The notes under the pieces: model-generated | What the model saw: only the letters and a program-made list of their open reading frames with translations | The model's database searches: none | Told to the model about the DNA's origin: nothing | Program-made: the position numbers and the translations under genes | Origin: Acidobacteria bacterium RIFCSPLOWO2_02_FULL_61_28 | GTDB lineage: Bacteria; Acidobacteriota; Terriglobia; 2-12-FULL-54-10 | Length of the DNA stretch: 50,532 bases | Assembly: GCA_001767035.1 (NCBI GenBank) | Contig: MEKR01000053.1 | Span: 17,474-68,005, forward strand | Reading direction: 5' to 3' | Shown here: positions 1 through 50,532 of the stretch, one piece after another | Position numbering within the stretch: position 1 is the stretch's first letter | How the letters are laid out: each line of letters begins with the position of its first letter

Positions 1-570
1 CACGATTTCGACGCCGCGCAGGAGTTCGTAGGAGGACTCCGGAACCTGGCTGTAATCGGTCAGGTACGCCACCGGGCCGAAGCGGAAGCCAAGCACTTCC
101 AGACGCCCGTGGAGGACCTGGACCGGCACAAACTCCAGGCCGAACAATTCGAGCGGGCCGGTAATCAGATGGTCCTCGATGGACGGGACGCCGCCGAACG
201 GGGCATACCCGTCGAAGGCATACTGGAAGATGCGCCGGATGCCCCGGAGCGCCGACTGGTTGGCGTAAATCGGGATGGTCTTATTCGTGTTGAGCGTAAA
301 TGCGCGCGTGTCGTCGAGACCCAATACGTGGTCGGCGTGCCCGTGCGTATAGAGAACTGCGTCGAGGCGGTCGAGGCCGGCACGGATCGCCTGGAAGCGA
401 AAGTCCGGTCCGGTGTCAATGACGACGGCGTGGCCGTTGTAGCGCAACAGGATCGAGGGGCGGGTGCGCTTGTCGCGGGGATCGGAGGAGAGGCAAACGC
501 GGCAGGGACAGCCGATGGTCGGCACGCCGAGCGAGGTTCCCGAACCCAGGACCGTCAATTCGACCCGCAT
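1..570 (-). CDS. PhnP-like MBL-fold metallo-hydrolase (partial)
   Basis: The 3' end runs off the left edge; about 190 N-terminal residues are visible from an ATG at 568-570. The opening GSGTSLGVPTIGCPC with Cys21, Cys23 and Cys26 resembles PhnP, where such cysteines hold a structural zinc. THGHADH at residues 75-81 is the metallo-beta-lactamase metal motif, and a later His (VLHGR) and Asp (LTDYS) fit the remaining ligands. Family members cleave phosphodiesters such as cyclic phosphates; the substrate here is unknown, and no phosphonate genes are in view. It starts 1 base after the stop of the DUF1844 gene upstream, so the two are probably co-transcribed. Confidence 0.85.
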   Translation of the reverse strand, partial: MRVELTVLGSGTSLGVPTIGCPCRVCLSSDPRDKRTRPSILLRYNGHAVVIDTGPDFRFQAIRAGLDRLDAVLYTHGHADHVLGLDDTRAFTLNTNKTIPIYANQSALRGIRRIFQYAFDGYAPFGGVPSIEDHLITGPLELFGLEFVPVQVLHGRLEVLGFRFGPVAYLTDYSQVPESSYELLRGVEIV

Positions 571-571
571 C

Positions 572-1060
572 TTACCGAACCGGCCGCCCCATCCGGCGGT
601 TCAGTTCGACGAAGGCCATGCGGAGTTCGTAGAGCCCGCCGTTGAGAATTTCTTCCTCCTCCTTGGTCAAATTCCCTTTCGTCTTTTCCTGCAACACCAG
701 GAGCAGGTCAATCGTTTCCTGCGCGGCCACGAGGTCCGGAGGGGGCGGCGGCTCTCCCGGGCGGGCTGCCAGACCCATCTGGAACATCGCCGAGGTGAGC
801 AGCGACATGACCAGTTGCTCGAACTGGCTGCCGCGCGGCGCGCGGCGCGCCTCCGCAGCGGTGGGCAGGCTCTTGGCCTGGCTCCGGGGAGGCTCCGGGG
901 TCGGCGGTTTGGGCGGAGGCGGTGGCGCTTTTGGCGGCTCGATTACCGCATCCGGCCGCCGCTGACCGTCGGGCGTAAAGAGGCGGCGGTCTACGACTTT
1001 GAATTCATCGGGTTCTTCTTCTTTCGGATTCGGCATGATTGGAGGATGCGCTTGGCTCAA
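572..1060 (-). CDS. DUF1844 domain protein
   Basis: A 162-residue cytoplasmic protein. The N-terminal half is proline- and acid-rich and probably disordered (poly-proline near residue 50). The C-terminal half carries the DUF1844 signature: FEQLVMSLLTSAMFQMG, then IDLLLVLQEKTKGNLTKEE and LYELRMAFVEL, predicted to be helical. The function of the family is not known. The start given is TTG at 1060; an ATG at 1034-1036 (eight codons in) is equally possible since neither has a clear Shine-Dalgarno sequence. The pairing with an MBL hydrolase directly downstream is, from memory, a recurring arrangement in Acidobacteria. Confidence 0.85.
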   Translation of the reverse strand: MSQAHPPIMPNPKEEEPDEFKVVDRRLFTPDGQRRPDAVIEPPKAPPPPPKPPTPEPPRSQAKSLPTAAEARRAPRGSQFEQLVMSLLTSAMFQMGLAARPGEPPPPPDLVAAQETIDLLLVLQEKTKGNLTKEEEEILNGGLYELRMAFVELNRRMGRPVR

Positions 1061-1072
1061 GGTGTTAGGTGT

Positions 1073-1110
1073 CAGGTGCTAGGTCGCCAAACCCTAACCC
1101 CTAGCACCTG
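1073..1110. repeat. 11-bp perfect inverted repeat
   Basis: CAGGTGCTAGG (1073-1083) is repeated in inverted form as CCTAGCACCTG (1100-1110) with a 16-nt loop. It lies between the acyl-CoA dehydrogenase stop and the DUF1844 start. No U-tract follows, so it is not a clear intrinsic terminator. It belongs to the TTAGGTGCTAGG-like spacer repeats common in such genomes. Confidence 0.6.
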
Positions 1111-1193
1111 CTAGTGTACATCGGGCGCGCGCAGACAGGCAAGACGAGTGCTAGGAAGGCTGCCCGCCAGCGCCGAGATTTTGTGCCGAAGTC

Positions 1194-2336
1194 TTACAGG
1201 AGGGCGCGGGAGATGGTGAGGCGTTGGGACTCGTTGCCGCCCTCGAGAATCTGGAGCAGCTTGGCTTGGCGGATGCGCCGTTCGAGCGGAAAGCGGTGGA
1301 GATAGCCCGCCTCTCCGAGCAGTTGCGCACAGTCAATCGTCAACCGCATGGCCATGTCGGTGGCGAAGCACTTGGCGGCGGCGCCCAGCTTGGCCTGCTC
1401 GGCGCTGCGCTGATCGAAGGCTGCGGCGGCGCGGACCACCAGGCCGCGGGCGGCCTCGACGGCTATCGCCATGTCCGCCAGTTGGAGCTTGACGCTTTCC
1501 GATTCGGCAATGCGGCGGCCGAACTGCTTGTGCTCCCGGGCGTGGCGCACGGCGGTATCGAGCGTAGCTTGCCCCAGCCCGACGCCCAGCGCCGCCAGCA
1601 GCGGGCGGCTGAAGCCGGTAATCTGGCTTTGGATGGCCACGCCCTCGCCCGGCTGGCCGATGCGGCTTGCTTCCGGAATGCGACATTCTTCCAGAAGCAG
1701 TCCGCTGGTCGAGAAGCCGTGGGAGTCCATTTCCCACTCCCGCTTCAGGATCAAAAGCCCCGGCGCGCCCTGCTCGACGAGGAACGCGCTGCTGCTCGCT
1801 TGATCCGTGGTGGGCAACTCTTTGGCAAACACGACCAACCAGCGAGCTCCTTCGGCATTCAGGACCAGTTGCTTCGCGCCGTTGAGGATATATTCACTCT
1901 CTTCTTTGACAGCGGAAGTCCGCAGTCCGCCCGGTTCCGGCTCCAGTTCCATCGTGGCGCAGGTGGCCAGCGAGCGCCCGGAAATCAGGTCGGGAAGAAT
2001 TTTTTCTTTTTGCTCTGCGGTCCCGTCCAGGAGAAGGGGAACAGCCGCAAGCTGATTGCTGGCCAGGATCATCGCCACACTGGCGGAGTAACGCGCCACT
2101 TCCCCCACCATCAGGCAATTGGCAACCATGCTGCCGCTGAGTCCGCCGTACTCCAGCGGAAACGGAAACGAGACCACTCCATTCTCGCGGAGGATGTGCC
2201 ACACCGCCCAGGGAAAGCCCCACTCGTCCCGGTTCTGCTCGAGCAACGGCCCCACCTGTTCCCGCAAGAGGCTCTCCACCGCGGAAACCAGCACGTCTTG
2301 ATCGTCGCTGGTGGCAAGAAGGGATTTGAGTGACAT
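1194..2336 (-). CDS. Acyl-CoA dehydrogenase family protein
   Basis: A 380-residue flavoprotein of the acyl-CoA dehydrogenase superfamily, which introduces a trans-2,3 double bond into acyl-CoA and passes electrons to ETF. Visible features are an N-terminal helical domain, a central beta-domain (CATMELEPEPGG in place of the usual TEPxxGSD, so more divergent), the C-terminal helical motif ARGLVVRAAAAFDQ and the ending ILEGGNESQRLTISRALL. Glu365 in that ending sits where short/medium-chain enzymes have their catalytic base. ATG 2334-2336 is preferred over an upstream TTG at 2360 because AGGGA lies 9 nt before it and the enzyme then has family length. The substrate cannot be assigned. Confidence 0.85.
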   Translation of the reverse strand: MSLKSLLATSDDQDVLVSAVESLLREQVGPLLEQNRDEWGFPWAVWHILRENGVVSFPFPLEYGGLSGSMVANCLMVGEVARYSASVAMILASNQLAAVPLLLDGTAEQKEKILPDLISGRSLATCATMELEPEPGGLRTSAVKEESEYILNGAKQLVLNAEGARWLVVFAKELPTTDQASSSAFLVEQGAPGLLILKREWEMDSHGFSTSGLLLEECRIPEASRIGQPGEGVAIQSQITGFSRPLLAALGVGLGQATLDTAVRHAREHKQFGRRIAESESVKLQLADMAIAVEAARGLVVRAAAAFDQRSAEQAKLGAAAKCFATDMAMRLTIDCAQLLGEAGYLHRFPLERRIRQAKLLQILEGGNESQRLTISRALL

Positions 2337-2543
2337 GACGATTTCCCTGCGAAGGTCCAATTATACCCCTGGTGCCTTGACGGAGACAGCGTTCTCCCGG
2401 TGCAGTTCCGGAGACGATCTGCCCGTACAATGGAACCTCCCATCCGCAGCGGGCTACTTGCCGGATCGAGAGAAAGCAGGGCGACCAGCGACATTCTCCC
2501 GGAAAAAGGCGGTTGTGGGTCGGAGCGATCCGCCGGGGAATTC

Positions 2544-2573
2544 TTGACTCCGAGGGCAGTTTTTAGATAGCAT
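2544..2573 (+). promoter_or_regulatory. Putative sigma-70 promoter for pilB
   Basis: TTGACT (2544-2549), 18-nt spacer, TAGCAT (2568-2573), about 75 nt before the pilB ATG. The gap 2337-2646 otherwise holds nothing recognisable. Matches are 5/6 and 4/6, so this is tentative. Confidence 0.4.
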
Positions 2574-2646
2574 TCGGAAGGAGTTGGCTTACGCGAATCC
2601 CCAGAATTCGTAGAGTCTATGTGTCGGCGATGGTAAGGAGCAATTG

Positions 2647-4365
2647 ATGTCCGGGACTCGACTGGGCGACTTGATGGTCAAGGAAAGTCTCATCGCCCCC
2701 GAACAACTGGCCCAGGCCTTGGAGTACCAGAAGAAAAACGGGGGGCGATTGGGCAGTTGCCTGATCAAGATGGGCTTCGTCAATGACGAAGATGTAACGA
2801 CCTTCCTCTCCCGCCAGTACGGTGTTCCTTCGATTAATCTGGCTTATTTTGAAGTGGATTCCGACGTCGTCAAGCTCGTCCCGGAAGACACGGCCCGGCG
2901 CTATGAAATCGTACCGCTGAGCCGGGTGGGCTCGTCGCTCACCATCGCCATGGTGGACCCCACCAATGTCTTCGCAATGGACGACATCAAGTTCATGACC
3001 GGCTTTAACGTCGAGCCGGTGGTGGCCTCGGAAAGCTCCATCCGCGAAGCGATTGACCGGTTCTACGCCCAGGCGCAAGGAAGCGCGCTGGACAAGGTCA
3101 TGGAGGAATTCGCCGAGGGAGGAGAAGACGTTCTCGAGCTCGAGGCCACTCAGGAAGAACTTGCGGAAGGAGAGCTGGAAAGGGCGGCGGGGGAGGCCCC
3201 GGTCGTGAAGCTGGTGAATATCATCCTCCGGGAATCGGTCAACCGCGGCGCCAGCGATATTCACATGGAACCCTACGAAAAGGATTACCGCGTCCGGTTC
3301 CGGATTGACGGGTTGCTGCAGACCGTGATGACGCCGCCCTTCAAGATGCGCGATGGCATCATTTCCCGCATCAAGATCATGTCCAAGCTCGACATCGCGG
3401 AGAAACGGCTCCCGCAAGACGGCCGGATCATGATCCGCTTCCAGAAGGACGGGAAGGTGAAGCAACTGGACTTCCGTGTCAGCGTGCTGCCGACCCTGCA
3501 CGGCGAAAAAGTAGTCATGCGGCTGCTCGACAAGGAAAACCTGCGGCTGGACATGACCAAACTGGGGTTCGAGCAGGAATCCCTCACCAAGTTTGAACGA
3601 GCGATCCTGAAGCCCTGGGGCATGGTGCTGGTGACGGGACCGACGGGCAGCGGGAAGACCAATACCCTCTATTCCTCCGTCTCCCGCTTGAACAGTCCGG
3701 ATACCAATATTGTCACGGCGGAAGACCCCGTGGAGTTCCAGTTGCACGGGATCAACCAGGTTCAGATGAAGGAGCAAATCGGCTTAAACTTTGCGTCGGC
3801 GCTGCGTTCCTTCCTGCGCCAGGACCCGAACATCATCCTGGTGGGGGAAATCCGGGACTTTGAAACGGCGGAGGTGGCCATCAAGGCCGCGCTCACCGGA
3901 CACCTGGTCCTGAGCACGCTGCACACCAACGACGCTCCGTCAACCATCAGCCGCCTGATGAATATGGGGATTGAACCGTTCTTGGTCGCCACCTCCGTCC
4001 AACTGATTTGCGCCCAGCGGCTGGTGCGGCGCATCTGCGTCAACTGCAAGATCGAGCACAAGATGCCTCTCCAGGCCCTGATTGACGCCGGGTATACGCC
4101 CCAGGAGGCCCAGGAAGTGGTCACTTACAAGGGCAAAGGGTGCGAGAAGTGCAATGGGACTGGCGGCAAAGGGCGCGTGGGACTCTATGAAGTCATGGAA
4201 ATGACCGAAGATCTCCGGGAGTTGGTCCTGGTCGGGGCTTCTGCCCTGGAACTGAAAAGGAAGGCCATGGAGCTGGGGATGATCACCCTCCGCCGAAGCG
4301 GCCTCATCAAAGTGCGCGAAGGGTTAACAACCTTGGAAGAAGTGGTCAAAGAAACTGTATTGTAA
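2647..4365 (+). CDS. pilB: Type IV pilus assembly ATPase PilB
   Basis: Hexameric GspE/PilB-family ATPase (572 aa) that drives pilus extension from the cytoplasmic face of the inner membrane. The N-terminus has two MshEN-type repeats (RLGDLMVKESLIAPEQL, then RLGSCLIKMGFVNDEDV), a fold that binds cyclic di-GMP in MshE. The core has Walker A GPTGSGKT at 331-338, an Asp box (AEDPVEFQ), Walker B ILVGEIRD, a His box (LSTLHTNDAPS) and a C-terminal zinc-type tetracysteine (CVNC...CEKC) typical of extension ATPases and absent from PilT. ATG 2647 has AAGGAG six bases upstream, better than the TTG immediately before it. First gene of pilB-pilT-pilC. Confidence 0.97.
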   Translation: MSGTRLGDLMVKESLIAPEQLAQALEYQKKNGGRLGSCLIKMGFVNDEDVTTFLSRQYGVPSINLAYFEVDSDVVKLVPEDTARRYEIVPLSRVGSSLTIAMVDPTNVFAMDDIKFMTGFNVEPVVASESSIREAIDRFYAQAQGSALDKVMEEFAEGGEDVLELEATQEELAEGELERAAGEAPVVKLVNIILRESVNRGASDIHMEPYEKDYRVRFRIDGLLQTVMTPPFKMRDGIISRIKIMSKLDIAEKRLPQDGRIMIRFQKDGKVKQLDFRVSVLPTLHGEKVVMRLLDKENLRLDMTKLGFEQESLTKFERAILKPWGMVLVTGPTGSGKTNTLYSSVSRLNSPDTNIVTAEDPVEFQLHGINQVQMKEQIGLNFASALRSFLRQDPNIILVGEIRDFETAEVAIKAALTGHLVLSTLHTNDAPSTISRLMNMGIEPFLVATSVQLICAQRLVRRICVNCKIEHKMPLQALIDAGYTPQEAQEVVTYKGKGCEKCNGTGGKGRVGLYEVMEMTEDLRELVLVGASALELKRKAMELGMITLRRSGLIKVREGLTTLEEVVKETVL

Positions 4366-4445
4366 ACTATCTCCGGAAGGATCAGAATTGGAACCAAGCG
4401 ATTCGATCCCGAGAGGGTGGCCGGTTTTCGAAGGGGGAGGGCAGA

Positions 4446-5564
4446 ATGGCGGTATCGCTGAGTGAGCTGCTGAAAAAATTGTTGGAGATGAACGGGTCGG
4501 ACTTGCACGTAACGACCAACAGTCCTCCCCAGATTCGGGTGGACGGGGCATTGCGGCCTTTGGATATGCCGCCGCTTTCGGCGGCGGAGACCAAGCAGCT
4601 CGCGTACAGCGTGCTGACGGACGCGCAGAAACACCGCTTCGAGGAAAACCTGGAACTCGACTTCAGCTTCGGCATCAAAGGGCTGGCCCGCTTCCGGGCC
4701 AACATCTTCAACCAGCGCGGCGCCGTGGCAGCCGTCTTCCGCATGATCCCCTACGAAATCCGGACGTTTCAACAACTGGGCCTTCCCGTGGTGGTCTCCA
4801 AGATGTGCGACAAGCCGCGCGGGTTGATTCTGGTGACGGGTCCCACGGGCAGCGGCAAGTCCACCACGCTGGCGGCCATGCTGGACAAAATCAACAATGA
4901 GCGCCACGACCACATCCTCTCGGTTGAGGACCCGATCGAGTTTCTTCACTCCCACAAGAACTGCCTGGTGAACCAGCGGGAGGTGCACTCCGACACCCAT
5001 TCGTTTCCCAATGCGCTGCGCGCCGCACTGCGCGAGGACCCGGACGTGGTGCTGATCGGCGAGATGCGCGACCTGGAAACCATTGAGTCCGCCCTGCGGA
5101 TCGCGGAGACCGGCCACCTCACCTTCGGCACCCTCCACACCAACTCCGCGGCCTCGACCATCAACCGCCTGGTGGACGTGTTTCCGTCTCACCAGCAGCC
5201 CCAGATCCGCGCGCAGTTGTCGCTGGTGTTGGAAGGGATCCTCTGCCAGGCCTTGCTGCCCAAGACTTCCGGCTCGGGGCGGGCCATGGCGATGGAAATC
5301 TTAGTTCCCAACTCGGCCATTCGGAACCTGATTCGCGAAGACAAGATTCACCAGATTTATTCCGCCATGCAGGCCGGGCAGGAAAAATACGGCATGCAGA
5401 CGTTCAACCAGTCCCTAGCCACGCTCCACTTCCAGAAGCTCATCACGCTGGACACAGCGATGGCTCGGTCGAGCAATCCCGATGAGTTGCAGGACATGAT
5501 CAACCGGGGAACAGGATTGCTGGCGACGGGGCAACGGTCGCAAGCCGGGCCCGTCAAGAGATAA
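4446..5564 (+). CDS. pilT: Type IV pilus retraction ATPase PilT
   Basis: A 372-residue retraction motor that depolymerises the pilus and powers twitching motility. It has the N-terminal PAS-like domain of PilT (GSDLHVTTNSPPQIRVDG), Walker A GPTGSGKS at 132-139, Walker B VVLIGEMRD, the His box LTFGTLHTNSAAST and the C-terminal AIRNLIREDK motif needed for retraction in known PilT proteins. It lacks the tetracysteine of the neighbouring PilB, which separates the two motors. It has a strong GGGGGAGGG ribosome site and lies 80 nt after pilB. Confidence 0.97.
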   Translation: MAVSLSELLKKLLEMNGSDLHVTTNSPPQIRVDGALRPLDMPPLSAAETKQLAYSVLTDAQKHRFEENLELDFSFGIKGLARFRANIFNQRGAVAAVFRMIPYEIRTFQQLGLPVVVSKMCDKPRGLILVTGPTGSGKSTTLAAMLDKINNERHDHILSVEDPIEFLHSHKNCLVNQREVHSDTHSFPNALRAALREDPDVVLIGEMRDLETIESALRIAETGHLTFGTLHTNSAASTINRLVDVFPSHQQPQIRAQLSLVLEGILCQALLPKTSGSGRAMAMEILVPNSAIRNLIREDKIHQIYSAMQAGQEKYGMQTFNQSLATLHFQKLITLDTAMARSSNPDELQDMINRGTGLLATGQRSQAGPVKR

Positions 5565-5638
5565 GGATACTGCGCGGTCTGGCTTGAACCGCCGCGGTTC
5601 CCGGACCGCCGTGAATGAACGCGTTGAGGAGGTAACCG

Positions 5639-6850
5639 ATGCCCGTCTACGTCTATGATGGACGCACCGCCCGAGGAACGAAAATTAGTGGACAGGAGCG
5701 GATGGCCGAAAGCAAGGCCGCGTTGACCGCCCTGCTCCGCCGCGAGCGGATCACACCCACCAAGATCAAAGAGAAGGGCAAGGAATTCGCCCTTCCGATC
5801 TTGGGCGGGCAGAAAATTACGGCCAAGGAACTGGCCATTTTCTTCCGCCAGTTCTCGGTCATGATTGATTCCGGTTTGCCGCTGGTGCAGTGCCTGGAAA
5901 TCCTGGCTGGCAATCAAGAAAACACAGCCTTCCAGAAAGTGCTCACCGATGTCCGCTCCCACGTGGAGAGCGGTACGACCCTGGCCAACGCCATGCGGGA
6001 ACATCCCAAAACCTTCGATCAGTTGATGGTCAACATGATTGAGGCGGGCGAAACCGGAGGTATTCTGGACACGATTTTGCAGCGCCTCGCCGGCTATGTG
6101 GAAAAGGCGGTGAAACTGAGGGCCGCGGTCAAGTCCGCCTTGATTTATCCCGTGGCGGTGCTCGGCATCGCCGGCATTGTCATTACGATGCTGTTGTGGA
6201 AGGTGGTGCCGATTTTCGCGAACATGTTCGCTGCCATGGGCGTGGAACTGCCCTTGCCGACTAAAATCGTGGTCGGGATGAGCTCCTTCATCGGGCGGTT
6301 CGGGTGGGTTTTTATCATTCTGGGGATCTTCGCGTTCTTTGGCTTCAAGAGGGTCTACGCGTCCGAAGGTGGCCGTTATACGATTGACCGGATCATGCTG
6401 CGGATTCCGGTGATTGGCGATTTGCTCCGGAAAATCGCGGTGGCCCGCTTCACGCGGACCCTTGGCACGCTCATCACCAGCGGCGTGCCGTTGTTGGAAT
6501 CCATGTCCATCACGGCCCGGACGAGCGGGAATGCCGTCGTCGAGCGGGCCATCATGGCAGTCCGCAAGGCCATCGAAGAAGGCCGCACCATTACGGAGCC
6601 GCTCAAGGAGTCGGGAGTCTTCCCCAACATGGTTACGCAGATGATCGCAGTGGGGGAGCAGACCGGCGCCATGGACGCCATGCTCCAAAAAATCGCGGAT
6701 TTCTACGAGATGGAAGTGGATGACGCCGTGAAGAACATGCTGACCCTGCTCGAGCCGGTCATCATCGCCTTCCTGGGGGCAACCGTCGGCGGCATCGTCG
6801 TTGCCATGTACATGCCGATGTTTGAATTGATCGCCAAGATGTCCGGGTAG
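5639..6850 (+). CDS. pilC: Type IV pilus inner-membrane platform protein PilC
   Basis: A 403-residue GspF/PilC-family protein with two tandem T2SSF domains (about 65-190 and 268-390) and three or so membrane segments, for example around residues 170-190, 215-235 and 372-392. It is the platform on which PilB and PilT act. The diagnostic FRQFSVMIDSGLPLVQCLE and its second copy FTRTLGTLITSGVPLLESM are both present. GAGGAGGT sits just before the ATG. No pilin or prepilin peptidase gene is in this window, so the rest of the system must be elsewhere. Confidence 0.96.
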   Translation: MPVYVYDGRTARGTKISGQERMAESKAALTALLRRERITPTKIKEKGKEFALPILGGQKITAKELAIFFRQFSVMIDSGLPLVQCLEILAGNQENTAFQKVLTDVRSHVESGTTLANAMREHPKTFDQLMVNMIEAGETGGILDTILQRLAGYVEKAVKLRAAVKSALIYPVAVLGIAGIVITMLLWKVVPIFANMFAAMGVELPLPTKIVVGMSSFIGRFGWVFIILGIFAFFGFKRVYASEGGRYTIDRIMLRIPVIGDLLRKIAVARFTRTLGTLITSGVPLLESMSITARTSGNAVVERAIMAVRKAIEEGRTITEPLKESGVFPNMVTQMIAVGEQTGAMDAMLQKIADFYEMEVDDAVKNMLTLLEPVIIAFLGATVGGIVVAMYMPMFELIAKMSG

Positions 6851-7085
6851 CCCCGAGCGGGTCCACCCCGGCGAGCGGTCAGCGGATTGAACCAACGAAG
6901 GGCGCAAACCGTTGGCCGCTTCGACAAATTGAGGAAGTCCCCTTTCGCGCCGTCACGCGCTTCCCGGGTCAGAGAGGCCCGGCATTCAAGCCAGAGTTGT
7001 CGCTTCTGCGGCGTAGCCTCCCAGGAGGTCCGTCCCGTAGAGCAACATTGTGAAAAGCACCCCGGGACGCCCGAGTGAGAACAGA

Positions 7086-7928
7086 ATGCAACGAGTCACT
7101 ACCACGCAACTGCTCAAGAAGAAAGCCCGGGCGGAAAAGATCGTCATGATCGCCGCCTACGATTATCCCACGGCCGTCCTGGCGGACGAGGCCGGGGTGG
7201 ACTCGGTGCTCGTGGGCGACTCGCTCGGAATGGTGGTCCTGGGGTATGAAACCACGCTCCCGGTGACGCTCGATGACATGATCCATCATACCCGGGCGGT
7301 GGTCCGCGGCGCGCAGCGGGCGTTGGTCGCTGTGGACTTGCCGTTCCTCACGTATCAGACCGGGACCGCAGACGCCGTGCGCAATGCCGGGCGGCTATTG
7401 CAGGAAGGCGCGTCGGCGGTCAAGCTCGAAGGCGGCGTGGATATCTGCCCGCAGGTCCGCGCGCTGGTCTCTGCCGGCATCCCCGTGATTGGCCACCTAG
7501 GTCTCACGCCGCAGTCCATCCATGTGTTTGGAGGGTACAAGCTGCAAGGACGGGATGAGGAAGCGGCCCAGAGAATTCTCTCCGACGCACAGGCTCTGGA
7601 GCACTCCGGCGCATTCTCCATTGTTCTCGAATGCATCCCGGAAGACCTGGCCGCAAGAATTACCGCCAGCCTCTCCATCCCTACCATTGGCATTGGCGCC
7701 GGCGTCCACTGCGACGGCCAAGTGCTGGTACTGCACGACCTGTTGGGCATTGCCGGGAAGGTAAAGCCGCGGTTTGTGAAGCAATACGCCCGCCTGGGGA
7801 ACGTCATCCGGGAAGCCATGGAACAGTACGCCCGCGAAGTGCGCGAGGGGAAATTCCCCGGCCCCGAGCATTCCTTCACCTCGGAAGAGCCCGTCACGCC
7901 CTCCTTGACCTCGGCCAAGAAGCCATGA
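7086..7928 (+). CDS. panB: Ketopantoate hydroxymethyltransferase PanB
   Basis: Transfers a hydroxymethyl group from methylene-tetrahydrofolate to 2-oxoisovalerate, the first step of pantothenate synthesis, in the cytoplasm. Seen in the sequence: the TIM-barrel start MIAAYDYPTAVLADEAGVD, the Mg-binding region VGDSLGMVVLGY, the conserved LEGG, GHLGLTPQ and GIGAGVHCDGQVLVLHD. ATG 7086 gives the normal N-terminus (about 280 aa); an in-frame GTG at 7050 would add 12 atypical residues. The stop overlaps the panC start by ATGA at 7925-7928, so translation is probably coupled. Confidence 0.96.
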   Translation: MQRVTTTQLLKKKARAEKIVMIAAYDYPTAVLADEAGVDSVLVGDSLGMVVLGYETTLPVTLDDMIHHTRAVVRGAQRALVAVDLPFLTYQTGTADAVRNAGRLLQEGASAVKLEGGVDICPQVRALVSAGIPVIGHLGLTPQSIHVFGGYKLQGRDEEAAQRILSDAQALEHSGAFSIVLECIPEDLAARITASLSIPTIGIGAGVHCDGQVLVLHDLLGIAGKVKPRFVKQYARLGNVIREAMEQYAREVREGKFPGPEHSFTSEEPVTPSLTSAKKP

Positions 7929-8797
7929 CCGTGGTTCTGGAAACGATCGCGGCCGCACGGCAGTGGGTGCGGACGGAGCGGACCGGCGGGAAGTCAATCG
8001 GCTTCGTTCCCACCATGGGCGCCTTCCACGATGGACACCGGAGCTTGTTCCGCCGCGCCCGCGAACAGTCGGACCGCGTGGTGGTCTCGATTTTTGTCAA
8101 TCCGTTGCAGTTCGGGCAGGGGGAAGATTTCGCTCGCTACCCCAGGGATTTCGCCCGGGACCTCGCTCTGGCGGAGCGCGAGGGCGTGGACGCGGTCTTT
8201 TGCCCGGAAGCGGGCGAGATGTATCCCGATGCGCTGCCGCTTACGGTCCATCCGGGAAAGCTGGGGAAGACTTTGTGCGGACCCTCGCGGCCGGGGCATT
8301 TTCGCGGCGTCGCCACGGTGGTCGCCAAGCTGCTCAACATCATCCAGCCGGACCGCGCTTTTTTCGGCCAGAAGGACGCGCAGCAGGCGGTCATCATTCA
8401 ATGGATGGTAAGGGGCCTGAATTTTCCCGTTGAAATCGAGGTCTGCCCGACCGTGCGCGAGCCGGATGGCCTGGCGATGAGCTCGCGGAACGCCTATCTC
8501 GACTCCGAAGAGCGGGCCAACGCCACGGTCCTCTACCGCTCCCTGCGCCGCGCCGAAGACCTGATTCGCTCCGGCGTCCGCGACGTCGCCCGGATCGAGC
8601 AGGAAATGCGCGATATGATCCGTTCTGTGCCCGGCGCGGAACTCGACTACGCCCGCGTCGTGGACCCGCATGCCTTGGGAGATGTGAAGCAAATTGCGGG
8701 TGAAGTGCTGGTCGCCGTCGGGGCGCGCTTCGGGAAAACCCGGTTGATTGATAACCTGCTCGCCGCGCCGCCAAGAGCAGTGACGAGTGGTCAGTGA
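7925..8797 (+). CDS. panC: Pantoate--beta-alanine ligase PanC
   Basis: Makes pantothenate from pantoate, beta-alanine and ATP. Class-I synthetase-like nucleotide motifs are clear: PTMGAFHDGHRSL (HIGH-like) at about residue 28, FGQKDAQQ, and DGLAMSSRN (KMSKS-like). Length is 290 aa, normal for PanC. The reading frame stays open upstream into panB, but the ATG at 7925 overlapping the panB stop gives the family N-terminus. panB-panC form a two-gene operon; panD was not seen nearby. Confidence 0.96.
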   Translation: MTVVLETIAAARQWVRTERTGGKSIGFVPTMGAFHDGHRSLFRRAREQSDRVVVSIFVNPLQFGQGEDFARYPRDFARDLALAEREGVDAVFCPEAGEMYPDALPLTVHPGKLGKTLCGPSRPGHFRGVATVVAKLLNIIQPDRAFFGQKDAQQAVIIQWMVRGLNFPVEIEVCPTVREPDGLAMSSRNAYLDSEERANATVLYRSLRRAEDLIRSGVRDVARIEQEMRDMIRSVPGAELDYARVVDPHALGDVKQIAGEVLVAVGARFGKTRLIDNLLAAPPRAVTSGQ

Positions 8798-8874
8798 TGA
8801 GTGACAAGATCGCTAGCCCGTAATCGCTCGAAGCCATTGCAAAAGCCACCAGGATGGTGAAGAGCCCTACCGAT

Positions 8875-8986
8875 TGTCATTCCGAGGGCCGTTGTTTTCT
8901 GACGGCCCGAGGAACCTGCACGTTCCCTAGTTGTGGCGGATGGGAAAACAGACGTGCAGGTCCCTCGCTTCGCTCGGGATGACAAT
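8875..8986. repeat. GTCATTCCGAG-type dispersed palindromic repeat
   Basis: An imperfect palindrome running from GATTGTCATTCCGAGG to CGGGATGACAATCC, with inner arms carrying CTGCACGT / ACGTGCAGG. Related pieces lie at 22581-22642, 30317-30371 and 47791-47823. It fills most of the spacer between panC and the adenosyltransferase gene. Confidence 0.7.
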
Positions 8987-9020
8987 CCAAAGGAACGTCG
9001 TAAGCATCGGACAAACGCTC

Positions 9021-9587
9021 ATGCGCATTACCAAGGTTTACACCCGCACGGGTGACGAGGGCAAAACCAGCCTCGGCTCCGGCGAGCGTGTCAGCAAGGC
9101 TTCCCCGCGCGTCTGCGCCTATGGAGAGGTGGACGAGCTGAACTCTATCCTTGGCCTGGCCCGCGCAAAGATCGCCGACGCCGAACTGCTTCAGTTGCTC
9201 GAGCGGATTCAGAATGAGCTTTTCGTTCTGGGAGCCGATCTGGCGGTCCCTTCGCCAGACGCGACTCAAAGCGAACCGGACCGGCAACGCCGCATCAGCC
9301 CGACTGAAATCGAAAACCTCGAAAAGACGATGGACCGCTACAATGAAACGCTGCCGCCGCTCCAGGAGTTTATTCTTCCCGCCGGAAACGAAGCCGGAGC
9401 CATCCTCCACGTTGCCCGCGCTGTCGCGCGCCGCGCCGAGCGCGACGTAGTGCGACTGGCGCAGACCGAAAAACTCAACCCGCACGTGCTCGTCTATCTG
9501 AATCGCTTGTCGGATTTGCTATTCGTTTTGGCGCGCGTCGCCAACCGGCAGGGCGGCTGCAGCGAAGTCTTTGCAAAGTTTCGCTAA
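9021..9587 (+). CDS. PduO-type cob(I)alamin adenosyltransferase
   Basis: A 188-residue trimeric ATR that converts cob(I)alamin and ATP to adenosylcobalamin, the cofactor of methylmalonyl-CoA mutase. Signatures seen: the ATP-binding start MRITKVYTRTGDEGKTSL, VDELNSILGLA, LFVLGADLA, and the cobalamin-side helix RRAERDVVRL followed by YLNRLSDLLFVLAR. ATG 9021 is chosen because the 30 codons upstream overlap the palindromic repeat and are not conserved-looking. The stop codon TAA contains the left TA boundary of the adjacent MITE-like element. It fits functionally with meaB and mce at 13168-14596. Confidence 0.94.
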   Translation: MRITKVYTRTGDEGKTSLGSGERVSKASPRVCAYGEVDELNSILGLARAKIADAELLQLLERIQNELFVLGADLAVPSPDATQSEPDRQRRISPTEIENLEKTMDRYNETLPPLQEFILPAGNEAGAILHVARAVARRAERDVVRLAQTEKLNPHVLVYLNRLSDLLFVLARVANRQGGCSEVFAKFR

Positions 9588-9805
9588 GCCGTTTTCAGAC
9601 TTACTGTAGAGAGGGGTGAGTTCGTCAGGGCATGGCTTCAGCCATGCCGAAAACATGCGCCTTTTGGAGCGGGCTTTAGCCCCTGAGGTATGTCCCTCAG
9701 CGGCTGAAGCCGTAAGGAAGAAGAGTTGGTTTTACACGCTCATCGGCACGACTGAAGTCGTGCCCTGACGTCCCCATATACCCTAGACCAATGCTGAAAA
9801 TGCTC
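9587..9805. mobile_element. MITE-like element, copy 1 (219 bp, TA-flanked)
   Basis: Non-coding 219-bp unit between TA dinucleotides at 9585-9586 and 9806-9807. The ends are imperfect inverted repeats of about 45 bp (AGCCGTTTTCAG... against GAGCATTTTCAG...), each running to GTCAGGGCATGG / GGCACGACT-side hairpins. Inside are palindromes GGCATGGCTTCAGCCATGCC, GGGCTTTAGCCC, CGGCTGAAGCCG and GGCACGACTGAAGTCGTGCC. A second copy of exactly the same length is at 23882-24100. TA flanks suggest mobilisation by an IS630/Tc1-mariner-type transposase (inference; no transposase in the window). Confidence 0.75.
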
Positions 9806-11286
9806 TAAGCCGAACGAGTCGCTGCCGTTTCCCGCGATAGCGTTAAGGATGTTAGCCCCACAGCTCGGAGTGCTGCTGCGCGGTAGCGCTTCATGTCGGC
9901 GTGGGCGTAGGTGGCCAGGCGCTCGGCGGCGAGCGAGCCTTCGGCGTGGAGCGAGGTTACTTCCCAGAAGCCGCCCAACTCCGACGCCACCAAATCCTTG
10001 ACCAGGTGAATGATCTTGAAGCGGTCTTCGGCGGAGAGCTTTTGGCTGCCGGCGAGGTATTTCTCCAGGTCGCCGCGTGTCTCCGGGTTGTTCCAGTCGT
10101 GCTCGGAAGGCACCGTCGCCACGATGCCGCCGGCGATGTCCTGCACGGCCTTCACGGCCTGATGGTAGTTATCAGCGAAGAAAAACTTGGCGGCGTTCCC
10201 CATGACCGGATCGGGATAGTAGAGGCCGGTCAGAGGGTCCTGATGAGCTTTGAGGCAGGCCGCCTCGCTCAGCGCCAGGATGCTCTCGGAGTACATCACC
10301 AGCCAGGCGATCTTATCCCGCACATGAGCGACCCGCTCGATGCCGTTCGATTCCGCCGCCAATTGCGCCGCGCCGACGAGCAGTTCCGCGAACGGATACT
10401 TGTACGCCGCCGCCGTAACGCGGTGGTAGTTGGCGAACATGGCGGCGAGCGGCCCGGCGAACTGCCACTCGCCTTCGAGGAAAATCCGGTCGTCGGGCAC
10501 AAAGACATCGTCGAAGATCACCAGCCCCTCGATCATCGCGGCGCGATTGGCGACGGGGTAGTCCACCAGACCTTCCTCCCAGGGACCGGAGCGGGCGATG
10601 ATCCGAATCCCTCGGGTGTTGGCCGGGATCGCAAACGAGATCGCGTAATCGCGGTCGGCCTCGGCCATGGCGCGCGTCGGGAGCACGCAGAACTCGTTTG
10701 TATAAGGAGCCGTGGTGATGTGCGCCTTCGCGCCGCGCACAATCATCCCTCCGTCCACTCGACGGACCTTGCGCACATATAAATCCGGATCGGCCTGCTG
10801 CGAGGGCCGCAAGGCGCGGTCGCCTTTGACGTCGGTCATGGTGATCGAGATGCTGAGGTCTTCGCGCTGAAGGTAGCGGCGGAACGCTTCCAGCCGCTGT
10901 GCATACGGCGTTCCATTCGCCGCATCACAATGGGCCGCGAGGATGGCCACCGCATTGACGGCGTCCGAGCCGCCCTCTTTGGCGAACGGCGGGAAGCCGA
11001 AGCAGATGCGGCTCCCGGTTTCGGCGAGCTTCCTCCGTCGCAACAGATCCTCCGGCGAGCGCGGCGGCAGAAAGAAGCGGCTGTAGGCTTCCCCGTGAGG
11101 CGGCGTTATCACGGCAAGCTCGCGCGTTTCCGGATTCTCTGCCAGCTCGTAGTCCACCGCCGAGGAATCCACGCCGACCTTGAGCACCGGGTGCGTGGTC
11201 ACGTCCTCCACTCGTTTGCCCTTGTGATAGACAGTGCGGCCGTCGCGCAGACTGCTGCGGAACTGCTCGGGAGTTCGTAGTCCCAT
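9805..11286 (-). CDS. HpaB / 4-hydroxybutyryl-CoA dehydratase-fold protein
   Basis: A 493-residue flavoprotein of the 4-hydroxyphenylacetate 3-hydroxylase family, which includes flavin-dependent monooxygenases and the FAD plus [4Fe-4S] enzyme 4-hydroxybutyryl-CoA dehydratase (AbfD). The start MGLRTPEQFRSSLRDGRTVY and blocks such as DVKGDRALRPSQQADPDLY and GGMIVRGAKAHITTAPYTNE are typical. Of the AbfD cluster ligands only the His is kept (YHRVTAAAY); by motif alignment the three Cys positions are replaced, so a cluster is unlikely. The enzyme reaction is therefore open. AGGAGG precedes the ATG. Last gene of the meaB-mce-mtnP-pfkB run; its TAG stop spans the right TA boundary of the MITE-like element. 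Confidence 0.85.
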   Translation of the reverse strand: MGLRTPEQFRSSLRDGRTVYHKGKRVEDVTTHPVLKVGVDSSAVDYELAENPETRELAVITPPHGEAYSRFFLPPRSPEDLLRRRKLAETGSRICFGFPPFAKEGGSDAVNAVAILAAHCDAANGTPYAQRLEAFRRYLQREDLSISITMTDVKGDRALRPSQQADPDLYVRKVRRVDGGMIVRGAKAHITTAPYTNEFCVLPTRAMAEADRDYAISFAIPANTRGIRIIARSGPWEEGLVDYPVANRAAMIEGLVIFDDVFVPDDRIFLEGEWQFAGPLAAMFANYHRVTAAAYKYPFAELLVGAAQLAAESNGIERVAHVRDKIAWLVMYSESILALSEAACLKAHQDPLTGLYYPDPVMGNAAKFFFADNYHQAVKAVQDIAGGIVATVPSEHDWNNPETRGDLEKYLAGSQKLSAEDRFKIIHLVKDLVASELGGFWEVTSLHAEGSLAAERLATYAHADMKRYRAAALRAVGLTSLTLSRETAATRSA

Positions 11287-11330
11287 CGGGAAGTTCCTCC
11301 TGGAATGGAATTGACGGCGCCGACCGGAGG

Positions 11331-12245
11331 CTAATCGAATCGCGTGAGTATCTGGAATTCTTTGTAGCGGGTTTCAATCTGGGGCCGGCTGAGGCGGCGC
11401 AGGCGCTCCAGACCAAAATGCTCGACGGCAAAGCTTCCCATCACCGAGCCGTAGATGACCGCCCGGCGCAAGACGCCCGGATCGGGTCCGTTTCCCTCGA
11501 TCGAGTGAGAAGCCAAGTAGCCCATGAAGCCCCCGGCGAAACTGTCTCCGGCGCCGGTTGGATCGAATACATCTTCGAGGGGAAGGGCCGGGACGCTGAA
11601 GATTTCCCCTTCCCGGAACAGCGTGGCGCCATTGTCGCCGCGCTTGATGACCAGCATCTGCGGGCCCATCGCTCGGATGGCCCGGGCCGCCTTGATCAGA
11701 TTGTGCTCGCCGCTCAGCAGGCGCGCCTCGGAGTCATTGATGATCAGAACGCCGATGTTCCGCAACGTCTCTTCGAGCTTGTCCCGCTTCCCCTCGATCC
11801 AGAAATTCATGGTGTCCCCGGCGACAAGCTGGGGGGCCTCCATCTGGCGCTGGACGAGTGACTGCAACTCCGGGTCAATATTTCCGAGGAAAAGATACGG
11901 GGTCCGTCGGTAGTGCAGGGGGAGCTTCGGCTGGAAGCTCGCGAAGACGTTCAGTTCGGTTGCGAGCGTGCGCCGGTCATTCAAATCGGCGCTGTACTCC
12001 CCCGACCAGAAGAAGGTCTTGCCGGGGACGCGCTCCAGGCCCTCGGTGCAGATGCCGCGCTCGAGGAAGACCTGATGGTGTTCGTCTTCGAAGTCGTCCC
12101 CCACCACGCCGACCACGCGCACCTGCGTGAAGTAGCTGGCGGCGACGGAAAAATACGTGGCCGAGCCGCCCACCATGCGTTCCACGCTGCCGCGCGGCGT
12201 GCGCACAGCGTCAAAGGCGACCGACCCGACGACCAACAGTCTCAT
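11331..12245 (-). CDS. PfkB-family sugar or nucleoside kinase
   Basis: A 304-residue ribokinase-fold kinase, starting LLVVGSVAFDAVRTP and carrying the glycine-rich GGSATYFSVAAS block and the catalytic signature FDPTGAGDSFAGGFMGY, whose Asp is the base that activates the acceptor hydroxyl. The acceptor is not evident from the sequence. It overlaps mtnP by 4 nt (ATGA at 12242-12245), so it may act on a product or relative of methylthioadenosine breakdown, such as ribose or a nucleoside; that is inference. ATG 12243-12245 is chosen over a longer frame because it gives the family N-terminus. Confidence 0.88.
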   Translation of the reverse strand: MRLLVVGSVAFDAVRTPRGSVERMVGGSATYFSVAASYFTQVRVVGVVGDDFEDEHHQVFLERGICTEGLERVPGKTFFWSGEYSADLNDRRTLATELNVFASFQPKLPLHYRRTPYLFLGNIDPELQSLVQRQMEAPQLVAGDTMNFWIEGKRDKLEETLRNIGVLIINDSEARLLSGEHNLIKAARAIRAMGPQMLVIKRGDNGATLFREGEIFSVPALPLEDVFDPTGAGDSFAGGFMGYLASHSIEGNGPDPGVLRRAVIYGSVMGSFAVEHFGLERLRRLSRPQIETRYKEFQILTRFD

Positions 12246-13120
12246 GGCTTCGCCTCCGGTGTCAGGTACTTTCCGATCAGCAAGTCGAGCGTGCGGCGCG
12301 TCTCCAACGGAATCTTGTCCTGCGCCGTAATGACGGCGTCGGCCAGGGCCGAGCCGCAACGGCAGGTACGCTCTGCCGGCACGCGCGCGATCACCTCAGA
12401 CAACACCTTCGCCGCATTTTCCGAATTCTTGAGGAGGTTTGCGATTACTTCCTGCACCGTGACCGCATCGTGTTCCGGGTGCCAGCAATCGAAGTCGGTG
12501 ACCATCGCCACGGTCGCGTAGCACATCTCCGCCTCGCGCGCGAGCTTGGCTTCTTGCAGGTTCGTCATGCCGATCACGTCCATGCCCCAAGAGCGATAGA
12601 CGCGCGACTCGGCCTTGGTTGAGAAGGCGGGGCCTTCCATGCAGAGATACGTTCCGCCGCGCTTCACCGGGACTCTGGCTTCCCGGCAGGCCGTTTCCAG
12701 CACCTCGAGCAACGCCGGGCAGACTGGATCGGCAAAGGAGATATGCGCGACCACTCCGTTACCAAAAAATGTCGCGACGCGCCCGCGCGTGCGGTCGAAG
12801 AACTGGTCCGGCAAGACGAACATAGAAGGAGGCAGTTCCTCGCGGAGCGAGCCGCAGGCGCTGAAGGAGAAGATGCGTTCCACTCCGAGCATCTTGAAGC
12901 CAAAAATATTCGCCCGGAAATTCAATTCCGAGGGAAGAACGCGGTGCCCCCGACCATGCCGCGCCAGGAAAGCCACTTGGCGGCCTTCGAGCGTCCCCAC
13001 GATATAGGCATCCGAAGGCTCCCCCCAGGGGGTGTCCAGGTTCACCTCTTCCGCATCCTGGAGCCCCGGAAGCGAATACAACCCGCTGCCGCCAATCACT
13101 CCAATTTCTACGTGCGCCAT
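12242..13120 (-). CDS. mtnP: S-methyl-5'-thioadenosine phosphorylase
   Basis: Phosphorolyses methylthioadenosine, the by-product of polyamine and other SAM-using reactions, to adenine and methylthioribose-1-phosphate. Trimeric PNP-family features: IGVIGGSGLYSLPG, LARHGRGHRVLPSELN (phosphate site), YLCMEGPAFSTKAESR, the methionine-bearing VIGMTNLQEAKLAREA and VTDFDCWH. Length 292 aa is normal. GGGAGGA lies just upstream of the ATG. No mtnA or other salvage genes are visible, so only this step is seen here. Inosine or guanosine phosphorylase is an alternative, but the MTAP-type motifs make it less likely. Confidence 0.92.
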   Translation of the reverse strand: MAHVEIGVIGGSGLYSLPGLQDAEEVNLDTPWGEPSDAYIVGTLEGRQVAFLARHGRGHRVLPSELNFRANIFGFKMLGVERIFSFSACGSLREELPPSMFVLPDQFFDRTRGRVATFFGNGVVAHISFADPVCPALLEVLETACREARVPVKRGGTYLCMEGPAFSTKAESRVYRSWGMDVIGMTNLQEAKLAREAEMCYATVAMVTDFDCWHPEHDAVTVQEVIANLLKNSENAAKVLSEVIARVPAERTCRCGSALADAVITAQDKIPLETRRTLDLLIGKYLTPEAKP

Positions 13121-13167
13121 GATCCTCCCAACTTCATGAGTGTATCAGGAAAACAGGGAAAGCGGCC

Positions 13168-13620
13168 TCATCCGGCCGCGTCCAGCGGCTTCACGCTCGG
13201 GGCTTGCGCCAACTCCAGCAAGAGGCCACCGGCGCTTGCGGGATGCACGAAGACGTAGCGATGCCCGCCGGCGCCAATGCTCGGCTCCGGGTTAATCAGC
13301 TGGATCCCATGCTGTTTGAGACGTGCTACAGCGGCCTCCAGGTCCGGCACGCGCAGGCAGATGTGGTGCAAGCCCGGCCCGCGCTTGGCAAGAAACCGGG
13401 CAATCGGGGAGTCGGGCGCGGTCGGCTCGAGCAGTTCAATGCGGCTTTCTCCCAGGGCCAACATCGCCACGCGGGTCTTCTCGTGCGGGATCACCTCGTA
13501 GCCCGTGACCTTCAAACCGAGCGCCTGCTCGTAGAACTTCACCGCTTCGGCGAGCGAACCAACCGCGATGCCGAGATGATCGAGGACGGCCTGCTCCGGA
13601 TTCTTATCGCTGGACGTCAC
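13168..13620 (-). CDS. mce: Methylmalonyl-CoA epimerase
   Basis: A 150-residue glyoxalase/VOC-fold enzyme that interconverts (S)- and (R)-methylmalonyl-CoA. Metal ligands are visible as His in LDHLGIAVGSL, His in GPGLHHICLRV and Glu in GGLLLELAQ. GTG at 13618-13620 is the likely start and overlaps the end of meaB by 17 nt, indicating translational coupling. It sits with MeaB, supporting a B12-dependent methylmalonyl-CoA route. Confidence 0.93.
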   Translation of the reverse strand: MTSSDKNPEQAVLDHLGIAVGSLAEAVKFYEQALGLKVTGYEVIPHEKTRVAMLALGESRIELLEPTAPDSPIARFLAKRGPGLHHICLRVPDLEAAVARLKQHGIQLINPEPSIGAGGHRYVFVHPASAGGLLLELAQAPSVKPLDAAG

Positions 13621-14596
13621 TCCACCCCGCCTGTTCCAGAATCTTGTCCGTGACCGAGTACGGGTCGGCGCGGCGCGCCGCCACTGCGGCGGCATATTGA
13701 TTCAAGTCGCCGTCCTGCACGACCTGGCCGAGCACGCGCTCCAGGAGCCGCTCGCGAAGCAGTTCCACAATGCGCTGGCGCCAGTGCTCGACCTGCCGCT
13801 GCTGAAGCCTTCCGTGGCTCCGCGAAACGTCCAGGTAATGGATGACGGCAGCGAGCAACTCCTCCACTCCCTCCTGGCGCGTGGCGACGGTCCGGACAAT
13901 GGGGGAAGGGGGAGGCTGCCCCGCCGGGTCCGCCGGAGCCATGTTGAGCAGCGCGCGGATTTCGGCCTCGACGCGGTCGGCTCCTTCGAGGTCGGCCTTG
14001 TTGAGCACAAATATATCGGCGATCTCCATGATCCCGGCCTTGAATGCTTGCACGTCGTCTCCCATGCCGGGCACGAGCAGGACGAGCGTCACATCCGCCA
14101 AACGCATCACTTCGACTTCATCCTGGCCGACCCCCACGGTCTCAACCAGGATGAACTCTTTGCCGGCGGCGTCGAGCACCACGGCAGCATCGAGCGTGGC
14201 GGCGGAGAGTCCGCCCAGCGCGCCTCGCGTCGCCATGCTGCGGATATAGGTTCCGGGGTCAGTGGCGTGCGTCTGCATGCGCACGCGGTCGCCCAGGATG
14301 GCTCCGCCGCTGAACGGGCTGCTGGGGTCCACGGCGAGAATCCCCACCGTGTGCCCCCGGCGGCGGAGAAGCGCGGCCAGGCCGTCCACCAGCGTGCTCT
14401 TGCCCGTTCCGGGAGAGCCGGTTATGCCGATGGTGACTGCGCGCCCCGTGTGCGGAAACAATCGCCGCAGAAGTTCCTGAGCCGGTGCTTCCCCATTCTC
14501 GATGGCGCTGATAGCCCTGGCGATGGCGCGCGCGTCCCCGCGAAGAATCTCTTCGACCCACCGATCGAGAAGATATTCGGGTTGCGTTTCAGGCAT
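13604..14596 (-). CDS. meaB: Methylmalonyl-CoA mutase-associated GTPase MeaB
   Basis: A G3E-family P-loop GTPase (330 aa) that protects and reloads adenosylcobalamin in methylmalonyl-CoA mutase. Walker A is GSPGTGKST at about residue 67; ILAVDPSSPFSGGAILGDR, ETVGVGQDE (Walker B side) and VLNKADLEGAD (the NKxD base motif) follow. The ATG at 14594-14596 lies inside a 30-bp repeat that is the 3' end of an acyl-CoA dehydrogenase gene, so the original arrangement was probably an acyl-CoA dehydrogenase stop overlapping this start. The mutase genes themselves are not in the window. Confidence 0.95.
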   Translation of the reverse strand: MPETQPEYLLDRWVEEILRGDARAIARAISAIENGEAPAQELLRRLFPHTGRAVTIGITGSPGTGKSTLVDGLAALLRRRGHTVGILAVDPSSPFSGGAILGDRVRMQTHATDPGTYIRSMATRGALGGLSAATLDAAVVLDAAGKEFILVETVGVGQDEVEVMRLADVTLVLLVPGMGDDVQAFKAGIMEIADIFVLNKADLEGADRVEAEIRALLNMAPADPAGQPPPSPIVRTVATRQEGVEELLAAVIHYLDVSRSHGRLQQRQVEHWRQRIVELLRERLLERVLGQVVQDGDLNQYAAAVAARRADPYSVTDKILEQAGWSDVQR

Positions 14597-14618
14597 GGCT
14601 GTCGAGCAGGCTCCGTGC
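14589..14618. repeat. 30-bp direct repeat, left copy (acyl-CoA dehydrogenase 3' end)
   Basis: Matches 16608-16637 at 29 of 30 bases (25 consecutive, 14594-14618). Read on the minus strand it encodes ARSLLDSHA and a stop, the C-terminus of the acyl-CoA dehydrogenase now 2 kb away, and the three codons before it (LII) also resemble that gene (LVI). It overlaps the meaB start. Confidence 0.85.
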
Positions 14619-14630
14619 AATGATGAGCGC

Positions 14631-14694
14631 CCGCGAGTGTCCCGCCTGCCGCGCCCGCACCGACGATGACGGCATCCGTCTTCTTGGTTGCGAT
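14631..14694 (-). pseudogene. Remnant of an FAD-dependent oxidoreductase N-terminus
   Basis: On the minus strand this short stretch reads ATKKTDAVIVGAGAAGGTLA, the Rossmann dinucleotide start (GxGxxG) of GMC-type or similar flavoprotein oxidoreductases. The codon before it is ATC where ATG would be expected. The frame runs straight into the acyl-CoA dehydrogenase 3' fragment and is lost. Only about 21 codons survive, so it is a relic joined by deletion or recombination. Confidence 0.5.
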
Positions 14695-14703
14695 ACGGGA
14701 GCT

Positions 14704-15006
14704 TCAAGCACCTGGGGTCCCGTAGATGTGGCTCACTTCTCCAGGCTTGATCCGGGCAACGGCGGCTTGCATTTGCCCAAAAAATGGCCGGTAGAATTCC
14801 ACCTTGTTCCTTTGAACATGAAGAATCAGCAAACCAAAGCGTAAGGTCTTGAGATTCTGTTGGTGCTCAAATCCTTGGTCGGCCGTAACCAAAACATCGA
14901 ACCGATCCTGCAACCCCGCGACCAGGGCGTTATCTTTCAGCCGCTGCCAGCCAAGCTCCACCGCCGTTCTGACCTCATGATCGGAGAAAGCCTCACTGAC
15001 GCCCAA
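14704..15006 (-). CDS. DUF5615-like PIN-fold toxin
   Basis: About 100 residues. The core HEVRTAVELGWQRLKD, FDVLVTADQGFEHQQNL and the following hydrophobic LRFGLLILHV match the DUF5615/Mut7-C-like PIN proteins that pair with DUF433 antitoxins; they are thought to be RNases. The usual N-terminus (a strand ending LLDE) is poorly preserved: upstream in frame one reads WDFYIDLGVSEAF without a good start, and the TTG at 15004-15006 used here is a guess. It directly follows the DUF433 gene. It may be weakened or inactive. Confidence 0.65.
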   Translation of the reverse strand: MGVSEAFSDHEVRTAVELGWQRLKDNALVAGLQDRFDVLVTADQGFEHQQNLKTLRFGLLILHVQRNKVEFYRPFFGQMQAAVARIKPGEVSHIYGTPGA

Positions 15007-15007
15007 G

Positions 15008-15277
15008 TCAATATAGAAGTCCCAATGCAGGTGTCTCAGACGCGCATGTGATTTGGTCGAACGTGATGTCGCGGCTCAGTTCCAGAAAAGCGATGACTTG
15101 TTGACGCGGGATGTATGGATAAGTGGCCAAAAAATCATCAATGCTGTCGCCGGTTTCGAGGAAATCAATGAGGGTCTGGACAGGCACACGCGTTCCCGTA
15201 AAACAGGGGGTGCCGTGCATGACCTCCTTGTCAATAGTGACGATCTCGGCCAGAGCATTTTTTTGTTCTGCTGTCAT
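15008..15277 (-). CDS. DUF433 antitoxin
   Basis: An 89-residue helical protein with the DUF433 signature HGTPCFTGTRVPVQTLIDFL followed by DFLATYPYIPRQQVIAFLEL, a winged-helix-like DNA-binding fold found in VapB-type antitoxins. It precedes the PIN-like toxin, the normal order for this pair. The C-terminal tail (TPALGLLY) differs from usual members and may reflect a damaged junction with the toxin gene. Part of the island between two acyl-CoA dehydrogenase 3' ends. Confidence 0.82.
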   Translation of the reverse strand: MTAEQKNALAEIVTIDKEVMHGTPCFTGTRVPVQTLIDFLETGDSIDDFLATYPYIPRQQVIAFLELSRDITFDQITCASETPALGLLY

Positions 15278-15335
15278 GTCTTTAGGTTACCCCAGAAGCG
15301 TGTGGCACGCCAAGTGAGACCCGGGCCGCGCTCCA

Positions 15336-15371
15336 GACAAGCCCACGGCACAAAAGGCGTGCCGTGGCTAC
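15336..15371. repeat. 36-bp hairpin repeat, copy A
   Basis: GACAAGCCCACGGCACAAAA then GGCGTGCCGTGGCTAC: the arms CCACGGCAC and GTGCCGTGG form a stem. It matches 16571-16606 at 34 of 36 bases. The two copies flank the AbiGi-like gene in direct orientation. Confidence 0.8.
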
Positions 15372-15392
15372 TTCTGTGAGCCGTTTTTGGCC

Positions 15393-16352
15393 TCAGGAAG
15401 GGAAAACTCGGACCTCAGGACCACCTATCTTGAAAGCATGCGGATCCTCAGAGATCATTCTTTCCGCGAAAGCTTTCTCAGTGTCATTTGGAACAAGTAT
15501 TACATCGATCTTCTGGGAAACTTTCTCGGTTTCGGAAAGACCGGCAAAAAAGCGGAACGAATCTATTATGGGCGCTGATGGATAGCGCACCTGTATATTG
15601 ATATCGTTTACAATCGGGTGCTGTTTCCAAGTGGGGTTAAGAGAGCAAAGCTCGGATTTTTCCGTGTCCGTAAGTACACGGCAAGGGTCTTTGCCCAGAA
15701 CCCGTAGGCCCTCTACTATGCGCCATTCTCTTTCGTACAAATAACGGAAGTCTTCGCTATCCTGAGGCGACATTTCCTTGATGAAGGATAAGGACCTCTC
15801 AATGCAATTTCGTCCGTAGGCAAGCCAGTTAATGAGTGCATCTCCAACAAGCGGTTTCCCATGAGTGAAGGTCTGAGTGATAAACCGCTGCTTTATCTGG
15901 CCTTCCTTAAGCAATTTCTCGGTCCCTTTGACGAAGGCCTGATAGCTATCTACAGCAATCATGGCTGCATGAAGACCATTGACCAACAAAGGACCATTGT
16001 CCTTGAGTGTATCTCCCCCGTGATGATTGGGAAGATACCATGCCGGACAGCCGCCCCACTCAACTATGGTTTTGCGGGAGAAACCGACGCCGTACCGTCC
16101 ATAAGCAGCACCATGTGTTGCAAGCAGTTCGATGGGAATGTCGGTGAAACAGATACGAGGCCGCTGCATCACTTCGATTTTTCGGAGCTGGTTTTCCCCG
16201 TCCCGCACCGTGAAGCTATCGAGTGCGCCGCCATTGGTTGTCGTGAGGAGAAGGCCCCTCCCGATTATCGAGGATAAAATCGTCCTTGCACGTTCCGGCG
16301 CATCGTGACGCCAGCAATGGAAAAGTATTGCACCGGTATGTTCGGCTGTCAT
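15393..16352 (-). CDS. AbiGi-like (abortive infection) protein
   Basis: A 319-residue soluble protein. The arrangement RPRICFTDIPIELLATH, then YGRYGVGFSRKTIVEWGG and AWYLPNH recalls the AbiGi/DUF2743 family of phage abortive-infection systems, where a CFTDIP-type strand and a YGxxGxGF motif recur. The C-terminal half has YLYEREWRIVEGLR, also seen in related stress/defence proteins. The assignment is from motif memory and is moderate. Base composition is clearly more AT-rich than the neighbouring core genes. No AbiGii-like partner lies next to it. It is flanked by the 36-bp hairpin repeats. Confidence 0.5.
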   Translation of the reverse strand: MTAEHTGAILFHCWRHDAPERARTILSSIIGRGLLLTTTNGGALDSFTVRDGENQLRKIEVMQRPRICFTDIPIELLATHGAAYGRYGVGFSRKTIVEWGGCPAWYLPNHHGGDTLKDNGPLLVNGLHAAMIAVDSYQAFVKGTEKLLKEGQIKQRFITQTFTHGKPLVGDALINWLAYGRNCIERSLSFIKEMSPQDSEDFRYLYEREWRIVEGLRVLGKDPCRVLTDTEKSELCSLNPTWKQHPIVNDINIQVRYPSAPIIDSFRFFAGLSETEKVSQKIDVILVPNDTEKAFAERMISEDPHAFKIGGPEVRVFPS

Positions 16353-16570
16353 GGGTTAAATCGCAATCCTCTCCACTTCATCGAGCGAAACCTAGTAGCG
16401 CGCACCTTTTCTGAAGTGATTATCGATCTCGCTCGGATGAAAATACTTGCTGTAGCGGATAGCCATGGCACCTTTCTTGTGACGTGGGCTCGTTCCGGGT
16501 TTCTTCCGGGCCGATGAGCCACGGTCCCGCTTTGCGGCTTGCTGTGGGTTCATTCAGTTCTCGTTCCGGC

Positions 16571-16606
16571 GACAAGCCCACGGCACAAAAAACGTGCCGT
16601 GGCTAC
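16571..16606. repeat. 36-bp hairpin repeat, copy B
   Basis: Second copy of the CCACGGCAC/GTGCCGTGG hairpin, ending just after the stop of the acyl-CoA dehydrogenase gene (minus strand), where it could also act as a transcript-end hairpin. The rest of 16353-16570 shows no convincing gene. Confidence 0.8.
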
Positions 16607-16607
16607 C

Positions 16608-16637
16608 TCAGCCATGGCTGTCGAGCAGGCTCCGTGC
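16608..16637. repeat. 30-bp direct repeat, right copy
   Basis: The last codons and stop of the acyl-CoA dehydrogenase gene (ARSLLDSHG, stop). Matches 14589-14618 with one mismatch in the last sense codon (GGC here, GCC there). Together the copies bracket 14619-16607. Confidence 0.85.
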
Positions 16638-17756
16638 GATCACCAGCCGCTGGATTTCGCTCGTTCCTTCGCCGATGGTGCAAAGCCGGGCATCCCGGTA
16701 AAACTTCTCCACCGGGTAATCCTTGAGAAAACCATAGCCGCCGTGAATCTGCAAGGCTTCCCCGGTCACGCGCACCGCCACCTCGGAGGCAAAGAGCTTG
16801 GCCATCGAGGCCTCGCGCGTCACGGGATGTCCCTGATCCTTGCGCCGGGCGGCCTGATAGGTGAGCAGCCGCGCCGCTTCAATCTCGGTAGCCATGTCAG
16901 CAAGCTTCCACTGAATCCCCTGGAAGTCCGAGATCGGCCTGCCGAACTGCCGCCGCTGCTGCGAGTAGCGCAACGCCGCATCAAAGGCTCCCTGCGCGAT
17001 GCCAACGGACAAGGCCGCAATCGAGATGCGCCCCCCGTCGAGGACTTTCAAGCTGTCAATGAACCCGTGCCCTTCTTCGCCCAGCAGGTTTTCCTGCGGG
17101 ATGCGGCAATCCTCAAAGATCACTTCCGCCGTGTCGCTCGCGCACATGCCGAGCTTCTGTTCCTTGTGGCCGGGACGAAAGCCCGGAGTTCCCTTCTCAA
17201 TAATAAACGCGGAGATGCCGTGATGGCCGAGCGCGGCATTGGTTACCGCCATCGCCACGCAAACGTCGGCGTAGCTGCCGTTGGTGGTGAAGGTCTTGAT
17301 GCCGTTCAGAACCCAGCCGGGATGACTGCGCTCGGCCCGTGTGCGCGTGCCGCCGGCGTCGGAACCCGCTTCGGGTTCCGTCAGGCTCCAGCAGCCGAGC
17401 TTCTTGCCCGAAGCCAGCGAGGGAACATACTTCTGGCGCTGCGCTTCCGTCCCGCTCAGGAAAATGTGGTTCGTGCAGAGGGAAGTGTGGGCCGCGACGG
17501 TCAGAGCAATCGAGCCGTCTACGCGCGCCAACTCCTCGATGGCAGTTACATACTCCACATATCCCAGCCCCCCGCCGCCGTATTGCTCGGGGAATATAAT
17601 CCCCAGCAGTCCCAATGCGCTGAGCCGGGGAATGATCTCCGTCGGGAAAATTGCGTTCTGGTCCCATTCCTTGACGTGCGGAGCAATCTCGCTCTCGGCA
17701 AATTCGCGCACCGCATGGCGAACCTGCCCTTGTTCACCCGTTAGCTCCAGTTCCAA
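16608..17756 (-). CDS. Short-chain-type acyl-CoA dehydrogenase
   Basis: About 382 residues, closely resembling butyryl-CoA/short-chain dehydrogenases. Motifs in order: [46 protein letters not shown] (flavin/substrate loop), [24 protein letters not shown]-like [17 protein letters not shown], and the ending [17 protein letters not shown] with catalytic Glu near residue 363. TTG at 17754-17756 gives family length with GGGGA upstream; the frame is open 20 codons further. Its 3' end is duplicated in front of meaB, which suggests it once formed an operon with meaB-mce and acts in the same acyl-CoA (branched or odd-chain) degradation. Confidence 0.92.
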
Positions 17757-17958
17757 TAGGATTCCCCAGTCTCGCGAAGGGTTGGTGGGATGCCTACTCC
17801 CTTGATAACAACCCACTTATAGCATGATCCGCAGGGCTGCGTCAATTACAGGGACTCGCATGGATGAGCTGCTGGAATGCCTGTAACTTACGCTGCAAGA
17901 TGCATTGGAAGAGGTAATGGGCTTCTAACCCAGCACAGGCAGGCAGCGCGCTCCGTGC

Positions 17959-17964
17959 TATACT
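17959..17964 (+). promoter_or_regulatory. Putative -10 box for the purQ operon
   Basis: TATACT (5 of 6 to consensus), 34 nt before the purQ ATG. No good -35 is seen at 16-18 nt. Nothing else, including a purine riboswitch, is recognisable in 17757-17998. Confidence 0.35.
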
Positions 17965-17998
17965 GGTTTCTTCCAGAAGATACTGAGCAACCGCGCCT

Positions 17999-18754
17999 AT
18001 GAAATTCGGAGTGGTGGTTTTTCCCGGCAGCAACTGTGATCACGACGCCTTTTGCGCCGTGGAGCACGCGCTCGGGCAGGAGGCGGCGTTTCTGTGGCAT
18101 GAGTCGCGCGACCTCGCCGGCTCGGACGTGGTGATCCTGCCCGGCGGGTTCTCCTATGGCGACTACCTGCGCACCGGCGCCATTGCGCGCTTTGCGCCGA
18201 TCATGAGCGCGGTGAAAGAGTTTGTGGCGCAGGGCGGGTTGGTGCTCGGTATCTGCAACGGGTTTCAAATCCTGCTCGAAGCCGGCCTGTTGCCGGGCGC
18301 GATGCTGCGCAACCGGGGCCTGAAATTCATCTGCCGCCCCGTGCATATCCGGGTCGAGAACACAGAGACCCCATTTACCAACGCCTGCCGGCCGCGCCAG
18401 GTGTTGGAAGTTCCCATCGCGCACGCGGAAGGCAATTACTTTGCCGACGCAGCGACCCTCGACGAACTCGAACGCAACGGGCAGGTGGTCTTCCGCTACG
18501 CGACGCCGGACGGCGCGATCACCGACGAAGCGAACCCCAACGGCTCGCTTCACAACATCGCCGGGATCATAAACCGCCAAGGCAATGTGCTCGGCATGAT
18601 GCCGCACCCGGAACGCGCCAGCGATGCGCTGCTCGGCTCGCGGGATGGTTTGTTCATCTTTCAGTCCTTAGTCCATGCCGGGGTTCATGCCGGGGTCCGC
18701 GCCGTCGCGGCTGGACGCGCATCGCCAAAGGCCGAGGCGGCAGCGCGACGCTAG
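17999..18754 (+). CDS. purQ: FGAM synthase glutaminase subunit PurQ
   Basis: Class-I glutamine amidotransferase (251 aa) that feeds ammonia to PurL in the fourth step of purine synthesis. Catalytic Cys86 lies in [13 protein letters not shown] and the His/Glu pair in [10 protein letters not shown] (His203, Glu205). The N-terminus [15 protein letters not shown] is typical. The last 25 or so residues ([20 protein letters not shown]...) are an Ala/Arg/Gly-rich extension beyond the domain. PurQ of this small type needs PurS and small PurL; PurS is encoded 22 kb away at 40439-40684. Confidence 0.96.
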
Positions 18755-18775
18755 CGTGGCGTCAGCAACCGGAGT

Positions 18776-18804
18776 GACCGCTCTCTTACGGTCCCGGCTC
18801 GGAT
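18776..18804. repeat. 29-bp GACCGCTC dispersed repeat, copy 1
   Basis: GACCGCTCTCTTACGGTCCC followed by GGCTCGGA; contains the short palindrome GACCGctc...CGGTC. Close copies are at 38436-38464 and 40411-40438, all just outside coding regions of metabolic genes. Confidence 0.65.
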
Positions 18805-18837
18805 ACGGCTTCGCAACGCATTTCCAGGACAGCTCGT

Positions 18838-21144
18838 TTGCCTGAAATCACATCCCAACTCGTCGAGGAACACAACCTCACCGCCGAAGAGTACGACCGC
18901 ATTCTGCGGATTCTCGGACGCGAACCGACGATCACGGAACTCGGCCTCTTCAGCGTGATGTGGAGCGAGCATTGCAGCTACAAAAGCTCGCGCCCGCACT
19001 TGAAACACCTGCCGACGCGCGGAGCCGCCGTGATCCAAGGGCCGGGCGAGAACGCCGGGATCGTGGACATCGGCCACGGCTGGGTCTGCGCCTTCAAGAT
19101 CGAGTCGCATAATCATCCGAGCTTCGTCGAGCCGTTCCAAGGAGCGGCGACCGGCGTGGGCGGAATCCTCCGCGACATCTTCACCATGGGCGCTCGACCC
19201 ATCGCCGTGATGGACTCGCTGCGCTTCGGCCCCATCACCGAGCGAATCGTGTCATCCGATAGAACCGCGAGAACTGATGTTGCGCTCAACCGTCGCATCC
19301 TGCGCGGCGTGGTCGGAGGGATTGCTTTTTACGGCAACTGCTTCGGCGTGCCGACCGTGGGGGGGGAAGTCGTCTTCGAGCCGTGCTACCAGTCGAACCC
19401 GCTGGTGAACGTTTTTGCGCTGGGCGTCGCGAAGCAAGACCAGATCTTCTACGCCCGCGCGCGCGGGCCGGGCAATCCGGTCATCTACGTCGGCGCCAAG
19501 ACCGGCCGCGACGGCATCCACGGGGCATCGCTGCTGGCTTCGGCGGAATTCTCCGGCGCGGACGGGCAGCAGAAGCGCCCCAACGTTCAGGTCGGCGACC
19601 CGTTCCTCGAAAAGCTATTGCTCGAAGCCTGCTTGGAAGCGATGCAAACCGGCGCGGTCTTGGGCATTCAGGACATGGGCGCGGCGGGGCTGACGTGCTC
19701 GACCTGCGAGATGGGCGGGCGCGGCGCGGTCGGCATCGAGATTGAGCTGGACCGCGTCCCGCAGCGCGAAACCGGGATGACGCCCTACGAGATCATGTTG
19801 AGCGAGTCACAGGAGCGCATGTTGCTGGTAGCCGAGCGCGGACGCGAGCACGAAGTCATTCAGGTTTTCCGCAAGTGGGGCCTCGATGCCGTCGAGATCG
19901 GGAGCGTGATCGAGCCGCCCGTGCTGCGCGTGAAACAGCATGGCTCCATCGTTGCCGAGATTCCCAACCAGGCGCTGACCGAAGAGGCCCCGGTGTACGA
20001 CCGTCCCCGGGCGATCCCCCGCCGGCCCGTGCCGCTGGAGCCTCCGTTCCCGCTGTGTTCGCGCAGCGGGACCGAACTCGCCGAGGATTTGCTCCAGCTT
20101 CTGGCGGCGCCAACCATTGCGTCGAAGCGCTGGGTCTTCGAACAATATGACACTATGGTCCGCACCAACACGGTGATCGCGCCCGGTGGCGATGCGGCGC
20201 TGCTTCGTCTCAAGGAAACCGGGCAGGGCCTGGCGATGGCGGTGGACGGCAACGGGCGCTATTGCTTCCTTGATCCGCGCCGGGGCGCTCGGTTGGCCGT
20301 GGCGGAGAGCACGCGGAATGTGAGTGTGACCGGAGCCGAGCCGCTCGCCGCCACCAACTGCCTCAATTTCGGCAATCCGGAGAAGCCGGAGATCATGTGG
20401 CAGTTCCGGGAAGTGATCGAAGGGATGGCGGAAGCCTGCGAGGCGCTCGCGGTCCCCATCACCGGCGGCAACGTCAGCTTTTATAACGAGACGGAGGGCC
20501 AACCGATCTACCCGACGCCAGTGGTGGGCGTGGTCGGCTTGCTCGAAAACGCCGCACTCCACTGCACGCCTCCTTTCAAGAACGAAGGGCGCAGCATCCT
20601 GCTTCTGGGCGGCGCCCCAGCTTCACGGGAGGAATTTGCGATTACGTTCGGCTCGTCGCAGTACGCCCAAACGAATCTGGGGATGTTGTGGGGACTTCCG
20701 CCGGGCGTCAACCTGGACTCCGAGCGCAGCGTGCAGGCTTGTTGCCGAAGGTTGATCGCCGCAGGATTGGCGGAGTCGGCCCATGACCTGAGCGACGGCG
20801 GCCTGGCCGTGGCTGTGGCCGAGTGCTCGCTGGGCCGGGGCGTCGGCGCGGCCGTGAATATTCCCTCCGGCGGCGACCCGCGCGCGTGGCTCTTCGCCGA
20901 AGACCCGTCGCGCATCCTGGTTTCTGTTCCAGGAAATCTACTTGCGGATGCAAAACGGATTGCGGGAGAATATAATGTAGCGGCGGAAATTATCGGAACG
21001 ACCGGGGGAGCAGCACTGACCGTATGGCAGGGAGGTCGAGTCCTCTTCGATATCCCCATCGCCTCGCTGCGGATTCCCTACGAAACGGGTTTCGAGCGAG
21101 CGGTGGAACAAGGAAGCGCGCATGAAGAACGAATGCCACGATAA
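18838..21144 (+). CDS. purL: FGAM synthase subunit PurL (small type)
   Basis: A 768-residue ATP-dependent synthetase converting FGAR to FGAM with ammonia from PurQ. It has two PurM-like halves. The catalytic His45 is in [15 protein letters not shown], with [20 protein letters not shown] (Mg/substrate), [10 protein letters not shown] and, in the second half, [14 protein letters not shown] and [15 protein letters not shown]. The start is TTG at 18838: it gives the normal PurL N-terminus and no in-frame ATG suits. It overlaps purF by 23 nt, so the two are translationally linked. Confidence 0.96.
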
Positions 21145-22567
21145 ATTCCACGACGAATGCGGCATCTTCGCGGTCCACGGCCATCCGGAGGCTGCGAAGC
21201 TCGCCTATCTGGGTCTCTACGCCCAGCAGCACCGCGGCCAGGAGAGCGCCGGGATCGTTTCCGGCAACGGCAAGAAGATTCACCACCACAAGGCCATGGG
21301 GCAGGTGGCGGAGGTCTTCACCGAAGCCGTGCTGAAAGGCTTGCGGGGCTGGCTCGCCATCGGCCACACCCGCTACTCGACCGCCGGCGATACGGTTCTG
21401 CTCAACGCGCAGCCGCTGACCGCGGGCTTCAACAAAGGACTCGTCTCGGTCGCCCACAACGGCAATCTCACCAATGCCCGGCAGCTTCGCAAGCACCTCG
21501 AGGAGAGCGGCTCGATCTTCCAAACCACCAGCGACACCGAGGTGATCCTGCACTTGATCGCGCGCTCCCGAAAGAAAGATTTCGAGGAGGCCCTGGCGGA
21601 CTCGCTGTTGCAGGTCGAGGGGGCGTATTCGCTGGTGTTCCTCCACGGGGACCGCATCTACGCGGTGCGCGACCCGCATGGGTTCCGGCCCCTGGTGATC
21701 GGCCTGCTGCCCGAGACCCCCGCCTGGCCCGGCGCGTTGAACCATGGAAAAGACGGCGCCTTTGTCTTCGCCTCCGAGACCTGCGCCTTCGACCTGATCG
21801 GCGCGCAGTTGATCGGCGAAGTGCGGCCCGGCGAGCTCGCGCGCGTGGACCCCGGCGGCTTCCAGGTTTCGCGCTTCGCCCCGGAGACGCCCCACTCGTT
21901 CTGCATCTTCGAGCACGTGTACTTCTCGCGGCCCGACAGCGTCATCTTCGGGCGCTCGGTGCACCAGTCGCGGGACAACCTGGGGCGGTGCCTGGCGCGG
22001 GAAGCGCCCGCCGATGCCGACATTGTTGTTCCCGTCCCGGACTCGGGCGTGGCGGCGGCTGTGGGGTACTCCGCCGAATCCGGCCTTCCCTTCAAGTTCG
22101 GGCTTATCCGCAACCACTACGTGGGCCGGACGTTCATCGAGCCGGAACAGAACATCCGCGACTTCGGCGTGAAGCTCAAGCTCAACCCCGTGCGGAGCGT
22201 CCTGGATGGCCAGCGTGTGGTGCTGGTGGATGACTCGATAGTGCGCGGAACTACCAGCCGCAAGATCGTCCGCATCATCCGCGAGGCCGGCGCGCGCGAA
22301 GTGCACGTCCGCATCAGTTGTCCGCCCACGGTCGCGCCGTGTTTTTACGGCATTGACACGCCCACGCAGAAGGAGCTGATCGCCTCCCACCAATCCGTCG
22401 AGGAAATCCGGCAATACCTCGGCGCCGACAGCCTGGCCTATCTCTCGCTCGAAGGGCTGCGGGAAGCGGTCGGCGACGCGCACGGGGAATTCTGCACGGC
22501 CTGCTATACCGGCCACTACCCCACCAAGCTCGTCACCCTCCAGATGGAGGCCGCCAGCCGCCGATGA
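21122..22567 (+). CDS. purF: Amidophosphoribosyltransferase PurF
   Basis: First committed enzyme of purine synthesis: PRPP plus glutamine to phosphoribosylamine. N-terminal Ntn-hydrolase with Cys13 ([12 protein letters not shown]) behind a 12-residue propeptide that must be cleaved; glutaminase motifs GHTRYSTAG and [12 protein letters not shown] loop [14 protein letters not shown]. Cysteines in [15 protein letters not shown] and FCTACYTG match the [4Fe-4S] ligands of the Bacillus-type enzyme, so it is probably an oxygen-sensitive iron-sulfur form. 481 aa. Feedback by AMP/GMP is expected from the family. Confidence 0.96.
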
Positions 22568-22580
22568 AGCCCGTCCGCGC

Positions 22581-22642
22581 TGTCATCCCAAGAGCCTGCC
22601 CTGAGCTTGTCGAAGGGAGGCGAAGCCGACGAGGGACCTGCT
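22581..22642. repeat. GTCATCC...GAAGG dispersed repeat
   Basis: TGTCATCCCAAGAGCCTGCC, then CCTGAGCTTGTCGAAGGG, then GAGGGACCTGCT. Same family as 8875-8986, 30317-30371 and 47791-47823. Occupies most of the purF-purM gap. Confidence 0.65.
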
Positions 22643-22659
22643 CTTAAGAACACTTCCCG

Positions 22660-23733
22660 ATGCCAAAAACTTCTGTTACTTATGCGGCCGCCGGCGTGGA
22701 CATTGCCCGCTCGGACCGCGCCAAACAGCGCATCAGGCAACTCGCCAAGCGAACCTTTGACCGGAACGTGCTGGGCGGAATCGGCGGCTTCGGCGCGCTC
22801 TTTGCGTTCGACAAGCGCCGGTGGAAGTCCCCGGTCCTCGTGTCGAGCACGGATGGCGTCGGCACCAAGCTCAAGATCGCCTTTGCCACCGGGAGCCACC
22901 GCAGCGTCGCTGCGGACCTGGTAAACCATTGCGCAAACGACATTGCCGTGCAGGGTGCGACGCCGCTCTTCTTCCTCGACTACTTCGCCTGCGGGCGGCT
23001 CGAGCCGGAAGTGCTCGAACAGATCATCGAGGGCTTGGCCCAAGCCTGCCGCGCACACCGCTGCGCGTTGATCGGCGGCGAGACTGCCGAGATGCCCGGC
23101 TTCTACCGCGATGGGGAATACGACCTGGCGGGTTTCATTGTCGGTGTCGCGGAGCGCAGCCGGCTCGTGGATGGGAGAGGTATTCAGGCAGGCGACTTCG
23201 TGCTCGGCATCCCTTCGGCCGGACTGCATACGAACGGCTATTCGCTCGCCCGGAAGCTGCTGCTCGAAACCGGCGGCTACGCGCTCGAAGATTATTTGCC
23301 GCGCCTCGGCTGCCGCGTGGCGGAGGAATTGCTGAAGCCGCATCGCAGCTATGCAGCCGTGCTTGACAAGCTGAACCGGGCCGGCGCGTTGAAAGGCGCG
23401 GCGCACATCACCGGCGGCGGCATCCCCGGCAACCTCCCGCGCATTCTGCCACGCGGCTTCGAAGCGCGGATCGAAACGGGCAGTTGGCCCGAGCCGCCCG
23501 TCTTCAGCCTCCTGCGCGAAATCGGCAGCGTCCCGGAAGAGGAGATGCGGCGCACGTTCAACCTCGGGATCGGCATGGCGCTCGTCGTCTCGCAGAAAAA
23601 AATGGACAAGGCCACGGCGATCTTGAAGCAAGCCAAGGAGAGGTATTACCGGATCGGCTGGATCGCCAGAGGGCGGCATGGCGTGGTCTTCGAGCAAGCC
23701 CGCCCCGGCATCGTCGGCGCGCTCACGGGGTGA
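22660..23733 (+). CDS. purM: AIR synthetase PurM
   Basis: Phosphoribosylformylglycinamidine cyclo-ligase, closing the imidazole ring with ATP (fifth step). 357 aa with VTYAAAGVDIARSD, the glycine-rich NVLGGIGGFGALF, STDGVGTKLKIAF (ATP loop), HCANDIAVQGATPLFFLDY and GGETAEMPGFY, all standard. The C-terminal FNLGIGMALVVSQ is intact. The spacer to purF holds only a dispersed repeat, so it may still be in the same transcript. Confidence 0.96.
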   Translation: MPKTSVTYAAAGVDIARSDRAKQRIRQLAKRTFDRNVLGGIGGFGALFAFDKRRWKSPVLVSSTDGVGTKLKIAFATGSHRSVAADLVNHCANDIAVQGATPLFFLDYFACGRLEPEVLEQIIEGLAQACRAHRCALIGGETAEMPGFYRDGEYDLAGFIVGVAERSRLVDGRGIQAGDFVLGIPSAGLHTNGYSLARKLLLETGGYALEDYLPRLGCRVAEELLKPHRSYAAVLDKLNRAGALKGAAHITGGGIPGNLPRILPRGFEARIETGSWPEPPVFSLLREIGSVPEEEMRRTFNLGIGMALVVSQKKMDKATAILKQAKERYYRIGWIARGRHGVVFEQARPGIVGALTG

Positions 23734-23773
23734 GAATCCGAGCCGCGCGCGTAAGCGAGCGGGCATAAGAAGA

Positions 23774-23800
23774 AGCCACAGAGACACAGAGCGCACGGAG
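23774..23800. repeat. GCCACAGAGACACAGAG dispersed repeat
   Basis: Fragment of the ACAGAGACACAGAG-type intergenic repeat; a related inverted arrangement lies at 32878-33000. The 410-bp stretch 23734-24143 also holds TTAG/CTTCT-type simple spacers and the second MITE-like copy, and no gene. Confidence 0.55.
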
Positions 23801-23881
23801 AAAAGAAGACAGTAGTTAGGAGTTAGAAGAAAGAAGTCAGAAGGCCGGAAAGAACTTCTTTATTCTACCTTCTAACTTCTA

Positions 23882-24100
23882 GAGCATTTTCACCGGTGAT
23901 ATATAGGGGATGAAAGTCGTCAGGGCATGGCTTCAGCCATGCCGAAAAGCCGCGTCGTTGCCGGTGGGCTTTAGCCCCTGAGGTACGTCCCTCAGCGGCT
24001 GAAGCCGCAAGGAAGAGGAGTTGATTTGACACGCCTACCGGCACGACTGAAGTCGTGCCCTGACGTCCCCACGTACTCTACACCAACCCTGAAAATGGTG
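23882..24100. mobile_element. MITE-like element, copy 2 (219 bp, TA-flanked)
   Basis: 219 bp between TA at 23880-23881 and TA at 24101-24102, the same length as the copy at 9587-9805 and in the same orientation. Ends GAGCATTTTCACC and (reverse) CACCATTTTCAGGG, each part of an imperfect inverted repeat of about 45 bp reaching GTCAGGGCA. The internal hairpins are as in copy 1. It is inserted into TTCT-rich spacer sequence between purM and purN. Confidence 0.78.
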
Positions 24101-24143
24101 TAGCTCCTCACTTCTAGCTTCTTTCCTCCGCGAAGGAGACTGC

Positions 24144-24764
24144 ATGGCCAACACGCACCGGCTCGGCATCCTGCTCTCCGGGCGCGGCTCGAATTTCATG
24201 GCGATTGCCGACAACGTCGCCGCCGGAAAGATTCCCGCCGAAATCGCCGTCGTGATCAGCAACCGCCCGAATGCGCCGGGGCTGGAAGAGGCCCAGCGGC
24301 GGGGCTTCGACGCCCGCCTAATTCCGTCCAAGGGCCTTGAACGCGAGCAGTACGACCGCCTGGTCGTCGAGGCGTTGAAGGAAAAGCAGGTGGGCTTGGT
24401 CTGCCTGGCCGGGTTCATGCGGCTGCTCAGCCCCTACTTCGTTTCCCAGTTTCCCAACCGCATCCTGAACATTCACCCCGCCTTACTCCCCGCCTTTCCG
24501 GGGTTGGAGGCGCAGCGGCAGGCGCTGGAACACGGCGTAAAGATTACCGGCTGCACGGTGCATTTTGTGGATGAGAACTTGGACGCCGGCCCCATCGTCC
24601 TGCAAACCGCCATCCCGGTCCTCGACTACGATACGCCGGAAACGCTCTCGGCCCGCATCCTGAACGAAGAGCACCGCCTCTACTCCGAAGCAATTAACGT
24701 AATCCTCTCCGGCGCTTGGCGGATCGAAGGAAGGCGGGTCATCAGAACCGAAATCGGCGGTTGA
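24144..24764 (+). CDS. purN: Glycinamide ribonucleotide formyltransferase PurN
   Basis: Uses 10-formyl-tetrahydrofolate to formylate GAR (third purine step). 206 aa with LGILLSGRGSNFMAIAD (phosphate loop), the catalytic NIHPALLPAFPG (Asn and His) and GCTVHFVDENLDAGPI (catalytic Asp). AAGGAGA precedes the ATG. It is separated from purM by the repeat cluster and MITE-like element, so it may need its own promoter. Confidence 0.95.
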   Translation: MANTHRLGILLSGRGSNFMAIADNVAAGKIPAEIAVVISNRPNAPGLEEAQRRGFDARLIPSKGLEREQYDRLVVEALKEKQVGLVCLAGFMRLLSPYFVSQFPNRILNIHPALLPAFPGLEAQRQALEHGVKITGCTVHFVDENLDAGPIVLQTAIPVLDYDTPETLSARILNEEHRLYSEAINVILSGAWRIEGRRVIRTEIGG

Positions 24765-24780
24765 TATCCGTGTCAAGCTC

Positions 24781-27462
24781 CTACAGTTTCCGGCTCACCC
24801 GCATCACGTCCTGGACTTCGGTGCGGCGGGCCATGAAACCGAACTGCTGAGCCAGCGCGAGCATTGGCTCGTTGGCGGTGAGCACATCGCCGTGGATTTC
24901 GGCGACCCCGCGGTCTTTGGCGTAGCCGAGCATCCGCTCCAGGAAATGCCGCCCGAGGCCCTGGTGCTGCCAGGGGTCGCCGACGACCACGGCGAACTCC
25001 GCGCTCTGCCAGTCCGATTCCACCACCAGGCGGGCCGTCCCGATGAGGCGCTCCGTCGGGCCGTCCTGACACAGCGCCACCAGCGAAATCTCCCGGTCAT
25101 AATCAATGTTGCAGGTGCGGATCAATTGCTCGTGGGTCATTTGCCGGATCAACCCGAAGAAGCGCATGTGGATGGTGTTGATCGAGAAGGTCGTGAACAG
25201 CTCCACCATCAGCGGCTCGTCTTCCGGGCGGATGGGGCGGAGAAAGACCGGCGTTCCGTTCTTGAGCGTCCAGCGCGACTCGTACTGCCGGGGATAGGGG
25301 CTGATGGCGAGCGGCGTCCGCTCGACGCCTTCCGGGTAGAGCGCAATGCGGCCGTCCAGAGCCAGCACCTTCCCCGCGCCGATCCAGAGCGGATTCACAT
25401 CCACTTCTTTGATCGCGGAATGGTTGAGGACGAGCGTCGAGAAGCGCACCAGGATTTCTTCGATCTGCGCGACGCTCCATTCCAAACCCGCTCCGGGACG
25501 GGTCAGCGCCGCGTAGAGTTTGGTGGACTCAATCAGCCGGCGCGCGACGGTGCGGTTCATCGGCGGAAGGCCGAGCGCGCGGTCGCGGAAGACCTCGACG
25601 AGCGTTCCACCCGTGCCGAACACGATCACCGGGCCGAACTGGTCATCCACCGTGCAACCGATGATGGCCTCCAGGCCGCGCTCAGAGATCATCGGCTGGA
25701 CCGAGACGCCCTCGAAGATCCCCTGCGGCGCCGCTTGCCTCGAGACTTCCTCCAGGGCGCGGAAGGCCGCGCGGACCGCGCGCTCCTCCATCAAGTTGAG
25801 CCGCACGCCTCCCACCGCCGCCTTGTGCGTGATGGTGGTCGAGTAAACTTTGAGCACCACGGGGTAGCCGAATCGCTGCGCGAGCGCCACCGCCTCGTCT
25901 TCGGTCCTGGCGACGCGGGTCTCGACCACCGGGATGCCATAAGACGCAAAGACCTGTTTCGACTCAACTTCCGTCGCGAGCAGCCGGCCGCTGCGGCGCA
26001 AGGTTCGCAAGACATCTTCTACTGCTTCGGGGTTCTCGCCTTCCTCGCGGACGACCGCCGGAGTCTCGTACTGAAGCTCGAGGTTCTGGGCGTACTCGTG
26101 CATGTAGAGAAAGGCCCGGACGGCGCTCTCGGGCGTGTCGAAGTTGGGGATGCCCGCGCGGTTGAACAGGTCAATGCCGCCCTGCACCGTGGCCGCTCCC
26201 ATCCAACTGACAAGCAGCGGCCGGTGAAAGGAGTCCTTGATCGCAACGACGCTTTCGGCGGTCTGAGTCGGATCGGTCATGCCCTGCGGCGTCAGGATGG
26301 CGAGAAAGCCGTCGGGATTGGGGTCGGCGTTGCAGATTTCGAGGACCTGGCGATAGGTGGCAGGCGTGGCGTCGCCGAGGATGTCCAGCGGGTTGCCGCC
26401 GCTCCAGTATGGGGGGAGAATCTGCCGGAGGCGCTGCCGGGTTTCCTCAGCGAGCGGGGCGATCTGGCCTCCCTGGATCGCAATCGCGTCCCCGGCCAAA
26501 ACCGCCGGCCCCCCGGCGTTGCTGATCACGAGAAGCTTGTTGCCCTTGGGAAGTGGCTGCGAGGCGAGCACCTCGGCCATGCCGAAGAGTTCCGAGAGTT
26601 CGCGGACGCGCAGGACTCCGGCCCGCCGGAAGGCGGCGTCGCAGACCTCATCGGAGCCGGTCAAAGCGCCGGTGTGAGAGATCGCGGCGCGCTCGCCCGC
26701 TTTCGACCGCCCCGCCTTGACGACGATGATGGGCTTGGTCCGGGCCACCTGCCGCGCCGCGCTCATGAACCGCCGGGCGTCCCCGACCGACTCGATATAG
26801 AGCAGAATGCTCCGGGTCGAGGAGTCCTCGCCGAGATAGTCAAGCAGGTCGGCGAAGTCCACGTCCACCATCGCGCCGAGCGAGACCAGGCGGCTGAAAC
26901 CGACGCGGGCCTTGACCGACCAATCGAGAATTCCGGTGATGAGCGCGCCGCTCTGGCTCACCAGAGCCAGCCGCCCCGGCAGCGCGTTTCCAGCGGCAAA
27001 CGTGGCGTTCAGGTTGGCGAGCGGGCTGATCACGCCAAGGCAGTTGGGACCCACCAGGCGCGTCGCGGAGGATTTCACCAGCGCCCGGAGCTGCTCTTCG
27101 AGCGCCTTGCCTTGCTCGCCCAGCTCGCCGAAGCCGGCCGTCTGGATGATGACGACCGGAACCTTTGCCGCGATACATTCCTTAAAAATGTCGAGAACGC
27201 GGTGGGCCGATGTGCAGATCAGCGCAAGCTCGATCGGCTCGGGGACTTCCCGCAGGCTCGGAAAACTGCGGATGCCGAGCACCGCTTTGTGGCTCGGGTT
27301 GACGGGATAGATCACGCCGGCGAAGCCGCCGCCGAGCAGGTTCTTCATCACCTGATGGCCAACCTTGCCCGGCGTGGCGCTCGCCCCAATCACGGCCACC
27401 GAGGCCGGGGAAAACAGCGGGTCGAGCGAATGCCGGCTGTGGCGGAGGAGTTCTTTGAACAA
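24781..27462 (-). CDS. NDP-forming acyl-CoA synthetase fused to GNAT acetyltransferase
   Basis: An 893-residue fusion with the Pat/PatZ (YfiQ) layout: CoA-binding domain (about 13-140, SVAVIGASATPGKVG), ligase-type domain with ISHTGALTGSDEV (about 145-460), ATP-grasp domain (about 490-700) and a C-terminal GNAT domain (about 735-890, with WQHQGLGRHFLERML as acetyl-CoA loop). Pat enzymes acetylate lysines, for example of acetyl-CoA synthetase. Here His263 in SHTGALTG, the phosphorylated His of active ADP-forming synthetases and lost in PatZ, is present, so both activities are possible. Start is TTG at 27462, 9 nt after the amidohydrolase stop. Confidence 0.88.
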   Translation of the reverse strand: MFKELLRHSRHSLDPLFSPASVAVIGASATPGKVGHQVMKNLLGGGFAGVIYPVNPSHKAVLGIRSFPSLREVPEPIELALICTSAHRVLDIFKECIAAKVPVVIIQTAGFGELGEQGKALEEQLRALVKSSATRLVGPNCLGVISPLANLNATFAAGNALPGRLALVSQSGALITGILDWSVKARVGFSRLVSLGAMVDVDFADLLDYLGEDSSTRSILLYIESVGDARRFMSAARQVARTKPIIVVKAGRSKAGERAAISHTGALTGSDEVCDAAFRRAGVLRVRELSELFGMAEVLASQPLPKGNKLLVISNAGGPAVLAGDAIAIQGGQIAPLAEETRQRLRQILPPYWSGGNPLDILGDATPATYRQVLEICNADPNPDGFLAILTPQGMTDPTQTAESVVAIKDSFHRPLLVSWMGAATVQGGIDLFNRAGIPNFDTPESAVRAFLYMHEYAQNLELQYETPAVVREEGENPEAVEDVLRTLRRSGRLLATEVESKQVFASYGIPVVETRVARTEDEAVALAQRFGYPVVLKVYSTTITHKAAVGGVRLNLMEERAVRAAFRALEEVSRQAAPQGIFEGVSVQPMISERGLEAIIGCTVDDQFGPVIVFGTGGTLVEVFRDRALGLPPMNRTVARRLIESTKLYAALTRPGAGLEWSVAQIEEILVRFSTLVLNHSAIKEVDVNPLWIGAGKVLALDGRIALYPEGVERTPLAISPYPRQYESRWTLKNGTPVFLRPIRPEDEPLMVELFTTFSINTIHMRFFGLIRQMTHEQLIRTCNIDYDREISLVALCQDGPTERLIGTARLVVESDWQSAEFAVVVGDPWQHQGLGRHFLERMLGYAKDRGVAEIHGDVLTANEPMLALAQQFGFMARRTEVQDVMRVSRKL

Positions 27463-27471
27463 CTTGTGCCT

Positions 27472-29289
27472 CTACTTAAACTTCACATACAGATTCATCG
27501 AGTTGGTTTTGCCCCAGCCGGGCTTGGCGTGGGCCACTTGAATTGAAATGGTTCCGGCCTGGGCCACCAGGTCGGCGGGGACGGTGGCCCGCAGCTCAGA
27601 CGGACTCACCACCTCGGTGCGCAGCCAGCGGTCGCCCGCTTGAATCACGGCGGTCGAGACAAATTCGCGCCCCTTGACCGTCAAGGTAAACGCACCGCTC
27701 CCTTCGGTCACTAGTTGCGGAGAGATGGAGGTGATCAACTCCGGCGTGTCGCTCAACGGCTCCTTGCCTGGAAAAGTCAGCCAGCTCTCCCCAGGATTCG
27801 GAATGGGATTGACAAAATCGTAGTGGTAGCCGACCGGCAGCCAGCGGCCCGCCTGCATCACGCGCTCGACTTGCTTGAAGGCCGTAATATCGTCGAGCGG
27901 GTTGCGGTTGAGCACCAGCAGGTCGGCGATCTTTCCTTTCTCGAGTGTTCCCAAGTCCTTCCCCTTGCCGAGCGTTTCCGCCGGTATCTTTGTGGCAAAC
28001 TGCATGGCCTGCATCGGCTTGACGCCCGCGTCCACCAGAAGCTGCAATTCCCGACGCGTGGCCACGCCGGGCATCATGGTGGCGTGCCAGATGGAACTGG
28101 TGTCCGGCCCGACAATGATCTTCCCGCCCGCGTCCACGAACGTCTTGATGAACCACTGGTAGTTGCGATACCCCTGCTTCATGAGCGCCAGCTCATCCGG
28201 CGTCAGTTTGTCGAGGAGCGTGTAGTCGAGGATATTCGTCCGGATCACCTCCGGAATGTAGTGCAAATTCGGGTTGTTCAGCAGCTCCAGGTCTTCCCTG
28301 TAATACTCCTGGACACGGTCGTTGACGTGCCGGAAGACATAAATCTGGCAGCCTTCGATATAGACCTGCTTCTGGACCATCAGCTTGATCAGGTCTTGCG
28401 CCATGCTGCGATCCATCTTGCCGAAGAGCATCAGGCGGCGCGGGTCTTCGAGCCACAGCCAGTATTCGGTGAGGTCGGGATTGGGACCGTTGGTTTTCGA
28501 CTCGTTCCAGGCGGAGACTTTCGGAAAGACCACGCGGCTGCGGCCCTGGTCAATCACGCGCCAGGCGGGAAGCTCCTTCTCCAGGACCTCCGGCTTGACC
28601 GTATCCAGCTCGATGCCCGTCGAGTGCGTCAACCCGTTGGTTCCGGCCTCGATCGCTTGCCGGGCCGTGATGCCGAAGTGCCCCTCGACGATCTTCCCCG
28701 CCCGGTGCGCCTCTTCCGCGATAACCTTCAGGAGATCGGGCGGGGTCATCGTGTAGACTTTGATGAAGTCGGCGCCGCGCTGAATCAAGTCGAGGGTCCT
28801 GCGCCGGGCCTCGTCCGGAGTCCCGTAGAAATCAATGGACTGGATGCGCAGGAACATCCGCGGACCGAGAATCTTGCCCTTGCTGACGCCGTCGCGCTGC
28901 GCCTCGATCCACGGGCTGCCTTCCTGCGCCCAGCCGGATGTTACGCCGTTCGAGATCAGCAGTTCCGGAAACCAACTCTTGTAGTGCAGGTGCTTGTCCC
29001 ACAGTCCCGGCACGATAAACTTTCCCGATACGTCTATCACCTCCGCTCCCGGCGGTGTGGCGATGCCTTGGCCGATATTCTCAATGCGTTCCCCCCGCAC
29101 GACGATCACTGCGTTGGGCATCGGCGGCGCGCCGGTGGCGTCAATCACTGTCCCGCCGCGCAGGACCGTGACCTGCCCCTGGGCAAGTACGCGCGGGATC
29201 GTCCGCAGAAACAATGCCGCGCACAGCACCGCAGCCAACCCTAGCCACAGCTTTTGCCTAAACGGTAACGACAATGTTCCGGGTTTCAT
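27472..29289 (-). CDS. Secreted amidohydrolase with C-terminal IPT/Ig-like domain
   Basis: A 605-residue protein. ATG 29287-29289 follows AAGGAG. The N-terminus has a signal peptide (LWLGLAAVLCAALFL, cleavage near VLAQ), so it is exported. The metal-dependent hydrolase core has GGTVIDATG, VPGLWDKHLHY (HxH), IVEGHFG, GLTHSTGIE and a later IVGPDTSS, followed by GTLEKGKIADLLVLNRNPL of the composite beta-domain. After about residue 520 a separate beta-rich stretch (ITSISPQLVTEGSGAFTLTV and on) reads like an IPT/TIG domain. The substrate is unknown. It is probably co-transcribed with the acyltransferase gene downstream. Confidence 0.88.
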   Translation of the reverse strand: MKPGTLSLPFRQKLWLGLAAVLCAALFLRTIPRVLAQGQVTVLRGGTVIDATGAPPMPNAVIVVRGERIENIGQGIATPPGAEVIDVSGKFIVPGLWDKHLHYKSWFPELLISNGVTSGWAQEGSPWIEAQRDGVSKGKILGPRMFLRIQSIDFYGTPDEARRRTLDLIQRGADFIKVYTMTPPDLLKVIAEEAHRAGKIVEGHFGITARQAIEAGTNGLTHSTGIELDTVKPEVLEKELPAWRVIDQGRSRVVFPKVSAWNESKTNGPNPDLTEYWLWLEDPRRLMLFGKMDRSMAQDLIKLMVQKQVYIEGCQIYVFRHVNDRVQEYYREDLELLNNPNLHYIPEVIRTNILDYTLLDKLTPDELALMKQGYRNYQWFIKTFVDAGGKIIVGPDTSSIWHATMMPGVATRRELQLLVDAGVKPMQAMQFATKIPAETLGKGKDLGTLEKGKIADLLVLNRNPLDDITAFKQVERVMQAGRWLPVGYHYDFVNPIPNPGESWLTFPGKEPLSDTPELITSISPQLVTEGSGAFTLTVKGREFVSTAVIQAGDRWLRTEVVSPSELRATVPADLVAQAGTISIQVAHAKPGWGKTNSMNLYVKFK

Positions 29290-29459
29290 GGTTTTGCTCC
29301 TTCTCGGCGTGACCAACTCGCTTCATGATACTACACGTTGCTCGCGTCGGCGCGGATTGATCCCACATTGTCATGGTGGAATCTTCTTTCCGTTTGCCAG
29401 TCCCCCGCCGGGTAGTGTCTCAGTTTCCGTTGGCGCAATTTCGCTGTTCTTTTCCGCAG

Positions 29460-29638
29460 CCCAGGCGTTTACGCCTGGGTCCCTGGAGGCACGTGATTAG
29501 TTTTCAGCCCGCTTCAGCGGGCTTTTGAAAGGGGGCTTCCGCCACCGTCGCAGCAAGGGCTGAAGGTAAAAAGCAGGAAGGCCGCTAAAGCGGCCCGTAA
29601 ATAAAATATCGCCGTGAACCCCGGCCTGAAGGCCGGGG
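29460..29638. repeat. Cluster of four intergenic hairpins
   Basis: Perfect palindromic stems at 29460-29479 (CCCAGGCG/CGCCTGGG), 29506-29523 (AGCCCGCT/AGCGGGCT), 29580-29595 (GGCCGCT/AGCGGCC) and 29619-29638 (CCCCGGCC/GGCCGGGG). These are REP-like and related in style to the hairpins inside the MITE-like elements, but no clear TA-bounded ends are seen. The gap 29290-29993 holds this cluster and the small-RNA unit after it. Confidence 0.75.
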
Positions 29639-29693
29639 CTAGAGAAAATGAGCTGCCTGCTCAAACTCAGACAATACTTCCCGCCAGTTTCGC

Positions 29694-29723
29694 TTGACAG
29701 AAGGGCGGGCGTGTCGCTAAGAT
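29694..29723 (+). promoter_or_regulatory. Strong sigma-70-type promoter
   Basis: TTGACA (29694-29699), 18-nt spacer, TAAGAT (29718-29723). The -35 is a perfect match. It is followed within about 30 nt by an intrinsic terminator and no convincing ORF. Confidence 0.6.
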
Positions 29724-29729
29724 GTCTTC

Positions 29730-29785
29730 GGGTGCGGTAAGGACCCGGCAGATAGGCCGAGCGAAATGGCTCGGCCTTTTGGCTT
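29730..29785 (+). ncRNA. Candidate small RNA
   Basis: Inferred transcript of about 55 nt between the promoter at 29694-29723 and the terminator at 29755-29784. It contains a short hairpin CGGGT...ACCCG before the terminator stem. I do not recognise a riboswitch or known RNA family in it. It could be a free sRNA or an attenuated leader for the downstream gene at 29994. Confidence 0.4.
29755..29784 (+). terminator. Intrinsic terminator
   Basis: Perfect 8-bp stem GGCCGAGC/GCTCGGCC (29755-29762 and 29769-29776) with a 6-nt loop, followed by TTTT and TTTTT. Classical Rho-independent form on the plus strand. Confidence 0.75.
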
Positions 29786-29993
29786 TTTGGAAGAGAGGAC
29801 GAAATATGCAAAACTACCAAACGAAGCCAGCAAGTCCTTTGTTTGCAACACGAGTTTATTTTTCTTCGCTAAATATTCGCCTTTCCCGGCGAATTCGCAT
29901 CAGGACGACAACTGGGCCGCTCCGCCCCCCTTGCAGGCCCCTTGCAGGCGAACGGAAACTTCTAGGATAATTGCTGATTGCTAAGGAAAACCT

Positions 29994-30278
29994 ATGGGCA
30001 CAAAGACAGCCGCATCTCCCGATCTGAAGAGACTGCTCGGCCAGGCGGTCGAGGACTTGAGCGTAACCGATCGCTTGCAGTACGCCAACACCTGGGTCGC
30101 CTTCCGAGTCTACAGTCCTCCGCACAAAGTGACCCGCGACGGGGTCGAATACGTGGACGTGCGGCTGCGGAGGATCGAAGCGGCCGGCCACAGTGTCGAG
30201 GAGTTGATCGCCGAACTGCGCCGCCGCACCCTCGACCCGATGGAATTCGAGTTCACTCCCTTGAAGCCCCCGTACTAG
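29994..30278 (+). CDS. Conserved-looking small hypothetical protein
   Basis: A 94-residue cytoplasmic protein, no membrane segment. AAGGA lies 7 nt before the ATG, and codon usage is like the neighbours, so it is probably real. The C-terminal two thirds (RLQYANTWVAFRVYSPP, VDVRLRRIEAAGHSVEELIA) look like a small alpha/beta domain. I do not recognise a family and no function is offered. Confidence 0.65.
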   Translation: MGTKTAASPDLKRLLGQAVEDLSVTDRLQYANTWVAFRVYSPPHKVTRDGVEYVDVRLRRIEAAGHSVEELIAELRRRTLDPMEFEFTPLKPPY

Positions 30279-30316
30279 TGAAGACAGGAGTCAGGAGTCA
30301 GAATCGCGGGGGAAGA

Positions 30317-30371
30317 GCAGATCCTTCGCGGAGTTTACCCTGAGCGAAGTCGAAGGGCTCAGGATGACAGC
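30317..30371. repeat. GATCCTTCG...CAGGATGACA dispersed repeat
   Basis: AGCAGATCCTTCGC, then CCCTGAGCGAAGTCGAAGGG (self-complementary arms CCCT/AGGG) and CTCAGGATGACAGCA. Same family as the repeats at 8875, 22581 and 47791. Confidence 0.65.
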
Positions 30372-30398
30372 ACAGGGGAGTCGGAAAAGAGAACAGTC

Positions 30399-32384
<1,986 letters not shown>

Positions 32385-32418
32385 CGATACTGCACCTACC
32401 CATACGGGAGGGAGAGCC

Positions 32419-32877
32419 ATGTTGCAAGAAGGCCAACCCGCCCCGGCCTTTGAATTGCCGGACGAGCAGAACCAAACAGTGAAGCTCAAAGACTTTCTCG
32501 GGCATCCGCTGGTCTTCTTCTTTTTTCCCAAGGCGGACACGCCCGGCTGAACGGCGGAAGCAAGCGGGTTCCGCGATGCCTACAAATCCTTTCAGAAGCT
32601 GGGGGCGGTGATTGTTGGGATCAGCGCCGATTCTCCCTCGGCCCAGGATAAATTCAAGAAGAAATACAATCTTCCCTTCCCCTTGCTCTGCGACGTGGAC
32701 CGCAAAGTGGCCGAGGCCTACGGTGTGCTGAAGGAAAGGAACATGTACGGCAAGACGGTCCTCGGCATCGAGCGCACGACGTTCCTCATTGACGCCGCCG
32801 GACGAATCCAGAAGATTTTCCCAAAGGTCAAAGTGGACGGCCACGCCGAGGAAGTGCTGGCGGCGCTGAACGAATGA
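32419..32877 (+). CDS. bcp: Bcp/PrxQ-type peroxiredoxin with in-frame UGA (probable selenocysteine)
   Basis: A 152-residue thiol peroxidase of the PrxQ family, reducing peroxides in the cytoplasm. The ATG at 32419 follows GGAGGGAGA. The sequence FFFFPKADTPG is followed by TGA (32548-32550, codon 44) and then TAEASGFRD: the stop is exactly where PrxQ has its peroxidatic Cys (TPGCT). The frame continues without other stops through VIVGISADSP, LPFPLLCDVD and RTTFLIDAAGRI to TGA at 32875. A SECIS-like stem-loop follows the UGA. The resolving Cys five residues on is Ser, so this would be a 1-Sec enzyme. Selenocysteine is inferred; sel genes are not in the window. Confidence 0.88.
32545..32580 (+). 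promoter_or_regulatory. SECIS-like stem-loop at the UGA codon
   Basis: GGC (32545-32547) can pair with GCC (32578-32580), then an internal loop containing UGA, then a perfect stem GCGGAA (32554-32559)/TTCCGC (32569-32574) closed by the 9-nt loop GCAAGCGGG. The apical stem starts 3 nt after UGA, the position of bacterial SECIS elements read by SelB. Confidence 0.6.
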
Positions 32878-33000
32878 GCCACGGAGCCACAGAGGCGAAG
32901 CAGAAGATGCAGACGAAGAAACGGAAGCTGAGGAAGTTATCCTCTGCCTCCTATGTCTCCATTGTTTCCTCTGCTTCGTGTCTCCGTGCCTCTGTGATTT
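32878..33000. repeat. CACAGAGGC-type inverted intergenic repeat
   Basis: GCCACGGAGCCACAGAGGCG and AAGCAGAAG at the left answer TCTGCTTCGTGTCTCCGTGC and CTCTGTGA at the right in inverted form. Fills the gap between the peroxiredoxin and the AAA ATPase. Confidence 0.55.
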
Positions 33001-33007
33001 GCTCCCC

Positions 33008-34168
33008 ATGAAAACCGCTACCGCAGCCGTGTTACGGTTCACTCACCTCGGCCTGGAGAACTGGCGGAACTTCACCCGCGTAGATGTGGAGCTTCCGCGC
33101 CGGGCGTTTCTGGTCGGAGCCAACGCCTCGGGCAAATCCAATCTGCTCGATGTCTTCCGCTTTCTTCATGACATTGTCTCCGTCGGGGGCGGCTTTCAGG
33201 CGGCCGTGCGCAAGCGGGGTGGAGTCTCGCGGCTTCGTTGCCTCGCCGCGCGGCGCTATCCGGAGATTGCCATTACGGTAAACATCGGGAGCGATGCCGA
33301 CGAACACGCTTGGGAGTACGAACTGCGCTTCACGCACGACAAACTCCAACGGCCGGTCATTCAAAAAGAACAGGTCCGCCGAAACAGAATTGTCCTGTTA
33401 GACCGTCCGCTTCCGGAGGACCGCAAGGACCCGGAGCGTCTGACTCAAACCTACCTGGAGCAGGTCAATGTGAACCAACCGTTTCGGACGGTAGCCGAAT
33501 TCTTCAGCACCGTCCGCTATTTGCATATCGTGCCGCAACTGGTGCGCGACCCGGACCGTTCTTCCGGACGTCGGGATGATCCCTACGGCGGCGACTTTTT
33601 GGAGCGAGTCGCCCGCACTTCGGCAAAGACCCGCGCCGCCCGATTGCGGCGCATTCGTGGTGCTTTGCGGGTGGCTGTGCCGCAACTGGAGGAGCTGGAA
33701 TTCTGCCGCGATGCCCGCGGCGCTCCGCACCTGCGCGCGCACTGCGAACACTGGCGGCCGTCGGGAGCGTGGCAGACCGAAGAACAGCTCTCCGACGGCA
33801 CGCTCCGGCTGATGGGCCTGCTCTGGGCGATGCTCGACGGGACCGGCCCGCTGCTGCTCGAAGAGCCGGAAATGTCCCTCCACCCGGATGTCGCCCGGCT
33901 CATCCCCCAAATGCTCGCGCGCGTGGAGCAGCGGATGAGCCGTCAAGTGCTCGTCAGCACGCACTCGACGGATATCTTGCAGGACGAAGGAATCGGGCTG
34001 GACGAATTGCTTCTGCTGGAGCCGGGAGCGGAAGGGACCTCGATCCGGCCTGCCGGCGATTTCGCTGAAATCAAGGCGATGCTCCAGGGCGGGACCAGCC
34101 TGGCCGAGGCCGCCCTTCCCCGAACGGGTCCTCCGAAAGCCCTGCAACTCACCTTATTCGGAGGATGA
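33008..34168 (+). CDS. AAA_21/RloA-like ATPase
   Basis: A 386-residue SMC/ABC-type ATPase of the AAA_21 class. Walker A is GANASGKSN near residue 37 after LRFTHLGLENWRNF; the ABC-like signature is QLSDGTLRLMGLLWA, Walker B LLLEEPEMSLHPDV, and the H-loop VSTHSTDIL. Such proteins are the motor half of OLD-, RloA- or PARIS-like two-part systems. The TOPRIM-like gene follows after 3 nt with its GGAGG inside this gene's end, so the pair is coupled. Function as defence is inference. ATG at 33008 is used; an upstream in-frame start would begin inside the repeat. Confidence 0.85.
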   Translation: MKTATAAVLRFTHLGLENWRNFTRVDVELPRRAFLVGANASGKSNLLDVFRFLHDIVSVGGGFQAAVRKRGGVSRLRCLAARRYPEIAITVNIGSDADEHAWEYELRFTHDKLQRPVIQKEQVRRNRIVLLDRPLPEDRKDPERLTQTYLEQVNVNQPFRTVAEFFSTVRYLHIVPQLVRDPDRSSGRRDDPYGGDFLERVARTSAKTRAARLRRIRGALRVAVPQLEELEFCRDARGAPHLRAHCEHWRPSGAWQTEEQLSDGTLRLMGLLWAMLDGTGPLLLEEPEMSLHPDVARLIPQMLARVEQRMSRQVLVSTHSTDILQDEGIGLDELLLLEPGAEGTSIRPAGDFAEIKAMLQGGTSLAEAALPRTGPPKALQLTLFGG

Positions 34169-34171
34169 ATC

Positions 34172-34816
34172 GTGAGCGCGTCGGACCGCGTCGTGATCTC
34201 CGGGGCGGTCGAAGGTCTAGTGGATGAGACGGTGCTGCGAGCCCTGATCCGGCACGTCGGCGCCGTCCCCGGACCGTTCTACGGCCGGCACGGGAAGGAA
34301 TATCTGCGGAAAAACTGGGGCGGCTACAACCAGGCCGCCCGGTCCGCGCCCTGGGTCGTTCTGGTGGACCTCGATCAGGACGCCGGGTGCGTGCCACCCT
34401 TTCGAGCAACCTGGGTTCCCAACCCCGCTCCGCTGATGTGCTTCCGCGTGGCCGTGCGAGAGATCGAGGCATGGCTGCTTTCTGACCGCGAACGGCTGGC
34501 GCACTTTCTGGGAATCCCACCCGGGATGATTCCAAGACACGCGGAATCCTTATCCGACCCCAAGCGGACGATGGTGGACCTGGCGCGCCATTCGCGCCGC
34601 GGCGACATCCGCCGCGAGATGGTGCCTCACCACGGAAGTGGTCGCGTCGTCGGACCCGCCTACAATTCCCGCCTGACGGAGTTTGTCAGGAATCGAAGAG
34701 GGGGTTGGCGGCCGGAAGTCGCCGCCCAGTCATCGGAAAGCCTGCGCCGCTGCGTGCGCTGCCTGGGCCGGCTGGTGCGCGAAGCCCGGCTGAATCCGCA
34801 AACACCGCATCCATAA
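34172..34816 (+). CDS. TOPRIM-like DUF4276-type protein
   Basis: A 214-residue protein with GTG start and GGAGG 7 nt upstream. VVISGAVEGLVDETVLRALI supplies the conserved Glu of a TOPRIM fold; WVVLVDLDQDAG supplies the DxD; FRVAVREIEAWLLSDRE is the DUF4276 hallmark. In OLD-family proteins the ATPase and TOPRIM nuclease are one chain; here they are split, as in AriA/AriB or similar pairs. Probably a metal-dependent nuclease controlled by the preceding ATPase. The C-terminal 60 residues are Arg-rich. Confidence 0.78.
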   Translation: MSASDRVVISGAVEGLVDETVLRALIRHVGAVPGPFYGRHGKEYLRKNWGGYNQAARSAPWVVLVDLDQDAGCVPPFRATWVPNPAPLMCFRVAVREIEAWLLSDRERLAHFLGIPPGMIPRHAESLSDPKRTMVDLARHSRRGDIRREMVPHHGSGRVVGPAYNSRLTEFVRNRRGGWRPEVAAQSSESLRRCVRCLGRLVREARLNPQTPHP

Positions 34817-34895
34817 AGCTACGGCACCGCATCCGAATTTCTGCGAGAGGAAAACGCAGGGGGGATTCTGCGCCACGCTTGCAAGCCGAGGAGCG

Positions 34896-35645
34896 TCACG
34901 GCTGCCGGCGCTTGTTCTTGGCGGCGCGGCGCTGGCGGGCCGTTTCAAAGAGCACAATCCCGGCGGCAACGCTGACGTTGAGGGTTGCGATCTTCCCCTG
35001 CGATGGGATGCGGATCAGAAAGTCGCATTTCTTCTTGAGCAACTCATGCAAGCCCTTCGCTTCGCCGCCCGCAACGAGCGCGCAGCGGCCGCGGTAGTCC
35101 GCCTCGTCGTAGGATTTCTCGCCGCGCTCGTCAAGGCCGTAAATCCAGAACGAGTGTTCCTTCAGCTCCTCGAGCGTGCGGGCCAGGTTGCCGACGCGGA
35201 CGACGGGGAGGTGCGCGACCGCGCCGCTGGCCGCCTGGACCACCGCCGGCGTCAGGCCCGCCGCCCGCCGCTCCGGGAGGACGACGGCGGCCACGCCCGC
35301 CGCGCAAGCCGTGCGGATCAGCGCACCCAGGTTGTGCGTGTCCTGCACGCCGTCGAGCACCAGCAGCAGCGCGTCCTCGGGGGCGGTTTCGAGAACGTCT
35401 TCCAAGTTCGCATAGGTAGCGCCGCCCCCGAAGGCAACGACTCCCAGGTGATGTCCGCCCTTCGCCAGCCGGTCGAACGTGGCAGGCGGCTCGAAGCGCA
35501 CCGGGACCCCGCGCTCGCGGCACAGCCGGGCCAGCTCGAGCAGGCGCGGGTTGCGCGTGCCCTCTTGGATGTGGACGCGCTCCACAGGCTGCCGGCCGCT
35601 CTCAAGCGCCTCCCGTACCGCGTGAATTCCGCAAATGATTTCCAT
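34896..35645 (-). CDS. rlmB: 23S rRNA (guanosine-2'-O)-methyltransferase RlmB
   Basis: A SpoU/TrmH-family (SPOUT) methyltransferase of 249 aa. An N-terminal L30e-like substrate domain (IICGIHAVREALESG) is followed by the knotted SAM-binding domain with motifs LVLDGVQDTHNLGALIRTA, CALVAGGEAKGLH and IPSQGKIATLNVSVAAGIVLFE. It methylates G2251 (E. coli numbering) in the ribosomal P loop. The family also contains tRNA methylases, but the N-terminal domain favours RlmB. Confidence 0.93.
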   Translation of the reverse strand: MEIICGIHAVREALESGRQPVERVHIQEGTRNPRLLELARLCRERGVPVRFEPPATFDRLAKGGHHLGVVAFGGGATYANLEDVLETAPEDALLLVLDGVQDTHNLGALIRTACAAGVAAVVLPERRAAGLTPAVVQAASGAVAHLPVVRVGNLARTLEELKEHSFWIYGLDERGEKSYDEADYRGRCALVAGGEAKGLHELLKKKCDFLIRIPSQGKIATLNVSVAAGIVLFETARQRRAAKNKRRQP

Positions 35646-35737
35646 CGCTGGTCTTCTGCTAGTCTGGGTCAGCCGTCGTCCGGTCCCCTAGCATAGCACC
35701 GGAACAGGCCCGGAGCGGGGCGATTCGATGGTGTCGG

Positions 35738-37177
35738 ATGAACCGTTTGCCGGTTGGCCGCGCGTGCGAGGCCAGCGGCTATAATGGTTTCTTGGGCCGC
35801 TTGCTGGATCTCTCGCGCAAATTCAGGAAGGACCTCTTGGCCACGCTCGAACCGGTCGCGCCAACCCGCACGAACCAACCGCTGCTCGCGCGACTGCGAG
35901 TGATGACGCGCGCGGTGCGGCACCGCAACTTCCGGCTCTTCCTCGCCGGGCAGGGACTGAGCCTGATCGGCACCTGGGTACAGAGCGTGGCGCAGAGCTG
36001 GCTGGTGTACCGTCTCTCGGAATCCCCCGTGATGCTGGGCCTGGTGGCCTTCGCCGGCCAGGTTCCGTATTTGTTCCTGGCGCCCATCGCCGGGGTCGTC
36101 GTCGACCGCGTCAACCGGCGCAAGCTGATCCTCCTGATGCAAGTGTTTGAAATGGCGCAAGCGGCTCTGCTCGCGACGCTGACGCTGACGGGCACGGTCC
36201 AAGTCTGGCACGTTTTCTATCTGGCGCTGGCGCTGGGGCTGGCGGGCGTCTTTGAGATGACGGCGCGGCAAACGTTCCTGGTGGAGATGGTCGGCAAGGA
36301 AGACCTCATGAACGCGATCGCGCTCAACTCGAGCATCTATAACAGCGGGCGCATCCTCGGTCCGGCGGTCGCGGGCGTGCTCGTGGCGGCGATCGGCGAA
36401 GGCTGGTGCTTCGCGGTCAACGCCGCGTCGTTCCTGGCGGTGATCGTCTGCCTGCTGCTGATGCGCCTGCCTGCATCCTCGCCGCGGGAGGAAGAGGTCT
36501 CGCCGCTCGAACACTTCCGCGAAGGGTGGAACTACGTGCGGGGCCACCCTCCGTCGCGCGCTCTCCTACTGCTGCTCGGACTGACGAGCGTGATGAGCTA
36601 TCCGTTCCTGGTCCTGATGCCCGTCTTTGCCGACACCGTCCTGCACGGCGGGCCGCAAGCCCTGGGGCTGCTCATGAGCGCGACCGGGGTCGGCGCGATC
36701 CTAGGGTCCCTTTACATGGCGATGCGCACCGGCCTGCGGGGCCTCAGCCGCACCATTACCGCCGCGACCGTGACCTACAGCGTGGCGCTCGCGCTCTTCG
36801 CGCTCTCGCGCAACCTGCACCTCTCCATGCTCCTGCTGCTCCCCGTCGGGTTCGGGATGATGGTCGCCATCGCCGCCACGAACACCGCCCTCCAGAGCAT
36901 TGTTCCGGACGCTCTGCGGGGCCGCATGCTCGGGTTCTACGGCATGATGTTTGTCGGAATGACGCCGATCGGGAGCCTGCTCGGCGGATGGTTCGGCGGG
37001 CTGATTGGCGCGCCCTGGACGGTGATCGGTGGAGCGGTCATCTGCATCGCCGGCGCCCTGATCTTCAACCACAAGCGCCTCGTGGTTCGCGCGGCCTTGC
37101 TCCAAGTCATGGAACAGCAGGCCCAAGGCTTCCCCGTACCCGTGCCCGTTACCCGCAGCACCGAGGACGGCCAGTAA
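35738..37177 (+). CDS. MFS exporter (MFS_3/EntS-like)
   Basis: About 479 residues with some 12 hydrophobic segments starting near residue 65. FRLFLAGQGLSLIGTWVQSV and PIAGVVVDRVNRRKLILLMQ (loop 2-3 motif) place it in the PF05977 group, which includes enterobactin exporter EntS. GQVPYLFLAPI and MTARQTFLVEMV are typical. The substrate is not evident from its neighbours. The first ATG at 35738 gives a 55-residue hydrophilic leader; an internal ATG at 35903 (MTRAVRHRNF) is the start more like the family. Confidence 0.88.
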   Translation: MNRLPVGRACEASGYNGFLGRLLDLSRKFRKDLLATLEPVAPTRTNQPLLARLRVMTRAVRHRNFRLFLAGQGLSLIGTWVQSVAQSWLVYRLSESPVMLGLVAFAGQVPYLFLAPIAGVVVDRVNRRKLILLMQVFEMAQAALLATLTLTGTVQVWHVFYLALALGLAGVFEMTARQTFLVEMVGKEDLMNAIALNSSIYNSGRILGPAVAGVLVAAIGEGWCFAVNAASFLAVIVCLLLMRLPASSPREEEVSPLEHFREGWNYVRGHPPSRALLLLLGLTSVMSYPFLVLMPVFADTVLHGGPQALGLLMSATGVGAILGSLYMAMRTGLRGLSRTITAATVTYSVALALFALSRNLHLSMLLLLPVGFGMMVAIAATNTALQSIVPDALRGRMLGFYGMMFVGMTPIGSLLGGWFGGLIGAPWTVIGGAVICIAGALIFNHKRLVVRAALLQVMEQQAQGFPVPVPVTRSTEDGQ

Positions 37178-37231
37178 GGCGCGGACGGTGGCGTTCTTTT
37201 TGCCATTCCATTTCTGATCTCGACGGTCCCC

Positions 37232-37261
37232 TTGACAGGGCCGGCCTGGGGCGGGTACGGT
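37232..37261 (+). promoter_or_regulatory. Promoter of the toxin-antitoxin pair
   Basis: TTGACA (37232-37237), 18-nt spacer, TACGGT (37256-37261). The -35 is perfect and the -10 weaker. It lies immediately before the palindromic operator. Confidence 0.55.
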
Positions 37262-37270
37262 AGAGATGAA

Positions 37271-37293
37271 GTTCAACAGTTGAACTGTTGAAC
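37271..37293. promoter_or_regulatory. 23-bp perfect palindrome, likely operator
   Basis: Two arms of 11 bp (GTTCAACAGTT and its complement AACTGTTGAAC) around one central base, starting 9 nt after the -10 box and 29 nt before the antitoxin ATG. This is where an AbrB-type antitoxin alone or with toxin would bind to repress its own operon. It is built of nested TTCAAC/GTTGAA half-sites. Confidence 0.7.
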
Positions 37294-37322
37294 AATTCCT
37301 TTCAAAGTCAGGTGAGACGCAA

Positions 37323-37580
37323 ATGCCTTTCGTTACAGTCAAGAAGAAATATCAGGTGGTGATCCCCGTGGCGGTGCGGAGAAAACTGAGAATTGAAGTT
37401 GGGGACTTACTCGAAGCCAAAGCCGCACGGGGGAAAGTGACCTTCGTTGCGAAATCGGCGATTGACCGAGAGCTTGCAGAGGGACTCGACGATATTAAGC
37501 ACGGCCGCTTCATCGGACCCTTTGACAACGTCGCGGATGCGCTAAAAGCGCTCCGGGAGAAAACCAAGAAACGAAAATGA
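37323..37580 (+). CDS. AbrB/MazE-type antitoxin
   Basis: 85 residues. VTVKKKYQVVIPVAVRRKLRI then EVGDLLEAKAARGKVTF is the swapped-hairpin AbrB DNA-binding domain; the charged C-terminal half (ELAEGLDDIKHGRFIGPFDN) would wrap the toxin. AGGTGA precedes the ATG. It overlaps the toxin gene by 4 nt (ATGA 37577-37580). Confidence 0.88.
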   Translation: MPFVTVKKKYQVVIPVAVRRKLRIEVGDLLEAKAARGKVTFVAKSAIDRELAEGLDDIKHGRFIGPFDNVADALKALREKTKKRK

Positions 37581-37822
37581 GGGTTCTCTTTTCAGACCTC
37601 TTCACGCGCAACTTTCGCGGCGCCCCGGAACAGGTTCAAAAGACGTTCGGGAAACAACTTGGAAATCTGTTGAGGGATTTCCGACACCCCACACTTCATA
37701 CCAAGAAGTATGACGAAGCCAAGAATCTCTGGCAGGCCAGGGTAGACCAAAATTGGCGGTTCTACTTCACCATTGAGGGAGACATCTTCCACATGATTGA
37801 CATCAAGCCGCACCCGAAGTAG
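37577..37822 (+). CDS. RelE/ParE-superfamily toxin
   Basis: 81 residues: FSDLFTRNFRGAPEQVQKTF, a helical hairpin, then LHTKKYDEAKNLWQARVDQNWRFYFTIEGDIFHMIDIKPH, the beta-sheet with WQARVDQNWRFYF typical of RelE/YafQ-like mRNA interferases. Basic and aromatic residues in the sheet could form the active site. Its last 20 nt overlap the convergent pyrE end. Confidence 0.85.
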   Translation: MRVLFSDLFTRNFRGAPEQVQKTFGKQLGNLLRDFRHPTLHTKKYDEAKNLWQARVDQNWRFYFTIEGDIFHMIDIKPHPK

Positions 37823-38414
37823 CCTTTGTCTCGGGGGCGGCGAGAAGCTCCCGGGCGGTGAAGAGCGGATAGAACGGGCAGTGCTTTTCGATGGCTTCCC
37901 GGCCACCTTCTTCGCGGTCCACCAGGCAAATCGCCGCGATCACGCGGTAGCCGGCGCGCTGGGCCTGCTCGATGGCTTTGAGCGTCGAGCCGCCCGTGGT
38001 GCAAACGTCGTCCACGATCACCACCGGATCGCCCGGCGCGCCTTGCCAGCCTTCGATGTATTGCTGCGTGCCGTGCTTCTTCGGCTCTTTTCGCACCAGG
38101 AATCCCGAGACGGGCGGGCCGACCTGCCCTCCGACGCCTTGGTTGAGGAGGGCTTGCTGGTGGCTTAATGCTGCGACGACGGCCACGATGGGATCAGCAC
38201 CCATGGTCAGCCCACCGATGGCTTTGGGATACGGCTGGAGGGTCTTCAAGACCTCCAGTACCGCCATGCCTGTGCAAAGCGCGCCTTCCGAATCGAGCGT
38301 CGTCAGCCGGGCGTCCAGGTAGTAATTGCTTGTCTTGCCGGAGGAGAGAACGAAGCTTCCTCGCTTGACGGATTTCTCACACAGGACTTGCTTCAACCGC
38401 TCTCGGAATTGCAT
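37803..38414 (-). CDS. pyrE: Orotate phosphoribosyltransferase PyrE
   Basis: Joins orotate to PRPP in the fifth step of UMP synthesis. 203 aa with the N-terminal FVLSSGKTSNYYLDARL substrate region and the PRPP loop VVIVDDVCTTGGST. FLVRKEPKKHGTQQYIEG is the flexible catalytic loop (RKE-K-HG). The partner decarboxylase pyrF is at 46839. Confidence 0.95.
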   Translation of the reverse strand: MQFRERLKQVLCEKSVKRGSFVLSSGKTSNYYLDARLTTLDSEGALCTGMAVLEVLKTLQPYPKAIGGLTMGADPIVAVVAALSHQQALLNQGVGGQVGPPVSGFLVRKEPKKHGTQQYIEGWQGAPGDPVVIVDDVCTTGGSTLKAIEQAQRAGYRVIAAICLVDREEGGREAIEKHCPFYPLFTARELLAAPETKATSGAA

Positions 38415-38435
38415 AGTAGGACTATCGGCAGACCT

Positions 38436-38464
38436 GACCGCTCCCTCACGGTCGCGGCTCTGAT
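38436..38464. repeat. 29-bp GACCGCTC dispersed repeat, copy 2
   Basis: GACCGCTCCCTCACGGTCGC followed by GGCTCTGAT. Lies between pyrE and the end of glmS. Confidence 0.65.
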
Positions 38465-38467
38465 CGG

Positions 38468-40342
38468 CTATTCTACCGTCACGCTTTTCGCCAAATTGCG
38501 TGGCTGGTCCACGTCGCAGCCGCGGCGGACGGCGATGTGGTAGGCGAGCAGTTGCAAGGGCACGATTTCCAGAACCGGCGAGAGCAGCTCGCCGATGGCC
38601 GGGATCTCGATCACGTGGTCGGCCGACTCGCGCGCGTCGCGGTCGCCTTCGGTCACCAGCGCGATCACGACTCCCGAGCGCGCCTTGACTTCCTTGATGT
38701 TCGACAGGACTTTCTCATAGCCAAGCCGGCTCGTCTCGCTGCTCGGGTCGCTCGTGGCGATCACCACCACGGGCATGTCCTCGTCAATGAGCGCGATCGG
38801 GCCATGCTTCATCTCTCCCGCCGGATAGCCTTCACCATGGATGTAGGAAAGCTCCTTCAATTTGAGCGCGCCTTCGAGCGCAATGGGGTAATGAATGCCG
38901 CGCCCCAGATAGAGGAAGTTCCGGCTGCGGAAGAACTTGCGCGCCAATTTTTCGATCTCCGCATTGCGACTCAGCACGGCCTCGATCCTGCCGGGCAGCC
39001 GCGCCAATTCCTGCACGAGGCTCAAGGATTCTTCCGGGGAAACCCGCCCGCGAACCTGCGCCAAGTGGAGCGCCAGCAGAAACAGTGCGGTCATTTGCGA
39101 GGTGAACGCCTTGGTGCTGGCCACGCCGATCTCCGGCCCGGCGTGCGTGTAAAGCGTCCCGGTGGCTTCGCGCGTCACCATGCTCCCGACCACGTTGCAG
39201 ATGGCCAGGGTTTTCGATCCTTTTAGCTTGCTCTCCCGCTGCGCCGCGAGCGTGTCGGCGGTTTCGCCGGACTGCGTGATGACGACCGTGAGCGATTCGG
39301 GCCCCACGATCGGGTCGCGGTAACGGAACTCGGAGCCGTAATCCACCTCCACCGGAATGCGCGCCAGCCGCTCGAGCAGAAACTTCCCCACCAGTCCCGC
39401 GTAGTAGGAGGTTCCCATGGCAACGATCTTGATTTGTTGGAAGCCGCGGAAGTCCTCCTCGGTGAAGTCCCAATCGTCGAGCACAACCCGACCCGTCTCC
39501 AGGCTCACCCGGCCGAGCGTGGTGTCCCGGAGGGCCTGGGGCTGCTCGTAGATTTCCTTCAGCATGAAGTGCTTGTAGCCGCCCTTCTGGGCCTGGATGG
39601 GGTCCCAGGTGACGCGTTGGACCTCGCGGCGGATTTCGCGGCCGTCAAAGTCCAGGAACCGCGCCCCGGCCGGCGTCAGGACCGCCATGTCGCCGTCGGC
39701 CAGAAACACCATGTCGCGGGTGTGAAACAGAATCGCGGGGATGTCGGAGGCGACGAAAAATTCCTTCTCCCCCAGGCCGATCACCGCCGGCGGCCCGTTG
39801 CGCGCGGCGACGATCTTGTTCGGGTCTTTCGAGGAAATGACGGCCACCGCGAAAACCCCCTTCACCTGTTGGAGGGCCCTGCGCACCGCTTCCTCGAGGG
39901 ACGGGACTTTGCCCGGCCCGTTCGCGGCCAGCTCTTTCTCAACCAGGTGGGCGATGATCTCCGTGTCGGTTTCCGTGACGAAGCGGTGGCCCTCTGCGGC
40001 AAGAGCGCGCTTCAACGTCAGGTAATTCTCGACGATTCCGTTGTGCACCACGACGACTTCACCCTTGCAGTCGCGGTGCGGATGAGCGTTCTCCTCCGTG
40101 GGACGGCCGTGCGTGGCCCAGCGCGTGTGCCCGATGCCGTACGTCCCATTCAGCGGGCTTTCGCGGACGACCTGCTCGAGGTTGCGCAGCTTTCCGGAGG
40201 CGCGCCGTAGCTCGATCCGGCCGCTGCCGTCGCCCACCGCGATCCCGGCCGAGTCATATCCGCGGTATTCCAGCCGCTGCAATCCTTCCAGAATCAGCGG
40301 TACCACCGGCTTGTCTCCGACGTATCCGACAATCCCGCACAT
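38468..40342 (-). CDS. glmS: Glutamine--fructose-6-phosphate aminotransferase GlmS
   Basis: Makes glucosamine-6-phosphate for cell-wall synthesis. 624 aa: N-terminal Ntn glutaminase with catalytic Cys2 (MCGIVGYVG), [19 protein letters not shown] and NGIVENY, then two SIS domains with [34 protein letters not shown] and the C-terminal [12 protein letters not shown] that closes the active site. No glmS-type ribozyme is recognisable upstream. Confidence 0.97.
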
Positions 40343-40410
40343 TTTCGTTTGATCTCCCCAGCCCCGTCCCGACCGCTTGCGATATACGGACTACTCGCTC
40401 TGTCATTAGC

Positions 40411-40438
40411 GACCGCTCGCTTACGGTCGCGGCTCTGA
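40411..40438. repeat. 29-bp GACCGCTC dispersed repeat, copy 3
   Basis: GACCGCTCGCTTACGGTCGC followed by GGCTCTGA, touching the purS stop codon. Differs from copy 2 at two positions. Confidence 0.65.
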
Positions 40439-40684
40439 TTATTCTTCCAGTTGAAAGCTGAACTCTTCGATTACCGGGTTGGTGAGGACCTCGCGCGCAA
40501 TGCGCTCCACTTCCGCGCGCGCCTGGTCCCGGGTCAGCCCGGAGGCGAGACGAATTTCAAAATGTTTCCCCTGCCGAACCGCTTCCACGCTTTCAAAGCC
40601 CAAGCCGCGGAGCGCCGACCGGATCGTCTCCCCTTGCGGATCGAGCACCGTCTTCTTGAGACTGACGTAAACGTTGGCTTTCAT
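40439..40684 (-). CDS. purS: FGAM synthase subunit PurS
   Basis: 81 residues: MKANVYVSLKKTVLDPQGET, then ALRGLGFESVEAVRQGKHFE and EEFSFQLEE, the full PurS fold that bridges PurQ and small PurL. ATG 40682-40684 gives the normal length; the frame stays open for 46 further codons upstream but without conservation-like features. It is placed next to glmS rather than in front of purQ. Confidence 0.93.
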   Translation of the reverse strand: MKANVYVSLKKTVLDPQGETIRSALRGLGFESVEAVRQGKHFEIRLASGLTRDQARAEVERIAREVLTNPVIEEFSFQLEE

Positions 40685-40907
40685 CTGATGGAGTACGGGC
40701 AGCACGCCCTCTCCATCATAGCAAACACGCTCCGGGAATTCCTCTATTTCGAGCACCCGGTAACTTATCGGCAGGAGGTTGGAAACCATGAGCCTCCCCG
40801 CAAGCGCCCGCATGGCCCACACGGAAAGGCTGGCGGAAGGGCCGTCGCGCTTGCCGCTATGCTAGAATCGCCCCCAGGCGCTGTGCTACCATGCGCTGTG
40901 TCAGACG

Positions 40908-41843
40908 ATGCTTCCGTTCAAGCTCATCTACTCGGACAAGTACGATCTCCATCTGGGCGACCACGTTTTCCCTTCGTCGAAGTACCGGCTCATCCACGAA
41001 AGGCTGCTCGAATCGCAACTGGCGAGCGTGACGGACTTCCTCGAACCGCCGCCCGCCGAGGATACCGACGTCCTGCTCGTCCACACGGCGGACTGGGTGC
41101 GGAAGCTCAAAACGGGGACGCTCGACCTTCATGACCTCCACCGCATGGAGATCCCCTACTCACCGGAACTGGTGCGGGCGGTGTGGCTCTGCGCCGGAGG
41201 CTCGATTCTGGCGGGGCGGCGCGCCCTCGCTGACGGCGTCGCGTTCAACATGGGCGGCGGCTTCCACCACGCTTTCCCGGGCCATGGTGAAGGTTTTTGC
41301 GTGATCCACGACGTGGCCATCGCCATCCGGAAGCTGCAAACCGAAGGCTCAATCCAGCGCGCGCTGACCGTGGACCTCGACGTCCATCACGGCAACGGCA
41401 CCTCGTTCATCTTTGCGCGCGACAACTCGGTCTTCACGTTCTCGATGCACCAGGAGCACAACTATCCGCTCGAAAAACCGCCGAGCGACCTCGACATCCA
41501 CCTGCCCGACAGCTGCGAGGATGAGCAGTACCTGCACCTGTTGCGCGAGAACCTGCACCACGCGCTCTCGGTCTTCCACCCGGATTTGATCTTCTACCTC
41601 GCCGGCGCTGACCCCTACCGCGAAGACCAGTTGGGCGGGCTGGCGCTGACCAAAGCAGGCTTGCAGGAACGCGACCGGATCGTCTTTGCGATGGCGCGGG
41701 AACGCAACGTGCCGGTGGCCGTGACCTTCGCCGGAGGCTACGCCCACCGCCTGGAAGACACCATCGCCATCCACGTGGGGACGGTGAGGGCGGCGATGGA
41801 GGTGGTGGCGTCTATGCCGGCTGCCAAAGGAAATTCTGCTTAA
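40908..41843 (+). CDS. Histone-deacetylase-family zinc hydrolase
   Basis: 311 residues of arginase/deacetylase fold. Active-site blocks: GGGFHHAFPGHGEGFCVIHD (tandem His), VDLDVHHGNGT (zinc Asp and His), LAGADPYREDQLGGL (third zinc ligand) and TFAGGYAHR (Tyr). All catalytic residues of class I/IV deacetylases are present. Bacterial members act on acetyl-lysine, acetylpolyamines or acetoin-linked targets; which applies here is not clear. It could in principle oppose the GNAT-bearing protein at 24781-27462, but that is speculation. Starts 223 nt from purS, divergently. Confidence 0.92.
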   Translation: MLPFKLIYSDKYDLHLGDHVFPSSKYRLIHERLLESQLASVTDFLEPPPAEDTDVLLVHTADWVRKLKTGTLDLHDLHRMEIPYSPELVRAVWLCAGGSILAGRRALADGVAFNMGGGFHHAFPGHGEGFCVIHDVAIAIRKLQTEGSIQRALTVDLDVHHGNGTSFIFARDNSVFTFSMHQEHNYPLEKPPSDLDIHLPDSCEDEQYLHLLRENLHHALSVFHPDLIFYLAGADPYREDQLGGLALTKAGLQERDRIVFAMARERNVPVAVTFAGGYAHRLEDTIAIHVGTVRAAMEVVASMPAAKGNSA

Positions 41844-42661
41844 AGCACTTCATTCAGCGATCCGGTGCGGTAGCCTTCGAGGTCGAGCGTGACGTACTTG
41901 TAGCCGAGCTTTTTGAAGATTTCGGTGAACTTTTGCGCCATCTGCGGATCGAGAGCCTTGGGCAACTCTTCGGGCGCGATCTCGATGCGGACTAGCTCGC
42001 CGTGATGCCGCACGCGAAACTGGCGGAAGCCGAGCTGCCGGAGCGCGTCTTCGCCGTCTTCGACTTTTTTCAAATTCTGGATCGTCACGGGAGTTCCATA
42101 GGGGATGCGCGAAGAAAGGCACGCCGATGCCGGGCGGTCCCAGACGGGCAGTCCGGCCTGCCGGGCCAGCTCGCGGATTTCGGCTTTGTTGAGACCGGCT
42201 TCGAGCAGCGGGCTGCGCACGCCGTACTGAGCCGCGGCGCGATGGCCGGGGCGGAAGTCGCGCGTGTCATCGGCATTCACTCCATAGATGATCGAAGCAA
42301 GCCCGCGTTCGCGGGCGATCTCAGCGAGCTTGCCGAATAATTCATCCTTGCAGTGAAAGCAGCGATCCGGGGCGTTCTCCGTGTAATCCGAATTGTCGAA
42401 CTCGTCGGTGCGGATGACTTCCAGAGGGATGCCGTAATCCCGGGCGAACTGAATGGCGTCGCGCTTCTGGAACGCCGCCAAGCTCGGCGAATCGGCGAGC
42501 ACGGCAAGCATCTGGTCGCCCAAGACCTGGCGCGCCGCCCATGATAGGTAGCCTGAATCCACGCCACCCGAGTAGGCCACCAAGGCAGAACCGAGTCCGC
42601 AAAGCTTCTCCGACAAGACACCGGCTTTCTGATCAAGGGCATCTGTGGTCGCCCGAATCAT
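41840..42661 (-). CDS. larE: LarE-type ATP-dependent sacrificial sulfur transferase
   Basis: 273 residues of PP-loop ATPase. SGGVDS at 31-36 binds ATP; Cys181 in PASACLSSRIPYG matches the Cys whose sulfur LarE gives up when making the nickel-pincer cofactor of lactate racemase. RCFHCKDELF adds two more cysteines (101, 104). No larA, larB or larC is in view, so the target cofactor here is uncertain. ATG 42659-42661 overlaps the upstream gene by ATGA. Confidence 0.88.
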   Translation of the reverse strand: MIRATTDALDQKAGVLSEKLCGLGSALVAYSGGVDSGYLSWAARQVLGDQMLAVLADSPSLAAFQKRDAIQFARDYGIPLEVIRTDEFDNSDYTENAPDRCFHCKDELFGKLAEIARERGLASIIYGVNADDTRDFRPGHRAAAQYGVRSPLLEAGLNKAEIRELARQAGLPVWDRPASACLSSRIPYGTPVTIQNLKKVEDGEDALRQLGFRQFRVRHHGELVRIEIAPEELPKALDPQMAQKFTEIFKKLGYKYVTLDLEGYRTGSLNEVL

Positions 42662-43158
42662 TTTCCCCCTTGGGCAGCCAATGACTGTTCCTGGACCTTC
42701 CTGCGAAACTCCAGGGGCGCCGCAATCCGTTTGAACGGCTCCCGGGAGCCTCCGGTGCCGGTTACGGTAATGGTTCCGTATCCGAAGACGCGGGCGAGGA
42801 TGCTTTGCTCCACTTCGATTCCTTCCACCTTCGACAGCAGGGTTTCGAGCGACCGCCGGCGCAGCCATCCCACTTTTACGATCACGCGGCGGTTGGTGAC
42901 TCCGAATTCGGAGGTGATGGAATCAATCAGCGCCGGAACCAACGCCCACACGGCTGCGAGGCCTGCAACGCCTGCGAACACATCGAGCGCCCAGGCAACC
43001 CTCTCGTCTTGCTGGGCGGAGGGGAGAACGAATGCTGCGATGAGCAGCGCCACGCCGAGCAGGCAGTAAACGAGCGCGGGCAGAAAGATGATCCAATGCC
43101 GCTTGGTCGTGTAGGTGACCTGCTCGCCCTCCATCAGGTTCTTGTGGATGTAGGACAC
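42658..43158 (-). CDS. PH-domain (bPH2/YdbS-like) membrane protein
   Basis: 166 residues, GTG start. Two membrane segments (IIFLPALVYCLLGVALLIAA and a second around residues 55-80) come before a bacterial PH domain with EFGVTNRRVIVKVGWLRRRS, ETLLSKVEGIEVEQSILAR and GYGTITVTGTGGSREPF. The function of such proteins is mostly unknown. It is coupled to larE by a 4-nt overlap. Confidence 0.87.
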   Translation of the reverse strand: MSYIHKNLMEGEQVTYTTKRHWIIFLPALVYCLLGVALLIAAFVLPSAQQDERVAWALDVFAGVAGLAAVWALVPALIDSITSEFGVTNRRVIVKVGWLRRRSLETLLSKVEGIEVEQSILARVFGYGTITVTGTGGSREPFKRIAAPLEFRRKVQEQSLAAQGGK

Positions 43159-43203
43159 TATATATTCCCTGTCCCGCCTAGTAGCTCTCGTCGGCGAGCA
43201 GGT

Positions 43204-43440
43204 TCATTTGGATTCGGTCGTGACGGGATAGAGTACATCCGCCCGAAGCGCTTCGGCGGCAAAAGCCAGCGCCGCGGAAACTCCCTCTCGCGTCAGGCGA
43301 GGATGCGCTTCGAGAATTTGTTCGATGGTTTCGCCGGCGGCCAGCTTCTCCAGGATCAACTCAACCGTAACGCGGGTGCCGGAGACGACCGGTTTGCCCA
43401 TCAGGATGGCAGGATCGGACACGATCATGGTTTGCTTCAT
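43204..43440 (-). CDS. Orphan DUF433 antitoxin
   Basis: 78 residues with GKPVVSGTRVTVELILEKLA and the repeat-like EAHPRLTREGVSAALAFAAE, a normal DUF433 protein. The PIN-like toxin that usually follows is absent: the next gene downstream is the PH-domain protein. It may be a solitary regulator or a decayed pair. Confidence 0.82.
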   Translation of the reverse strand: MKQTMIVSDPAILMGKPVVSGTRVTVELILEKLAAGETIEQILEAHPRLTREGVSAALAFAAEALRADVLYPVTTESK

Positions 43441-43542
43441 GCCTCAACTCCCACGGCCAGTATACGCAGACCACCCTGCGCACGCAACGACGCCGCACCC
43501 GCCTAGGCTAAATAGGCCGAATCAAGCCGCTGCCGCAAAGCC

Positions 43543-44130
43543 TCAAGCTTTTCCGTCCGCAAGAATTTTCCGCAACTCGTCATGTTTCTTTTGCAAATGT
43601 TCATAGAATGGAAGCAATTCCTTTTCTGAGGGTCCGAGTTTCTCGATCACTTCCCAAGGGATAGTTTTGGTTAAACATCGGTCCCACAGATCGACAAATT
43701 CAGCAAGAGCAGGAAGATATTGGTGCGTTTCCTCATCAGCAAGGTATGGCTTCTCTCGAAACATTGCAAGCATCTGGCGGTAAGCCGGAAGGATTACGTT
43801 TCGTAACTGATCGTTATCGTATTCGATGACCTTTACGAAATCGGGAGCCCGCTCTTTCGACAATCGAACAGACGCCTCTATCGGATTATGCATTGCCTTT
43901 GTTTCCTCGCAAAGCCTCCGCCACTCTTCGTCGCTGGTCGCATGCAACCTCACTCGCAACACACCCTTTAGCCGAATTTCCTCCCTCAATCCAAGAAGCG
44001 GAGAGTAAAACTCTCGCAATTGTTGTTCGAAAAAGGCGTGACGTTGCTGGTACCGGGAGAGGCGGTGTGTAACCCAAGCTCCTACCAGAGCGCTTACGAT
44101 AATCAAGGCAATCTGGCTTAGCCAGTTCAT
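43543..44130 (-). CDS. Membrane-anchored hypothetical protein
   Basis: 195 residues. One N-terminal membrane helix (WLSQIALIIVSALVGAWVTH) followed by a basic stretch and a mainly helical, charged cytoplasmic domain (RQHAFFEQQLREFYSPLLGL-like: QRHAFFEQQLREFYSPLLGL). Base composition is more AT-rich than gyrA beside it, suggesting transfer. I do not recognise a family beyond general similarity to single-span helical proteins often found in variable regions. Confidence 0.72.
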   Translation of the reverse strand: MNWLSQIALIIVSALVGAWVTHRLSRYQQRHAFFEQQLREFYSPLLGLREEIRLKGVLRVRLHATSDEEWRRLCEETKAMHNPIEASVRLSKERAPDFVKVIEYDNDQLRNVILPAYRQMLAMFREKPYLADEETHQYLPALAEFVDLWDRCLTKTIPWEVIEKLGPSEKELLPFYEHLQKKHDELRKILADGKA

Positions 44131-44175
44131 CGGCTCACCATATCAGTGTAAGAGGCGGCTCAGACAAAAACGCTT

Positions 44176-46689
44176 TCACTGCACCAGCGGCGGCTTCTCT
44201 TCTTCTGCTCCGTTGCCTTCGGTCTCGGGGATCAAGCAGGCGGCGGCGATGCGGTCGCCTTCGCCTTCCTCCATGCGGAGCAGGCGGACGCCCTGGGTGC
44301 TGCGGCCGGCGGAGCGGATGGCACTCGATTCGAGGCGAATGATTTTCCCCTGCTGCGTGATGATCATCACTTCGCTCTGTTCGGTGACGTGGAGGATGCT
44401 GACGACTTTGCCCTTGCCCTCGGTGGTCTTCAAGTTGATGACGCCCTTGCCGCCGCGCGACTGCACGCGGTACTCGCCCAGCTTGGTGCGCTTGCCGTAG
44501 CCGTTTTCGGTGACGCTCAAAATCCAGCCTTCCTCGCTGACGGCCACCATGCCGACCAAGTAATCTCCCTTCGCCAGGTCCATGCCGCGGACGCCGCGCG
44601 CTTGGCGGCCCATGGCGCGGACGCCGCGTTCGGGGAAGCGGATCGCTTTGCCCTCGTGCGTGCCGAGGAAGATGAACTTGTCTCCGGTCGTTTCCCGGAC
44701 CGCGATCAATTCATCGCCCTCATCGAGCGAAACGGCGATGATGCCGCGCGCCATGGGGTTGTCAAATTCCGAGAGGCTCGATTTCTTGATCACGCCTTTG
44801 CGCGTAACCATGACCAGGTACTTGTCCTCGGGGAAATCTTTTACCGTCAGGAACGCGGCCACGGCCTCGCCTTCGACGAGGTTCACCAGGTTCACGATAT
44901 TCTTTCCGCGGCCCGCCGTGCCGACATCGGGAATTTCATAGACCTTCAGCCAATAGACCCTGCCGCGGTTCGTAAAGACCAGCATGTAACTGTGCGTGGA
45001 GGCGACGAAGAGGTACTCGACGAAATCCTCCTCGCGCGTGCGCATCCCGATGCGGCCCTTGCCGCCGCGCCCCTGGTGCTTGTAGGTGTCCACCGGCGTG
45101 CGCTTGAGGTAGCCCTGGCGGCTGACCGTGACGGCGACGTCCTCGACCGCGATCAGGTCTTCAAGCTTGATCTCGGCCTGCTCCTCGACGATCTCGGTGC
45201 GGCGCTTGTCGCCGTACTCCTTCTGAACCTCGTGCAACTCCTGGACGATGATGCTCTTGAGCTTCTTCTCGCTGGCCAGAATTTCTTCGAGTTCCGCAAT
45301 GCGCTTGCGGATCTCCGCCAACTCCTCGATGATCTTGTCGCGTTCCATGGCCGTCAGGCGCTGGAGCTGCAAATCGAGGATCGCTTTGGCCTGAATCTCG
45401 CTCAAGGCGAAGCGCGTCATGAGGCCCTCGCGGGCTTCGGTCGGGTTCTTGGATGCGCGGATCAACTGGATGACTGCATCCAGGTTGTCGAGCGCGATCT
45501 GGTAGCCGAGCAGCACGTGCTCGCGCTCGCGCGCCTTCCGAAGCTCAAACTGCGTACGGCGGCGGACCACGTCCGTGCGGTGGTCAATGAAGACTTTGAT
45601 GGCCTCGGCCAGGCCCAGCTCGCGCGGCTGGCCGTGGTGCACCGCGAGCAAGATCATCCCGAAGCTCGTCTGCATTTGGGTGTGCTTGTAGAGGTTGTTC
45701 AGGATCACCTCGGCCTGCTCGCCGCGCTTGAGCTCAAACACGATGCGCATCCCATCGCGGTCGCTTTCGTCGCGGATGTCCGAGATGCCTTCGATCTTCT
45801 TCTCCTGGACAAGTTCGGCGGCCCGCTCGATCAGCTTGGCCTTGTTGACCTGGTACGGGATTTCCGTGACCACGATCATCTCGCGGTCCTTGCCCATGCG
45901 CTCAATGGCGGCGCGCGCGCGCAGGATGAACGAGCCGCGCCCGGTGCGGTAGGCTTCCAGGATTCCGGACTTGCCGTAGAGGAAGCCGCCGGTGGGGAAA
46001 TCCGGTCCCGGCACCATCTCGACCAGCTTTTCGAGCGCCGCGTTAGGGTGCTCGATCAGATGAATCGTCGCGTTGATGATCTCGCCCAGGTTGTGCGGCG
46101 GAATCTTGGTGGCCATGCCGACGGCGATGCCCTCCGCGCCGTTGACCAGCAGGTTCGGAACGCGGGTGGGAAGATACTCCGGCTCTTCGGTGCTCTCGTC
46201 GTAGTTCGGGCGGAAGTCCACCGTGTCGCGCTCGATGTCGTCGAGCAGGCGCTCGGCGACCGAGGCCAGGCGGGCCTCGGTGTAGCGCATCGCCGCCGGC
46301 GGGTCGCCGTCCACCGAGCCGAAGTTCCCCTGGCCGTCCACCAGCGGATACCTCATGCTGAAGTCCTGCGCCATGCGGACGAGCGAGTCGTAGATGGGCA
46401 CGTCTCCGTGCGGGTGGTAGTTCCCCATCACTTCGCCGACGATCTTGGCGCACTTGCGGTACGGGCGGTTGGCGCGCAGGCCCGCCTCGTACATCCCGTA
46501 GAGGATGCGCCGCTGCACGGGCTTCATGCCGTCGCGGGCATCGGGCAAGGCGCGCCCGATGATCACGCTCATCGCGTAATCGAGATACGAGCGCCGCATC
46601 TCATCTTCAATGTTGACCGGGATTTGATTCTTGGCGAGCGGCAGCTCGGGCTGCTGCGGCTCGCTTGGGATGTTCGGCTGGTCCGCCAT
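44176..46689 (-). CDS. gyrA: DNA gyrase subunit A
   Basis: 837 residues. The breakage-reunion domain starts [19 protein letters not shown]; the active-site Tyr is in [10 protein letters not shown]; the quinolone region has [20 protein letters not shown] (family Ser83 position reads V/P variation: HGDVPIYDS). The C-terminal beta-pinwheel repeats end with the GyrA-box-like [11 protein letters not shown]. With gyrB it supercoils DNA. In the quinolone region Pro replaces the usual Ser after HGDxx; a phenotype cannot be stated from this alone. Confidence 0.97.
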
Positions 46690-46740
46690 GCTCTAGTTCA
46701 TTCCTTCACGAAGATTGCAAACACCATTGCGGTTCAATCT

Positions 46741-46746
46741 ATTATA
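46741..46746 (-). promoter_or_regulatory. -10 box for gyrA
   Basis: A perfect TATAAT on the minus strand, 52 nt before the gyrA ATG. No matching -35 is seen. Confidence 0.45.
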
Positions 46747-46794
46747 ACTGTTTGCGGCGGACTTCCGGCGTGCCTTCCGGGGTTATTGTAGCGA

Positions 46795-46823
46795 TTGCCT
46801 GATCGGGAAAGAGCGGCTACACT
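46795..46823 (+). promoter_or_regulatory. Promoter for pyrF
   Basis: TTGCCT (46795-46800), 17-nt spacer, TACACT (46818-46823), 15 nt before the pyrF ATG. Divergent from the gyrA promoter. Confidence 0.45.
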
Positions 46824-46838
46824 TGAAGCGCAGCCGAT

Positions 46839-47552
46839 ATGAAAATCAACGCCCGCGAACGCCTGATTGTGGCCCTCGATGTTCCGACCGCTGAGGAAGC
46901 GCAGAAACTCGTCGCGCAGTTCGAGGGCGTGGTTTCCTTCTTCAAAGTCGGCCTGGAGCTTTATACAGCGACCGGCCCGGAACTGGTCCGATTGCTGGTG
47001 TCAGAGGGTAAAAAAGTTTTCCTCGACTTGAAATTTCTCGACATCGGAGAAACCGTGCGGCGGGCAACCGAACAAGCGGCGCGCCTGGGCGCGTCGTTTC
47101 TCACGGTGCACGAGAGCGGCAAGGCCGTTGCCGCCGCCGTGCAAGGCCGCCAAGGAACGGACTTGAAGATTCTGGCAGTGACCGTGCTCACCAGCCTGGA
47201 CACTTCGGACCTGCAAGCAATGGGTCTCACCTGCTCCGTCGAAGAACTTGTGCTCGCACGCGCCCAGAAGGCGATGGAGGCAGGGTGTCACGGCGTGATC
47301 GCCTCCGGGCAAGAGGCGCAGAAAATCCGCGAAATGGCGGGAGATCAGCTGCTCATCGTAACCCCCGGAATCCGCCCTTCCGGCACTTCCGCCGAGGATC
47401 AAAAAAGGACTGCGGCTCCGGCCGAGGCCGTCCGCGCCGGTGCGGATTATCTGGTGGTGGGCAGACCGGTCACACGAGCGCCGAACCCGAGAGAGGCTGC
47501 GATAAAAATTCTTGAGGAAATGCAGAAGGCGTTCGACTTACTGAGGGACTAA
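46839..47552 (+). CDS. pyrF: Orotidine-5'-phosphate decarboxylase PyrF
   Basis: 237 aa TIM barrel that decarboxylates OMP to UMP. The start LIVALDVPTAEEAQKLV, FFKVGLELY (Lys), the catalytic DLKFLDIGET (D-x-K-x-x-D) and the phosphate-binding VTPGIRP...DYLVVGRPVTRAPNP are all present. Placed on the opposite strand between gyrA and gyrB. Confidence 0.95.
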   Translation: MKINARERLIVALDVPTAEEAQKLVAQFEGVVSFFKVGLELYTATGPELVRLLVSEGKKVFLDLKFLDIGETVRRATEQAARLGASFLTVHESGKAVAAAVQGRQGTDLKILAVTVLTSLDTSDLQAMGLTCSVEELVLARAQKAMEAGCHGVIASGQEAQKIREMAGDQLLIVTPGIRPSGTSAEDQKRTAAPAEAVRAGADYLVVGRPVTRAPNPREAAIKILEEMQKAFDLLRD

Positions 47553-47779
47553 GGTCTTCCGCGACCGCTTCTTTCCAGTATCGCGACTCGGGCTTCCAGG
47601 GCAGCAAATTCTTCCCGTCCAACGAACTTCTGGAAAGAACTCTGAGCAATTCCTGGCTCGGCCTTTTTAGCTTCAATATTTGCCAGCATCCGGCGGAGAA
47701 TCTCCGTGTTTTCAGCGACCCGATCGCGCAGCGCGATTAATCGTTCCGTCAGACTTTCTGGCTGCTGGTTGGGTTCCAT
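47549..47779 (-). CDS. Small coiled-coil hypothetical protein
   Basis: 76 residues, mostly charged helix (SLTERLIALRDRVAENTEIL, then EEFAALEARVAILER with heptad-like Leu/Val). The stop touches the pyrF stop from the other strand (4-nt overlap). Probably real given its compact fit between pyrF and gyrB, but no family is recognised. Confidence 0.55.
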   Translation of the reverse strand: MEPNQQPESLTERLIALRDRVAENTEILRRMLANIEAKKAEPGIAQSSFQKFVGREEFAALEARVAILERSGRGRP

Positions 47780-47790
47780 CTTGATCTAAG

Positions 47791-47823
47791 TGCAGATCCT
47801 TCGCTGCGCTCAGGATGACAGCA
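47791..47823. repeat. GATCCTTCG...CAGGATGACA dispersed repeat
   Basis: TGCAGATCCTTCGCTGCGCT followed by CAGGATGACAGCA; short form of the repeat at 30317-30371. Lies between gyrB and the small protein gene. Confidence 0.65.
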
Positions 47824-47841
47824 CGTAAGAGGAGGGGGGGC

Positions 47842-50280
<2,439 letters not shown>

Positions 50281-50289
50281 TCATAACCA

Positions 50290-50356
50290 AGTTGTTAGTT
50301 CATAGTTGTTAGCTGTCTTGGGACCTGGACTTGCTAACAACTGACAACTAACAACT
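50290..50356. repeat. 24-bp inverted repeat between dnaN and gyrB
   Basis: Left arm 50290-50313 (AGTTGTTAGTTC...GTTGTTAGC) and right arm 50333-50356 (GCTAACAACTGAC...AACT) are complementary at 21 of 24 positions with a 19-nt loop. Each arm is made of two GTTGTTAG-like units. It could be a transcript hairpin after dnaN or a spacer repeat. Confidence 0.6.
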
Positions 50357-50364
50357 ACCCGCTA

Positions 50365-50532
50365 TCAAATGCGCATCGGCATCACGACGTAACGGTAGCG
50401 CAACTTTTCCTCCGACTCGGGCCGCAACTGTCCGGCGCTTTGTTCGTCTTTGAATTCGAACACGATCTTTTCGGCTTCGGCGGCCGTCAGGAACTCGAGC
50501 AAGTACTGCCAGTTAAAGCCCATCTGCAACGG
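50365..50532 (-). CDS. dnaN: DNA polymerase III beta clamp DnaN (C-terminal part)
   Basis: The last 55 codons only; the rest lies beyond the right edge. The sequence MGFNWQYLLEFL and the ending YRYVVMPMRI are the DnaN third-domain strand and its conserved MPMR C-terminus, which takes part in the binding pocket for clamp partners. Confidence 0.9.
   Translation of the reverse strand, partial: PLQMGFNWQYLLEFLTAAEAEKIVFEFKDEQSAGQLRPESEEKLRYRYVVMPMRI

Follow-up and report, generated by a model that had tools for sequence, protein, structure and literature searches.

Does the TGA that lies in frame inside a peroxiredoxin gene of this acidobacterium encode selenocysteine (Sec), some other amino acid, or the end of the protein? 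The gene occupies 32419..32877 on the + strand of the window, by which we mean the whole stretch of 50 532 nt that was analysed, which lies on contig C53 of the draft genome (3.86 Mb, 199 contigs, 91.7% complete). It reads as a single ORF with one inner TGA at codon 44 (32548..32550, + strand) and a terminal TGA at 32875-32877, giving 152 residues if the inner UGA is Sec; directly 5' of the ATG we read a GGGAGGGAGAG stretch. Our analysis, which works from sequence, favors the reading that the gene encodes a Bcp/PrxQ-class peroxiredoxin with selenocysteine as its peroxidatic residue, to which we would assign a probability of about 0.93.

The window protein belongs to the Bcp/PrxQ class: it matches the AhpC-TSA Pfam domain at E 2.4e-42 and the NCBIfam thiol peroxidase model NF006960 at 149.9 bits (cut-off 140), its top PDB structure matches are Bcp/PrxQ entries, the first being an integrative model of a BCP complex, and its AlphaFold model has a pLDDT of 95. 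The TGA falls in a column that is Cys in all three PDB sequences aligned residue by residue, and the residues around it (P37-KAD-T41-PG-U44) form the motif PxxxTxxU, with UGA at the peroxidatic residue. ORF reading and the domain and PDB alignments thus bear out the earlier note, which had placed the TGA exactly at the peroxidatic Cys codon of a Bcp/PrxQ gene. The only Cys besides Sec44, as read from the sequence, is at codon 91 (TGC, 32689..32691, + strand). The shortened ORF starting at 32608 (89 aa) that had been foreseen as the output of automated gene calling is present in the mechanical ORF list, and reading through codon 44 corrects the truncation by a plain ORF caller for this gene.

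TGA does serve as a stop codon here: of the window's 34 non-overlapping ORFs that reach 200 aa or more, 9 end in it. One might accordingly suppose that codon 44 carries a nonsense mutation, leaving a pseudogene or only the short ORF from 32608 to be made, a reading that we consider very improbable. Still less probable is an assembly or sequencing error that turned TGC into TGA, even though the two codons are one base apart and the genome is a 199-contig draft. Relatives speak against both. The search covered 61 genomes, the own one and 60 relatives, and gave matches at E 1e-30 or lower in 57; we tabulated 82 loci (these matches together with 19 loci of named genomes) and kept 76, leaving out L066 (which coincides with G006), L072 (almost a duplicate of L071), the distant L082 and L084, and the fragments L115 and L117. 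Codon 44 is TGA in 24 of these 76 homologues, which come from the own genome and from 23 relatives within its class, and Cys in the other 52. The 24 genomes span six family groups: besides the own genome, the same TGA is found in five relatives of family f1 and in 18 genomes of other families, which argues against error. All six f1 genes that extend over codon 44 have it; G002, the last of the seven f1 genomes, holds a fragment only. The first 138 codons of the 24 Sec genes hold no stop other than codon 44 (the second TGA recorded for three of them is the terminator); rather than the random stops that would have spoken against Sec, relatives share this one TGA. In the window gene compared with five f1 relatives, dN/dS 3' of the TGA is 0.11-0.23, low values that indicate that this part evolves like translated protein, and 5' of the TGA it is 0.07-0.19 in the three f1 pairs with finite dS. 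A nonsense mutation is opposed both by the recurrence across families and by the purifying selection that the tested f1 pairs show 5' and 3' of the TGA.

The alignment also displays the Sec/Cys alternation that the earlier note had proposed to look for, and codon 44 has changed state at least seven times on the tree. The Cys form of G024 is sister to the Sec form of G017 (support 100/98), and the Cys form of G045 is nested in an f6 clade that is otherwise Sec. When 199 genomes were drawn from the phylum, 74 matched at 1e-38, those containing TGA being the own genome, G047, G173, G239, and G247; the codon-44 TGA was verified in the newly found G173, G239, and G247, and 3 of the 26 loci examined in this draw misfit the motif and were left unclassified. 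G239 and G247, of family f36, lie outside the class, and both keep Cys at position 49. The case places a very probable Sec in an antioxidant enzyme, within a soil lineage whose close relatives have exchanged Sec and Cys repeatedly.

Decoding of UGA as Sec calls on the sel genes, and the search for them gave a result in two parts. In the own genome, two SelA, two SelB, and one SelD matches exceed the cut-off, together with one tRNA-Sec (UCA anticodon); another match also passes the tRNA-Sec cut-off, but ARAGORN calls it a tRNA-Ser. The copies of the own lineage are selA on C183 (its SelA shows 74-76% identity to five family members), selB on C17 (its SelB joins its family on a 100/100 branch), and selD on C12 (69-79% identity to four family members for SelD). 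The genome thus has selA, selB, and selD, the want of which the earlier note would have counted against Sec. As an observation in its own right, this selD (G000 C12, L035 6264-7271) itself contains an in-frame TGA, in the context AAG-U-AS, as in Sec-type selenophosphate synthetases.

The one component for which the search fell short is selC. The draft's only tRNA-Sec is held by an intact selA-selB-selC operon on C197 (L031), and we take this contig as foreign because its SelB sits on a very long branch (3.7) apart from the family, its SelA has 51% identity to the C183 copy, and a second YifB, with about 53% likeness to the others, lies on it too. On the same grounds the C197 operon was rejected as the native machinery; the evidence fits transfer and binning contamination alike as its origin. 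The tRNA-Sec search of the 199 contigs (91.7% complete) found no native selC, which, as the only tRNA-Sec sits on a foreign-looking contig, may be missing from this draft assembly; among six family relatives, three have a tRNA-Sec.

The want of a native tRNA-Sec in the own draft lends something to another view of the locus, in which UGA is translated into Cys or a residue other than Sec, say through a tRNA-Cys that reads opal codons and has the shape of tRNA-Sec, and the product is an ordinary Cys peroxiredoxin. A selC-like tRNA-Cys with UCA anticodon has been described, as have allo-tRNAs from Acidobacteria (PMC7609411). In relatives, however, ARAGORN calls tRNA-SeC (UCA) at every tRNA locus scanned (8/8 and 5/5), and selA, selB, and selD are present; we regard such decoding as improbable, if less so than a nonsense mutation. 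The machinery was also compared across genomes. Among genomes at least 90% complete, SelB is found in 19/19 with the Sec form and 21/29 with the Cys form (Fisher p 0.015), and the 8 SelB-less Cys-form genomes of this set lack tRNA-Sec too. The idea that SelB sharply predicts the Sec form was rejected on all 56 classified genomes, where the counts are 22/24 versus 24/32 (p 0.16); the two Sec-form genomes without SelB over the cut-off are G003 (88% complete) and G006 (82%). The tRNA-Sec itself separates little, with 20/24 Sec-form versus 23/32 Cys-form genomes; this search, whose filters were stricter, gave none in four of the 24 Sec-form genomes (G001, G006, G039, and G051, two of which are 97-98% complete).

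Several tRNA-Sec loci were recorded along the way. In G055, G043, G016, and G042 (L201-L204), a tRNA-Sec lies ∼6 kb from the Sec-peroxiredoxin, and G011 has two tRNA-Sec matches 3.6 kb apart (C2:1112064-1115807). G024 carries a very divergent SelB and a tRNA-Sec on one contig (C258, L206) and has no family-type SelB; for this genome, whose peroxiredoxin is of the Cys44/Asn49 form, a swap of machinery along with a Sec-to-Cys reversal is possible.

A bacterial SECIS, according to the published rule, has an upper stem of 4-16 bp that carries a loop of 3-9 nt; this loop lies 16-37 nt from the UGA and has G in its first two positions (PMC13188914). A putative SECIS that conforms to it follows the UGA at 32560..32579 (+ strand): GCA (32560-32562) pairs with UGC (32577-32579) and GCGG (32564-32567) with CCGC (32571-32574), closing an apical GUU loop (32568-32570) at a UGA-to-loop spacing of 17 nt. 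Each of the 76 genes was folded over +7 to +36 after codon 44, and so were 200 synonymously recoded versions of it; the span folded is our choice, and the relatives in the counts that follow are not independent. With stem length disregarded, the rule is satisfied by 23/24 Sec genes (8.1 expected) and 15/52 Cys genes (10.0 expected). Once the stem must measure 4 bp or more, 19/24 Sec genes still pass, down from 23 and with the window gene among them (3.5 expected), and their excess over expectation grows; for Cys genes the count becomes 11/52 (6.0 expected); the five Sec genes that fail at this length are four of f4 and one of f3. A GUU loop at +18 on a stem of this length is found in 16/24 Sec genes (0.67 expected) and 6/52 Cys genes (0.74 expected), and all three later-found Sec genes (G173, G239, and G247) have such a loop and stem. 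We cannot explain the excess among Cys genes for sure: it could be a trace of former Sec genes or reflect another constraint. The window hairpin is not unusually stable against its synonymous recodings (z -0.16, p 0.41), and only 2/24 Sec and 5/52 Cys genes have hairpins individually stabler than their recoded versions (p<0.05).

The hairpin just described is not the one first named. The earlier note had pointed to a stem GCGGAA/TTCCGC, and this stem does exist: when the 42 nt 3' of the TGA are folded alone, the minimum-energy fold holds it and not the GUU hairpin. As a SECIS it was rejected, since its loop starts 9 nt past the UGA, outside the 16-37 nt of the rule, and since most relatives lack it, the overlapping GUU hairpin recurring in most of them instead. 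Its stem sets in 4 nt after the UGA. The mRNA at that distance lies in the zone covered by the decoding ribosome. The call for a SECIS check was answered by a rule-conforming hairpin, GCGG-GUU-CCGC, in place of the stem proposed. Together, selA, selB, and selD, the recurrent TGA, the Sec/Cys alternation, and the hairpin enrichment support the reading of codon 44 as Sec.

Upstream, 34 bases from the peroxiredoxin gene, lies gatB (30399..32384, + strand; Pfam GatB_N and GatB_Yqey). It is a recurrent neighbour: of 7 relatives looked at, 5 (those of f1 and f4, but neither of the two f3 genomes) have gatB on the peroxiredoxin stretch too, two of them with one ORF between the genes. The window GatB has ∼160 extra C-terminal residues (31884-32384) relative to the GatB of G004 (505 aa), with no Pfam match there, and these represent either a fusion or a misread junction. 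Elsewhere in the own genome, on the minus strand of contig C88 (G000, L002, 1501-1950), a second AhpC-TSA protein has TGA at the TxxU residue (FTAG-U-TQE), and a signal-peptide-like stretch precedes its AhpC-TSA part; it is probably an exported second Sec-peroxiredoxin.

Codon 49 of the window gene (AGC, Ser; 32563..32565, + strand), five residues past the peroxidatic position (CP+5), is the site of the resolving Cys in many PrxQ, and the alignment confirmed the earlier assignment of Ser there. Position 49 is other than Cys in 21/24 Sec forms and 4/52 Cys forms, a comparison that leans on relatedness, because only about two of five independent pairs agree with it (none opposite, three without difference). 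Of the four Cys forms that lack Cys49, G018b and G053b have a Cys at position 80 instead. No Cys at all is seen in ten of the 24 Sec forms, among them G049, which a contig end cuts short, and in an eleventh, L058, the lone Cys sits in our own extension before the start. The six f1 proteins have exactly one of two Cys each, four having Cys91 without Cys49 and two Cys49 without Cys91. The SECIS does not forbid Cys49, as G005 and G006 keep it along with hairpins that are among the most stable. Tentatively, and at somewhat less than even odds, we suggest that the lineage's gain of Sec frees the enzyme from the classical resolving Cys, making it a 1-Sec peroxiredoxin, that the second thiol of f1 proteins shifts from position 49 to 91, and that the apparent Sec-to-Cys revertants G024 and G045 keep a non-Cys49 as a trace of a selenoprotein past; if true, G024 would be left with one Cys in all. 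What is less ordinary in these findings is that Sec and Cys have switched repeatedly and that the resolving Cys was lost or relocated along with this. Such natural Sec/Cys pairs, with and without the resolving Cys and otherwise little different, could serve to test the old question of why proteins keep Sec, for speed or for resistance to overoxidation.

For the insertion of Sec, and for the substrate, reductant, and resolving step of the enzyme, we infer the following course. The UGA at codon 44 would be decoded by Sec-tRNA-Sec delivered by SelB, which would bind the GUU-loop hairpin 17 nt downstream. The selenolate at residue 44 would then attack H2O2 or an organic peroxide, as follows from the family, and an outside thiol or Cys91 would resolve the resulting selenenic acid, a role proposed because CP+5 is Ser in the window protein.

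A Prx family (COG1225, TxxU) is among the listed bacterial selenoprotein families (PMC9312934, PMC13188914, PMC1088965, PMC1794560, and PMC5029168), and 43 Sec-Prx genes are given for the Sargasso Sea (PMC1088965). The premise that Sec-containing peroxiredoxins exist is thus sound, and the window gene is a new addition to an established family. Among the titles and abstracts that our literature searches listed we found no Sec-Bcp of Terriglobia, and among the open-access papers listed for the resolving Cys or PrxU no loss of the resolving Cys together with Sec. For Acidobacteria, 4 selenoproteins of 3 families are reported (PMC1794560), and for Occallatibacter riparius, 3 known selenoproteins (PMC12013277); the selenoproteins counted in either source may include the Sec-Bcp family.

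Set beside individual systems, the window protein shares with the Cys enzymes PrxQ of Xanthomonas campestris (5iiz) and 5enu of Burkholderia ambifaria a close structural likeness (TM 0.92-0.94, 43-44% identity), and differs in its predicted peroxidatic Sec and in having no Cys at CP+5; its Lys80 aligns with the Xanthomonas PrxQ Cys that is mutated in the C84S entry. PrxU of Eubacterium acidaminophilum is reportedly a Sec-containing peroxiredoxin too, said to have been described by Sohling in 2001, and the likeness to the window protein lies in Sec, which for the latter is predicted. Against NF040737 (peroxi_PrxU), which from its name we take to be the model of that protein, the window protein scores 51.6 bits, below the cut-off of 270. 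AhpE of Mycobacterium tuberculosis, a 1-Cys peroxiredoxin, likewise lacks the usual resolving Cys, but it belongs to another subfamily (29-30% identity to the window protein) and uses Cys. The nearest counterpart is the selenoprotein Prx (COG1225/Bcp), with which the window gene has in common the family and a PxxxTxxU motif whose peroxidatic residue is encoded by UGA (PMC9312934 and PMC13188914), and from which this lineage stands apart in that 21 of its 24 Sec forms have no Cys at CP+5, a count that describes members of this lineage only.
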